A DNA stretch of 40,711 nt from IMG/VR virus record IMGVR_UViG_3300033553_000789, positions 1-40,711 of that record. One strand, 5' to 3'. The notes beneath the pieces were generated by a model. It saw only the letters and a program-made list of their open reading frames with translations. It made no database searches and had not been told where the DNA came from. Below are positions 1-40,711 of this stretch, piece after piece; the stretch's first letter is position 1; every line of letters starts with the position of its first letter. The stretch is from a virus. The position numbers and the translations under genes were made by a program.

Positions 1-1164
1 ATGGCGATAAACAAGCTCACCAACCTAATTTGCAAGAGGGAAAAGCCCTCCGACAAGCCGCGCAAGCTGTCGGACGGCCACGGCCTTTATTTGTTCATTT
101 CTACCACGGGCGCGAAAATCTGGCGCGTTGGCTACCGCCAGCACGGCAAGGAAGGAACTGAGGTTTTGGGCCCGTACCCGCTTTTGTCGCTGGCCGATGC
201 CCGCATTCGCCGCGATGCATTCCGGCTCAAGCTACTTGACGGGCTCGATGTCAAAGCCAAGCCGAAGAAGTCGATCCCCTTTGCCGACGCCTGCGCGCAG
301 TATTGGGCCAGCCGCAAAGACATCACGCCGGGCTACTTCGCCAACGCGACACGCGGACTGGCTATGCACCTGGCCGACATTGCGCAAACCCCCATCGGCC
401 TGATAACCAAGGATATGGTGCTGGCGCCCTTGATGCGACTGGATGCCGCCGGCAAGCACGTTTATGCCAAGCGGCTGCGCGTCTGGTCGGGCCAGGTGTT
501 TGATTGGGCGCTGGAGCATGGGCATTGCCAGATCAACCCGGCAGCGCAGATCAAGCCTGAAAAAGCGTTCGGCAAAAAGCTGGTGGAGCATCACGCCGCG
601 CTGGCCTTGTCCGAAGTGCCAGACTTCCTCTTGCGCCTATCGCTGGAAAAAGACCTGCAGTCCGTGCTGGCCTGCAAGCTGCTGGCCTTGACCTGGGTGC
701 GCACGGGCGAGCTGCGTATGATGAAGTGGGCCGAGATCGAGGGCGACGTGTGGCGCGTGCCCAAAGACCGCATGAAGATGAAGCGCGTGCACCTGGTGCC
801 GCTGTCAACGCAGGCGCTGGCCCTGCTGCACCAACTCAAAGCGCGCTGCCGCAGCGGCGAGTATGTTTTTCCGTCGGAGCGCCGGATTGACCGGCCCATG
901 TCGGAGAATGCGGTGCTGTACCTGGTGCACCGGATCGGCTACAAAGGCAAGATGACGGGGCACGGCTGGCGCGGCGTGGCCAGCACCTGGGCCAATGAAC
1001 ACGGCTACACCTCTGACCACATTGAGATGCAGCTCGCGCACGGCTCCGATGATGCCGTGCGCGGCGCCTACAACCATGCCGCCTACATGCCCCAGCGCCG
1101 GGCCATGCTGCAGGCCTGGGCCGACTGGCTAGACCAGGCCAATGCCCGCGGCCTGCAGGGTTGA
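1..1164 (+). CDS. int: Tyrosine-recombinase integrase, P4-like with N-terminal DUF4102 domain
   Basis: Site-specific recombinase that would integrate and excise the prophage at its attachment site. The 387-residue protein has the P4-integrase layout: an N-terminal arm-binding DUF4102-type domain (about 1-90, with SDGHGLYLFI), a SAM-like core-binding domain (about 95-180) and a catalytic domain (about 200-370). Visible catalytic residues are R234 in TWVRTGELR, basic residues near 258-260, H321 and R324 in HGWRG, H347 in LAHGS and the probable nucleophile Y357 in AYNHA. Length is typical and no residue is missing. The ATG is the first base of the window, so a longer start and the upstream attachment site cannot be assessed. 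The gene converges on the leftward early operon, whose last gene overlaps its final 36 bases. Confidence 0.95.
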   Translation: MAINKLTNLICKREKPSDKPRKLSDGHGLYLFISTTGAKIWRVGYRQHGKEGTEVLGPYPLLSLADARIRRDAFRLKLLDGLDVKAKPKKSIPFADACAQYWASRKDITPGYFANATRGLAMHLADIAQTPIGLITKDMVLAPLMRLDAAGKHVYAKRLRVWSGQVFDWALEHGHCQINPAAQIKPEKAFGKKLVEHHAALALSEVPDFLLRLSLEKDLQSVLACKLLALTWVRTGELRMMKWAEIEGDVWRVPKDRMKMKRVHLVPLSTQALALLHQLKARCRSGEYVFPSERRIDRPMSENAVLYLVHRIGYKGKMTGHGWRGVASTWANEHGYTSDHIEMQLAHGSDDAVRGAYNHAAYMPQRRAMLQAWADWLDQANARGLQG

Positions 1165-1317
1165 CAAGCGCCAGCCCTTGGTGCGCAGGCTCAGGTCGAT
1201 GTCGGGCTTGGGAAGTTTTCCGGCCTTGAGCCATTCGCGGATGCATTGGCTGCCCACGCCCATCATCACGCAAAGCTCTTGGCGCCAGATCACGCGGTCT
1301 ATGGGTTCGTTGCTCAT
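1129..1317 (-). CDS. Small HTH protein, putative excisionase/AlpA-like
   Basis: A 62-residue basic protein with a MerR/AlpA-like helix-turn-helix: VIWRQELCVMMGVGSQCIREWLKAGKLPKP is followed by a wing-like stretch KGWRLSTLQAAGIG (roughly residues 9-55). Proteins of this size and fold next to a phage integrase usually act as recombination directionality factors or small regulators. It is the last gene of the leftward early operon, and its start overlaps the stop of the preceding gene by ATGA. Its 3' end is antisense to the last 36 bases of int. The excisionase role is inferred from size, fold and position; a plain transcription factor is possible. Confidence 0.7.
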   Translation of the reverse strand: MSNEPIDRVIWRQELCVMMGVGSQCIREWLKAGKLPKPDIDLSLRTKGWRLSTLQAAGIGLV

Positions 1318-1625
1318 GCTGGGCTCCCTGTGGATTTGGTAATGGCTTCAGTCGCAATCGAAAGCTCCGGCGATCCGCTGCATGCCACTTGCTGAATGTG
1401 AATCAGCGCCTCCAGCAATGCATCGCGCTCGACTGCAATTTCAGAAATCGACGTGCAGTAGGTTTTCACCCGCGCCAGTTCAAGTTGTTCCTGCAGCGCT
1501 TTAACCTCATTCCACAAGTCGCCCACCAGAGAGCTGGTTCCCATGTGCATCATCATGGGCTGGCCGGGAAGCTTGAGGCATCTAAAGGCGCTCACGCGCT
1601 CGCTCAAATCGTTGTTGGTCGTCAT
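1314..1625 (-). CDS. Hypothetical phage protein with coiled-coil centre
   Basis: A 103-residue protein of unknown function. I start it at the ATG at 1625 (MTTNNDLSERV) and not at the longer in-frame start at 1667, because a GGAG Shine-Dalgarno sits about 8 nt upstream and the ATG forms an ATGA overlap with the previous gene's stop. The middle (LVGDLWNEVKALQEQLELARVKTY, then IAVERDALLEALIHI) is heptad-like and probably a coiled coil. Such short coiled-coil proteins are common in phage early regions. No catalytic motif is visible. Confidence 0.65.
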   Translation of the reverse strand: MTTNNDLSERVSAFRCLKLPGQPMMMHMGTSSLVGDLWNEVKALQEQLELARVKTYCTSISEIAVERDALLEALIHIQQVACSGSPELSIATEAITKSTGSPA

Positions 1626-2032
1626 ATTTTTCTCCAGGCAAAAGCAAGCACGTCGGTCATGATCCAAAGGTGCCGCATGTTGGCGACGTTCACCACATCA
1701 CAGTCACGCGGGTAGACCTCGACCGCATCGAAGTCGCCAAAACCAGCCTCGTGCTTCAGGCGCTGCAGGTCAATCCAGGGGATGTCCTGCCCCCAGCCAC
1801 GGCCTTCGAGCTGCGTGCGATTCACCGACATCCTGAAGGCGGCGCTGGTGGTCGCGTCGAACACCTGCACCAGGTAGTCCCGGCTGCGAAAGACTTTCAC
1901 GATGCCAACCGGCCCAGCGTTGGGCCACTCTGACCTGGGCACCTCGACCAGACTGACCGGGAAGCTGGCGCTTTCCTTGCGGATATGCTTTTGTGCGGCG
2001 CGGCGGTCGGTGCGGTTCATGGTGGTGCTCAT
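1622..2032 (-). CDS. Phage hypothetical protein (DUF7694-like)
   Basis: A 136-residue protein. After a charged leader (MNRTDRRAAQKHIRKE) it has a compact beta-rich body: SFPVSLVEVPRSEWP, then KVFRSRDYLVQVFDA, SVNRTQLEGRGWGQDIPW and DAVEVYPRDCDVVNVANMRHLWI. The phrase about decoding a word (WIDLQRLKHEAGFGDFDAVEVYP, here summarised by its first residues WIDLQRLKHE) resembles the DUF7694 family of small phage proteins of unknown role. It is translationally coupled to both neighbours through short overlaps. The family assignment is from memory of the motif and is only moderately certain. Confidence 0.65.
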   Translation of the reverse strand: MSTTMNRTDRRAAQKHIRKESASFPVSLVEVPRSEWPNAGPVGIVKVFRSRDYLVQVFDATTSAAFRMSVNRTQLEGRGWGQDIPWIDLQRLKHEAGFGDFDAVEVYPRDCDVVNVANMRHLWIMTDVLAFAWRKI

Positions 2033-2622
2033 AGTGAGACCCTCTTGAATTCAACTACCCACACCCACGGGTTTTTGTCCCATGAGCTGAAGCCGTTGAT
2101 TTGCTCCCAAAGATCGCGGTACATGGCGACGGGTACGCAGGTATCTTGATCGATGCCCTCGGCTAATGCATCTGTTTCGCTGATGTCCTGCAGCCGCTCC
2201 ACGCGCACGCCGGTAATTTCCAGGGTGATGCGACTGGCCCAGCGGGGCATGTGGATGCTTGGCTTCCATGGGGATGCTTCGCTGCCATCCTTTCGGGTCT
2301 TCGTAAAGCCGTCTCCATCGTCAAGCACAACGTGATGACCATCAGCCCGATAAAGGCATTTGTAGGTGTTGCCGTCATCGTTGTAGATCAACTGGGATGT
2401 GTCACCGTCAACCTCTCCGCACCATGCCTCCCGCACCCAAAGACGGTCGCCTGGCTGGCCGTAGGGGCAGGATCTCAAAATCTGCCGCATCCCAGGCAAG
2501 TCGTTTTGGTTAGGCCATACGCCCCCGTTGGTAGTCTTAAATACCCGCCGCGTCTGAGTCTTGCTGCCATCAAGCAGCGCGCGCACCATGGCGCCATTGA
2601 AAAGGATGGGACGTTCTTTCAC
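2029..2622 (-). CDS. ASCH/PUA-like phage protein
   Basis: A 197-residue protein beginning KERPILFNGAMVRALLDG and then SKTQTRR, the hallmark of a family of phage proteins related to the ASCH (PUA-like) RNA-binding fold. Further family features are the GDRLWVREAW stretch (about 57-66), PSIHMPRWASRITLEI (about 120-135) and VERLQDISETDALAEG (about 140-155), followed by a C-terminal WVWVVEF strand. The role is unknown; ASCH proteins are thought to bind RNA or modified nucleosides. It overlaps both neighbours by four bases within the early operon. The family call is strong, the function open. Confidence 0.8.
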   Translation of the reverse strand: MKERPILFNGAMVRALLDGSKTQTRRVFKTTNGGVWPNQNDLPGMRQILRSCPYGQPGDRLWVREAWCGEVDGDTSQLIYNDDGNTYKCLYRADGHHVVLDDGDGFTKTRKDGSEASPWKPSIHMPRWASRITLEITGVRVERLQDISETDALAEGIDQDTCVPVAMYRDLWEQINGFSSWDKNPWVWVVEFKRVSL

Positions 2623-3104
2623 TGCGCCGCCTCCAGCAAATCCCCATTCATGATCCGTGCATAGGCCTCTTTGATCGCCAGCGTCATCTGCTTTGGGCTG
2701 CTGGCGTCGGTGATGGCTTCGCAGGCGTCCAGGGCGTCGGGCACATCTTGCAGGCCTTGCGCATCGAAGCCAAGCGCCAGGCCGCGCAGGTAGCGGTCTT
2801 TCATTCTTACGAATGCCGCCTGGCCGCGCGCCACGGTCTCGACCACCAGCTGGTCGATGGCTTCGGCGCGCAGCAGGCCGATGTTCAGGATCATGCTCAC
2901 GCGGTCGAAATCATCCTCGTTGCCGCAGCCGCTGCGCAGGCGCTCAAAGGCGGCGCGCGTCAGCACATGCTCGCTGATCATTTCGTCAGGCTCATAGGGG
3001 CGGCAGTGGTCCAGCACACGGATGCCTGCCTGGTAGTTGGCCGGGTTGTAGCGCCCGGTCGGCTGGGCATGGCGCGGGGACGCGCGGCGCATTGCTCTGT
3101 TCAT
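2619..3104 (-). CDS. Hypothetical phage protein
   Basis: A 161-residue protein. The first 25 residues are basic and proline/arginine-rich (MNRAMRRASPRHAQPTGRYN). The rest is predicted helical, with LTRAAFERLRSG, DFDRVSMILNIGLLRAEAID and LVVETVARGQAAFVRMKDRY. I know similar early-region proteins from prophages of Burkholderiales but no function. A four-base overlap ties it to the ASCH-like gene downstream and another to the gene upstream. Confidence 0.6.
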   Translation of the reverse strand: MNRAMRRASPRHAQPTGRYNPANYQAGIRVLDHCRPYEPDEMISEHVLTRAAFERLRSGCGNEDDFDRVSMILNIGLLRAEAIDQLVVETVARGQAAFVRMKDRYLRGLALGFDAQGLQDVPDALDACEAITDASSPKQMTLAIKEAYARIMNGDLLEAAQ

Positions 3105-3442
3105 GCTGTGATCTCCATTTGTGTAGGCGCTTCGCGCAGCACCCTAAGCTGATGAAAGTTGCCACCGCCGCCGCCGAAGCGATTGACGTGCTTGTGAAGC
3201 GAACCGCCCGCATCGAGCGCCACCGTGGCCATGCAGCCGGTCTCGGTGGGCTGCAAGTGGGTGATAGTTCCCCTGGACTCAAGGCCGACGGTTTCATCGG
3301 GGTAGATGATCTTGCCGGTGGTCTGGTCACGCCGGCAGCCGCAGGGTTGGGCGCTGTTGGTGGGCGCCAGGACGGCTGCGCTGTACATCACGCGCTGGCC
3401 CACGGCAATCCGGCCATATCTGTCAACGGGTTTGTAGTTCAT
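3101..3442 (-). CDS. Hypothetical small beta-rich phage protein
   Basis: A 113-residue protein with an N-terminal strand-rich part (DRYGRIAVGQRVMYSAAV), a CGCRRDQTTGKIIYPDETVG segment and a second strand-rich part (GTITHLQPTETGCMATVALD) ending in a glycine-rich loop FGGGGGNFHQLRVL. The pattern suggests a small SH3-like barrel, but this is only an impression. The ATG has a GAGG Shine-Dalgarno five to eight bases upstream. It lies in the early operon with a three-base gap behind the upstream gene. Function unknown. Confidence 0.55.
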   Translation of the reverse strand: MNYKPVDRYGRIAVGQRVMYSAAVLAPTNSAQPCGCRRDQTTGKIIYPDETVGLESRGTITHLQPTETGCMATVALDAGGSLHKHVNRFGGGGGNFHQLRVLREAPTQMEITA

Positions 3443-3445
3443 ACC

Positions 3446-3766
3446 TCACCCCCGCAAATGATGCCGCGTGATCGACGCGATGCCGTTTGGCAGGGCGTCG
3501 TGCGCGCTCAGGTTGCCGGACTCCAGCCGCAGAACATCGGCGCTCACCGGCTGCTCCAAGAAGCTGGTGCGGTCCTGACCGGTGGCTTTGAGGTACTCGA
3601 CCTCGACCTTGGCGCTGTCCACCAGCACGCTGGCCACTTGTGCCATGGCGCGGGCGCGGTCGGGCTCCATCGGGTTGGCGCGGTCGCACAGGCTGGCCAG
3701 CGCGCCCATCAGGTGGGTGCGCATCTGGTTGATGTGCGGGCTGGCTTGGGATTCTGCGTTATTCAT
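3446..3766 (-). CDS. Hypothetical phage protein
   Basis: A 106-residue mostly helical protein (INQMRTHLMGALASLCDRAN, MEPDRARAMAQVASVLVDSA) with a short C-terminal tail. The central sequence resembles small phage proteins often found beside early HNH genes in beta- and gammaproteobacterial prophages, without known function. Its start overlaps the end of the upstream HNH gene by eight bases, so the two are probably translationally coupled. Confidence 0.6.
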   Translation of the reverse strand: MNNAESQASPHINQMRTHLMGALASLCDRANPMEPDRARAMAQVASVLVDSAKVEVEYLKATGQDRTSFLEQPVSADVLRLESGNLSAHDALPNGIASITRHHLRG

Positions 3767-4439
3767 GGGGTTCGCTTTCTCGGTTGATACGGTTGACTTG
3801 ACGGGTAATGGCGCCCTTGAGTTGGCACAGGCGGGCGATTTCGGGTGAGTAGCTGCGTGGGTGGTTGCGCTTGGCGTTCTCGGCGCGGGTGATGCAGTCC
3901 AGCTTGTCCAGGGTTATCTCTGCCAGCACCACGGTCTTGCAGCCGGGCTTGAAGACGATCAGCATGCCATTGGCAATCGGGCCGTGCGCGGCTTCCCACA
4001 CCAGGCGCGCCACCGGCGTCCAGCGGTAGCAGCTGGGCCCCGGGCGCTCTGATGTCTTTTGCTGCAGACATTGGTCTGCGGTCGTGATTCGGTAGCTGCC
4101 CACCGGCAGCCAGTTGTGCTGCGCCGCGCCGTGCATCTGGCCTTTTTGAAACCGCGTGCGCTCGGAGCCCGGTGCAAACCAGCCCTTTAAGCCGGTGTTC
4201 CAGGTGACGTGCCCGGCCTTGAATCGGCCCGCCTTCATGCGCTCATCGATCTTGCCGCGCTGCACCCGGCTTGATTTGTCGCTGGCGTAAAAGGCTGCGC
4301 TCTTCTTGACGCCAAAGCGCGCCGCCGCCTGGTGCACGGTGCTGGTCTTGCGGCCCAGCAGGTCGGCCACAAGCTGCGCCGTCTGGTCGGGGTAATGCAG
4401 GCGAAGCAGCGCGATGTCGGCGGGCGTCCAGGGTGTCAT
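3759..4439 (-). CDS. HNH endonuclease-like protein with N-terminal HTH
   Basis: A 226-residue protein with two parts. Residues 1-45 (WTPADIALLRLHYPDQTAQL followed by a KTSTVHQAAARFGV recognition-helix-like stretch) form a Myb/SANT-like DNA-binding domain. Residues about 138-200 carry the phage HNH signature: RLVWEAAHGPIANGMLIVFK with H152, then LDKLDCITRAENAKRN. In active family members the GP segment is followed by an F-x-D-G turn; here it reads VFKPGCK, so the second acidic/asparagine ligand is replaced and the nuclease may be weak or inactive. These proteins resemble homing-like nucleases carried as early phage genes. It is coupled to its upstream neighbour by ATGA. Confidence 0.8.
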   Translation of the reverse strand: MTPWTPADIALLRLHYPDQTAQLVADLLGRKTSTVHQAAARFGVKKSAAFYASDKSSRVQRGKIDERMKAGRFKAGHVTWNTGLKGWFAPGSERTRFQKGQMHGAAQHNWLPVGSYRITTADQCLQQKTSERPGPSCYRWTPVARLVWEAAHGPIANGMLIVFKPGCKTVVLAEITLDKLDCITRAENAKRNHPRSYSPEIARLCQLKGAITRQVNRINRESEPHE

Positions 4440-5365
4440 GGCGTAGCTGCTTTCAATTCAGGGTGAAGGATGTCGCGCAGCACTGCAGCGCGCTCGAATT
4501 TCATTGCCGTTATGGCGCTGGTAAGAAGGCTCTGCAGCTTCTTTGTGCGCCGGCTGGCGTTGCGCCTTACGCGCGGGTTCTCGGGGCACTTCGCGTAAAT
4601 CTCAAAGCACGCCTTGTTGGTGTAGTCGTAGCGCCCGGTGACAATCCACCACATGTTGTTGATGTTGTACATGGCTGTGCCATTGCAGATGCGGCCATGC
4701 CAGTCGGCAAACCAGACGCGCTGGCCATGCTCCAGCATCACGCCATCGTGTGACTTGCGGTTGTAGTCGCTGATGGTGTAGTTGGCCAGGTCGCCTTTAA
4801 AGTGCCAGCTTTCAGCGTAATGCCGCTCTATCCGCTCTGCGGCGGTTGCATCCAACGGCTTGCGGTAAATGCTTCGACGCTTTGGGTCGAAGTCGTAATC
4901 CGTGAACACATTGCACAGATAGCCCCGGATGCGGCGGCGTGTGCGCTCCATTTCAAGCCGGATGACGTAGGGCATGCACCCTTCCAGATCGGACTCATAC
5001 CGGCCGCCGTGGTCGGGCCGTGTTGGCGTATTGACACCCTGCCACATTGCGAAAGTGATGCTGCGCCCCATGATGCCCAACTCGCCCCTAAGGTCGCCTT
5101 TGCTGCAATTGCGGTAGTTTCGGGAAAAGCTGGCGCTATTTTGTTTTTCTTCCTTTGGAGGAACGGCTACGGTCCACCCCATCCTGTTCAGGGTTTGAAT
5201 TACTCGGGCGAACACTTGCCGTTTGAATGACAAGCGCCACGCCAGTTCCCCGGCGTAGCCACCGACCTTGCGAGCCTCTCCAATGCCTTCTTCCACCACC
5301 GAGATTGAGGCGTCTCCGAAACAGACTTTGCCAGTGCGTTCGATTTGTCCTTTATGGGTCAGCAC
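4436..5365 (-). CDS. Unknown phage protein with C-terminal UvrB/UvrC-like motif
   Basis: A 309-residue protein that I do not recognise as a whole. It starts with GTG (4436-5365 reading leftwards), chosen because a strong GGAGG lies about seven bases upstream. The body is rich in aromatic and basic residues (CNVFTDYDFDPKRRSIYRKP, VWFADWHGRICNGTAMYNIN, WWIVTGRYDYTNKACFEIY), suggesting nucleic-acid contact. The C-terminus (about 279-303), LLTSAITAMKFERAAVLRDI, closely matches the UVR motif of UvrB/UvrC, a helical hairpin used for protein interaction in excision repair and also present in other proteins. Function is open; a DNA-repair or replication link is an inference. Confidence 0.6.
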   Translation of the reverse strand: MLTHKGQIERTGKVCFGDASISVVEEGIGEARKVGGYAGELAWRLSFKRQVFARVIQTLNRMGWTVAVPPKEEKQNSASFSRNYRNCSKGDLRGELGIMGRSITFAMWQGVNTPTRPDHGGRYESDLEGCMPYVIRLEMERTRRRIRGYLCNVFTDYDFDPKRRSIYRKPLDATAAERIERHYAESWHFKGDLANYTISDYNRKSHDGVMLEHGQRVWFADWHGRICNGTAMYNINNMWWIVTGRYDYTNKACFEIYAKCPENPRVRRNASRRTKKLQSLLTSAITAMKFERAAVLRDILHPELKAATP

Positions 5366-5598
5366 GACACACCTCCGACCAGCGACTTGATACTCAAATG
5401 GTCATCAGCACCCTGGCGAACCGTCGGCACTTGCGCGGGCCGGTACACGTTCTCCTCGCCAAAGATGCTGATCGAAAACGGCAGCGCTTCACCAGCCAGG
5501 CGCACGCGCGGCACGTGCTTGACGAGCCGGGCTTTCTCGCGCGCGGTCAAGGCATCGCCTGAATAGCGCGCCTGTTTAACGGGGTTCGGGTTGCTCAT
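5359..5598 (-). CDS. Hypothetical small phage protein
   Basis: A 79-residue protein (MSNPNPVKQARYSGDALTAR...) with a basic N-terminal half (AREKARLVKHVPRVRLAG) and no recognisable motif. It overlaps its downstream neighbour by seven bases and its upstream neighbour by four, so it fits the coupled early operon. No function can be given. Confidence 0.5.
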   Translation of the reverse strand: MSNPNPVKQARYSGDALTAREKARLVKHVPRVRLAGEALPFSISIFGEENVYRPAQVPTVRQGADDHLSIKSLVGGVSC

Positions 5599-5993
5599 GC
5601 TTGGGCCTTGGCCAGCGCGAGCGCAGCGGCGTGAATGCGGGCGTTGAACCAGCGCCGAATCACATAGCTGCGCGCGACCGAAATCACGGTGAACAGCAGG
5701 CCCATGCTGAAGGCTTGACCGCCCGTGATCTCAAAGCCGTACAGCGGCAGGATGTACAGATTGGCGACCCAGTTGATGGCGAAGCCGATGGCGATGTTGA
5801 TCATCACCTCGATCAAGCTGCCCAGCCGGGTCTGGCGGCTTGCGGCCACCAGGGCGGCTCGGCGCGCGGCCATTTGCGCCTTGGTGGCGCGCTGCCTTGG
5901 TGTCAAGATAATCACGGGCTTTTTTAAGCCTAATTCGGCGCTAGCCCCCGTATCCATTGCCTTAGTAGCTATTAAATTAATAGTATAGTTCAT
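5595..5993 (-). CDS. DUF7220-family phage membrane protein with repeat-derived N-terminus
   Basis: A 132-residue protein whose last 85 residues match the DUF7220 family of phage inner-membrane proteins: QTRLGSLIEVMINIAIGFAI starts the first membrane segment and FTVISVARSYVIRRWFN follows the second, with basic residues marking the cytoplasmic side. Family members are usually shorter, about 85-95 residues. The extra N-terminus (about 1-30) is encoded by a dispersed repeat, also found in the terminase gene (see 5942-5984). A start at the internal ATG at 5873 (MAARRAALVAAS) would give the usual length, so the long form is uncertain. It overlaps the upstream gene by 17 bases. Function unknown. Confidence 0.75.
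   Translation of the reverse strand: MNYTINLIATKAMDTGASAELGLKKPVIILTPRQRATKAQMAARRAALVAASRQTRLGSLIEVMINIAIGFAINWVANLYILPLYGFEITGGQAFSMGLLFTVISVARSYVIRRWFNARIHAAALALAKAQA
5942..5984 (-). repeat. Dispersed in-frame repeat, copy 1
   Basis: A 43-bp AT-richer element that matches 21645-21687 on the other strand at 38 of 43 positions. Read leftwards it starts ACTATTAATTTAATAGCTAC and ends GATACGGGGGCTA. It supplies both the TAA stop of the upstream gene (5977-5979) and the first codons of the downstream DUF7220 gene, encoding TINLIATKAMDTGA. Both copies are read in the same frame of the element. Confidence 0.8.
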
Positions 5994-6348
5994 CTTTGAT
6001 CACATTGGGGTTGTCAGGGGTAACTGGCGATACGACGGTTTGGGCTGTGCGCCAGTCCGTACCTTTTGATTCACCATCCAGCCACAGCAAGAACAGCACG
6101 CAGCAGCCCGCGTGCGCCAGGTGGTGGCAGCCGGTCTCGGGGTCGTTGCGCTCACCGGCCCACCAGGCATGCACGTGGCGCATCAGGGCGTCAAAGTAGC
6201 GCGTGCGGGCGTCGGGCACGGTCTTCCAGTTGTCCAGCGCATACTTGGCCGCGCCGAACTCCAGCACGCGCACCACCTGCGCCACCGTGCCCAGGGGCAA
6301 CAGGCTCCAGCGCGGCTTGCCGCTGTCGTGCTTAATGCCGCTCGTCAT
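5977..6348 (-). CDS. dATP/dGTP diphosphohydrolase-like protein (formerly DUF5664)
   Basis: A 123-residue protein with the family pattern KHDSGKPRWSLLPLG (about 6-20), VVRVLEFGAAKYALDNW, VPDARTRYFDALMRHVHAWW, AGERNDPETGCHHLAHA and a hydrophobic CCVLFLLWL segment. The helical E/H/D-rich pattern is that of the all-alpha MazG-like nucleotide pyrophosphohydrolase superfamily, in which conserved acidic residues bind magnesium. In phages this family removes purine deoxynucleoside triphosphates; the related MazZ enzymes work in 2-aminoadenine genome synthesis. No PurZ-type synthetase is seen in this window, so nucleotide-pool trimming is a safer guess. Its stop codon lies inside a dispersed repeat, so the C-terminus may have been altered. 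Confidence 0.8.
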   Translation of the reverse strand: MTSGIKHDSGKPRWSLLPLGTVAQVVRVLEFGAAKYALDNWKTVPDARTRYFDALMRHVHAWWAGERNDPETGCHHLAHAGCCVLFLLWLDGESKGTDWRTAQTVVSPVTPDNPNVIKDELYY

Positions 6349-6641
6349 TGCATAGTCCCCTGATCCAGCTCTTGCACCACGTCGCCAAACTGCTCGGCTA
6401 TCACATTGATCAGGCGCTGCGCAGCATCCTTTCCAAAATCAGCCGCCATGGATCCACAAGCCGCAGCCATCAACCCAGCGTAAAACTGGGCCAGATTCCC
6501 CGTATCCATTTTTTTGGACGCTGCCCGGATGATGGGCATCACATGGTCAAGGAACACCTGGCAGCCAATGTCTTGCGCGCTGCCTTTGTAGACGGCGGAC
6601 TCTTGCGTTGTGCCTGTGTAGGCGGCTGATATTTTGGTCAT
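6345..6641 (-). CDS. Hypothetical phage protein
   Basis: A 98-residue mostly helical protein (CQVFLDHVMPIIRAASKK, LAQFYAGLMAAACGSMAAD, AAQRLINVIAEQFGDVVQEL). A GAGAA Shine-Dalgarno precedes the ATG in a nine-base gap behind the DUF2303 gene. It couples to the diphosphohydrolase gene by ATGA. No function is recognisable. Confidence 0.6.
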   Translation of the reverse strand: MTKISAAYTGTTQESAVYKGSAQDIGCQVFLDHVMPIIRAASKKMDTGNLAQFYAGLMAAACGSMAADFGKDAAQRLINVIAEQFGDVVQELDQGTMQ

Positions 6642-6650
6642 GCTGTTCTC

Positions 6651-7502
6651 TTACGCCACGCCCAGCAACACCACATAGCCCGAGGCCTCGCGCACCTGTT
6701 CGATGTAGCCACCAAAGGCATCCTCGATCGAGCGCTCCACGCGGTCCAGCTCATACCAGAACTTGATCTGGCCCGCGTGCAGCCGGTACTTGAGACGCGC
6801 CTTGATTTTGTAGCCGCCGCCGTTCTTGAAAATGCGCAGGCCCAGCGTGAATTCCTTGGGGATTTCCAGCGCGCCATTGACGCCGGCACGGGCGTCGATG
6901 TTCTCGGTGTACTGCAGCTGCACCTGGCCGTTTTGCAGGCGCTTGGCGCTTGAAAAGTTGATGTCGGTCTTGGCCTGGATGGTGGTGGCTACGTCCAGCA
7001 GGCCCTGCGCCGCCGGCTCGGCCACGTCGGCAAAGTTGTCTTCGATGAATTCGGAGAATCCGGTTTGGTCGAACTGCTTCTTGTCGTTGCCCATCCACTT
7101 GGCAAACTCTGGCGTGTACTCGGCCCGGTAGTGGCAGCGGTGGTCGCGCCAGCCGGGCTCGCCGCGCTGGTCGTTGAACACCGCCGTCAGCGTGCGCTCG
7201 TCCGGGTTTGCGTAGATGTAGCCGTCACCCTGCGCAGTCTGATCTGCGCAGTAGGCCAGCAGGCTTGCCACATCCTTGACATTGACCGTGCCGCGTTGGC
7301 GGTTCGGCGCAGGCTGGGCCTTTTCCACCAGGTCGGTGATGTCCTTGGCGCTGTAGTTGGGTGGCACCATGACAAAGTGGTGACCGTCCACGTTAACAGG
7401 CTCCATGCTGGCTGTCGCCAGCGCACTGATGATGGCACTGGCTTGCATCAGGTCGTTGATTGCCAGTTTTCCGGCGGGCGTTGTAGATTGATCGAGGCTC
7501 AT
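6651..7502 (-). CDS. DUF2303 (YfdQ-like) phage protein
   Basis: A 283-residue protein matching the DUF2303 family, whose best-known member is YfdQ of an E. coli prophage. Typical features are VNVKDVASLLAYCADQ (about 94-109), ERTLTAVFNDQRGEPGWRDH (about 127-146), the tryptophan-rich FAKWMGNDKKQFDQTGFSEF (about 158-177), SSAKRLQNGQVQLQYTE, and a C-terminal beta-rich half ending GQIKFWYEL. The function is not established; the gene is normally early and often sits near recombination or nucleotide genes. It overlaps the upstream gene by four bases. Length is normal and intact. Confidence 0.9.
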   Translation of the reverse strand: MSLDQSTTPAGKLAINDLMQASAIISALATASMEPVNVDGHHFVMVPPNYSAKDITDLVEKAQPAPNRQRGTVNVKDVASLLAYCADQTAQGDGYIYANPDERTLTAVFNDQRGEPGWRDHRCHYRAEYTPEFAKWMGNDKKQFDQTGFSEFIEDNFADVAEPAAQGLLDVATTIQAKTDINFSSAKRLQNGQVQLQYTENIDARAGVNGALEIPKEFTLGLRIFKNGGGYKIKARLKYRLHAGQIKFWYELDRVERSIEDAFGGYIEQVREASGYVVLLGVA

Positions 7503-7897
7503 TTGCTAGCTTCCTTGAAGGTCATGACGCCATCGGCGTCGGGTTGGGTGAATTGCTCGGTGGCGCTGCGCAGGCCGCCGCGTGTGTCTTGCGCATCGCG
7601 CAGGTCCAGCGAATGCTGGCGTGGGTGCTGACGGGTCGGCTCGGCCTCATCGGTGAGCCAGAAGAAGTCTTGCGGCTGCTCGGGCTTCGGTAACTCGAGC
7701 TTGCGGTCCGCCATGATGGTGATCTTGTCGACCTCATTGCCGCCCTTGCTGGCACTGGCGATCTTGATCTTGAGCGTCATGCTGCCGGTGCGCCCAGTGC
7801 TCTGCACGGCCTGCAACAGTTCGTTCAGGTCGCCGGTCAGCCCGGCATGGGTCTGGCCGTCGTTGAGGTCTTGTAAAAACAGGTTGAAAGATTTCAC
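7499..7897 (-). CDS. Hypothetical phage protein paired with DUF2303
   Basis: A 132-residue protein starting at GTG (7897), which overlaps the stop of the upstream gene as GTGA. It begins FNLFLQDLNDGQTHAGLTGD and contains a strand pair TGSMTLKIKIAS and KITIMADRKLELPKP, followed by a charged, probably disordered tail. In related prophages a protein with this layout lies directly upstream of DUF2303, so they may act together; that partnership is inference. No catalytic motif is present. Confidence 0.7.
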   Translation of the reverse strand: MKSFNLFLQDLNDGQTHAGLTGDLNELLQAVQSTGRTGSMTLKIKIASASKGGNEVDKITIMADRKLELPKPEQPQDFFWLTDEAEPTRQHPRQHSLDLRDAQDTRGGLRSATEQFTQPDADGVMTFKEASK

Positions 7898-8100
7898 GGA
7901 TATCCTTTGGTGGGGGTGGTGGGTTGAGGGGCGGGTTGAGGGGCGCGGGAAGAAACTTTCCCCGCATGAAAAACAAGCAACTGGCGGCGCAAATCAAACG
8001 CCAGCGCGCGCTCAAAGGTCCATTCGGGCCAGTGCATCGCATCAAAGGCTGCATGCAGTTGCTCAAGGTCGGCGATGACAGGCGTGGGAAGCAGGCTCAT
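7894..8100 (-). CDS. Small hypothetical phage protein
   Basis: A 68-residue protein. I start it at the ATG at 8100 (MSLLPTPVIADLEQLHAAFD), which forms an ATGA overlap with the previous stop, and not at the far upstream start at 8346, which would overlap another convincing gene. The middle, AMHWPEWTFERALAFDLRRQ, looks helical, and the tail is proline-rich. Function unknown. Confidence 0.6.
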   Translation of the reverse strand: MSLLPTPVIADLEQLHAAFDAMHWPEWTFERALAFDLRRQLLVFHAGKVSSRAPQPAPQPTTPTKGYP

Positions 8101-8474
8101 GCCAACCACCTGACCCACAAATACCCCAATGAGCCAGTAATAACGGCCAGGCTGCATGCAACAAGCACCAGGAAGCACCCGCAAACAAACACCCATTCGC
8201 ACCGGCCCCATGGCAACAAAGTGGTATTGCCAGTCGGCAAGGCAGTCATCGGGTTGACGTAGGGCTCGGTCGGATTGCGCAGAATCACGCCTGGCGCATA
8301 GGGCGCTGTGTCGCTTTCGCAATGGTCTGCGGTGGCACAGTTGCACACACCAAGTTCAGCGCAGGTGCGGGGCCGGCTGGCCTTGACGCGCGCCACCGCC
8401 ACCGGCTTGGTGTCATCACCGCACGGGCAGCCAAGCCCTTGCTCACAGGTGCCAAAATCATTGCAGCAGTTCAT
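8097..8474 (-). CDS. Cysteine-rich phage protein with C-terminal membrane segment
   Basis: A 125-residue protein. The start at 8474 (MNCCNDFGTCEQGLGCPCG) is chosen for its ATGA overlap with the preceding stop; an in-frame start at 8522 is less likely. The N-terminal half holds about ten cysteines (CC, C, CPC, CAELGVCNC, HC), a possible metal or redox site. The C-terminus (about 91-125) has a strong hydrophobic segment, CEWVFVCGCFLVLVACSLAV and onward to GYLWVRWLA. It is therefore probably an inner-membrane protein with the cysteine-rich part in the cytoplasm. Similar small proteins are common in Burkholderiales prophages without known role. Confidence 0.65.
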   Translation of the reverse strand: MNCCNDFGTCEQGLGCPCGDDTKPVAVARVKASRPRTCAELGVCNCATADHCESDTAPYAPGVILRNPTEPYVNPMTALPTGNTTLLPWGRCEWVFVCGCFLVLVACSLAVITGSLGYLWVRWLA

Positions 8475-8749
8475 AGCACCACCTTGGCCACAGTGGTCTT
8501 GAAGCCGCGCTTGGTGGCGCACTGCACGCTGCCATCGTCCAGCAGCGTCCAGGCCGCGTTCTCGCCCCCGCAGGCCCTTTGCGCGGCCTTGGCAAAGCGG
8601 GCATCAGCCACGGCGCTTTGGCGGGCGTCCTGCGCTGCCGCAGAGCCATCGCGCATCGCGTCAATCTCGCTCGGGCCAGAGTGGAGGAATGTGCTAGACA
8701 GCACCAGGGCGATCAGGCAGGTGATCAGCCATTCAATCAGGCGGGTCAT
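8471..8749 (-). CDS. Small membrane-anchored or exported phage protein
   Basis: A 92-residue protein with a hydrophobic N-terminus (LIEWLITCLIALVLSSTFL, about 4-22) that could be a signal anchor, followed by a polar alanine-rich helical part and a C-terminal domain (NAAWTLLDDGSVQCATKRGF) with two cysteines (C60 and C79 region). Exported phage proteins of this size are frequent, but I recognise no family. It couples to both neighbours by four-base overlaps. Confidence 0.6.
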   Translation of the reverse strand: MTRLIEWLITCLIALVLSSTFLHSGPSEIDAMRDGSAAAQDARQSAVADARFAKAAQRACGGENAAWTLLDDGSVQCATKRGFKTTVAKVVL

Positions 8750-9159
8750 GCGGCTACTCCCTGAACAGCAGTTGGCGCCTTGCCATAGATCGCCACCATT
8801 TCCTCGCGGCTTTCGGGTACCAGGCGGCTCTGGCGAATCAGCAGCTCGCGCTTCTTGGGGTCGTGCAGGTAAAAAGCCTCGACCGGCTCACCATAAACAC
8901 GCTTGACGCCCTTGGGCTCGACGGCGGTAAAGCTATGGTCGTCGGTCTCAAAATCTGCGTAGTCGAACGTGTCTTTGTTCACGCCCAGGCGCTCAAGCCG
9001 ATAGATGGCCTCACGCTTGGCAGCACTGTGAATCTCACCCCAGTGGTTGATGTAAAACCCAACCTTGACGGCAATGTCAGGGCGCCAGCTCTTGTTGTCG
9101 GGCAACTGGATGTTGACCAGGCACGACACCGTGAAGGGCGGGTAAAGGCAATTTTTCAC
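8746..9159 (-). CDS. Hypothetical phage protein
   Basis: A 137-residue protein starting at GTG (9159), overlapping the antirepressor stop as GTGA. It contains DIAVKVGFYINHWGEIHSAA (about 29-48), a helical REAIYRLERLGV and an acidic DYADFETDDHSF stretch, with a C-terminal EAFYLHDPKKRELLI region. I recognise no function. Coupling to the antirepressor means it is expressed as soon as that promoter fires. Confidence 0.55.
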   Translation of the reverse strand: MKNCLYPPFTVSCLVNIQLPDNKSWRPDIAVKVGFYINHWGEIHSAAKREAIYRLERLGVNKDTFDYADFETDDHSFTAVEPKGVKRVYGEPVEAFYLHDPKKRELLIRQSRLVPESREEMVAIYGKAPTAVQGVAA

Positions 9160-9905
9160 GCCGCCACCTTCATCGTCAGATCACCCGCCAGCTTCGCCAG
9201 ACCCTTGGCTGTGACCAGAACTTGCTCGACCATCTTCACTGTGCCGTCGCCGCGCTCAACGGTCGTGACCTTGTGCTCCAGATAGCCCACCTGAATTCGC
9301 GCCTGGTAAGCAATGAAGCCCGAGCCGCCGGCGCGGCGATAGATCCACTGATGCTCCTGCAGCCACGCAAACAGGCGTTTGGGTTGTACCTGCAAGTCCT
9401 TGGCGGCATTGGTAATGCACATGCTGCCTTCGCTCTCGGTGGCGATCAGGTTCAGGGCGTCCACCTTGGGCGCCTGCTCGGCCACTTGCTTGCGCAGCTC
9501 GATCACCTTGGTGGCGTAGTTCAGCAGCAGGCCGCGCACCATTTCTGGGTCTGCCAGCGCATCCATGGCGCTCATGGGTGCTGGCATTTCCTTGGCGCGG
9601 CGCTCGCACTCAATGAAGTAGCGGCGCACCTCGCGGCCCTTGTCGTTGTTCTCCACCATGGCCAGTTCTTTGGCCATGTCGATGGTCAGGTGGTAGTCGC
9701 TGCTTGGTCTACCGCCTTGGGGGTTATTGATAACTTTATCAATTGTGAAATCTTGGTCTTTAATGAAGCCAAACTTCTCAATGCGGGCTTTGATCCAGTT
9801 AGCAAACTCCTGCTTGCTTTGGACAAAGGCCCATAGTTCCCGTGCGTTTACGGTCTGGACAGACTGCTGGGCAATCTGGCGGGGTTCGATCTTGATGAGT
9901 TGCAA
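9156..9905 (-). CDS. Phage antirepressor: AntA/AntB N-terminal and KilAC C-terminal domains
   Basis: A 249-residue antirepressor. Residues about 18-95 form the AntA/AntB domain (VNARELWAFVQSKQEFANWI, then FGFIKDQDFTI, DYHLTIDMAKELAMVENNDK and REVRRYFIECER). Residues about 130-245 form the KilAC DNA-binding domain (ITNAAKDLQVQPKRLFAWLQ, YRRAGGSGFIAYQARIQ, VLVTAKGLAKLA). Such proteins bind or displace prophage repressors and so switch the phage to lytic growth. The start is TTG at 9905, supported by AAGGAG about seven bases upstream. It is the first gene of the leftward early operon and lies behind a promoter covered by an operator shared with the repressor/cro region. Confidence 0.9.
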   Translation of the reverse strand: MQLIKIEPRQIAQQSVQTVNARELWAFVQSKQEFANWIKARIEKFGFIKDQDFTIDKVINNPQGGRPSSDYHLTIDMAKELAMVENNDKGREVRRYFIECERRAKEMPAPMSAMDALADPEMVRGLLLNYATKVIELRKQVAEQAPKVDALNLIATESEGSMCITNAAKDLQVQPKRLFAWLQEHQWIYRRAGGSGFIAYQARIQVGYLEHKVTTVERGDGTVKMVEQVLVTAKGLAKLAGDLTMKVAA

Positions 9906-9943
9906 ATTTCACTCCTTCGCAGCAACCGTGCTGCAATGGGTGA

Positions 9944-9972
9944 ATTATGCAAACTATTTTGCGCATAGGCAA
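9944..9972 (-). promoter_or_regulatory. Promoter of the antirepressor/early operon
   Basis: On the minus strand a -35 box TTGCCT (9972-9967) is followed by a 17-bp spacer and a -10 box CATAAT (9949-9944, five of six to consensus). The 14-bp operator 9949-9962 fills most of the spacer and touches the -10, so bound repressor would block polymerase. Transcription would begin about 30 bases before the TTG start of the antirepressor. Confidence 0.7.
9949..9962. promoter_or_regulatory. Repressor/Cro operator, early-operon site 1
   Basis: GCAAACTATTTTGC, a near-palindrome (12 of 14 self-complementary) matching the consensus GCAAAMTANTTTGC shared by five sites. It lies between the -35 and -10 boxes of the antirepressor promoter. 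Confidence 0.75.
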
Positions 9973-9981
9973 TGGTTGTTT

Positions 9982-9995
9982 GCAAAATAGTTTGC
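9982..9995. promoter_or_regulatory. Repressor/Cro operator, early-operon site 2
   Basis: GCAAAATAGTTTGC, the exact reverse complement of the site at 9949-9962, with a 33-bp centre spacing. It lies upstream of the -35 box, so it may support cooperative binding. It could also overlap a weak rightward promoter (TTGCAA 9981-9986, TAGAAA 10005-10010). Confidence 0.75.
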
Positions 9996-10047
9996 TAATT
10001 TTGTAGAAAAGTTCTTTTTGGTACGCTTAAAGTGTATGTTTCAAGCC

Positions 10048-10315
10048 ATGCAAATCACCTGCACCCAACACGCACAGGCGCCATGGCCGAGCGGGGCATC
10101 AGCAAAGCAGAGGCAGAGGCCACCCTGGTGCAACCCGTGCGCCCGTGGTGGTGCCAAAGCGGCGACCCGGTCGGCCGGCGGCTGAAGTCAAGCGCCCCAT
10201 GGTGTCGCTGCGCATGGACCCTGATGTGCTTGAAAAACTGCGCGCCCTGGGCCCGGGCTGGCAAACCCGGGTGAATGCCTATTTGCGCCAGATGACGGAG
10301 CAGGGCCGGGTCTAG
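10048..10315 (+). pseudogene. Remnant of a DUF4258-type toxin joined to a BrnA-like antitoxin end
   Basis: Three reading frames together make one recognisable story. From 10048 the codons give MQITCTQHAQA; a one-base shift at about 10081 then gives MAERGISKAEAEATL, together the start of a DUF4258-type toxin (usual motif HA-x-RMAERGIS). In a third frame (about 10145-10315) follows KRRPGRPAAEVKRPMVSLRM and then DPDVLEKLRALGPGWQTRVN, the DNA-binding end of a BrnA antitoxin, ending at the TAG at 10313-10315. The toxin is frameshifted and truncated. The BrnA part could still be made from GTG at about 10145 or from ATG at 10199 (38 residues). Its stop codon overlaps the convergent DUF3037 stop (CTAG). 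Confidence 0.55.
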
Positions 10316-11148
10316 TTGGCCTGCTTGGCCCATTCGTCGATCGATTGCGCCAGCGCGGGCGCATCGTAGGCCACGTCTAAAAACATGCTTTTTGGCGTGC
10401 GAAAGGCAATGCTGTCAATCACGGCGTCAATCTGTTTGACCGCCTCTTTGCTGGCCGTGGGCGAGCGCAGTATAAAAATGCCCATGTGCTTCTTTTGCCG
10501 GTAGCGCGCGGCGCACTCCAGATCGAGCACGCTGTCGAGCAGGTGGTTTTTCAATGTGGTGTGTGAAAAGTACGCGCTGCGCACCGTGCCTACACCGTTG
10601 CGCGGTTGCAATGGCACACGCATGGTGCGGGGCCCGCGCTCGGTGTTGACGATCACCTGCGGCGTGTTGGCCAGCAGCTCCATGTCCAGGCCTCTGGCGA
10701 GTTTGATGGCGTCGCTCACCGCCGTCAGCGCCTGTTCGTCGTCCATCATGTCGGCGCCAGCCGCCTGGCGCTGGGGCAGGGCCGCCGTCACTTGGTCGGC
10801 AAAGGTGCCGTTCACCAGGTCGTCAAGCGTGGAGTTGTAGTAGGGCGTAGGCTCGTCAAACACCACCTGCTGCGTCGGAGACGCAGCGCCCGCCAGTGCA
10901 GCCTCTCCTGCGGCCTGGGCCAGCAAAACCACATTGACAGCGCTTTCTCCGTAAAAGCAGGCCAGCCTGCCAGGCTCGGTGATGACTTTCACCTTGCGCT
11001 GGCCGTTGTTGCTGATGGCGCATACCCCGATATTGAACTGTTCCCGGGTGAATATGTCAGGTATGCAGCGCATCACAAACACCATCCCGGCCGCCTGCAT
11101 GTAGCCGGTGGATGCTGTTGCGGTAGGGGTGATGCCGGGGATGTTCAT
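10312..11148 (-). CDS. DUF3037-like protein, partner of the HipA-like kinase
   Basis: A 278-residue protein. Its N-terminus, FVMRCIPDIFTREQFNIGVC (about 24-43), matches the DUF3037 hallmark, in which an aromatic/basic strand is followed by P-D-x4-E-x-x-NIGV. The rest is mixed: a segment about the processing of QVVFDEPTPYYNSTLDDLVN, and a C-terminal half with YFSHTTLKNHLLDSVLDLEC. DUF3037 proteins are, to my knowledge, frequently encoded next to HipA_2-type kinases, as here, where the ATG overlaps the kinase stop as ATGA. Biochemical role unknown; a regulator, antitoxin or substrate of the kinase are options. The member is longer than a minimal DUF3037 (about 120 residues), so a second domain may be present. 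Confidence 0.65.
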   Translation of the reverse strand: MNIPGITPTATASTGYMQAAGMVFVMRCIPDIFTREQFNIGVCAISNNGQRKVKVITEPGRLACFYGESAVNVVLLAQAAGEAALAGAASPTQQVVFDEPTPYYNSTLDDLVNGTFADQVTAALPQRQAAGADMMDDEQALTAVSDAIKLARGLDMELLANTPQVIVNTERGPRTMRVPLQPRNGVGTVRSAYFSHTTLKNHLLDSVLDLECAARYRQKKHMGIFILRSPTASKEAVKQIDAVIDSIAFRTPKSMFLDVAYDAPALAQSIDEWAKQAN

Positions 11149-11945
11149 ACCAGCAACTGTAAACGTTCTTTAAACCAGTTGGCAAGCGCCAGCGTGCGCC
11201 ACCACACCGCATCCATGGCTATCTGGGTGTCGCCATGGCTGGGGCAGTTCATGGCATTTTTCAAATCAATCTGCGCCTCATAAAAGGCATCGCAAACCAG
11301 TTCGGACGACACAAATAGCCGTTGCTTGGCGGCCTGTGGCACTTGGTCAATGGGGATCAGCTGCTCAATCAATTTAGACACCGACCACTGCGCAGGCAGC
11401 CACTGCTCGGCAGTGCGCCAGTTGCAACCGCCCAAGATGTCGCTGTGGTCTATGGCGACAAAGCTGCTTTTGCCGGTGAACACCAGGTTGCCCAGGTTGC
11501 GGTCGGCGTTGTTCAAAAGCTGGTCGGCGGCAATCAGGGTTGGCATGCAGGCGCAGGCAAACAGGCGCTTGACGAGTTGTGCGTGTTGCTCTGGCTTGTC
11601 GATGTTGTAAATCTGCTTGGGGGTGCCTTCAAAAACAGGGCTGGGCTGACAGCTCACAAAGGCCCAGGCCATGGGTCTGCCGGGTAGCGCCAGCACCGGC
11701 GCCTGCATCAGTGCGGCCCGTGGTTGCGGCACGCCCAGCGCATGCATCAGGGTGTGGCCAAACCATTCGTTGAACAAGCCGCGTGGCGCCTGCGCCGGGT
11801 AGTGTTTGATGTAGGCGCGGCATGGCGGGCCGTCAGGGGGGCGCAGCTCGGCCAGGTGCGTCCAGGCGCGTTGGCCGCCTGACTCAAGCTCGATGGGGCG
11901 GATGTAACAAGTCTCTGGCCATGCAGGCGGGGGGTGCGGCGTCAT
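11145..11945 (-). CDS. HipA-like kinase (HipA_2 type), lysogeny-linked
   Basis: A 266-residue HipA-fold kinase lacking the N-terminal subdomain of classical HipA (about 440 residues). The probable ATP-binding lysine is K47 in RAYIKHYP. The catalytic loop is DQLLNNADRNLGNLVF (141-156), with D148 as candidate base and N153 as metal ligand. FVAIDHSDILGG supplies D166 at the DFG-like position. Classical HipA phosphorylates a tRNA synthetase and stops growth; the targets of the short HipA_2 type are not established. The gene overlaps the repressor stop by ATGA and the DUF3037 start by ATGA, so all three form one transcript that should be active in the lysogen. Toxin, defence or growth-control roles are inference. 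Confidence 0.8.
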   Translation of the reverse strand: MTPHPPPAWPETCYIRPIELESGGQRAWTHLAELRPPDGPPCRAYIKHYPAQAPRGLFNEWFGHTLMHALGVPQPRAALMQAPVLALPGRPMAWAFVSCQPSPVFEGTPKQIYNIDKPEQHAQLVKRLFACACMPTLIAADQLLNNADRNLGNLVFTGKSSFVAIDHSDILGGCNWRTAEQWLPAQWSVSKLIEQLIPIDQVPQAAKQRLFVSSELVCDAFYEAQIDLKNAMNCPSHGDTQIAMDAVWWRTLALANWFKERLQLLV

Positions 11946-12514
11946 TTTTTAAGAAAGTCGGGCATTTCCTCATTGCCGATTTTTTTTGGTGTTGTGGTGC
12001 GCTGGGTGGTATCGCTCATCTTCATGTTTTCACTCACGTGGGTGAAGGCGTCCAGCGTGTCTGCAGCGCTTTGGGTGTCCATGTCGCCCTGGGCCCAGCG
12101 GCGCAGCACGTCGCGCCCGGCCAGTTGCACGTTGGGGTGCAGGGCCTCAACTACGGCGCCCAGCCCGGACAGGACTTCTGCGGTGCTGGAGGCTGCTCTG
12201 GCGCTTCCAATATTTAAACTGACTGCGTTTTTCCGATCGTCTTTCGGGAGTTGATGGGAAGGATTGAAATTCCCGGCCCTTAGTATTTCTGCCGTCGTGC
12301 CCATGGCTTGTGCTAGCGCAACAAGATACCTTGGTGTCTCTAGATTTTTGACAAAAATGCTATCAATGTTCTGACGGTTGCATCTTTTTGCGCTGTCCAA
12401 GTCTGGCTGAAATTTGGCAACTTCGGCCGCCATCGATGCCGTAGTGAACTTGCGCCCATCCACGCGGCTTCTCCAGTCCATGAACTCCTTGACTTGTTCA
12501 GCGAGTGTTTTCAT
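11942..12514 (-). CDS. Prophage repressor (CI-like), no peptidase domain visible
   Basis: A 190-residue putative repressor. I start it at ATG 12514 (MKTLAEQVKEFMDWRSRV); an in-frame start at 12634 would run through the operator region and into cro. The N-terminal 75 residues look like an HTH domain (TTASMAAEVAKFQ, RQNIDSIFVKNLETPRYLVA, LAQAMGTTAEILRAG). The C-terminal part is polar and lacks the Ser/Lys S24-LexA self-cleavage signature. An operator (12516-12529) ends one base before the ATG and no Shine-Dalgarno fits, which recalls the leaderless lambda cI message. Position opposite a Cro-like gene supports the call. Induction by RecA-stimulated cleavage seems unlikely. Confidence 0.75.
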   Translation of the reverse strand: MKTLAEQVKEFMDWRSRVDGRKFTTASMAAEVAKFQPDLDSAKRCNRQNIDSIFVKNLETPRYLVALAQAMGTTAEILRAGNFNPSHQLPKDDRKNAVSLNIGSARAASSTAEVLSGLGAVVEALHPNVQLAGRDVLRRWAQGDMDTQSAADTLDAFTHVSENMKMSDTTQRTTTPKKIGNEEMPDFLKK

Positions 12515-12515
12515 T

Positions 12516-12529
12516 GCAAAACATTTTGC
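12516..12529. promoter_or_regulatory. Operator at the repressor start codon
   Basis: GCAAAACATTTTGC, matching the five-site consensus except at the centre. It abuts the repressor ATG (12514), so binding here would autoregulate the repressor operon, including the HipA-like gene. Confidence 0.7.
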
Positions 12530-12534
12530 ACCAC

Positions 12535-12562
12535 TTGTCGGCAAACTACTTTGCGTTATAGA
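12535..12562 (+). promoter_or_regulatory. Rightward promoter of the cro-like gene
   Basis: A -35 box TTGTCG (12535-12540), a 16-bp spacer and a -10 box TATAGA (12557-12562) precede the Cro-like ATG at 12593. The operator 12541-12554 fills the spacer and the operator 12565-12578 covers the start point, so both regulators could shut it off. Confidence 0.6.
12541..12554. promoter_or_regulatory. Operator in the spacer of the cro promoter
   Basis: GCAAACTACTTTGC, 25 bp centre-to-centre from the site at the repressor start. It sits exactly between the -35 and -10 boxes of the rightward promoter. Confidence 0.75.
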
Positions 12563-12564
12563 AT

Positions 12565-12578
12565 GCAAACTAATTTGC
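12565..12578. promoter_or_regulatory. Operator at the cro transcription start
   Basis: GCAAACTAATTTGC, 24 bp from the previous site, covering the predicted rightward transcription start. A possible leftward -10 (TATAAC, 12560-12555) lies between these two sites. Confidence 0.75.
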
Positions 12579-12592
12579 GGAATGAGTGATTT

Positions 12593-13210
12593 ATGGAACA
12601 AAAATCTGGGATCCAAAGAGCTGTTGATGTTCATGGTGGTAGTGCATCAAAACTAGCATTTGCAATTGGAGGGAACGTTATTCGTCAGCATGTTGAATAT
12701 TGGCTGAAAACTGGACGTGTCCCTGCTGAACACTGCCCCGCCATCGAGCAGGCAACGGGCGGCCTGGTCACATGCGAAGAATTGCGACCCGATGTGCTGT
12801 GGTCCGTGATCAGGGGAAATCCGGCCATCGACCTCGCCACGATTGATCAACCAGCAGCCGAAGCCGCAGCAACTCAAGCGCAAGATGAAGTCGCTGCCAG
12901 CCAGCCGGATGCTCTTGGGTCGATGTTGCGCAAGCAGCACGATCGCGCCGCTGAAGCGCTGAGCGCCAACCCCGACGACCGTATGGCGAAGTTGGTCAAA
13001 GACAACAGGGCGCAGGCACTGCAAGACCTGGCCCCAGTCATCCACACCACCGACACCGGCGCCCTGCGCAGTGGTGCCGAACGCCGCGCCAAAGCGGTCA
13101 ACCGCCGCGCCGAAGAGGTCAACCGCCGCGCCGAAGAGGCCGCCGCCAAACGCGATCGCCGCGCCAAAGGTGGGCCTCCGTTTCAGTCCCTTGAAACGGG
13201 GGTGGCTTGA
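12593..13210 (+). CDS. Cro/YdaS-like regulator with long charged extension
   Basis: The first 75 residues (IQRAVDVHGGSASKLAFAIG, then QHVEYWLKTGRVPAEHCPAI and EQATGGLVTCEELRPDV) are a typical YdaS/Cro-like HTH repressor, as found opposite phage CI genes. Cro proteins normally end near residue 80-100; this one runs to 205. The extension is alanine-rich and helical, then strongly charged, with a tandem repeat VNRRAEE-VNRRAEE (about 169-182) followed by KRDRRAKGG. It may be a coiled coil or nucleic-acid-binding tail. The gene is the first of the rightward early transcript, under three operators. The Cro call is firm; the tail is unexplained. Confidence 0.8.
   Translation: MEQKSGIQRAVDVHGGSASKLAFAIGGNVIRQHVEYWLKTGRVPAEHCPAIEQATGGLVTCEELRPDVLWSVIRGNPAIDLATIDQPAAEAAATQAQDEVAASQPDALGSMLRKQHDRAAEALSANPDDRMAKLVKDNRAQALQDLAPVIHTTDTGALRSGAERRAKAVNRRAEEVNRRAEEAAAKRDRRAKGGPPFQSLETGVA
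13097..13138 (+). repeat. 21-bp tandem repeat in the cro-like gene
   Basis: Two perfect 21-bp copies (each beginning GTCAACCGCCGCGCC) encode VNRRAEE twice. A degenerate third half-copy precedes them at about 13082-13096. Slippage here would change the length of the charged tail without shifting the frame. Confidence 0.8.
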
Positions 13211-13223
13211 GATGGTTTCAACA

Positions 13224-13721
13224 TCACCAGTCCCTGGCTCTTGCGGTAACAACATGCCCAACTGCGATGCCAGTCGCGCTGGGGGTGAGGGTAGTTTTGG
13301 AGTGGCAGATGGGGCAGCTGCAGTAGCTGCCAATGATGCGCAGAATGCCCTTCTTGCCAGCATCGAAGCACGGTTGGCACAGGAAGTGCTCCGGCTCATC
13401 GATCCGATCTGTGAGTTCGGCACGCGGGCGCAGCTTATAGGCAAAGAAATCCCCGACAGTGCCCAGTTTTGCAAGCTGATAACGGGATTCATCGGACTGT
13501 CGGCTTTCCAGCTCGCGTACGCGATTCGAAAGATGGCCGATACGCCCATCTTTGTCGATGATGGCCGTGAGTACCTCGCTAAGCTTGGACTGCAGCTCCA
13601 TGAGCTGATTCGTGAAGTCGATCTGGATGGTCGCCGCTTTTTGGCGGTCGCGCTCATTGACCAACAGCCCGCCCAGCTCAGCGACACCCCGAGCGAGGGC
13701 AATGTATGACGGTATGTCCAT
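13224..13721 (-). CDS. Coiled-coil plus zinc-ribbon phage protein (probable moron)
   Basis: A 165-residue protein on the strand opposite its neighbours. Residues about 4-75 (YIALARGVAELGGLLVNERD, QIDFTNQLMELQSKLSEVLT, IGHLSNRVRELES) form a long helix or coiled coil. The C-terminus (about 110-142) carries CQPCFDAGKKGILR and SYCSCPICHSK, a four-cysteine zinc ribbon. Proteins with this layout are common in prophages as uncharacterised accessory genes. Orientation opposite the lytic transcripts suggests expression in the lysogen. I favour it over the longer antisense frame in this area because of the zinc motif and normal codon pattern. Confidence 0.75.
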   Translation of the reverse strand: MDIPSYIALARGVAELGGLLVNERDRQKAATIQIDFTNQLMELQSKLSEVLTAIIDKDGRIGHLSNRVRELESRQSDESRYQLAKLGTVGDFFAYKLRPRAELTDRIDEPEHFLCQPCFDAGKKGILRIIGSYCSCPICHSKTTLTPSATGIAVGHVVTARARDW

Positions 13722-14024
13722 TTTTGGGGTTGCCTTTCGCTGGCGTGTTGAGGAACTCGCAGTTTAAGGCGGCTGGCAACCCCGCCAGCGTCCAGGAAAG
13801 CGCCTCCGAGCGTTACCCCCTCGCTCACGTTTTTTCCACCCGCCACCAACCCAACCGGCGCGCTCTTCCCTGTGATCGACTCCCTGTCACTTTGGCCGCC
13901 CGCGGGCAGGTGCGCGGCAAATTCGGCGTCGGGGCGGGGGGTGGTTTTTTTATTCATACCTCAACTGTGCTTTTTTTTGCCCATTTGAGCCACACAACCG
14001 TACACAACTAAGTTGAGAGGCTTC
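13722..14024. other. Divergent intergenic region
   Basis: About 300 bases between the leftward zinc-ribbon gene and the rightward 14025 gene. The only structure I see is near the right end: a short direct repeat ACACAAC at about 13992-14008 and an 11-bp palindrome CAACTAAGTTG (14005-14015) just before the Shine-Dalgarno. Both could be a regulator site. No convincing -10/-35 pair stands out. Confidence 0.4.
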
Positions 14025-14402
14025 ATGAACCAACTTGCCATACCCGTAAAAATCAGGCCCGAAGAGGTCGAGCGCAAGCCCAGTCTTGGTGCGGCCATAG
14101 AGCTATGTGCCGAGCTGGCGGGCTACACGCTTGACAAGGCGCTGCAGCGCGAGATGTCGGTGGATAAGGCCCAGTTCAGCCGCTGGACCAGCGGCCAGGA
14201 GGGCATCGTTTGGCCCAAGTTTTCGCGCCTTATGGATGTCTGCGGCAATGACGCCCCTCTGTGTTGGATGGTCCACCAGCGCGGCTATGACCTTAATAGC
14301 CTGCATAAGCGCGAAAGCGAAACCGAACAGCAAAACCGGCTGCTGCGTGAAGAGAATGCGGCCCTGCGCCGCGTCCTGCAAGGGCAGGGGCCACGACCAT
14401 GA
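14025..14402 (+). CDS. Phage HTH protein with C-terminal leucine zipper
   Basis: A 125-residue protein. The ATG at 14025 (MNQLAIPVKIRPEEVERKPS) has GAGAGG seven bases upstream and is preferred to the TTG at 14013. The middle (LDKALQREMSVDKAQFSRWT, then WPKFSRLMDVCGNDAPLCWM) is an HTH-like DNA-binding region. The C-terminus (EQQNRLLREENAALRRVLQG) is a good leucine zipper, so it is probably a dimer. Position after cro resembles the place of lambda cII, but sequence similarity to CII is not evident. It starts a run of small coupled genes. Confidence 0.65.
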   Translation: MNQLAIPVKIRPEEVERKPSLGAAIELCAELAGYTLDKALQREMSVDKAQFSRWTSGQEGIVWPKFSRLMDVCGNDAPLCWMVHQRGYDLNSLHKRESETEQQNRLLREENAALRRVLQGQGPRP

Positions 14403-14527
14403 GTTTCATCCACTTGTGCAGCAATCCTGTGTCGAGCTGCGTCGGCCAAGCGGACTGCACCGGGCCAGAGCTGACGGTGGTGAACAGTGTGTCGCTTGCG
14501 AATTCACAAAACGAGACAAAGGCCTGA
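14399..14527 (+). CDS. 42-residue small protein
   Basis: A short gene (MSFIHLCSNPVSSCVGQADC...) whose ATG overlaps the previous stop as ATGA and whose stop lies four bases before the next ATG. It has three cysteines in its first 20 residues. Coupling on both sides is the main support; no function is recognisable. Confidence 0.45.
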   Translation: MSFIHLCSNPVSSCVGQADCTGPELTVVNSVSLANSQNETKA

Positions 14528-14531
14528 CCCG

Positions 14532-14822
14532 ATGCGTCCCGCCGGCCACTGTCGCCTTGCCCTGCTGGCCGTACTGCAGGCTGGGGCCGTGGGCACCTTT
14601 GACACGCTGGCACGCCATGCGGGCGTGCCTGAGCTGCAGGCGCGCTACACGCTGGCCAACCTGTGCCGTGAGCGTGTGGTACGCCTGTATGCCCGCGCCG
14701 ACCGGCATGGCGTCTTCCCGCAGCGCGGCCGGGGCATCTATGCGCACACCGCCGCTTTTCCGCCCGAGCCAGATCCCCGACCGCTAGACGCCCTGCGCTT
14801 TGCCGCGCAAGTGTGGCGCTGA
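14532..14822 (+). CDS. Small winged-helix-like phage protein
   Basis: A 96-residue basic protein. I start it at ATG 14532 (MRPAGHCRLALLAVLQAGAV), just after the previous stop. The pattern LALLAVLQAGAVGTFDTLAR, HAGVPELQARYTLANLCRER and VVRLYARADRHGVFP reads like a winged helix-turn-helix: a helix, a turn, a recognition helix and a wing. A role in regulating or starting phage replication is plausible from its place before the replication gene, but not shown. Confidence 0.6.
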   Translation: MRPAGHCRLALLAVLQAGAVGTFDTLARHAGVPELQARYTLANLCRERVVRLYARADRHGVFPQRGRGIYAHTAAFPPEPDPRPLDALRFAAQVWR

Positions 14823-14858
14823 GCCTCACCCCGATATCTTTCTTTCTGGAATTCAACC

Positions 14859-15197
14859 ATGCTTCAACCCGATTCATCCACCACCGCCGTCACCAGTGCC
14901 CAGGCGCTGGGCAGCATCGGAATTCGCCAGCTCAAGGGTGAGCTCGACAAGATTCACGATATCGTTCTGGCCGCTGCGCGTCACGGCGTGGACGACATGA
15001 GCGGCGCCGAGATTCAGCAGCGCTACGAGCTGATCTACGGCAAGCGCATCGACAAGGGAACGGTGTCGGCTCGTGTCAAGAACCTGATCGATGGCCTGCG
15101 CCTGGAGCGCTGTCGCATCGCCCGCACTTGCCTTGTCACTGGCCGCGATATCCATCCTGTGCGGGTGATGGCGCATCAAGCCCGCTTGGCGGCCTGA
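14859..15197 (+). CDS. Winged-helix-like phage protein
   Basis: A 112-residue protein. Residues about 20-85 hold IRQLKGELDKIHDIVLAAAR, SGAEIQQRYELIYGKRIDKG and TVSARVKNLIDGLRLER, a layout seen in winged-helix DNA-binding proteins of phage replication regions. The C-terminus has two cysteines (C88 and C93 region). It sits four bases before the replication gene, so the two are probably translated together. Confidence 0.65.
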   Translation: MLQPDSSTTAVTSAQALGSIGIRQLKGELDKIHDIVLAAARHGVDDMSGAEIQQRYELIYGKRIDKGTVSARVKNLIDGLRLERCRIARTCLVTGRDIHPVRVMAHQARLAA

Positions 15198-15200
15198 ACC

Positions 15201-16025
15201 ATGGCAGGCATGGACTGGTTTCGCTGGCATCACGGGTCGGTGACGGATCCAAAGTTTCAACTGGTGGCCAAGAAAGCGGGCTCAAGTGTGGCCGAGGTCA
15301 TTGGCGTGTGGGCGATGCTGCTTGAGGCTGCCAGCATGGCCGACGAGCGCGGCGTGCATGGGTTGCTTGACTTTGAGTCGCTCGACTGTTCCCTGGGCCT
15401 TCCAGACGGCAAGGCGCAGCAGATTTACAACCTGATGGCCGACCGCTACCTGGTGGACCCGCAAACCCGAAGCATCCATGCCTGGAGCCGTCGCCAGCCG
15501 CTGCGCGAGCGTGAGGATGTGACGGCGGCTGAGCGCAAGCGCAACCAGCGCGGGCGTGAACCCCTTGATGCGACAAATGTCACGCCAAACATGGCACAGC
15601 AAAACCATGTCACACCAAGTCACACCAAAAAAAGCCTAGAGGAGAGGAGAGGAGAGGAGATTAGAGAAGAAGAAGAGGGGGGAGAGCGCGCGAGGCCGTC
15701 ATCGCCTACCGGCTCACCCCCCCCGTTTTTTCCAGAATACCGGGAATTCATCAAAACCGAACGCCCCGACCTCGACGCCGACGTGGTGTGGTCAAACTTT
15801 CTCGACCACTACCCGCCAGCCAAGTGCACCGCTGCCAACTGGCGCAAGTGGGTGCGCCGTGAACACCCCGGCTCCAGCCACGCAGCCGGCCCGCCAAAGG
15901 CCGACCCTGACAGCCGCTTGTCAATCGAAACCATGGGTTTGTCGCTTGGTTTTGGCAAGTGGGACCAGCTCGTGGAGCGATGGGAATCGTACAAATCACG
16001 GGTCAAAAAAGGAGTGCCAGCATGA
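15201..16025 (+). CDS. Replication initiator, O-like
   Basis: A 274-residue protein. The N-terminal domain (about 1-105: MDWFRWHHGSVTDPKFQLVA, then AEVIGVWAMLLEAASMADER) is the winged-helix type used by phage O-like and primosomal replication proteins to bind the origin. A linker (about 110-170) is encoded by short repeats and a purine run and reads KKSLEERRGEEIREEEEGGE. A small C-terminal domain follows (PEYREFIKTERPDLDADVVW, then WRKWVRREH), of the kind that recruits a helicase loader. No helicase is encoded here, so host DnaB would be used. Origin repeats seem to lie inside the gene, as in lambda O. Confidence 0.7.
   Translation: MAGMDWFRWHHGSVTDPKFQLVAKKAGSSVAEVIGVWAMLLEAASMADERGVHGLLDFESLDCSLGLPDGKAQQIYNLMADRYLVDPQTRSIHAWSRRQPLREREDVTAAERKRNQRGREPLDATNVTPNMAQQNHVTPSHTKKSLEERRGEEIREEEEGGERARPSSPTGSPPPFFPEYREFIKTERPDLDADVVWSNFLDHYPPAKCTAANWRKWVRREHPGSSHAAGPPKADPDSRLSIETMGLSLGFGKWDQLVERWESYKSRVKKGVPA
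15579..15690 (+). other. Candidate replication origin inside the initiator gene
   Basis: Three direct repeats GTCACGCCA/GTCACACCA/GTCACACCA lie at 15579-15587, 15609-15617 and 15619-15627, spaced by 30 and 10 bases, that is, whole helical turns. They are followed by AAAAAAA and a purine-only run, including four perfect GGAGA units (15641-15660), to about 15685. Iterons followed by an easily melted asymmetrical strand inside the initiator gene is the lambda O plan. The function is inferred. Confidence 0.5.
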
Positions 16026-16315
16026 GTGAATTTAACGACCGGGGCGACGGCAAAGACTGGGCGCGCAGAATCATGCGCCGCCATGCTGCCGGTGAAAAAA
16101 TCAACCTGTACCCGCTGCATTTGGCGCGTGAGGTGTTGGGTGTGGAAGAGCCCGCACCAGCGCACCGAGGCCGGCCCATCGCAGCCCGTACCAGTGCACC
16201 TGTGGCACCACGACACCCCGTGCAGGCCATGACCCCCGCCGAAGCCTTCTATGCCGCTGAACAGGCTGCACGCAGCGCTGGCGGCTACACCAGCGCGGCC
16301 ACGGCCTGCGCATGA
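16022..16315 (+). CDS. Small hypothetical phage protein
   Basis: A 97-residue protein starting at ATG 16022 (MSEFNDRGDGKDWARRIMRR), which overlaps the initiator's stop as ATGA. Its first part (WARRIMRRHAAGEKINLYPL) is basic and helical; the rest is proline/alanine-rich with a helical AEAFYAAEQAARSAGG end. Unknown, but coupling suggests a helper role with the initiator. Confidence 0.6.
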   Translation: MSEFNDRGDGKDWARRIMRRHAAGEKINLYPLHLAREVLGVEEPAPAHRGRPIAARTSAPVAPRHPVQAMTPAEAFYAAEQAARSAGGYTSAATACA

Positions 16316-16620
16316 GTGGGGTTGAGCCATGCAGCCAATGCCATACCGCGACCAGCTTCCCCACTTATCGCTGGTTCAACCCGGCCTGCCTGCATTGCGG
16401 CGCGCGCCTGATCCAGCACCTGGGCCAGCTGCCGATAGCGGCCAGCGAGTGCAAGGCGCGGCGTCAGAAAGTTTTGAAGGATTGGCTCAGCTATGGCCAC
16501 AGCGAGGCCGAGCTTCGCGCGCTGGTCAAGGGGACGCACGCGGTAGCGCCTGGCCCGGACAAAGCTGCGGCATCCGCGAGCCCACCTTTGGTGAAACCGC
16601 GCTCTCGTTTGATGAGGTAG
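16312..16620 (+). CDS. Small zinc-finger-like phage protein
   Basis: A 102-residue protein with CSQCHTATSFPTYRWFNPAC and then LHCGARL: C7-x2-C10 and C26-x2-C29, a clean four-cysteine zinc finger. A basic helical part (ECKARRQKVLKDWLSYGHSE) follows. It overlaps the upstream stop by ATGA and ends the rightward early run. DNA or RNA binding is likely; a specific role cannot be given. Confidence 0.65.
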   Translation: MSGVEPCSQCHTATSFPTYRWFNPACLHCGARLIQHLGQLPIAASECKARRQKVLKDWLSYGHSEAELRALVKGTHAVAPGPDKAAASASPPLVKPRSRLMR

Positions 16621-16650
16621 CGCTGGCCGTGCGGATGGGCTTGGTTGGCT

Positions 16651-17106
16651 CTATGGGATAGCGCGCCTCGGATGAATGATTTTAAAAATGTCGTCGGACG
16701 AAATAATTTCACCAGTTGCCAGATCAATGCCGTGGTCAATTCCGTCAAAGAAGAATGTTCGTCTGTCATTCCTCAGGGTGCAATACGCGTCAAAGTGATC
16801 GTTTGTTGCGCCGGATTTATAGGGCGCGACATCGCGCTTGGTGAGCTGCCCGGCCATGTCGATGTAAAACAAAGTCAGAGTGCACGGACCTGGCTGGCGG
16901 GCCCGAGATTTACTCGGCGTCCTTTGGCGCTCTTGATCGTCGGTGTACCCGGCCGTGAGTGTGATCTTTGGTTCTGGTTTACTTTGGTTTGACGGGTTTG
17001 CCAAGGTGGTTGCGGCCTTTTTAGCGGCATCCTTTTTCGCTCGATCTTCAAACCACCAAAGGCAATACACCACATAAACAGACAGCAATAAGAACAACCA
17101 ATTCAT
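16651..17106 (-). CDS. Membrane-anchored WYL-like protein (probable moron)
   Basis: A 151-residue protein running against its neighbours. I start it at ATG 17106 (MNWLFLLLSVYVVYCLWWFE), with GGAAG upstream; the longer start at 17223 lacks support. Residues 2-18 are a membrane anchor, followed by a basic helix and linker (DRAKKDAAKKAATTL). Residues about 68-145 resemble a WYL-type ligand-binding domain: LTLFYIDMAGQLTKRDVAPY, then DAYCTLRNDRRTFFFDGIDH and DLATGEII. WYL domains sense nucleic acid or nucleotide signals in defence-system regulators; a membrane-tethered form is unusual. The WYL call is by motif only. Confidence 0.6.
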   Translation of the reverse strand: MNWLFLLLSVYVVYCLWWFEDRAKKDAAKKAATTLANPSNQSKPEPKITLTAGYTDDQERQRTPSKSRARQPGPCTLTLFYIDMAGQLTKRDVAPYKSGATNDHFDAYCTLRNDRRTFFFDGIDHGIDLATGEIISSDDIFKIIHPRRAIP

Positions 17107-17536
17107 GCCAGTCTTCCTAGACTTGAAAAGGGCTTGAGCATATCGCAGGCACGACGATCTGCAGATTAGCCGAGGACTTGTGTCGTTCTCCACCGACTTA
17201 TTGACTCGCCCAAGCCTGTGCATAACCTGTTGCTTTTTGCATGAATCAAAGGTACTCCCTAGGGTACCCCCCTCGGGGGTGAATTCGGTGACGCGAAATC
17301 GCTAGATGCGGGCGGGCGCTAAGGGGGTTGTATCCATCAGGCAGGGGATGGAGGGGGAAAGGATGGGGAAAGGGCAGGGCGGTCAATGCCACGGCGGCGC
17401 AATGCTGCCAAATTGATCTGCATCAATTCAAAAATATTTGCAATTTTTCCCCGGCAGGGGGTTTTACATCGCAGAGCTCACCGTCAGTATTGGCTCCAAT
17501 GTGGGCGGCGCGGCTGCCCTGAAACCTGGGGCTGCT
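17107..17536. other. Intergenic region before the late operon
   Basis: About 430 bases without a convincing gene. At 17251-17268 there is GGTAC...GTACC and at 17266-17280 a perfect hairpin ACCCCC-CTC-GGGGGT. A purine-rich run follows (17339-17380), then an AT-rich patch (17415-17450). Placement just before the packaging genes makes it a reasonable place for a cos or pac site and the late promoter, but I see no decisive motif. Confidence 0.35.
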
Positions 17537-18307
17537 ATGGAAATGTCGTTCACCGTTGATTTCAAGGATGTGGCCCAGCAGTTGGCCGTCGAGTACCCCA
17601 AGCAAGTCAACTTTGCCATGGCCAAGACCCTCACGGCGCTGGCCAGGGACGGCATGGAGGCGGTGGTCAAGCAACTGCCGATCGCGTTTGACCGCCCGAC
17701 CGGCTTCACCCTGAAGGCGCCCGCGCGTGAAGACGCCACCAAGGCCAGCCAGCAGTCGCGCGTGTTCCTCAAAGAGTCTGGAGACCAGGCTGGCGGCAAG
17801 TACGACTACCTGCAGCCCGGCGTGCACGGCGCCAGCGCCAGGCACCAGAAGCGCGCCGAAATGCTGCTCACGCGCAATGGCTGGCTCCCGCCTGGCTACG
17901 TCACCGTGCCCGGCAAGGCCATGCCCATCGACCCGGCCACTGGCGCCATGGCGGGTAGCTACTACCGCCAGATCATCAACATCCTGCAGCTCAAGGTGAT
18001 CGAGAGCAAAAGCGCGCGCAAGACCTATGCGGCGTCGGTCAAGCGCACCAAGAAACTCGGCGTCGAGGCTGAAATGTTCGTCGCCCAGCCCGGTAACCGC
18101 CTGTCCACCGGCGGCGGTCGCCTGCCGCCCGGCGTCTACAAGCACCTGCCCGGGCGCAAGCTGCTGCAAATGCTCAAGTTCGTGCCGCGCGCCGCCTACA
18201 CCGCCCGCTTTGATTTTGAGCAGACCGTGAAAGACGCCGTGACCGCCAACGCCGAACAGCGCTGGTCCGAGTCGGTTGACTTTGCCAAGCTGAGCGCCAA
18301 ACCATGA
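17537..18307 (+). CDS. Phage structural protein, possibly gpZ-like tail protein
   Basis: A 256-residue protein. I choose ATG 17537 (MEMSFTVDFKDVAQQLAVEY); MSFTVDF six bases later is an alternative and the long start at 17438 is unlikely. It reads VNFAMAKTLTALARDGMEAV and then LPIAFDRPTGFTLKAP, a motif (FDRPT-x-FT) typical of a family of phage head-tail or minor tail proteins, sometimes labelled gpZ-like. The end is basic (LPGRKLLQMLKFVPRAAYTA). Its place ahead of the terminase genes is unusual for a tail gene. It overlaps TerS by four bases. Confidence 0.55.
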   Translation: MEMSFTVDFKDVAQQLAVEYPKQVNFAMAKTLTALARDGMEAVVKQLPIAFDRPTGFTLKAPAREDATKASQQSRVFLKESGDQAGGKYDYLQPGVHGASARHQKRAEMLLTRNGWLPPGYVTVPGKAMPIDPATGAMAGSYYRQIINILQLKVIESKSARKTYAASVKRTKKLGVEAEMFVAQPGNRLSTGGGRLPPGVYKHLPGRKLLQMLKFVPRAAYTARFDFEQTVKDAVTANAEQRWSESVDFAKLSAKP

Positions 18308-18795
18308 GCCTCGCCGCCACCTGCACCCAGGCCGAATTCGGCGCGCTGGTCGGAATCAGCCAGCAGGCTGTGAGCGAGCACCTGTCCGCCGGTGTGCTGA
18401 TCCCCGGCGACGTGGCCAGCGCCTGGCTGCGCGACTATTGCGAACACCTGCGCGAACAGGCCGCCGGGCGCGGTGCCGACGGCGAACTGGCCTACCAGCG
18501 CAGCGAACTGGCGCGCGTGAGCCGCGAGCGCGCCGAAATCAAGCTGTCGCTTGAGCGCAAGGAATTCACCAGCGTGGACCTGATCGAGCAGGTCATTGCC
18601 TACATCGCCAGCCAGATCCGCGACCACCTGCAAGCCTTGCCGGTGGCGCTCAAGCTGCGCTGCCCGCACCTCAACGGCGACGACCTCAAGATTGTGGAAA
18701 CCATCGTCGCTGAAACCCTCAACCTCGCCGCCAGCATGAGCTTGTCCAGTCTCAGCGCCATGGACGACGAAGAAACCAGTGAAGCCATTGCATGA
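18304..18795 (+). CDS. terS: Terminase small subunit, Nu1-like
   Basis: A 163-residue DNA-packaging protein. Residues about 5-45 (CTQAEFGALVGISQQAVSEH, LSAGVLIPGD) form the winged-helix DNA-binding domain of the Nu1 family, which recognises the packaging site. A long helix follows (YQRSELARVSRERAEIKLSL), then the part that contacts the large subunit. It is translationally coupled to its neighbours. It pairs with the GpA-type large subunit at 19629, although three genes lie between them. Confidence 0.85.
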   Translation: MSLAATCTQAEFGALVGISQQAVSEHLSAGVLIPGDVASAWLRDYCEHLREQAAGRGADGELAYQRSELARVSRERAEIKLSLERKEFTSVDLIEQVIAYIASQIRDHLQALPVALKLRCPHLNGDDLKIVETIVAETLNLAASMSLSSLSAMDDEETSEAIA

Positions 18796-19325
18796 ACCAC
18801 CCCGACCCCAGCCTGCAAGCCCTGATCGACACCACCCTGGCCATGATGGCGCTGATCGACCGCACCGACGAGCTGGCCGACTGCCACCTCTGGCGCGGCA
18901 GCACCAGTGGCGGCCACCCCACCTACACCCCGCCGGGCGGCGACTGCACCCTGGTGCGCCGCGCCATGTACCAGCTCGCCGGCGGCCGACTCCAGTACCG
19001 CGTGCCGATTGACGTCAGCTGCGACGAACCCCTGTGTATCAACCCCGCGCACATGCTGCGCTCGAGCACCCGCAAGATCGGCCAGAAAGCCGCCGCCCGT
19101 GGCGGCTGGAAGACCAAGGCCCGGGCCGCCAAAATAGCCGCCACCAAGCGCACAGGCCCACAGGCCAAACTGACGATAGAGCAGGCGCGTGAAATTCGCC
19201 TAAGCGCCGAGACCGGCCCGGTGCTGGCCGCGCGCTATGGCGTGAACCGTGCCGTCATCACCGGCATCCGCGCCGGCACGCGCTGGCGCGACTACAGCAA
19301 CCCCTTCGCCGGGCTGATGGCATGA
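18792..19325 (+). CDS. HNH endonuclease with C-terminal HTH, next to terminase
   Basis: A 177-residue protein. The N-terminal part has CHLWRGSTSGGHPTY (C31), RRAMYQLAGGRL and then C77-DEPLC82-INPAHM with H87, the zinc and HNH pattern of phage nucleases. The C-terminus (about 127-170: KLTIEQAREIRLSAETGPVL, AARYGVNRAVITGIRAG) is a helix-turn-helix of the type joined to such HNH domains. HNH proteins beside terminases help DNA cleavage during packaging in several cos phages; alternatively it is a homing-like intruder between the terminase genes. Confidence 0.75.
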   Translation: MNHPDPSLQALIDTTLAMMALIDRTDELADCHLWRGSTSGGHPTYTPPGGDCTLVRRAMYQLAGGRLQYRVPIDVSCDEPLCINPAHMLRSSTRKIGQKAAARGGWKTKARAAKIAATKRTGPQAKLTIEQAREIRLSAETGPVLAARYGVNRAVITGIRAGTRWRDYSNPFAGLMA

Positions 19326-19456
19326 AGGCGCTGCGCCGCATCGCCGTGTTCCCGCTTGAAGTGGTGCTGCTGGCCTGCGTGCTGGTGTACGTGGCTGGCG
19401 AGATTGTCTGCTACGCCGTCGGGCAACTGATCCAGTTGATTGAAGGCCCGAAATGA
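19322..19456 (+). CDS. 44-residue single-pass membrane protein
   Basis: A short gene whose ATG overlaps the HNH stop by ATGA. The product has a hydrophobic stretch (VVLLACVLVYVAGEIVCYAV) between a basic start (MKALRRIAV) and a short tail, so it should span the membrane once. A membrane protein inside the packaging cluster is odd; no function is known to me. Confidence 0.5.
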   Translation: MKALRRIAVFPLEVVLLACVLVYVAGEIVCYAVGQLIQLIEGPK

Positions 19457-19629
19457 CCCAACACCCCAGAAACTCGCAGGCATCCGTACTGCGCCCGGTC
19501 GGGGGCAAACGACCGGGGAACATACCTACGGCGCGCACTTCGTCGTCACTTCGGAATAAGTGCCAAGGGTCTTCACTCAGCGCCGCAGGGCGTCAAATCC
19601 CAATGAGTGATTCAACACCGGCGCGCTGA
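19453..19629 (+). CDS. Possible 58-residue protein before terminase
   Basis: An open frame (MTQHPRNSQASVLRPVGGKR...) starting inside the previous stop (ATGA) and ending in a TGATG overlap with the terminase start. Composition is basic, serine-rich and without predicted fold, so it may serve mainly to couple translation of the terminase. A low-confidence gene. Confidence 0.35.
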   Translation: MTQHPRNSQASVLRPVGGKRPGNIPTARTSSSLRNKCQGSSLSAAGRQIPMSDSTPAR

Positions 19630-21794
19630 TGAGTCAGAACCCCACCATCAGCCTGCAAAAACTCTGGCCGCACCTGCCCAATGAATTGCGCGGGGCCCTG
19701 CGCGAGTCCTGCGCGCGCGGCCTGCAGGCGCTCAAGGTGCCCGAGCCCTTGACGCTGAGCCAGTGGTCGGCCAAGCACTTCTACCTGAGCGCCGAATCGA
19801 GCCAGAAAACGCAAAAGTGGCGCGCCTACGCCTACCAGATCGGCATCATGGACTGCATGTCGAACGACGACATCGAAGAGTTCGACTTCCAGAAATCGGC
19901 GCGGCTGGGCTATACCAAATGCCTGCTCGCCATGATGGGCTACACCGGCCAGCACCGCCGGCGCAACCAGGCCGTCTGGCAGCCGACCGACGACGACAGC
20001 GACGACTTCTGCAAGACCGAAGTCGAGCCCATGCTGCGCGACGTGCGCATCATGCGCGATGTCTTTCCGCAGGCGCTGGCCAAAAGCAAGAGCAATACCC
20101 TGCAGCAAAAGAAGTTCCTCGGCTCGGTGCTGAAACTGCGCGGTGGCAAGGCTGCCGGAAACTTTCGCCGCCTGACCATTGCGGTGGCCATCCTGGACGA
20201 GCTGGACGGCTTTGATTGGGAAATAGAGCGAGCCGGCGACCCTTGGACGCTGGCGCACAAGCGGCTGGAGGGCGCCACCTTCCCGAAGCTGATCTGCGGC
20301 ACCACGCCGCGTATCAAGGGCCTGAGTCACATCGAGAACCGCATGGCGGCCGCCACCGTGCGCATGAGCTACCAGTGTGCCTGCCCGCATTGCGGCGTCG
20401 AGCACCCGCTGCAATGGGGCGGCAAGAAACACCAGCACGGCTTCAAGTGGGACGTGGAAGACCCCACCGGCACCGTGCGCCACGTCTGCCCGCACTGCCT
20501 CACCGGCTACACCCAGGCGCAGTACCTCAAGGTGGCCGACGCGGGCGCCTGGGTCAGCGACTGCGGCCAGTGGCGCTTGACGCATGACATGAGCAACCCC
20601 GACAAGCCCACCAGCCAGTGGACCACGGCGGACGGAACCGCTTGCCTGGCGCCGCGCCACGTCGGCTTTCACGGCTGGACTGCGCTCAGCCCGCAAGTCA
20701 CCTGGGCTGCGATCGTGCGCGAGTTTCTGGACGCAAAGACAGCCAACAGCAACGGCATGCGCGGCCCGCTCAAGGCCTTCATTAACGAAACCCTGGGCGA
20801 GACCTGGGAGGATGAGGTCGAAAAAGCCGAGGCCCATGTGCTGCAGAAGCGCGCCGAAGCCTACCCACTCATGACTGTTCCCGCCGGGGGCCTCAAGGTC
20901 GCCGCCGGCGTCGACGTGCAAGACAACCGCTTCGAGGTCATCCTGTGGGCCTTTGGCCGAGGTGAAGAAATGTGGGCCGTCGGCTACCTGGTGATCGACG
21001 CCAACCCGGCCGACGAGCGCGACTGGCACAAACTCTGGCAAGTGCTGCAAACCCCGCTCCAGCACGCCAACGGCCCGCTCATCAGCATCGCGGGCGCTGC
21101 GCTCGACACTGGCGGCCACTTCACGCACCAGGCCTACAGCTTTGTGCACGCCTATTCCAACAAGTCCCCCATGCGCCTGATTGCCATCAAGGGATCCAGC
21201 AAGCAGGGCGACCCGATCAAGGGCAAGGGCAGCTACCAGGACATCAACCATGCCGGGCGTATCGTCAAGCGCGGCGTCAAGCTCTGGCTGGTCGGTACGG
21301 ACACCGCGAAGGATCTATTCTTTGGTCGCCTCAAGGTCACGCAGCCCGGGCCCGGCTATGTGCACTTCAGCGCCGACTTGCCGCTGGAGTTCTACAAGGG
21401 CCTGACCGCTGAAGTGCGGGTGCTGGCGCGCACCGCCACGGGCGAGATTTACCGCTGGGTGAATCCAAAAAAGCAGCGCAACGAAGCGCTTGACGGCACC
21501 GTCTACGCCCTGTTCATCAGCCAGGTGCTCGACCTGCACCGCCTGGACGAGCGCCAGTGGCGGCAACTGGAGGCGCAGGTCGAGCCGAACCTGTTTGAGA
21601 TGGCCATGGCCGAGGATGCAAAGCCCGCCGAAGCGCCAGCAATAACTATTAAATCAATAGCTACTGAGGCAATAGATACGAGGGCTACAGCCATAAATGA
21701 TCTAAAAACCAGTCAGCCGCCAAAGCCGCGCCGCACTGCCACCCCGTTCGCCCCCAGTCCCTTTGCACCTGCAGGCTGGAGCAACCGCCTTTAA
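19629..21794 (+). CDS. terL: Terminase large subunit, GpA family
   Basis: A 721-residue packaging motor and nuclease of the lambda GpA family. The ATPase part includes RLGYTKCLLAMMGY in the P-loop region and the Walker B strand VAILDELDGFD. A zinc-finger-like insertion CACPHCGVEH...VCPHCLTGY (about 250-300) and FINETLGETWED (about 383-394) are typical of the family. The nuclease part has acidic residues in AAGVDVQDNRFEVIL and AALDTGGHFTHQAY. The last 50 residues differ in composition: 21645-21687 is a dispersed repeat read in frame (TIKSIATEAIDTRA), followed by a proline-rich tail. The core is intact, so activity may be preserved. Confidence 0.95.
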   Translation: MSQNPTISLQKLWPHLPNELRGALRESCARGLQALKVPEPLTLSQWSAKHFYLSAESSQKTQKWRAYAYQIGIMDCMSNDDIEEFDFQKSARLGYTKCLLAMMGYTGQHRRRNQAVWQPTDDDSDDFCKTEVEPMLRDVRIMRDVFPQALAKSKSNTLQQKKFLGSVLKLRGGKAAGNFRRLTIAVAILDELDGFDWEIERAGDPWTLAHKRLEGATFPKLICGTTPRIKGLSHIENRMAAATVRMSYQCACPHCGVEHPLQWGGKKHQHGFKWDVEDPTGTVRHVCPHCLTGYTQAQYLKVADAGAWVSDCGQWRLTHDMSNPDKPTSQWTTADGTACLAPRHVGFHGWTALSPQVTWAAIVREFLDAKTANSNGMRGPLKAFINETLGETWEDEVEKAEAHVLQKRAEAYPLMTVPAGGLKVAAGVDVQDNRFEVILWAFGRGEEMWAVGYLVIDANPADERDWHKLWQVLQTPLQHANGPLISIAGAALDTGGHFTHQAYSFVHAYSNKSPMRLIAIKGSSKQGDPIKGKGSYQDINHAGRIVKRGVKLWLVGTDTAKDLFFGRLKVTQPGPGYVHFSADLPLEFYKGLTAEVRVLARTATGEIYRWVNPKKQRNEALDGTVYALFISQVLDLHRLDERQWRQLEAQVEPNLFEMAMAEDAKPAEAPAITIKSIATEAIDTRATAINDLKTSQPPKPRRTATPFAPSPFAPAGWSNRL
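21645..21687 (+). repeat. Dispersed in-frame repeat, copy 2
   Basis: A 43-bp element starting ACTATTAAATCAATAGCTAC, matching 5942-5984 (opposite strand) at 38 of 43 bases and read in the same frame. It adds an AT-rich insert to the C-terminal tail of TerL. Weaker similarity continues about 30 bases downstream in both copies. Confidence 0.8.
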
Positions 21795-21808
21795 CCCCGA
21801 GCCCGCCC

Positions 21809-22129
21809 ATGACCAGCATCGCCACCCCCACCAACACCCCCGCCCGCGAAGAATCTAGCGCCCTGTTCCTGCAGCGCGAAATGCAGGACATTTTGACCAG
21901 CGAGACCGGCTTGAAGTCCGAGTTTGCCGCCATGATCGCCGCCGCCCTGGTCACCGGCTGGCGCAAGCGCGCCGGGCGCCAGAGCATCTACATTCCCAGC
22001 CCGACCGATTACGCCGTGCGCGACGCCGCCATCAAGAGTGAATTCAACGGCACCAACCGCGAGGCCGTCTGCCGCAAGCACGACATCAGCCGCACCCGGC
22101 TGTATGAAATCGTCGGCAAGCGCGGTTAA
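21809..22129 (+). CDS. Mor-like transcription activator
   Basis: A 106-residue protein. The C-terminal half (IYIPSPTDYAVRDAAIKSEF, then NGTNREAVCRKHDISRTRLY and EIVGKRG) matches the Mor/C activator family of phage Mu: a beta-strand region then a helix-turn-helix with the usual G-x-N-x-x-x-(L/V) motif. In Mu these proteins switch on middle or late transcription. Here it lies inside the late operon between terminase and portal, and an unusual hairpin starts four bases after its stop codon. It could be a late-gene activator or a local regulator; target unknown. Confidence 0.7.
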   Translation: MTSIATPTNTPAREESSALFLQREMQDILTSETGLKSEFAAMIAAALVTGWRKRAGRQSIYIPSPTDYAVRDAAIKSEFNGTNREAVCRKHDISRTRLYEIVGKRG

Positions 22130-22133
22130 AAAA

Positions 22134-22160
22134 GTCCGGCTTTTTACTTGGAAACCGGAC
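22134..22160 (+). promoter_or_regulatory. Late-operon hairpin, copy 1
   Basis: A 27-base inverted repeat with arms GTCCGG and CCGGAC and an imperfect TTT/AAA extension, beginning four bases after the Mor-like stop. A near-identical element in the same register lies at 26107-26133. No U-run follows, so it is not an ordinary terminator. Confidence 0.6.
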
Positions 22161-22185
22161 AGTCGCGCGCGTATGGTCAGCCACT

Positions 22186-22431
22186 ATGACCACCTTAATC
22201 CAAGCTCAGGCCAAGCTGGCCGAATACCAGGCCGCAGAATCCCGCATCCTTGACGCCCAGGAAGTTCGCCTGGGCGGAGCCGGCATCGACCGCATGGAGC
22301 GCCAGACCGAACTCGCCCTGGTTCAAAAAGGCATTGCCCAATGGCAGCGCACGGTCGACCGGCTCGGCGCCGTGGCCGCCGGCAAACCCACCTTTGGCGG
22401 CCTGACCTTCACCGGCGCGCGCTTCAACTGA
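22186..22431 (+). CDS. gpW/DUF6148-like head-tail connector
   Basis: An 81-residue protein just before the portal gene, where lambda has gpW. The sequence LIQAQAKLAEYQAAESRILD, then GAGIDRMERQTELALVQKGI and AQWQRTVDRLGAV, follows the pattern of the DUF6148/gpW-like family: an N-terminal helix, a short beta turn with GG and a C-terminal helix. It would join head and tail after packaging. The fit in size and position is good. Confidence 0.75.
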   Translation: MTTLIQAQAKLAEYQAAESRILDAQEVRLGGAGIDRMERQTELALVQKGIAQWQRTVDRLGAVAAGKPTFGGLTFTGARFN

Positions 22432-22463
22432 AAGCGCCCAGCGCACTTAACCCAAGGCATCCC

Positions 22464-24035
22464 ATGACGCAACAGCGCAACCTCATCGACCGCGTGGTCG
22501 GCTACTTTTCTCCGTCATCGGGTCTGCGCCGTGTCGGCGTGCGCAACGCGCTCAACGAGGTCGTCAAGGCCAGAGCCCACGACGCCAGCAGCCCGGGCAC
22601 CTCGCGCAAGTTCTACCGCGACCGGCTCAGCCCGAACCAGATCGTGCTGCAGGGCGCCGGCACGCTGATGGCGCAGGCGCGCCACATGGAGCGCAACAAC
22701 GATATTGCGCGCGGCATCCTGCGCACCATGACCAACAGCATCGTCGGCCCCAGCGGAATCGGCATCGAGCCGCAGCCGCGCCGCATGGACGGCACCATCC
22801 ATGAGGAATATGCCGCCGCCCTGCGCGCCGCACACCGCGCCTGGCGAGCTGCCCCAGAAGTCACCGGCCTGCACACAGACGCCGCCATGCAGCGCCTGGC
22901 GTGCCGAACCTGGCTGCGCGACGGAGAAGTCTTTACGCAAGAGGTGATCGGACCGGTACCGGGCCTCACCCATGGCAGCGCTGTACCCTACAGCCTGGAG
23001 CTGTTCGAGGCCGACATGGTTCCCATGGGTTACGACCAAGGGGACCGGATCCGCCAGGGCATCGAGCGCAACGCCTGGGGCCGCCCCATCGCCTATTACG
23101 CTTACAAGGGCAACCCGCTGGAAGGCGCGCTGCCGAGCATGCTGGGCAACAGCGACCTCAAGCGCATCCCGGCCGAGAAGGTGATCCACGTCGCGCTGCG
23201 CGACCGCATCGGACAGATGCGCGGAATCACCGAATTTGCCAGCGTCATCGCGCGCCTGGAGGACATCAAGGACTACGAGGATAGCGAGCGCATCGCCGCC
23301 AAGGTGGCCGCCGCGCTCACAGCCTACGTCAAGAAAACCAACCCCGAGGGCTACGATCCCGACTCCAGCGTCACCAAAGACGAGCACGGCAACCCCGTCG
23401 GGCGCGACCTGCGCATGACGCCCGGCATGATCATCGACGGCCTGGCCGTGGGTGAAGAAATCGGCCTGATCGACAGCACCCGGCCAAACCCCAACGTCGT
23501 CCTTTTCCGCCAGGGCCAGCTGCGCGCCGTGGCCGCCGGTGTTGGCGCCAGTTACTCATCAATAGCACGTGACTACAACGGCACCTATTCAGCCCAGCGC
23601 CAGGAGCTGGTTGAACAGTGGATCAACTACGCTACCCTGACCGACGCCTTTGCTGGCATGCTCATCGTTCCGATGTGGAACAGCTTTGTGCAGGCCGCGC
23701 ACCTGAGTGGCGTCGTGCGCATCCCAAAAGACGTGCTGCCCGGCACCGAGAACGACGCGCTCTGCGTCGCCCAGTCCATGCCGTGGATCGACCCCCTGAA
23801 GGAAATGCAGGGCCTGGTCGAAGGCACGCAGGCCGGCTTCATCAGCGAGGTCGAAGCGATCCGCCGCGCCGGGCGCAACCCGCGCGACGTGTTCGACCAG
23901 ATCGTCTACTGGCGCAAGAAAGCCAAGGGCGCCGACCTGACGCTCAGCAGCGACTTTGCCAACGCCAAGGGCATTGCGCCCGTGGCCACGGCAAGCGCCG
24001 CCAACGCGAGTGCATCTGGCGCCAACGCCGATTAA
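22464..24035 (+). CDS. Portal protein, lambda gpB family
   Basis: A 523-residue portal protein of the lambda gpB (Phage_portal_2) family. I start it at ATG 22464 (MTQQRNLIDRVVGYFSPSSG). Family marks are YRDRLSPNQIVLQGAGTLMA, ARHMERNNDIARGILRTMTN, VGPSGIGIEPQPR (about 40-105) and VIHVALRDRIGQMRGITEFA (about 240-260). The long helix and clip regions follow, and RQELVEQWINYATLTDAFAG is conserved. It forms the dodecameric gate through which terminase pumps DNA. Length is normal. An insertion sequence begins three bases after its TAA stop; the target duplication keeps that stop. Confidence 0.95.
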   Translation: MTQQRNLIDRVVGYFSPSSGLRRVGVRNALNEVVKARAHDASSPGTSRKFYRDRLSPNQIVLQGAGTLMAQARHMERNNDIARGILRTMTNSIVGPSGIGIEPQPRRMDGTIHEEYAAALRAAHRAWRAAPEVTGLHTDAAMQRLACRTWLRDGEVFTQEVIGPVPGLTHGSAVPYSLELFEADMVPMGYDQGDRIRQGIERNAWGRPIAYYAYKGNPLEGALPSMLGNSDLKRIPAEKVIHVALRDRIGQMRGITEFASVIARLEDIKDYEDSERIAAKVAAALTAYVKKTNPEGYDPDSSVTKDEHGNPVGRDLRMTPGMIIDGLAVGEEIGLIDSTRPNPNVVLFRQGQLRAVAAGVGASYSSIARDYNGTYSAQRQELVEQWINYATLTDAFAGMLIVPMWNSFVQAAHLSGVVRIPKDVLPGTENDALCVAQSMPWIDPLKEMQGLVEGTQAGFISEVEAIRRAGRNPRDVFDQIVYWRKKAKGADLTLSSDFANAKGIAPVATASAANASASGANAD

Positions 24036-24038
24036 AAA
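24031..24038 (+). repeat. Target-site duplication, left copy
   Basis: ATTAAAAA, identical to 26097-26104. Eight-base duplications are usual for the ISL3 family. It contains the portal stop codon TAA. Confidence 0.9.
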
Positions 24039-24062
24039 GGCTCTACGGAATAACGTGTGTAA
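24039..24062 (+). repeat. Left terminal inverted repeat of the insertion sequence
   Basis: Starts GGCTCTACGGAATAACGTGT; matches the reverse complement of the right end at 19 of 24 bases. Confidence 0.85.
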
Positions 24063-24120
24063 TTCATGGTTTTCATGCATAATCTAAAAACGGATTAACG
24101 TGTGGAAACAAAGGATTTAT

Positions 24121-24597
24121 ATGCGAGTCATCTTGATTGAAGAAGACAGGTTTGCTGGGGCGTGCAACCTGATGAGAGCAAAGGCTGCTGAACTGAAGAA
24201 TCTTATGGATGCATTTCATCCGCCATGCCTTCTGCCGCGCAGGGAACGAACGCTTTGGACCATACCTTGTATGGTCAGCCCAGCGTTGGTTATGAAAAAG
24301 TTTGGCCGGGGCGACTTGCTGCTCGCTCTGTACCCAATCCAGCATCGGCCAAAATACTACCTCGTCTGGGTAGATGCCAGGTGGATAGAAGATGAAACCT
24401 TGGTGGACGAGTTGGAGGCAATTTATGAAGAAATCGGAGAGGAGTTCGGTTCCTATTCCAGAGACGATGGCCGTTACCAGTGGCCGATGGAGGACTTCAC
24501 CGACGGATGCAGTTGGCATAAGGCTGATTCGGATGATGTGCTTACACCCAGACAAGCTAAACGGCTCACTAACCAATTGAGAGAAACTTCTCTGTAA
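24121..24597 (+). CDS. Passenger protein of the insertion sequence, unknown
   Basis: A 158-residue protein. I choose ATG 24121 (MRVILIEEDRFAGACNLMRA), which has AGGA about eight bases upstream, over a GTG at 24100. It has an N-terminal helical part, a strand-rich centre (LLLALYPIQHRPKYYLVWVD) and an acidic helical end (DETLVDELEAIYEEIGEEFG) followed by DVLTPRQAKRLTNQLRETSL. I recognise no family. ISL3 elements usually encode only a transposase, so this is an accessory gene: a transposition helper, a regulator or a cargo gene. Confidence 0.65.
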   Translation: MRVILIEEDRFAGACNLMRAKAAELKNLMDAFHPPCLLPRRERTLWTIPCMVSPALVMKKFGRGDLLLALYPIQHRPKYYLVWVDARWIEDETLVDELEAIYEEIGEEFGSYSRDDGRYQWPMEDFTDGCSWHKADSDDVLTPRQAKRLTNQLRETSL

Positions 24598-24618
24598 CAG
24601 TGAGTCGACAATTGCTGA

Positions 24619-26085
24619 ATGACTGACATCCTTGACCTCCCCGGCTGGAAAGCCATTGCTAAGCGCCGAGACGACGATGAATACGAGATTGAGGCTGAGT
24701 ACACCGTCCAGCCCACCTCCTGCCAGAAGTGCGGCGTCATTGACCGACTGTACAAGCATGGAACGAAGGCCATTGCCTACCGTGACAGCCCAATCCGAGG
24801 CGCACCGGTCCACATCCTTGCCAACGTCCAGCGGTACAAGTGCCGGGACTGTGGCGAGACGTTCCTGCAGCCCTTGGGCAGCATCCAGCCCGACATGCGG
24901 ATGACTCGGCGGTGTGTGGAGTTCATCCAGTCCCAATGCCTGCGAGACACGTTCCTGCGCATTGCCGAGCATGTCGGCTGTGACGACAAGACCGTCCGGA
25001 CTCTGGCTGGTGACCACATCGCCAAGCTGAACGCCGACTACAAGCCCTACTTGCCCGAGTGGATGGGCATTGACGAAACCCAGATTGACGGCGTGCTCCG
25101 GTGCATCATCACCGACGTGGGCAACAACTGCCCCATCGACATGCTGCCCGACCGAGAGAAGACCACCGTTGTCTCCTGGCTGCACAGATTCAAGGATAGG
25201 GGCGTCGTCAAAGGCTTGGCAATCGACATGTGGCGCCCTTATAAGGATGCCGCTCAGTCCATCTTCCCCGGCCTGCCGGTGGTGATTGACAAGTTCCACG
25301 TCGTTAGGATGGCCAATAGCGGGCTGGAGAAGGTCCGAGTCAGGCTGGCCAAGGCTAAGGATAAGGTGGTTGGCCGGGACTGGATGCGCAGGAAAGCACT
25401 GCTCAGGATGCGTTACGCCAATCTGGACGAAAAGGGTAAGTTCGGCCTCCAGATGTGGATGGACAACGAACCTGAGATTGCTGTCGCCTACCGCATTAAA
25501 GAGGCGTTCTACGACATTTACGACTGCAAGACCCGAGCAGAGGCCGAGCTTGCCCTGGATGCCTGGCACAAGTCCATACCAAAGTCCCTGAAGGCCGAGT
25601 TCAAGGAGTTGGACAGGGCGGCAACGAACTGGCGCAATGAGATTCTTGCCATCTTTGACTACCCCATCAGCAACGGGTACACAGAGGCGCTGAACGGCGT
25701 GGCGAAGGTCGTCAACAGGCAAGGCAGGGGTTACAGCTTTGAGGTGCTTCGTGCCCGCATCCTGTTCGGTAGGAAGCTCAAGAAGCTGAAAGAGCCTGAA
25801 ACCATTGAAGAGATTGAGGCCGAAGAGATTCCAGAGCCGGAGCTTGTCACCATCGATACAAGCCGAAGAAAAAGGCATGGGATGCGTTGGGCGCTGCTGG
25901 CTAAGTATGAAAACCGTTGCCAGTCGTGCCTGGGAATCTTTGAGCCAGAGAACCTTTATATGACCCGCATGGGTCCGCTGCTTGACGATGAACCCATGGT
26001 CAACATGACCTTGCTGTGCGAGGCCTGCAAAGTCAGATTCCACACGGATGGAGCTATTCAGCATGATTCAACTTCCACACCTTAA
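24619..26085 (+). CDS. ISL3-family transposase with C-terminal HNH-like zinc extension
   Basis: A 488-residue DDE transposase. The N-terminal zinc finger has C35-x2-C38 and C75-x2-C78 (CQKCGV, CRDCGETF), followed by an HTH (LRIAEHVGCDDKTVRTLAGD). The catalytic triad is visible as D152 in MGIDETQIDGV, D224 in VVIDKFHVVRMAN and E356 in SNGYTEALNGVAKVVNRQGR, all in the ISL3 pattern. ISL3 transposases normally end near residue 400-430. Here about 60 more residues hold C434-x2-C437, C467-x2-C470 and H475 (NRCQSCLGIF, LLCEACKVRFH), an HNH-type zinc module. The gene is intact and its stop lies inside the right inverted repeat. Confidence 0.95.
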   Translation: MTDILDLPGWKAIAKRRDDDEYEIEAEYTVQPTSCQKCGVIDRLYKHGTKAIAYRDSPIRGAPVHILANVQRYKCRDCGETFLQPLGSIQPDMRMTRRCVEFIQSQCLRDTFLRIAEHVGCDDKTVRTLAGDHIAKLNADYKPYLPEWMGIDETQIDGVLRCIITDVGNNCPIDMLPDREKTTVVSWLHRFKDRGVVKGLAIDMWRPYKDAAQSIFPGLPVVIDKFHVVRMANSGLEKVRVRLAKAKDKVVGRDWMRRKALLRMRYANLDEKGKFGLQMWMDNEPEIAVAYRIKEAFYDIYDCKTRAEAELALDAWHKSIPKSLKAEFKELDRAATNWRNEILAIFDYPISNGYTEALNGVAKVVNRQGRGYSFEVLRARILFGRKLKKLKEPETIEEIEAEEIPEPELVTIDTSRRKRHGMRWALLAKYENRCQSCLGIFEPENLYMTRMGPLLDDEPMVNMTLLCEACKVRFHTDGAIQHDSTSTP

Positions 26086-26096
26086 TCCGCTGAGCC
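26073..26096 (-). repeat. Right terminal inverted repeat of the insertion sequence
   Basis: Read inward on the minus strand it starts GGCTCAGCGGATTAAGGTGT; 19 of 24 positions match the left end. Confidence 0.85.
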
Positions 26097-26104
26097 ATTA
26101 AAAA
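26097..26104 (+). repeat. Target-site duplication, right copy
   Basis: ATTAAAAA, identical to 24031-24038. Before insertion this single copy linked the portal stop codon directly to the hairpin at 26107. Confidence 0.9.
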
Positions 26105-26106
26105 TA

Positions 26107-26133
26107 GTCCGGTTTATTACTTAAAAACCGGAC
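26107..26133 (+). promoter_or_regulatory. Late-operon hairpin, copy 2
   Basis: A 27-base perfect inverted repeat: arms GTCCGGTTT (26107-26115) and AAACCGGAC (26125-26133) with loop ATTACTTAA. It matches 22134-22160 in length, register and flanks (TTAAAAA before, AG after). Without the insertion sequence it would start six bases after the portal stop. Confidence 0.7.
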
Positions 26134-26157
26134 AGCTTGAGCCGCACCATGCGGCCC

Positions 26158-28296
26158 ATGACACAAACCACTGCGCCACAAACCGATACAGGGGTCGACC
26201 ATGTAAACGCTACCAGTCCCGCCCCCTGGTACAGCATCCGGCAAAAGACGCCGGTCGCCGCAGCCGCTGGCCAGCAAGCCAGCGCCTCCGCTGAAATCTT
26301 CATCTATGGCGACATCGGTGAATCCTGGTGGGCCGAGACCACCACCGCCGCGCAGTTCGTCAAAGACATCGCCGCCATCAGTGCCCAGTCCCTCACAATT
26401 CGCATCAATTCAATGGGCGGCTCTGTGCCTGATGGCGTAGCGATCTACAACGCGATCAAGCGCCACGCGGCGCACGTCACCACCGTCATCGACGGCGTGG
26501 CCATGAGCATCGCCAGCCTGATCGCCATGGCCGGCGACACCGTGGAGATGGCCGAGAACGCCATTCTCATGGTGCACGCCCCCTGGACCGGCATGGCCGG
26601 CAACAGCGCCGACATGCGCGAGGCCGCCGCCATGCTCGACCAGTTCGCCAGCGCCATGGCCACCAGCTATGCCAGCAAGACCGGCCAGCCCGTGGCCGAC
26701 ATGCTCGCGCTGCTGACCGACGGCGCGGACCACTACTACACCGCCAGCGAGGCCAAAGACATCGGTTTCGTCGACGCCATCACCAGCGGCCAGCCCGTGG
26801 CCGCTTCTGCAGCCCTGCGCCTGCAGGCCGCTGCCCGCTTTCCCCGTTCCCCCCGTCCGGTGGCCCCTGCCGCCAGTCTCCCCGTGGCGCCCGCCACCCA
26901 CTCCTTGAAAGACTCAACCATGACTCAAACAGTCAACCAACCGGCGGCCCATGCACCCCAAGCAGCAGCCATCGACATCAACGCCGCCGTGCAAGCCGCC
27001 CTGGTAGCCGACGGCACGCGCCGTGAAGCGATCCACGCCAGCTTTGCCAGCTTTGCCGAGCGCGACGGCGTAGCCGCCCTGCGCGCCGCCTGCCAGAGCA
27101 ACACCGCGTGCAGCGTAGAAGCCGCAGGCCTGCAACTGCTCGCTCACCTGGGCGCCAACAGCGCGCCGGTGGCCGGCCACACCAGCGTCAACACCGTCAA
27201 GGACGAGGGCGACAAACACCGCGACGCCATGGTTAACGCCCTGCTGGCGCGCGCCAGCATCAGCCTTGACAAAACCGGCCCGGTGCGCGCCGACGGCGCC
27301 AACCCCTACCGTGGCAACAAGCTGCTCGACATCGCCAAAGCCTGCCTGGCCCGCGCTGGCGTGCGCAGCGACGGCATGGACCAGCGCGCCATCGTCGCCG
27401 CCGCCTTCACACAGGGCACCGGGGACTTCCCGATCCTGCTGGAAAACGTCATGCACAAGACCCTGCAGGCCGCCTATGCGCTGCAGGCCGACACCTGGAC
27501 CGCCTTCTGCGCCCGTGGCACTGTCAGCGACTTCCGCGCTCATAGCCGCTACCGTGTCGGCAGTCTGTCCAACCTGGACGCCAAGAACGAACTCGGCGAG
27601 TTCAAGAACAAGGCCATCCCCGACGGTGAAAAGGCCAGCATCACGGCCAAGACCAAGGGCAACATCATCACCATCAGCCGCGAGGCCGTCATCAACGACG
27701 ACATGGGCGCCTTCACCGGCCTGGCCTCCAGCCTGGGGCGCGCTGCCAAGCGTACCGTCGAGGCCGATGTATACGCCGCGCTGGCGCTCAACGCCGGCAT
27801 GGGTCCGGTGTTGGCAGATGGCATTACGCTGTTCCATGCCAATCACGGCAACGTGTCGACCGGCGCACCCACGGTCGTCAGTTTTGACGCAGCCGGCACG
27901 GTCATGAGCCTGCAAAAAGACGTGTCAGGCAATGACTTTTTGGACCTGCAACCCGCCGTCTGGCTGGGTCCTCGCGCCATCAAGGGTGCGGCAAAAGTCG
28001 TCAACAACAGCATCTATGACCCCGATGCCAACAACAAGCTGCAGCGCGAGAACATCGCCGCCAACATGGTGACCCTGATCGTCGGCACGCCGCGCCTGAC
28101 CGGCCTGCCCTGGTACTTCTTTGCCGACCCCAACCAGGCACCGGTGCTCGAAGTGGCGTTCCTGGACGGCATCGACACCCCGTACCTGGAGCTGGAAAAC
28201 GGCTTCAGCGTCGACGGCGCCAGCTGGAAAGCCCGCATGGACTACGGCATTGCCGGCGTCGACTACCGCGGCGCGGTGCGCTCCACCGGCGCCTAA
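26158..28296 (+). CDS. ClpP-like prohead protease fused to major capsid protein
   Basis: A 712-residue fusion. Residues about 46-210 are a ClpP-fold protease: IFIYGDIG, INSMGGSVPDGVAIYNAIKR, catalytic S117 in GVAMSIASLIAMAG, H140 in LMVHAPW and a candidate Asp at 188-191. A basic/proline linker (about 215-255) leads to a helical scaffold-like part, and residues about 400-712 are a HK97-fold major capsid protein of the Mu gpT-like type (FPILLENVMHKTLQAAYALQ, GNIITISREAVINDDMGAFT, LFHANHGN). Prohead protease/capsid fusions are a known arrangement. An in-frame ATG at 26920 (MTQTVNQ) may give a separate product. Start 26158 is preferred; ATG 26149 is possible. Confidence 0.9.
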   Translation: MTQTTAPQTDTGVDHVNATSPAPWYSIRQKTPVAAAAGQQASASAEIFIYGDIGESWWAETTTAAQFVKDIAAISAQSLTIRINSMGGSVPDGVAIYNAIKRHAAHVTTVIDGVAMSIASLIAMAGDTVEMAENAILMVHAPWTGMAGNSADMREAAAMLDQFASAMATSYASKTGQPVADMLALLTDGADHYYTASEAKDIGFVDAITSGQPVAASAALRLQAAARFPRSPRPVAPAASLPVAPATHSLKDSTMTQTVNQPAAHAPQAAAIDINAAVQAALVADGTRREAIHASFASFAERDGVAALRAACQSNTACSVEAAGLQLLAHLGANSAPVAGHTSVNTVKDEGDKHRDAMVNALLARASISLDKTGPVRADGANPYRGNKLLDIAKACLARAGVRSDGMDQRAIVAAAFTQGTGDFPILLENVMHKTLQAAYALQADTWTAFCARGTVSDFRAHSRYRVGSLSNLDAKNELGEFKNKAIPDGEKASITAKTKGNIITISREAVINDDMGAFTGLASSLGRAAKRTVEADVYAALALNAGMGPVLADGITLFHANHGNVSTGAPTVVSFDAAGTVMSLQKDVSGNDFLDLQPAVWLGPRAIKGAAKVVNNSIYDPDANNKLQRENIAANMVTLIVGTPRLTGLPWYFFADPNQAPVLEVAFLDGIDTPYLELENGFSVDGASWKARMDYGIAGVDYRGAVRSTGA

Positions 28297-28306
28297 AGAC
28301 CGAAGC

Positions 28307-28336
28307 GCCAGCGGCTCACTCGCCTGAGTCGCTGGC
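28307..28336 (+). promoter_or_regulatory. Stable hairpin behind the capsid gene
   Basis: Arms GCCAGCGGCTCA and TGAGTCGCTGGC pair over 12 bases with one G-U. It follows the stop at 28294-28296 and is preceded by AGACCGAAG, a word repeated behind the tail tube gene (30846). No U-run follows, so RNA protection or processing is more likely than termination. Confidence 0.55.
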
Positions 28337-28372
28337 TGCAAAAAACCTTCATCAAAACTCTCAGGAAACACC

Positions 28373-28861
28373 ATGAAAACATCCAAAATCTTCGCCATCG
28401 CAGCACTTGTCTGCGTTGCCGCATTCACCTTCACCGCACAAGCGGCCGGCGTCGACCTCGCCGCCTTGCTGTCGCCTGAAATGGCCATGGGCCTTTCAAT
28501 GGCTGGTGCCGCCGGCATGATCACCTACAAGCAAGAGGGCGAAGTCCTCACCCTGACCCCTGCTGCTGCTGTAGCTGCCGGCGTGGGCTACCTTTTCGGC
28601 ACCAGCCTGTTCGGCGTGGCCATCAACCCGGTTGTCATCAGTACGCCGGGCGAGTTCCTGACTGAAGGCGTTGTGACCATCGGCAAGACCAGCGCCCTGG
28701 CCATTGCCGTCGGTGACCGCGTGTACTGGGACAGCGCCAACAGCGTCGTCAACAAGACCGCCGCCGCGCAGCAGTGCGTTGGCATCGCGGTAGAAGCTGC
28801 GGCCAACCCGTCGGCTACGGTCGCCATCAAGCTCGGCGCCTACACCGCCGTCGCGGCTTAA
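28373..28861 (+). CDS. DUF2190 capsid-decoration-like protein with N-terminal signal-peptide-like sequence
   Basis: A 162-residue protein. Residues about 50-160 (ITYKQEGEVLTLTPAAAVAA, LFGVAINPVV, KTSALAIAVGDRVYWDSANS, VVNKTAAAQQCVGIAV) match DUF2190, small beta-rich proteins found right behind phage capsid genes and thought to decorate the head. Family members usually begin at about residue 50 of this one. Here the ATG with a strong AGGAA six bases upstream adds MKTSKIFAIAALVCVAAFTF and then TAQA, a textbook signal peptide with a cleavage-like AQA-A. No Shine-Dalgarno precedes the internal Met. The extension may be cleaved, or may be used for inner-membrane targeting. Confidence 0.8.
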   Translation: MKTSKIFAIAALVCVAAFTFTAQAAGVDLAALLSPEMAMGLSMAGAAGMITYKQEGEVLTLTPAAAVAAGVGYLFGTSLFGVAINPVVISTPGEFLTEGVVTIGKTSALAIAVGDRVYWDSANSVVNKTAAAQQCVGIAVEAAANPSATVAIKLGAYTAVAA

Positions 28862-28895
28862 GCCGGCTCTTGCCTGACTTATCCGACTGCCCGCC

Positions 28896-29207
28896 ATGAG
28901 CTTTGCCGCCTTGCAAGCCCGAGTCAACAGCCGCGTGCTCACGCGCCTGGGGAACAAGGGCGCAAGCGGCATCATCCTGCTCGATGGCGTTGAGGTCAAT
29001 GCCGACTTCCTGACGCCATATGCCCAGGGCATGGCTGATGGCATGGCCGCTGAGATGAGTGAACCGCAGCTGGTGCTCGCCAGTACGGATGTTCCTGCTG
29101 GCGTGCGCGGCAAGTCGGTCGTGGCAGATGGCGGCAATTACAAGGTCGCCGCCGGACCCCAGCCCGACGGCTTCGGCCTGTCCACCCTGGTGCTGGAGCG
29201 CGCATGA
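28896..29207 (+). CDS. Head-tail joining protein, gpFII-like
   Basis: A 103-residue protein (MSFAALQARVNSRVLTRLGN...) with IILLDGVEVNADFLTPYAQG and LVLASTDVPAGVRGKSVVAD, then GNYKVAAGPQPDGFGLSTLV. The strand-rich ending is the pattern of lambda gpFII-type attachment proteins, which cap the connector and receive the tail. Position between the DUF2190 protein and the gpU-like gene fits. It overlaps the next gene by four bases. Confidence 0.7.
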   Translation: MSFAALQARVNSRVLTRLGNKGASGIILLDGVEVNADFLTPYAQGMADGMAAEMSEPQLVLASTDVPAGVRGKSVVADGGNYKVAAGPQPDGFGLSTLVLERA

Positions 29208-29662
29208 GCACCACCTCGCAACTGCTGGTCTATGACGCACTGGTCGCCGCTCTCAATGCGGCCCCGGCCCTGGCTGGCGGCAACATCAAAACCATGCGCG
29301 ACACCAACCGCCCCATGGACCTTGAGCAGGCCAGCCAGATCCGCGTGTTTCTGGACCAAAGCCTGCCCCGCCCCCTGGTGGGCGGCAGCGCCCCGGTCGA
29401 TTGGTCGACACGCATCCGCATCAACTGCCTGGCGCGTGATGTGCTGGGCGCCACGCCGTTCAAGGCTTTTGATGCTGTCAGCACCTTGGCGGCCAACGTG
29501 CAGCAGCGCGTGCTGGAAAGCGCTGCACTCGCCGCCTTGGTTATGGAGGTCAACCCCGCGCCCATGCAGTGGGCTGAAGACGAGTTTGACACCGCCTTAG
29601 GTGCTTGCCAGTGCCTGTTCACCCTGACGCACCGCGCGCCGTTTTCCAACTTGATTGCATAA
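29204..29662 (+). CDS. Tail terminator-like protein, gpU-like
   Basis: A 152-residue protein (LVYDALVAALNAAPALAGGN, IRVFLDQSLPRPLVGG, STRIRINCLARD, ALVMEVNPAPMQWAEDEFDT, ACQCLFTLTHR). The alternating helices and strands and the place just before the tail tube gene match gpU-like tail terminators, which stop tail-tube growth. Sequence similarity to lambda gpU itself is not obvious to me. ATGA overlap with the gene upstream. Confidence 0.65.
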   Translation: MSTTSQLLVYDALVAALNAAPALAGGNIKTMRDTNRPMDLEQASQIRVFLDQSLPRPLVGGSAPVDWSTRIRINCLARDVLGATPFKAFDAVSTLAANVQQRVLESAALAALVMEVNPAPMQWAEDEFDTALGACQCLFTLTHRAPFSNLIA

Positions 29663-29666
29663 CACC

Positions 29667-29864
29667 ATGGCCACCACCAACACCCCCAAGCCCAGCACCA
29701 CCCCGGCGCAGGACAACCCGGCCCACCCCTTCTTCGGCCAGGGCGGCAGCTACCGCTTTGACCCGGCTACAGGCCAGACCACATTGATAGAGCGCTCCGG
29801 CGAGCCCGCCGCCGCTGTAGCACAGAGCCCCGCTACCCCCTCATCCACCCCCGCCCAGGAGTAA
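29667..29864 (+). CDS. 65-residue hypothetical protein
   Basis: A small proline/threonine-rich protein (MATTNTPKPSTTPAQDNPAH...) with one folded-looking stretch, FFGQGGSYRFDPATGQTTLI. It starts five bases after the gpU-like stop and ends four bases before the tail tube gene. Similar low-complexity small proteins occur before tail tube genes in related phages; no function known. Confidence 0.55.
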   Translation: MATTNTPKPSTTPAQDNPAHPFFGQGGSYRFDPATGQTTLIERSGEPAAAVAQSPATPSSTPAQE

Positions 29865-29867
29865 CCC

Positions 29868-30845
29868 ATGGCCACACGTCGCTTAAAAAACACCACCATC
29901 CTCGCCAAACTTGGCGTTACCTACGGCACCGACATCGTCCCCACCGGCGCTGCCAACGCCATCCTGGTCAGTGATGTCTCCTTCACCCCCCTGGATGCCA
30001 CCAACGTCGACCGCAATTTCATCCGCGCCTACATGGGCGCCAGTGAAAACCTGGTCGGCACCGCCTTCAAGTCGCTCAGCTACAGCGTCGAGCTGGTAGG
30101 CTCCGGCACGGCAGGCACGGCGCCCGCCTGGGGGGCGCTGCTGCGCGCCTGCGGCTTTGCCGAAACCCTGGTGGCGCTCACCCGCGTTGACTACCTCCCC
30201 ATCAGCACCGCCTTTGAGTGGGTTGACCAGTATTACTACGCTGACGGCGTGCTGCACAAGCTGCTAGGCTGCCGTGGCACCGCATCGCTGGACCTCAGTG
30301 CTGGCGCCATCCCCAAGATCAAATTTCAGTTCAAGGGAATTGACGGCGGCGTCGCGGTAAATGCGCCTGCTGGCGTTGACTACGCCACCTGGAAAACCCC
30401 GCAAGTCATCACCGACGTCAATACGCTGGACCTGTTGCGCGGCTGCACCCATGCCGCCACCGTGGCCCCGGTGCTGGTCGGAGGCACCGTCACCCCCTAC
30501 AGCAAATACACACTCGACTTCGGTGTCGATGCGCCATTCATCCCTCTGATCGGCGGCGAGTCTGTCGAAATCATGGACCGCAAGATCACCGGCGACCTCG
30601 AGGTCGACCTGACCGCTGCGCAAGACGTGAGCTTCATGGCCGACGTCAAGGCCAACACCCTGCAAAGCCTGGGCCTGGTGCACGGCACTGTCGTTGGCAA
30701 CAAGACCCTGATCTTCGCCCCGGGCGTGCAACTCACCAGCCCGAGCTATGGCGACCTCAGCGGAAAGCTCATGAGCAACTTCAAGCTGGTGCTACCACCC
30801 ACTGGCGCCGGCAACAACGAGCTGCGCATCGTCACCAGCTTCTAA
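29868..30845 (+). CDS. Major tail tube protein
   Basis: A 325-residue protein of the phage tail tube family (Phage_tube_2 type). Marks are NTTILAKLGVTYGTDIVPTG, AYMGASENLVGTAFKSLSYS, VELVGSGTAGTAPAWGALLR and LHKLLGCRGTASLDLSAGAI, with the C-terminal ELRIVTSF. It polymerises around the tape measure into the tail tube. An AGGAG lies just before the ATG (end of the preceding stop). It is followed by a stable hairpin, as is the capsid gene. Confidence 0.85.
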   Translation: MATRRLKNTTILAKLGVTYGTDIVPTGAANAILVSDVSFTPLDATNVDRNFIRAYMGASENLVGTAFKSLSYSVELVGSGTAGTAPAWGALLRACGFAETLVALTRVDYLPISTAFEWVDQYYYADGVLHKLLGCRGTASLDLSAGAIPKIKFQFKGIDGGVAVNAPAGVDYATWKTPQVITDVNTLDLLRGCTHAATVAPVLVGGTVTPYSKYTLDFGVDAPFIPLIGGESVEIMDRKITGDLEVDLTAAQDVSFMADVKANTLQSLGLVHGTVVGNKTLIFAPGVQLTSPSYGDLSGKLMSNFKLVLPPTGAGNNELRIVTSF

Positions 30846-30853
30846 GACCGAAG

Positions 30854-30878
30854 GGCCAGCCGCATTCGTGCGCTGGCC
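30854..30878 (+). promoter_or_regulatory. Stable hairpin behind the tail tube gene
   Basis: Arms GGCCAGC and GCTGGCC, one bulged C, then GCA/TGC closed by a TTCG tetraloop. It follows the TAA at 30843-30845 and is preceded by GACCGAAG, the same word as behind the capsid gene. No U-run follows. Confidence 0.55.
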
Positions 30879-30905
30879 GGCTTGTCAACTCAACAACCAA
30901 ACACC

Positions 30906-31319
30906 ATGATCATCAAAACATCTTCCCCCGCCTTCTTTGCCCCGGTCACGCTCAAGCAGTTGGACGCCCATGGCGCGCTCAAAGAAATCAAGTTTGACGC
31001 CCAGTTCAAGCGCATCAAGCAAAGCGCCTTTGACGCCCTGATGCAAGAAAACCAGCTCAAGCAAAAGCAGCGCCAGGAAGCGGTTGACAACGGCATCGAC
31101 ATCTCAGAGCAGGCCAAGCAAGAAGCGGTTGACCTGATCAATACCCACATGATCGGCTGGAGCGGCGTGCAAGACGAGGGCAAAAACAACATCCCGTTCA
31201 GCACCAACGAGCTGGCCGAACTGTGCGAAGAGTACACCGGCCTGCTGGTGGCGATCGTGCAGGCCTTCTATGCATCCTTCAGCCCGGCTGCAGCAGCCCA
31301 CCTTGCCGCAAAAAACTAG
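30906..31319 (+). CDS. Tail assembly chaperone, gpG-like
   Basis: A 137-residue chaperone in the position of lambda gpG, between tail tube and tape measure. I choose ATG 30906 (MIIKTSSPAFFAPVTLKQLD) over TTG 30882. It is helical (LMQENQLKQKQRQEAVDNGI, NELAELCEEYTGLLVAIVQA). The last codons GCA AAA AAC before the TAG contain the slippery heptamer A-AAA-AAC, so a fraction of ribosomes should shift to make the longer GT product. It would coat the tape measure before tube assembly. Confidence 0.85.
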   Translation: MIIKTSSPAFFAPVTLKQLDAHGALKEIKFDAQFKRIKQSAFDALMQENQLKQKQRQEAVDNGIDISEQAKQEAVDLINTHMIGWSGVQDEGKNNIPFSTNELAELCEEYTGLLVAIVQAFYASFSPAAAAHLAAKN

Positions 31320-31361
31320 CCTCCGTTGCGCGCCACTGGGCCACTGGTGGCGCCGCAACGG
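31310..31361 (+). promoter_or_regulatory. Programmed -1 frameshift signal
   Basis: The heptamer A-AAA-AAC (31310-31316) sits in frame just before the TAG stop (31317-31319). After a six-base spacer a hairpin starts: CCGTTGCG (31323-31330) and CGCCAC (31331-31336) pair with GTGGCG (31347-31352) and CGCAACGG (31354-31361), with one bulged C. Heptamer, spacer and stem all fit the classic -1 frameshift design. Confidence 0.9.
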
Positions 31362-31705
31362 TAGATGAATCTGCGCTGGATGGCCTGCTGGCCATCGGCG
31401 CCCCGCCCGAAGTCTTGGAGCAAAAGCGTGCTGAACTACTGCAAAACATCGAGCAAAACACGGTCGAAATCTGGCCTGAACACCAGCACGCCTGCACCCT
31501 GTTCTTCGCCCTTGCGAGCCAATGGAACATCAGCGTCGGAATGGCCCATCCGGTCTACCACGGGATCAAATACGAAGTGCTCGACCTGGTGCAGCGCCGC
31601 CAGCCGAGCGACTGGCAAGCGGACAAGCCCGACGACGCCACGCTCTTTGCGCAACTTCAAATCCTCGAACGTGAAGCCCTGCGCCACCTCAATGCCGAGC
31701 GCTAG
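31316..31705 (+). CDS. GpT-like extension, made as a gpG-T frameshift fusion
   Basis: The -1 frame entered after the slip reads LASVARHWATGGAATVDESA, then LDGLLAIGAPPEVLEQKRAE and LFFALASQWNISVGMAHPVY, ending at the TAG at 31703-31705. It adds 129 residues to gpG (about 266 in total). The WNISVGMAHPVYHGIKYEVL part resembles the DUF1799-type T domain that binds the tail tube protein, while the G part binds the tape measure. No separate good start is visible, so it should exist only as the fusion. Confidence 0.85.
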   Translation, partial: LASVARHWATGGAATVDESALDGLLAIGAPPEVLEQKRAELLQNIEQNTVEIWPEHQHACTLFFALASQWNISVGMAHPVYHGIKYEVLDLVQRRQPSDWQADKPDDATLFAQLQILEREALRHLNAER

Positions 31706-31714
31706 GAGCCACGC

Positions 31715-34700
31715 ATGAGCGGAGAAATCAGCCTCCTCATCAAAGGAAATTCCGGCCAGCTTAAAAAAGAGCTGGCCGGCGCCTCCGAGGCCGTCAAGGA
31801 CTTCGGAAATCAGAGCGAAAAGTACATGCAAAAGGCTGGCCTGTCGGCCAAGCAACTCGCCTTTTCCACACGCGGACTGCCTGCGCAGTTCACCGACATC
31901 GCCGTTTCGCTGCAAGCCGGCCAAAACCCGCTTACCGTCTTCCTGCAGCAGGGCGGCCAGCTCAAGGATATGTTTGGCGGCCTGGGGCCTGCCACCAAGG
32001 CTATGGGCGGCTACATCATGGGGTTGATCAACCCCTATACCATTGCCGCCGCTGCAGCGGCTGCGCTGGGTTACGCCTGGTACAAGGGCGCCGCCGAAGC
32101 GGGCGAGTACAGCAAGGCGCTGATCCTGTCTGGCAACACCGCCGGCGCTACCGCTGCCCAAATGCAAGCCATGGCACGCAATATCTCTGCCAGCTCAAGC
32201 GCCAGCACCGGCGCCGCTGCCGAAGCCGTCACCCAGTTCGTGCGCAATGGCGACATCGCCTCTGGAAAAATCCAGGCCTTTGCCAGCACTGCCGTGAGCA
32301 TGCAGCAACTCACCGGCGTGGCCGTCGCCGATACCGTCAAACAATTTGTCGAACTTGGAAAATCGCCGGTAGACGCCAGCCTCAAACTCAATGAGACTAC
32401 CGGCTACCTCACGGTGGGCGTCTATGAGCAGATCAAAGCCCTGATGGACCAGGGAAAAACTCTGGAGGCTGCCGAGCTCGCGCAAAAGTCCTACAACGAC
32501 GCATTGATCGCGCGCATACCGCAACTCAAAGCAAGCCTTGGAACCCTGGAGAACGCATGGTCCGCTATTGCTGGAAAAGCGAAGGGTGCATGGGATGCCA
32601 TGCTGAATGTCGGCAGGCCAGACGCCAAGTCTGATATTCAAGCTCAAATTACCATTCTTGAGGCTAGGCTGAAAGACAAAACAACTGGCGAAATTACCTC
32701 TGGTGATAGCAGTTATTTTGGCCGTACAACCCGCGCCAACATCAATTTGCTGAAAGACCAGCTCGCCTACATGGGGGAGGCTGAACGACTTGAAAAACGC
32801 ACCGCAGAAGCCACTGGCACCCGCAACAAACAACTTGCCGCCAGCGTTTCCCTGTCCAAGGAAGCCGACCAATACGCAAGCAAACAGGTGCAGATGCAGC
32901 GTGCCATTGCCAAGGCGCAGGAGAATTTTGAAGGCTCCGGCAAGTCGGCTGCTGACCTTGCCAACTACAGCCAGGCCGTCGTCGGTATCCAGGCCAAGTT
33001 CAAGGAGGCAGAAAAGTCAGTCAAAGGCACCCGCGCCGCACTCGATGACGCCGCCAGGGGTGTGACCCTGTACAACGACCTCATGGCGGTAAGCACCGGC
33101 TTGAGTGCCAATTTTGCAGAAAAACAAGGCTTGCTTGCGGCCAAGTTCGGCAAAGACAGCAACATGGACGAGTACCGCGCAGGCCTCACGGCCTTGATCG
33201 CCCAGCAGCCCTACATGGTCGACAGCCTCAAAGCCGAAGCCACCGCACTGGCCGAGATTGCAAAAGCCCGCGACAAAGCCCTGCTCACCCACGCCGAAGA
33301 ACTGGAATCCCTGGGAGAAAAAGCGCAAAAACTAGAAGACGAAGTGGCCCTGTACGGCATGTCCAAAGACGCCATCGAGACCCTGACCACCGCCCGCATG
33401 CTCGACCAGATCGAAGTGCTCAAGGGCTTTGACAACTCAGGCGACGAAATCGCGCGCATTGAACAAGTGATCGCCGCGCGCCAGCGCCTGGCCAAGGCCG
33501 GCACGGCGCTTGACCTGAAAGACGCCAGCGCAAAAGCCGCCGACGCCATGGCCGCAGACCAAAAAAAAGCCGCCGAAGAATCCGGCAAATACTGGGAAGA
33601 CGCCCTGATGCGCGCCTTTGAGTCGGGCAAGGGATTTTTCCAGAGTCTGTGGGACACCATCAAGAACACGCTCAAGACGCAAGTGCTCAAGGTGCTGATC
33701 CAGGGTGTTGGGCTAGGCGGCATGGGCGCATCGGGCGCAGCCATAGCCGGGGGCGCTGACGGTGGCGCCAGCCTGATGGGCGTGGCGTCAAGCCTGAGCG
33801 GCATGTACGACGCCATTACCGGGGGCTTTGCCAAGCTGGGCAACACCGTCGGCCTGAAAATAGGCGAGTTTGGCTCGAGCCTGATGAACAGCAGCTCCAG
33901 CATGGTCTCGGAGCTTGGCGCGAAGCTGACTGCAAACAGCGCCGCCCTGGGCACTGCGGCCAGCTACTTCGGCGGAATTGCCGCAGGCTTGGCCGCTGGC
34001 AAGATGATTTCAGGTGGGTACAGCGCATTTGGTGGCAGCGGGAACACCGCAGTCAATGTTGGCACCGCCATTGGTGCATTCTTCGGGCCGCTGGGCGCTG
34101 CTGTTGGTGGCGCTATCGGCGGATTGGTCAACCGTGCGTTCGGGCGCAAAGCCACAGAGCTTTTGAGCAGCGGCACGCGCGGCACATTCAGCGGCGATGA
34201 ATTCGCCGGCACAAACTACGCCAATTACCAGCAAAAAGGCGGTTGGTTTCGCAGCGATAAAAACTGGAGCGTGGCGACGGCCATGGCGGCAGAAACGCAA
34301 GACGCATGGTCAACCGCCTTTGCGGGCGTCAAGGGCAGTGTGGCGGGTATGGCCGCCAGCATGGGCCTAGCCACCGACAAGATCGCCGCCTACAGCAAGT
34401 ATGTGGACATCGCCGCTGGAACCACCGAAGAAGCCCTGACAGCTTTGTTTACTGGTATGGCCGACGACATGGCAAGCGCCGCGGCCCCTGCCATTGCGCA
34501 ATTCGCCCGCAGCGGAGAAACCGCCAGCGTCACCCTTGGGCGACTATCGGGCAGCTTGACCACAGCCAACGCCTGGCTTGGCGTACTTGACAAAACCCTG
34601 CTTGACCTGAGCTTGGCCGGCGGTGACGCTGCCAGCAAACTGGCCGACACCTTTGGTGGGCTGGAGGCCATGGCCCAAGCCAGCAAGACCTACTACGAGC

Positions 34701-36460
34701 TGTTTTGGAGCGAGTCCGAGCGCCTGGCCGACACCGCCATCAATGTGGCCAAAGGGCTGGCACTGGTCAACGTCGCCATGCCATCGAGCAAGGATGCATT
34801 CAGGGCTGTGGTTGACGGGCTCGATCTGACCACCGACGCGGGCCGCAGCACCTATGCGGTGATGTTGGCGCTGGCGCCTGAGTTTGCGCAAGTGGCAGAT
34901 GCGGCGCAAGCCTCTGTCAAGCTACTCACCGATGTGTTTGACAAGCTGCAAGACAAGCTGCTCGGCCTGATCGACAGCATTGCCAGCGAACGCGACGCAG
35001 TAGCAGGTGCCCGCGCAGGCATTCTGGGGATGGAGCCAAAAACAGCTGCGCAGCTGCAAGCAGAAATTAATGCCGCCAAGGTGGGCTTGCCAAGCGAAGC
35101 CTCCCTGGTGGGCGCTAATGCTGCGCTGTGGGGTGCCAATGTGCAAGTCGAGAACGCTCAAGGTCGATATGACTCAGCCAGCGCGAAACAAGTAAACACC
35201 ACCGCGCTTGATGCCGCCAAAGCATTACTGGATGCCGCCAAGGCCGCAACAGCCAGTGCGCAAGCAGGTGCAGATTTGTATACGGGCGATTTTGGAGGTC
35301 GGTTTGCTTCGTATGTGGCGAAGGGGCTATCAGGCGTTGACATGAGCGGAATTTGGGGACCGAGCGGCGAGTTGAATGCTGTTTTGGCTGGGTTAGGGCT
35401 TAGGAATGCACGCGCCGCAGAGCAGCCTGCACAGGCTTCCTACGACGCGCAATTGAAGGCATACAACGCCGATGCCGCGTCCGAAAATGCAGAGGTGACA
35501 GCTTACAAGGCCGCCCTAGTTGCTACCCAAGTTGCCCAAGCCGCCGCCACAGTCGCTGCCAAAAAAGCAGCTACCGACTACGCCGCCGCCATTCAGCTCT
35601 ACTCCGGCGACGCTGAAAAAGCCGTCAAGGTGCTGAGCAAGCTGCGCGATGAAACCGTGGCCTACTACGAGGCACAGCAAGCCATTGCCAACGCCATGAG
35701 TGCCAGTGCAGAGACATTGCGCGAGGCGGTGCGCAGCACCAAGTTCGGGCAGCTCAGCAGCGCCAGCGCACTGGCTCAACAGCAGCGGGACTTTTCCCAA
35801 AACTACAGCCTGGCACTTGCCACCAGCGGCGCCGGCAAGGCGTCTTATGCCGGCAAGCTGGGCGCGGCCCTGCCGGGACTGTCAACTGCGCTGATGGATA
35901 CCAGCAGCACCCGCGCCGAATGGGCTTTGGCAACGGCCAAACTCTACGCGCAAAGCGAGGCCATTGCAGAGCAGCTTGCCAGCGCGGCCACCGCCATGAG
36001 CTACGAGGCTGAGTCGATCAGCCTGCTTGGCAGCATCGACCTCGCGCTCAATGAGCTTGACACCAACACCGCCATCCTGAAAAACGCCATCGACGCGGGC
36101 AGCGCATCACAGGTAAGCGGCCTGCGCGCCATCGTGACCCAGCTAGGGGGTGTGCCTGCATTTGCATCTGGTGGCGCGCACTCGGGCGGTGCGCGCTGGG
36201 TTGGCGAAAACGGCCCCGAGTTGGAGGTAACAGGCCCAAGCCGCATCTACAACGCCAGCCAGTTGCGCGGCATGGGTGGCAATACCGCACGGCTGGAAGC
36301 GCTGGTGGAGCGGCAAGCGCAACAACTGGAGGCCATGAGTTACGAACTGCGTGCCATTGCGCAGACCAACGCCAAGCTGGCAAAGCTGGCCGAGCGCGCC
36401 GAGCATGACGGCACGCTGGTGCGCACCGACGCCGATCAACCCCTGGACATCGCTGCATGA
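31715..36460 (+). CDS. Tail length tape measure protein
   Basis: A 1581-residue tape measure, the largest gene here. The Shine-Dalgarno GGAG overlaps the stop of the T gene. The N-terminal part (about 60-270) has the TMP_2 pattern (FLQQGGQLKDMFGGLGPATK, YSKALILSGNTAGATAAQMQ, LTGVAVADTVKQFVELGKSP). A long helical middle follows, with the lambda-H-type segment MRAFESGKGFFQSLWDTIKN at about 631-650, then hydrophobic glycine-rich stretches (about 660-830) that may enter the membrane during DNA injection. The end (FASGGAHSGGARWVGENGPE, LEVTGPSRIYNASQL) is typical. At about 3 bases of gene per residue and 1.5 angstrom per residue it would set a tail of roughly 230-240 nm. Confidence 0.95.
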   Translation: MSGEISLLIKGNSGQLKKELAGASEAVKDFGNQSEKYMQKAGLSAKQLAFSTRGLPAQFTDIAVSLQAGQNPLTVFLQQGGQLKDMFGGLGPATKAMGGYIMGLINPYTIAAAAAAALGYAWYKGAAEAGEYSKALILSGNTAGATAAQMQAMARNISASSSASTGAAAEAVTQFVRNGDIASGKIQAFASTAVSMQQLTGVAVADTVKQFVELGKSPVDASLKLNETTGYLTVGVYEQIKALMDQGKTLEAAELAQKSYNDALIARIPQLKASLGTLENAWSAIAGKAKGAWDAMLNVGRPDAKSDIQAQITILEARLKDKTTGEITSGDSSYFGRTTRANINLLKDQLAYMGEAERLEKRTAEATGTRNKQLAASVSLSKEADQYASKQVQMQRAIAKAQENFEGSGKSAADLANYSQAVVGIQAKFKEAEKSVKGTRAALDDAARGVTLYNDLMAVSTGLSANFAEKQGLLAAKFGKDSNMDEYRAGLTALIAQQPYMVDSLKAEATALAEIAKARDKALLTHAEELESLGEKAQKLEDEVALYGMSKDAIETLTTARMLDQIEVLKGFDNSGDEIARIEQVIAARQRLAKAGTALDLKDASAKAADAMAADQKKAAEESGKYWEDALMRAFESGKGFFQSLWDTIKNTLKTQVLKVLIQGVGLGGMGASGAAIAGGADGGASLMGVASSLSGMYDAITGGFAKLGNTVGLKIGEFGSSLMNSSSSMVSELGAKLTANSAALGTAASYFGGIAAGLAAGKMISGGYSAFGGSGNTAVNVGTAIGAFFGPLGAAVGGAIGGLVNRAFGRKATELLSSGTRGTFSGDEFAGTNYANYQQKGGWFRSDKNWSVATAMAAETQDAWSTAFAGVKGSVAGMAASMGLATDKIAAYSKYVDIAAGTTEEALTALFTGMADDMASAAAPAIAQFARSGETASVTLGRLSGSLTTANAWLGVLDKTLLDLSLAGGDAASKLADTFGGLEAMAQASKTYYELFWSESERLADTAINVAKGLALVNVAMPSSKDAFRAVVDGLDLTTDAGRSTYAVMLALAPEFAQVADAAQASVKLLTDVFDKLQDKLLGLIDSIASERDAVAGARAGILGMEPKTAAQLQAEINAAKVGLPSEASLVGANAALWGANVQVENAQGRYDSASAKQVNTTALDAAKALLDAAKAATASAQAGADLYTGDFGGRFASYVAKGLSGVDMSGIWGPSGELNAVLAGLGLRNARAAEQPAQASYDAQLKAYNADAASENAEVTAYKAALVATQVAQAAATVAAKKAATDYAAAIQLYSGDAEKAVKVLSKLRDETVAYYEAQQAIANAMSASAETLREAVRSTKFGQLSSASALAQQQRDFSQNYSLALATSGAGKASYAGKLGAALPGLSTALMDTSSTRAEWALATAKLYAQSEAIAEQLASAATAMSYEAESISLLGSIDLALNELDTNTAILKNAIDAGSASQVSGLRAIVTQLGGVPAFASGGAHSGGARWVGENGPELEVTGPSRIYNASQLRGMGGNTARLEALVERQAQQLEAMSYELRAIAQTNAKLAKLAERAEHDGTLVRTDADQPLDIAA

Positions 36461-37350
36461 AAGTCATCAAACCCATTGCCCTGACCGACGCCATGCTGGT
36501 CAGCAGCAGCGCCACCGAAACCGTCGCAGCCTGGAACGCCGCCACTAACTATTCGATCGACGCGCAAGCCCGACTTGCCAGCACGCACCGCATTTACACA
36601 AGACTCGTCGCTGGCATATCGGCCACCTCGCCAGATCAGGATTCGGTCAACTGGTTTGACACCGGGCCAGATAACACCTTGGCCATGTTCGACGGCGAGA
36701 TCAGCACCAGCACCAGCCGCGCCAGTAGCCTGACCGTGGTCGTAGACACCGGCTACGTCAACAGCCTGGCGCTGATCGGCATTGGCGGCAGCACCAGCTT
36801 GACGGTAGCGACGACTGACGGCGCGGGCGGTGCGGTGCTGTACGGTCAAACGATCAATCTGGACGGCACCATCATTGCCGACTGGTATCAGTATTTCTTT
36901 GAGCCGAGCGTCCTGCTCGATCAAGTGGTGTTTGTTGACTTGCCGCCTTACGTAGCTGCACGCACCACCGTCACACTGACCGGCCCTGGCACGGTATCGC
37001 TCGCGCACATGGCTTTTGGCAGCATGTATGAGCTGGGCGATGCGCAATACGGGGCCACAGCAGGAATAACGGACTACAGCCGCAAGGACACGGACGCTTT
37101 CGGCGTGACCACATTCACGCGCCGCGCCTACGCCAAGCGCATGAGCCTTAACCTGATGCTTGACAGCGCGCAAATGAACAAAGTGCAGCGTGTGCTGGCC
37201 GACCTGCGCGCCACGCCCTGCGTCTGGATTGGTGCCGAGGCACAAGGCTTTGATCCACTCACCGTATTCGGCTTTTACCGTGATTTTTCAATCACCGTGG
37301 CCTACCCCACGAAATCGCTTTGCTCTCTTGAAATTGAAGGACTCTCATGA
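36457..37350 (+). CDS. Distal tail protein, beta-rich
   Basis: A 297-residue protein directly behind the tape measure (ATGA overlap). It is strand-rich with repeated Thr/Ser (MFDGEISTSTSRASSLTVVV, DTGYVNSLALIGIGG, LPPYVAARTTVTLTGPG) and ends VFGFYRDFSITVAYPTKSLC. The middle looks like a jelly-roll carbohydrate-binding fold. In related Burkholderiales phages a protein of this type sits at the tail tip, but I cannot name the family. No gpM/gpL/gpK/gpI/gpJ genes follow, which is unlike lambda. Confidence 0.65.
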   Translation: MKVIKPIALTDAMLVSSSATETVAAWNAATNYSIDAQARLASTHRIYTRLVAGISATSPDQDSVNWFDTGPDNTLAMFDGEISTSTSRASSLTVVVDTGYVNSLALIGIGGSTSLTVATTDGAGGAVLYGQTINLDGTIIADWYQYFFEPSVLLDQVVFVDLPPYVAARTTVTLTGPGTVSLAHMAFGSMYELGDAQYGATAGITDYSRKDTDAFGVTTFTRRAYAKRMSLNLMLDSAQMNKVQRVLADLRATPCVWIGAEAQGFDPLTVFGFYRDFSITVAYPTKSLCSLEIEGLS

Positions 37351-40271
37351 CCATAACCGCGCTCCCCACCCCGCCCACCCGCAGCGACCCCGCCAATTTT
37401 GCTGCACGCGGTGACGCGCTGATGACGGCGCTGCCGACGTTTGTGACTGAGGCCAACGCGCTGCAAACGGACGTTAACGCCAAGCAGGCGCTGGTTGCCG
37501 CAGACTACGCAGCAGCGCTTGCAGCCGGGCTTGAAAACGCCGAGGCCAACGCCGCAGCCGCTGTCTCCAATGCCGCCACAGCCACGACGCAGAACGACCA
37601 AGCCAACACCAGCGCCCAAGCAGCAGCCGCATCAGCCGCCGCAGCCGCAACTGCCCGCGACCTGGCCCTGACGGCATGGAACGCATCCACGGCCCCGGCT
37701 GAGATTCTTGCCGCCAATAGCCAATCCCTGCACATCGGCACCATCGTCAAAGCAGTGATCGACGACACCAGCAAGCACTCGGATGGCGGCGCCAGCCGCA
37801 AGCGTTGCACGGATAAGAGCTGGTACACCGAGGCATTGGGTGGTGATCGCTGGATTTATCAACAGGCAACGATTGCGGCGGCATGGACAGCTGCCGGGTC
37901 AACCACAGGTGCCACGTTCCAAGCCAGTGCTACCGCTGGGCCATTGACGATCGGCAAGTTTTACGCTGCCACATCAGCCACAACGGCGACTGAGGTGTTC
38001 CGAGGCATCCAGCGCGAGTACCCGGCACGGTGTGGCTGGATGATCGAGACGGCACGAGAAATTTGCTACGACCTCGACACAGGCGCGATGTGGAAAGTCA
38101 TTATTCGCACGGGCAAAACATTGACCTCGATTGCTGCGATCAACGGCAAAGTGATCGTCGGCTCCGCTACGGGGGTATTCGTAGAGGACTTTTTGGCAGA
38201 TCGCGTTGGCGCTATAGAAAAGTACACCACCGCAACCACGCCAGCCATCGTAAACAACACAGTCAACGACGTAGCCATCACCGTCCTCGATTCGTCCCCG
38301 ATTGACGTTAGCACCGGACTTCCCGTGCCGACGATTTACGCATTCACGGCTGGCGGGGTATCGCGGATTGCTGATGACGGCACGGTGAGCAGCACGGCGA
38401 CGGTGAACGGCAATACTGCTGGCTGGATTAAAGATGACTACGTTTATGGCATGGGCCAGAATGGCGTATATCCGTGCGTCTACCCAATCAAATACTCGCT
38501 TCCGACAGGTGGAGCATCAAATCTAGCGTCTTACTGGACTGAGTATTACGGCACTACAACGGTGCCAGCAATCCTAAGCGGGAATAGCAGGGGAGCACGG
38601 AACGCTATCGGTTCGGCATTGGGATTATCTCAAATAAGCAGAAACCCCACCACTCCCACCAAAGGCATGGTGGCCTACGTCACCCCCGTCTACAACACCG
38701 GCTGGATGCCCGGCGACATCAGACTCGCCACCCTCGCAGACACGGTAGCGGAGACTGTGACGGCATCTACCCCGCTCGATATTGCCTTTAGCAGTTATGC
38801 TGACTTTGCCGCTATGACCGCTGCTGGGTGGGCAAAGAACTCGGCAGCTACCGTGTCTATCGTTAGCGGGAATGTGAGGATTGAAAACATACCAGGGCCG
38901 TGGGCGCAACTCTCTAAGTCTTTCCCAGCTGTGATTGGAAAAACCTACACAGTATCTGCCGCCAGAGTTAGCGGAACTGCGGGCATGACCATCGGCGTTG
39001 GCTGGACCACATTTAACTCGGGTTATGGTGCAAGCACCGTGGCTGAAGGAAGTGCATCGGTCACTTTTGTTGCCCAGGTCACCACGATCTACGTGACGAT
39101 AAACCCAGCCACAAGCTCGGGAACAATTGACGTTTCTTCGGTGTCCGTCAAACTAGTCGAACCAGACCGCAGTGTCAAGAACAACGGCCTGATCGTCAAC
39201 GGCACGCTGACCAAAGCACCTGTAGCAGCAGGCAGCGCTCTGGTGGCTTACTCTGGCTTCAGTGCAGCGAACTACCTGGAGCAGCCCTACAACAGTCAGC
39301 TTGACTTCTCGACCTTGGAATCTGGCCGTCATGTCTGGATCAAGTTTGCAGCCACCACCGCCAAGGAAGTGATCTGGTGCAGAGACTCAGCGTCTACGGG
39401 TGTGCTGTCTCGCTTGCAACTCGATGCCACAACCAGCTGCCTGTCATTCACCATGTTTGACGGTACGACTACCCGCACAGCAACAGGTGCGACTGCGCTT
39501 GACGATGGAAACTGGCACTTGGTTGAAACCCGCTACTCACTTGGAACACTGACAATCCTCGTTGATGGCGTGAGTTATTCCACGGCTACGGGTGCGGCCC
39601 TGCTGACGATGAACAATGCAACGGCTGTGCTGCGCGTCGGCGTTGACTGCCAAGGCGCAAACCCTGCGGCTAGTGGGAACCTGTGCCTGAAGCGCATCTC
39701 TGCAACTGTGGCAAGCAATGACCAATCAAGCCAGTTCTACCGCGACGAACTTCCACTATTCCAAGCAGGCGCGCAATGCACCTTGGCAGGCACATCCGCA
39801 GCAGTCACCGCACTCGCTTATGACGATGTGACCGACCTGTTGCAAGTGGGCACCGCCACGCATCGCTCTGCATTCAAGGGCTTGTTGCGTGTCGAGTCCG
39901 AAGCCACCCCCGCAGGGGCCATCACCAGCATCGCAGCATCAGGTGGCACGCTCATCACAGGCGGCACCAGTGGCTACCTCTACCAGCCGGAGATCAAGCT
40001 GCGCGATGAACTCAGGCGCAAGGATGAAGCCCGCAGGGCACTGGGCAAAGCCGCAGTGTTCTTCCCCTTCGCTGCTGCCACGTCACAGGTCGCATTCGTG
40101 CTTCCCGCTGGCTACACGGCCAAGGCGGTCTATTCGGCTGGCCTACTCAAAGATGTCGGTACGACGCTGGACTACACGACAAACACAGACGGCTACAAAG
40201 AGACTGTGACCTTCGCTGTCGCCCCAGGTAACGGTGTCCGCGTGAACGTGATGGCTACCCGCAACTACTAA
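37347..40271 (+). CDS. Tail fibre / receptor-binding protein
   Basis: A 974-residue protein. Residues about 20-115 are alanine-rich helix, typical of a fibre trunk (ANAAAAVSNAATATTQNDQA, AAAASAAAAATARDL). A beta-propeller-like region follows (LTSIAAINGKVIVGSATGVF, about 255-275, with a similar ITSIAASGGTLITGGTSGYL near 860). A jelly-roll carbohydrate-binding module lies at about 475-600. A LamG/concanavalin-like domain lies at about 640-800 (YLEQPYNSQLDFSTLESGRH, then DDGNWHLVETRYSLGTLTIL and DGVSYS). The end (YTAKAVYSAGLLKDVGTTLD) is a fibre-tip-like fold. It should bind sugars on the host surface. ATGA overlap with the gene upstream. Confidence 0.8.
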   Translation: MTITALPTPPTRSDPANFAARGDALMTALPTFVTEANALQTDVNAKQALVAADYAAALAAGLENAEANAAAAVSNAATATTQNDQANTSAQAAAASAAAAATARDLALTAWNASTAPAEILAANSQSLHIGTIVKAVIDDTSKHSDGGASRKRCTDKSWYTEALGGDRWIYQQATIAAAWTAAGSTTGATFQASATAGPLTIGKFYAATSATTATEVFRGIQREYPARCGWMIETAREICYDLDTGAMWKVIIRTGKTLTSIAAINGKVIVGSATGVFVEDFLADRVGAIEKYTTATTPAIVNNTVNDVAITVLDSSPIDVSTGLPVPTIYAFTAGGVSRIADDGTVSSTATVNGNTAGWIKDDYVYGMGQNGVYPCVYPIKYSLPTGGASNLASYWTEYYGTTTVPAILSGNSRGARNAIGSALGLSQISRNPTTPTKGMVAYVTPVYNTGWMPGDIRLATLADTVAETVTASTPLDIAFSSYADFAAMTAAGWAKNSAATVSIVSGNVRIENIPGPWAQLSKSFPAVIGKTYTVSAARVSGTAGMTIGVGWTTFNSGYGASTVAEGSASVTFVAQVTTIYVTINPATSSGTIDVSSVSVKLVEPDRSVKNNGLIVNGTLTKAPVAAGSALVAYSGFSAANYLEQPYNSQLDFSTLESGRHVWIKFAATTAKEVIWCRDSASTGVLSRLQLDATTSCLSFTMFDGTTTRTATGATALDDGNWHLVETRYSLGTLTILVDGVSYSTATGAALLTMNNATAVLRVGVDCQGANPAASGNLCLKRISATVASNDQSSQFYRDELPLFQAGAQCTLAGTSAAVTALAYDDVTDLLQVGTATHRSAFKGLLRVESEATPAGAITSIAASGGTLITGGTSGYLYQPEIKLRDELRRKDEARRALGKAAVFFPFAAATSQVAFVLPAGYTAKAVYSAGLLKDVGTTLDYTTNTDGYKETVTFAVAPGNGVRVNVMATRNY

Positions 40272-40279
40272 GGACTGAC

Positions 40280-40711
40280 ATGAGCTTTATTAACCTTCTC
40301 TCAAATGATGACTGGACAGAGTTCAAGATCATCGCCCGCACCGAAGCCATGATCACTTCTGAGTTCCCCCAGGATCGTCTTGCCATCCTCACCCGCAAGG
40401 TGACAGGGCTGGCCTTTGGCTACGAGATGACTGCCGATGAGCAGGCTGAACTGGCCGCATACCAAGCTGTGTGCTACCAAGCCGGTGCTGCTGCTGATGC
40501 AGCCCGTGCGGATATGGCGTTGCTGGCCTCTGTGCTGGCCTACGAGCAAGCAGTTGCTAGGCTGGACCGCCCCGAAGTCACCGAGCCTGCCACGGTCATC
40601 ATCAACGGACCGGATGGTGTCGAGAGCGAGGTGCCTAACCCGGCGATTGCGCTTGATGCGGCTGAACGTGCAGCGGCCATCGCAGCGAGTAATGGGCTTG
40701 CGCCAGAAGTC
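40280..40711 (+). CDS. Gene behind the fibre, cut by the window end
   Basis: The first 144 codons of a gene (MSFINLLSNDDWTEFKIIAR...) running off the window. It starts eight bases after the fibre stop with AGGA close to the ATG. The product is helical and alanine-rich (ADEQAELAAYQAVCYQAGAA, ADAARADMALLASVLAYEQA). Position suggests a fibre assembly helper or an accessory tail protein; lysis genes would be expected soon after. No family is recognised. Confidence 0.7.
   Translation, partial: MSFINLLSNDDWTEFKIIARTEAMITSEFPQDRLAILTRKVTGLAFGYEMTADEQAELAAYQAVCYQAGAAADAARADMALLASVLAYEQAVARLDRPEVTEPATVIINGPDGVESEVPNPAIALDAAERAAAIAASNGLAPEV

Follow-up and report, generated by a model that had tools for sequence, protein, structure and literature searches.

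Two near-identical dyads in a lambda-type phage as probable operators of its own Mor-like late-gene activator

The closest known system to the locus described here is that of Mor and C from phage Mu, both of which are transcriptional activators (PMC4390567, PMC4461284). In Mu, the activator gene mor lies directly upstream of its promoter Pm, in which an upstream A/T tract is contacted by alphaCTD and a -10 hexamer occurs without a good -35 (PMC4390567, PMC4287176). The Mor element comprises 16 bp with two 5-bp repeats, a centre at -43.5 and a G/C-rich middle. Pm drives small middle genes together with the gene of the late activator C, and its transcript has a leader and a ribosome-binding site. 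C serves a few structural and lysis promoters (lys, I, P and mom) with a non-consensus -10 (PMC4461284). The literature searched contains papers on Mu, but nothing on the promoters reported here or on any recognition rule; the paper on the Variovorax phage VarioGold mentions neither Mor nor promoters.

The window, a stretch of 40,711 nucleotides (IMG/VR record IMGVR_UViG_3300033553_000789), encodes lambda-type terminase, portal and ClpP-protease genes. Its late region contains the following features:

21809..22129, + strand: mor-like gene, 106 aa (Pfam Mor; phrog_532)
22127..22133, + strand: A tract upstream of candidate operator A, a possible UP-like alphaCTD contact (from the sequence)
22134..22160, + strand: candidate operator dyad A (from the sequence and relatives)
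22172..22177, + strand: -10 hexamer TATGGT of predicted late promoter A, 11 nt past the dyad, with the conserved A2/T6
22186..22431, + strand: gpW-like head-tail adaptor gene (phrog_118), ATG 8 nt past the hexamer
22464..24035, + strand: portal gene, lambda family (Pfam Phage_portal_2, 313 bits)
24031..24038, no strand: target-site duplication ATTAAAAA, left copy, overlapping the portal stop
24039..26096, + strand: ISL3-family insertion sequence, 2058 bp (transposase profile, terminal repeats, target duplication)
26097..26104, no strand: target-site duplication ATTAAAAA, right copy, leaving the A tract of candidate operator B in place
26107..26133, + strand: candidate operator dyad B (from the sequence)
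26145..26150, + strand: -10-like hexamer CACCAT of predicted late promoter B, 11 nt past the dyad (from sites in relatives)
26158..28296, + strand: head maturation protease/capsid fusion gene (Pfam CLP_protease and Phage_capsid_4; phrog_133)

The Mor-like protein affiliates with Pfam Mor (PF08765, 34.4 bits against a cutoff of 24.9) and with phrog_532, late transcriptional activator. Profile matches were the entries 9L0X and 1RR7/9L0Y, and the best structural matches of its model were Mu C and Mor, with C chains at the top; for the monomer model the fold match to 9L0X, 1RR7 and 9L0Y reached a best E of 1.6e-3 and a TM of 0.3-0.4. A Mor domain with a C-terminal helix-turn-helix places the protein within the Mor/C family. 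The model contains helices at residues 84-91 and 95-103, of which the latter is the predicted recognition helix (about residues 95-103), with E100 (codon 22106-22108) as its predicted specificity residue.

Dyad A (GTCCGGCTTTTTACTTGGAAACCGGAC, 22134-22160, + strand) precedes the gpW gene and dyad B (GTCCGGTTTATTACTTAAAAACCGGAC, 26107-26133, + strand) the protease-capsid gene; both comprise 27 bp with half-sites GTCCGG and CCGGAC. As originally predicted, the two are near-identical (86% over 35 nt). A single palindrome of this size is frequent by chance: with 6-bp arms, 13 occur in the window against a mean of 16.5 in dinucleotide shuffles. A look-alike pair, however, arose in 0 of 100 shuffles, and exactly two sites exist in the whole window. 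The predicted stem with a 9-base loop holds for dyad B, with its full 9-bp stem and 9-nt loop, but not for dyad A, where arm position 7 is a C.A mismatch. Similarly, the reported lack of a U-run is correct for the + strand, where the dyads are followed by AGTCGC and AGCTTG, but not for the - strand, where both stems run into a U-rich tract (UUUUUU or UAUUUU) because the A tract sits 5' of each dyad. The G/C-rich stem followed by a U-run of an intrinsic terminator is hence absent from the transcribed strand at both dyads.

Relatives carry the same element, both ahead of gpW and ahead of the protease gene. It came to light there only via portal and Mor homologues; an exact search of viral contigs with the arms as they stand in the window gave no match, since the arms vary between phages. 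In an annotated phage collection, no Mor protein related to that of the window was found at E 0.001, and for the L083 Mor protein there were only four distant relatives. Complete phage contigs carry two sites only, apart from one lineage with a third before lysis genes: exactly two occur in G002, G003 and G004, the + strand sites of G007 are A and B only, and G006 has a third copy before lysis-like genes. The bacterial genomes G015 and G016 contain two sites each. A host repeat was considered and dismissed, as only 8 of 301 genomes of the family of G015 contain any match, at most three each. In L022 and L023 a dyad resembling site A occurs, and no adjoining Mor gene was found.

About 45 relatives share one design, composed of an A/T tract, the dyad, 11 nt, a -10-like hexamer and usually an ATG 6-8 nt further on. 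Across 91 sites, A/T makes up 85-99% of the bases at the five positions that precede the left arm, against a background of 38%. In sites collected by the dyad and aligned on the right arm, the hexamer has A at position 2 and T at position 6, each in 30 of 34. The covariance model gave A and T in 91 of 91 sites, but it was built with the hexamer inside, so that only the 30/34 counts are independent evidence. Relatives keep the spacing between dyad and hexamer but not that between the upstream stop and the dyad. In L019 and L020 the mor ORF contains site A within its 3' end, in L015 and L083 the two overlap, and in L004 and L009 site A follows inserted genes. In the predicted promoters, comparative sequence places the dyad just upstream of, or overlapping, a poor -35, with a -10 present. 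The predicted start of late promoter A, placed by analogy with the numbering of Mu Pm, is at about 22184-22186, and that of late promoter B at or near 26158, the ATG of the protease/capsid gene being 7 nt past the hexamer. With starts at the ATG or within about 2 nt of it, little or no leader is expected on the late mRNAs; promoter B leaders of 24-47 nt in one clade indicate that leaderless output is not universal.

Similar to Mu Pm, a Mor-domain activator gene lies directly upstream of promoter A, an A/T tract is found just upstream of the site, a -10 occurs without a good -35 and the left half-site starts at about -51 when numbered from the -10. The Mu Mor geometry itself (16 bp, 5-bp repeats, -43.5) was not found. 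The 27-bp dyad centres near -38 with an A/T-rich middle, and its half-sites are about two turns apart, the right one lying about one helical turn further downstream than in Mu; with the Mu Mor element narrower, the geometry departs from the textbook case. Both the Mu C and the Mor cryo-EM entries contain four activator chains, and the wider 27-bp site may by analogy reflect more than one dimer. In contrast to Pm, the promoters here are predicted to drive head genes, usually without a leader. With the C system they share the use of one Mor-family activator for a few structural or lysis promoters and a non-consensus -10; C differs in having its own gene separate from mor, and in sites, positions and recognition. 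The present phage has only two sites.

The arms vary between phages and yet agree between both sites of one phage: at arm bases 4-6, sites A and B of the same phage show 91% agreement, against a shuffled mean of 51% and a maximum of 64%. Sequence comparison across more than 50 related phages reveals which residue of Mor accompanies which base of the site. Among non-redundant phages (under 90% identity), residue 100 and half-site base 5 pair as E-G in 17/17, Q-A in 10/10 and R-C in 7/7 cases; per half-site the counts are 71/72, 38/38 and 34/34, respectively. Column E100 is the most informative for base 5 (1.18 excess bits of 1.62 bits entropy), followed by T96 and R97 of the same helix, and covariation with the half-site weakens outside the recognition helix. 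On a helix-free tree, which rests on 91 columns, base and residue jointly require 19 changes, as many as the residue alone, and all five supported independent E/non-E pairs point in the same direction (sign test p 0.06). D at residue 100 occurs with G or A and K with A or C, and both are hence ambiguous. Seven more distant phages left out of the rule table fit it as well: L116 (E; G in the right half-site), L134 and L135 (Q, A), and L179, L024, L034 and L085 (R, C). Mu Pm was left out, its register being uncertain and its A/T content uninformative. The covariation of arms and helix identifies the Mor-like protein encoded just upstream as the putative reader of the dyads.

Dyads A and B are thus very probably DNA operators of the phage's own Mor-like activator in two late promoters; of the functions originally proposed, that of a regulator operator for this protein gains strong support from the fixed -10 spacing and the residue-base covariation. 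That the dyads serve a repressor, for instance that of lysogeny or some other regulator of the phage, to which the Mor-like protein is only linked, is very improbable. The dyad does overlap the -35 region, a frequent position for repressors, but it is the Mor helix that covaries with the half-sites, an association that declines outside this helix; the strict spacing with weak -35 and -10 suits an activator, and activators are what Mor/C proteins are (PMC4390567, PMC4461284). We regard as very improbable that the dyads act as RNA hairpins of the late transcript, for processing, protection or pausing between genes, although both fold well (z -2.9 and -4.4) and their arms covary among phages. Mirror-symmetric DNA sites would covary likewise; of 29 aligned sites, 11 have a non-standard pair at position 4, where GTCCAG faces CTAGAC and a C.A mismatch is retained, G.U pairs are rare, and the arm sequence follows the DNA-recognition helix. 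Spacing is fixed to the -10 hexamer and not to the upstream stop, and positions 22000-26400 gave no Rfam match at gathering score. The processing or protection site first suggested is not supported, given dyads upstream of the predicted starts, the C.A kept in some relatives and site A inside the mor ORF in several. The U-rich tracts after both - strand stems could suggest terminators of opposite-strand transcription, a function to which we give almost no credence: the A tract is not continuous in many relatives, such a terminator would not account for the conserved -10, and a terminator scan of the window picked neither dyad.

Boundary sequences in lambdoid phages are the model for regarding the dyads as recombination linkers or as edges of an exchangeable gpW-portal cassette. 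The dyads do enclose a block of genes, and recombination between near-identical copies is conceivable, but relatives keep gpW and portal between A and B, G006 has its third copy before lysis-like genes, and the mobile element lies outside the dyads with its own ends and target duplication. Because of these ends and this duplication the cassette edges of the original prediction were rejected, and such a role is extremely improbable. The mobile DNA beside site B is an ISL3-family element by its transposase (NF033550, 288.6 bits; ORF 24619-26085), its GGCTC-type terminal inverted repeats (19/24) and its 8-bp target duplication; the related elements L195 and L197-L200 have matching ends and 8-bp duplications. 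It differs from the family in a cysteine-pair tail at the C-terminus of the transposase and in a passenger ORF before it (24100-24597), for which no family match was obtained; both are neighbours of site B and not operator parts. By its ends and duplication, the element is an insertion just upstream of predicted promoter B that left this promoter intact, and before its arrival dyad B is placed directly 3' of the portal gene. The stop codon reported beside TTAAAAA at dyad B is that of the portal gene only if the element is removed; the present upstream ORF is the transposase, with its stop at 26085.

For the operator function the following course is proposed. The mor gene would be expressed together with the terminase genes, before the late promoters fire, and its product would bind both operators, at about -51 to -25 of promoters in which both the -35-like match and the -10 are weak, via the C-terminal helix-turn-helix, in which residue 100 would recognise base pair 5 of either half-site. 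The bound protein would recruit the RNA polymerase of the host, with possible assistance from alphaCTD at the A tract; promoter A would then serve gpW and portal and promoter B the protease-capsid gene and the genes behind it, as mRNAs predicted to start at the ATG or within about 2 nt. The ISL3 element probably arrived later. It is likely that a large group of lambda-type, non-Mu phages expresses its head genes in this manner, from two promoters that Mor activates, with an operator spanning two turns across the -35, leaderless starts on the ATG and the E-G, Q-A and R-C rule for residue 100. As far as the searched literature shows, the operator geometry, the leaderless output and the residue-base rule appear to be new.

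An unexplained pair of hairpins thereby becomes a defined, if predicted, late-gene circuit in phages of a widespread, mainly Burkholderiales group; no late-gene switch of theirs is described in the papers searched. The predicted leaderless head-gene mRNAs would offer a simple setting for work on leaderless translation. For the Mor/C family, the residue-base rule is checkable by single substitutions; if true, activator specificity would depend largely on one residue, operators would be predictable from the protein sequence, and the insulation of late switches between neighbouring phages would be explained.

The original prediction of two near-identical hairpins around the connector-portal segment was borne out, and both dyads lie in the window as described. 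The features relevant here are:

21809-22129, + strand, mor-like gene (106 aa)
22134-22160, site A, 27-bp dyad between the mor-like gene (stop 22129) and gpW (ATG 22186)
Portal gene, ending at 24035
24039-26096, ISL3-family insertion sequence, terminal repeats 19/24, with the 8-bp duplication ATTAAAAA on each side
26107-26133, site B, 27-bp dyad upstream of the protease-capsid gene (ATG 26158)

Sites A and B share 86% identity across 35 nt. A look-alike pair occurred in 0 of 100 dinucleotide shuffles of the window; lone palindromes with 6-bp arms were common. Covariance model R1 matched the + strand of the window exactly twice, the sole extra match being the same dyad read on the - strand. On the coding strand it recovered exactly sites A and B in four phage contigs (G002, G003, G004 and G007), and it gave two matches apiece in two bacterial genomes, one of 6.9 and one of 6.0 Mb. 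Within the family of genome G015, 8 of 301 genomes contained matches, with three or fewer per genome. A third site was found in G006 (30714-30765, equivalent to 10815-10866 of phage locus L098), before a lysis-cassette-like cluster of membrane protein, muramidase-like and spanin-like genes, reminiscent of Plys in Mu, which is activated by C. In G042, too, there is a third site, located 18 kb downstream.

Among relatives, collected by portal homology from viral contigs and from genomes, the dyad precedes gpW and the protease gene in one phage after another, with varying arms (GTCCGG, GTCCAG/CTAGAC, GTCTAG, GTCTCA, TTCCAC and GTTGCA). After two added Mor searches, the final set comprised 53 phages that carry a Mor-like gene together with one or more sites. 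When 34 sites, gathered by the dyad without use of a promoter motif, were aligned on the right arm, a hexamer 11 nt past this arm carried A at position 2 and T at position 6 in 30 sites each. These two bases are the most constrained of the sigma70 -10 element. The dyad keeps a fixed spacing to the hexamer but stands at varying distances from the gene upstream: in L019 and L020 site A is inside the final mor codons, L015 and L083 have it overlapping the 3' end of mor, and in L004 and L009 it follows inserted genes. In L022 and L023 a site A-like dyad at 4724 precedes gpW and an adjoining Mor gene was not found; their activator may be located elsewhere or have been replaced. At the five positions immediately 5' of the left arm, the A/T frequency is 85-99% (background 38%). 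In Mu, alphaCTD binds the corresponding upstream position (PMC4390567), and an A/T tract at an alphaCTD-type position explains the TTAAAAA noted in the original prediction.

With the numbering of Mu Pm (-10 hexamer TATCCT at -13 to -8, verified with -57G, -55A and -54A of PMC4390567), the predicted starts in the window place the ATG at +2 for site A and +1 for site B. Of 91 sites, 49 have the ATG 6-8 nt past the hexamer, among them almost every A site, and most of these lack a ribosome-binding motif. By analogy with Mu, the products at both window sites are probably leaderless or nearly so. In the Variovorax-type clade the predicted B-site leader is 24-47 nt long, often with a hairpin at its start; such 5'-terminal hairpins of the predicted promoter B transcript, e.g. 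GAGGGCTCTCCAATCGAGAGCCCTC, precede the protease ATG in L161 (6159-6245), L165 (7535-7620) and relatives.

Paired arms alone would fit either a DNA site or an RNA hairpin. As RNA structures the dyads should show G.U pairs and repaired mismatches, but pair 4 is broken by a retained C.A mismatch in 11 of 29 sites, and the dyad is located upstream of the predicted start site. The paired arms and both of these observations are explained by mirror-symmetric half-sites with one protein as reader.

The identity of this reader is indicated by covariation. Right half-site bases 4-6 agree at 91% between sites A and B of the same phage (shuffled mean 51%, maximum 64%), and base 5 tracks across phages one helix-turn-helix residue, E100 in the Mor-like protein of the window. 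Among proteins less than 90% identical, the residue-base pairings were E-G in 17/17, Q-A in 10/10 and R-C in 7/7; counted by half-site, 71/72, 38/38 and 34/34. Column 100 is the most informative for base 5, at 1.18 excess bits of 1.62, and T96 and R97 come next, with the remaining alignment columns, equal in ancestry, as internal control. For base 1 the most explanatory residue is R95 and for base 4 it is T96, both in the helix of E100; residues 95-103 form the second helix of the predicted helix-turn-helix. Ordinary side-chain readout pairs Gln with A, and Arg with G and Glu with C on the other strand, and the observed pairings agree with it. On a tree without the helix, residue and base jointly take 19 changes, the same as the residue alone. 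All five supported independent E/non-E contrasts run in the same direction, although n=5 cannot reach p 0.05. Close pairs switch residue and base together (L015, E with CCGG, versus L083, A with CCAG; L003, E, versus L026, Q). Seven phages at greater distance, which carry E, Q or R and were left out of the table, also fit, L116 being clearly readable at the right half-site only; for D and K the pairing is ambiguous. Very probably the dyads lie in late promoters and serve as operators for the Mor-like protein.

The best structural matches of the predicted Mor-like fold were Mu C and Mor. Mu Mor acts at a 16-bp element whose centre is at -43.5 (PMC4390567; PMC4287176), whereas the dyad studied here spans 27 bp around a centre near -38. 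Their left half-sites occupy the same place, near -51, and the right half-site here lies about one turn farther downstream. Cryo-EM entries of Mu C and Mor contain four activator chains each, so two dimers together could cover the longer, 27-bp site. In Mu itself (L193, record 9178-9198) Pm overlaps a predicted terminator hairpin, AAAGCCGGTTAATCCGGCTTT, centred near -37; the closeness to the dyad centre may be a coincidence.

Rejoining the flanks without the insertion sequence yields the portal gene followed by GATTAAAAATAGTCCGG, and relative L003 has the same run, TTAAAAATAGTCCGG; therefore site B once directly followed the portal stop. The ISL3-family insertion, located in the late operon, spared site B together with its A tract. 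The same ends occur in the related elements L195 and L197-L200, each with its own 8-bp duplication. The C-terminal tail of the transposase carries two pairs of cysteines (CQSC...CEAC) and resembles an HNH or zinc-finger motif. A passenger ORF (24100-24597, 165 aa) without family match precedes the transposase; the related elements L194-L200 differ in length at this point. Elsewhere in the window, a 48-nt inverted repeat (85% matching) occupies 5937-5984 and 21645-21692, one copy in frame within the terL 3' end. Its core was absent from shuffles; in the family of the Variovorax strain, 1 of 41 genomes had the core in three copies. The repeat is possibly a dispersed one acquired by the phage.

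The window protein is a member of the Mor/C family and its operator a variant of the known Mor/C operator type. Judging from gene order, terminase and mor would be co-transcribed, and Mor would then activate promoter A for gpW-portal and promoter B for protease-capsid and later genes.
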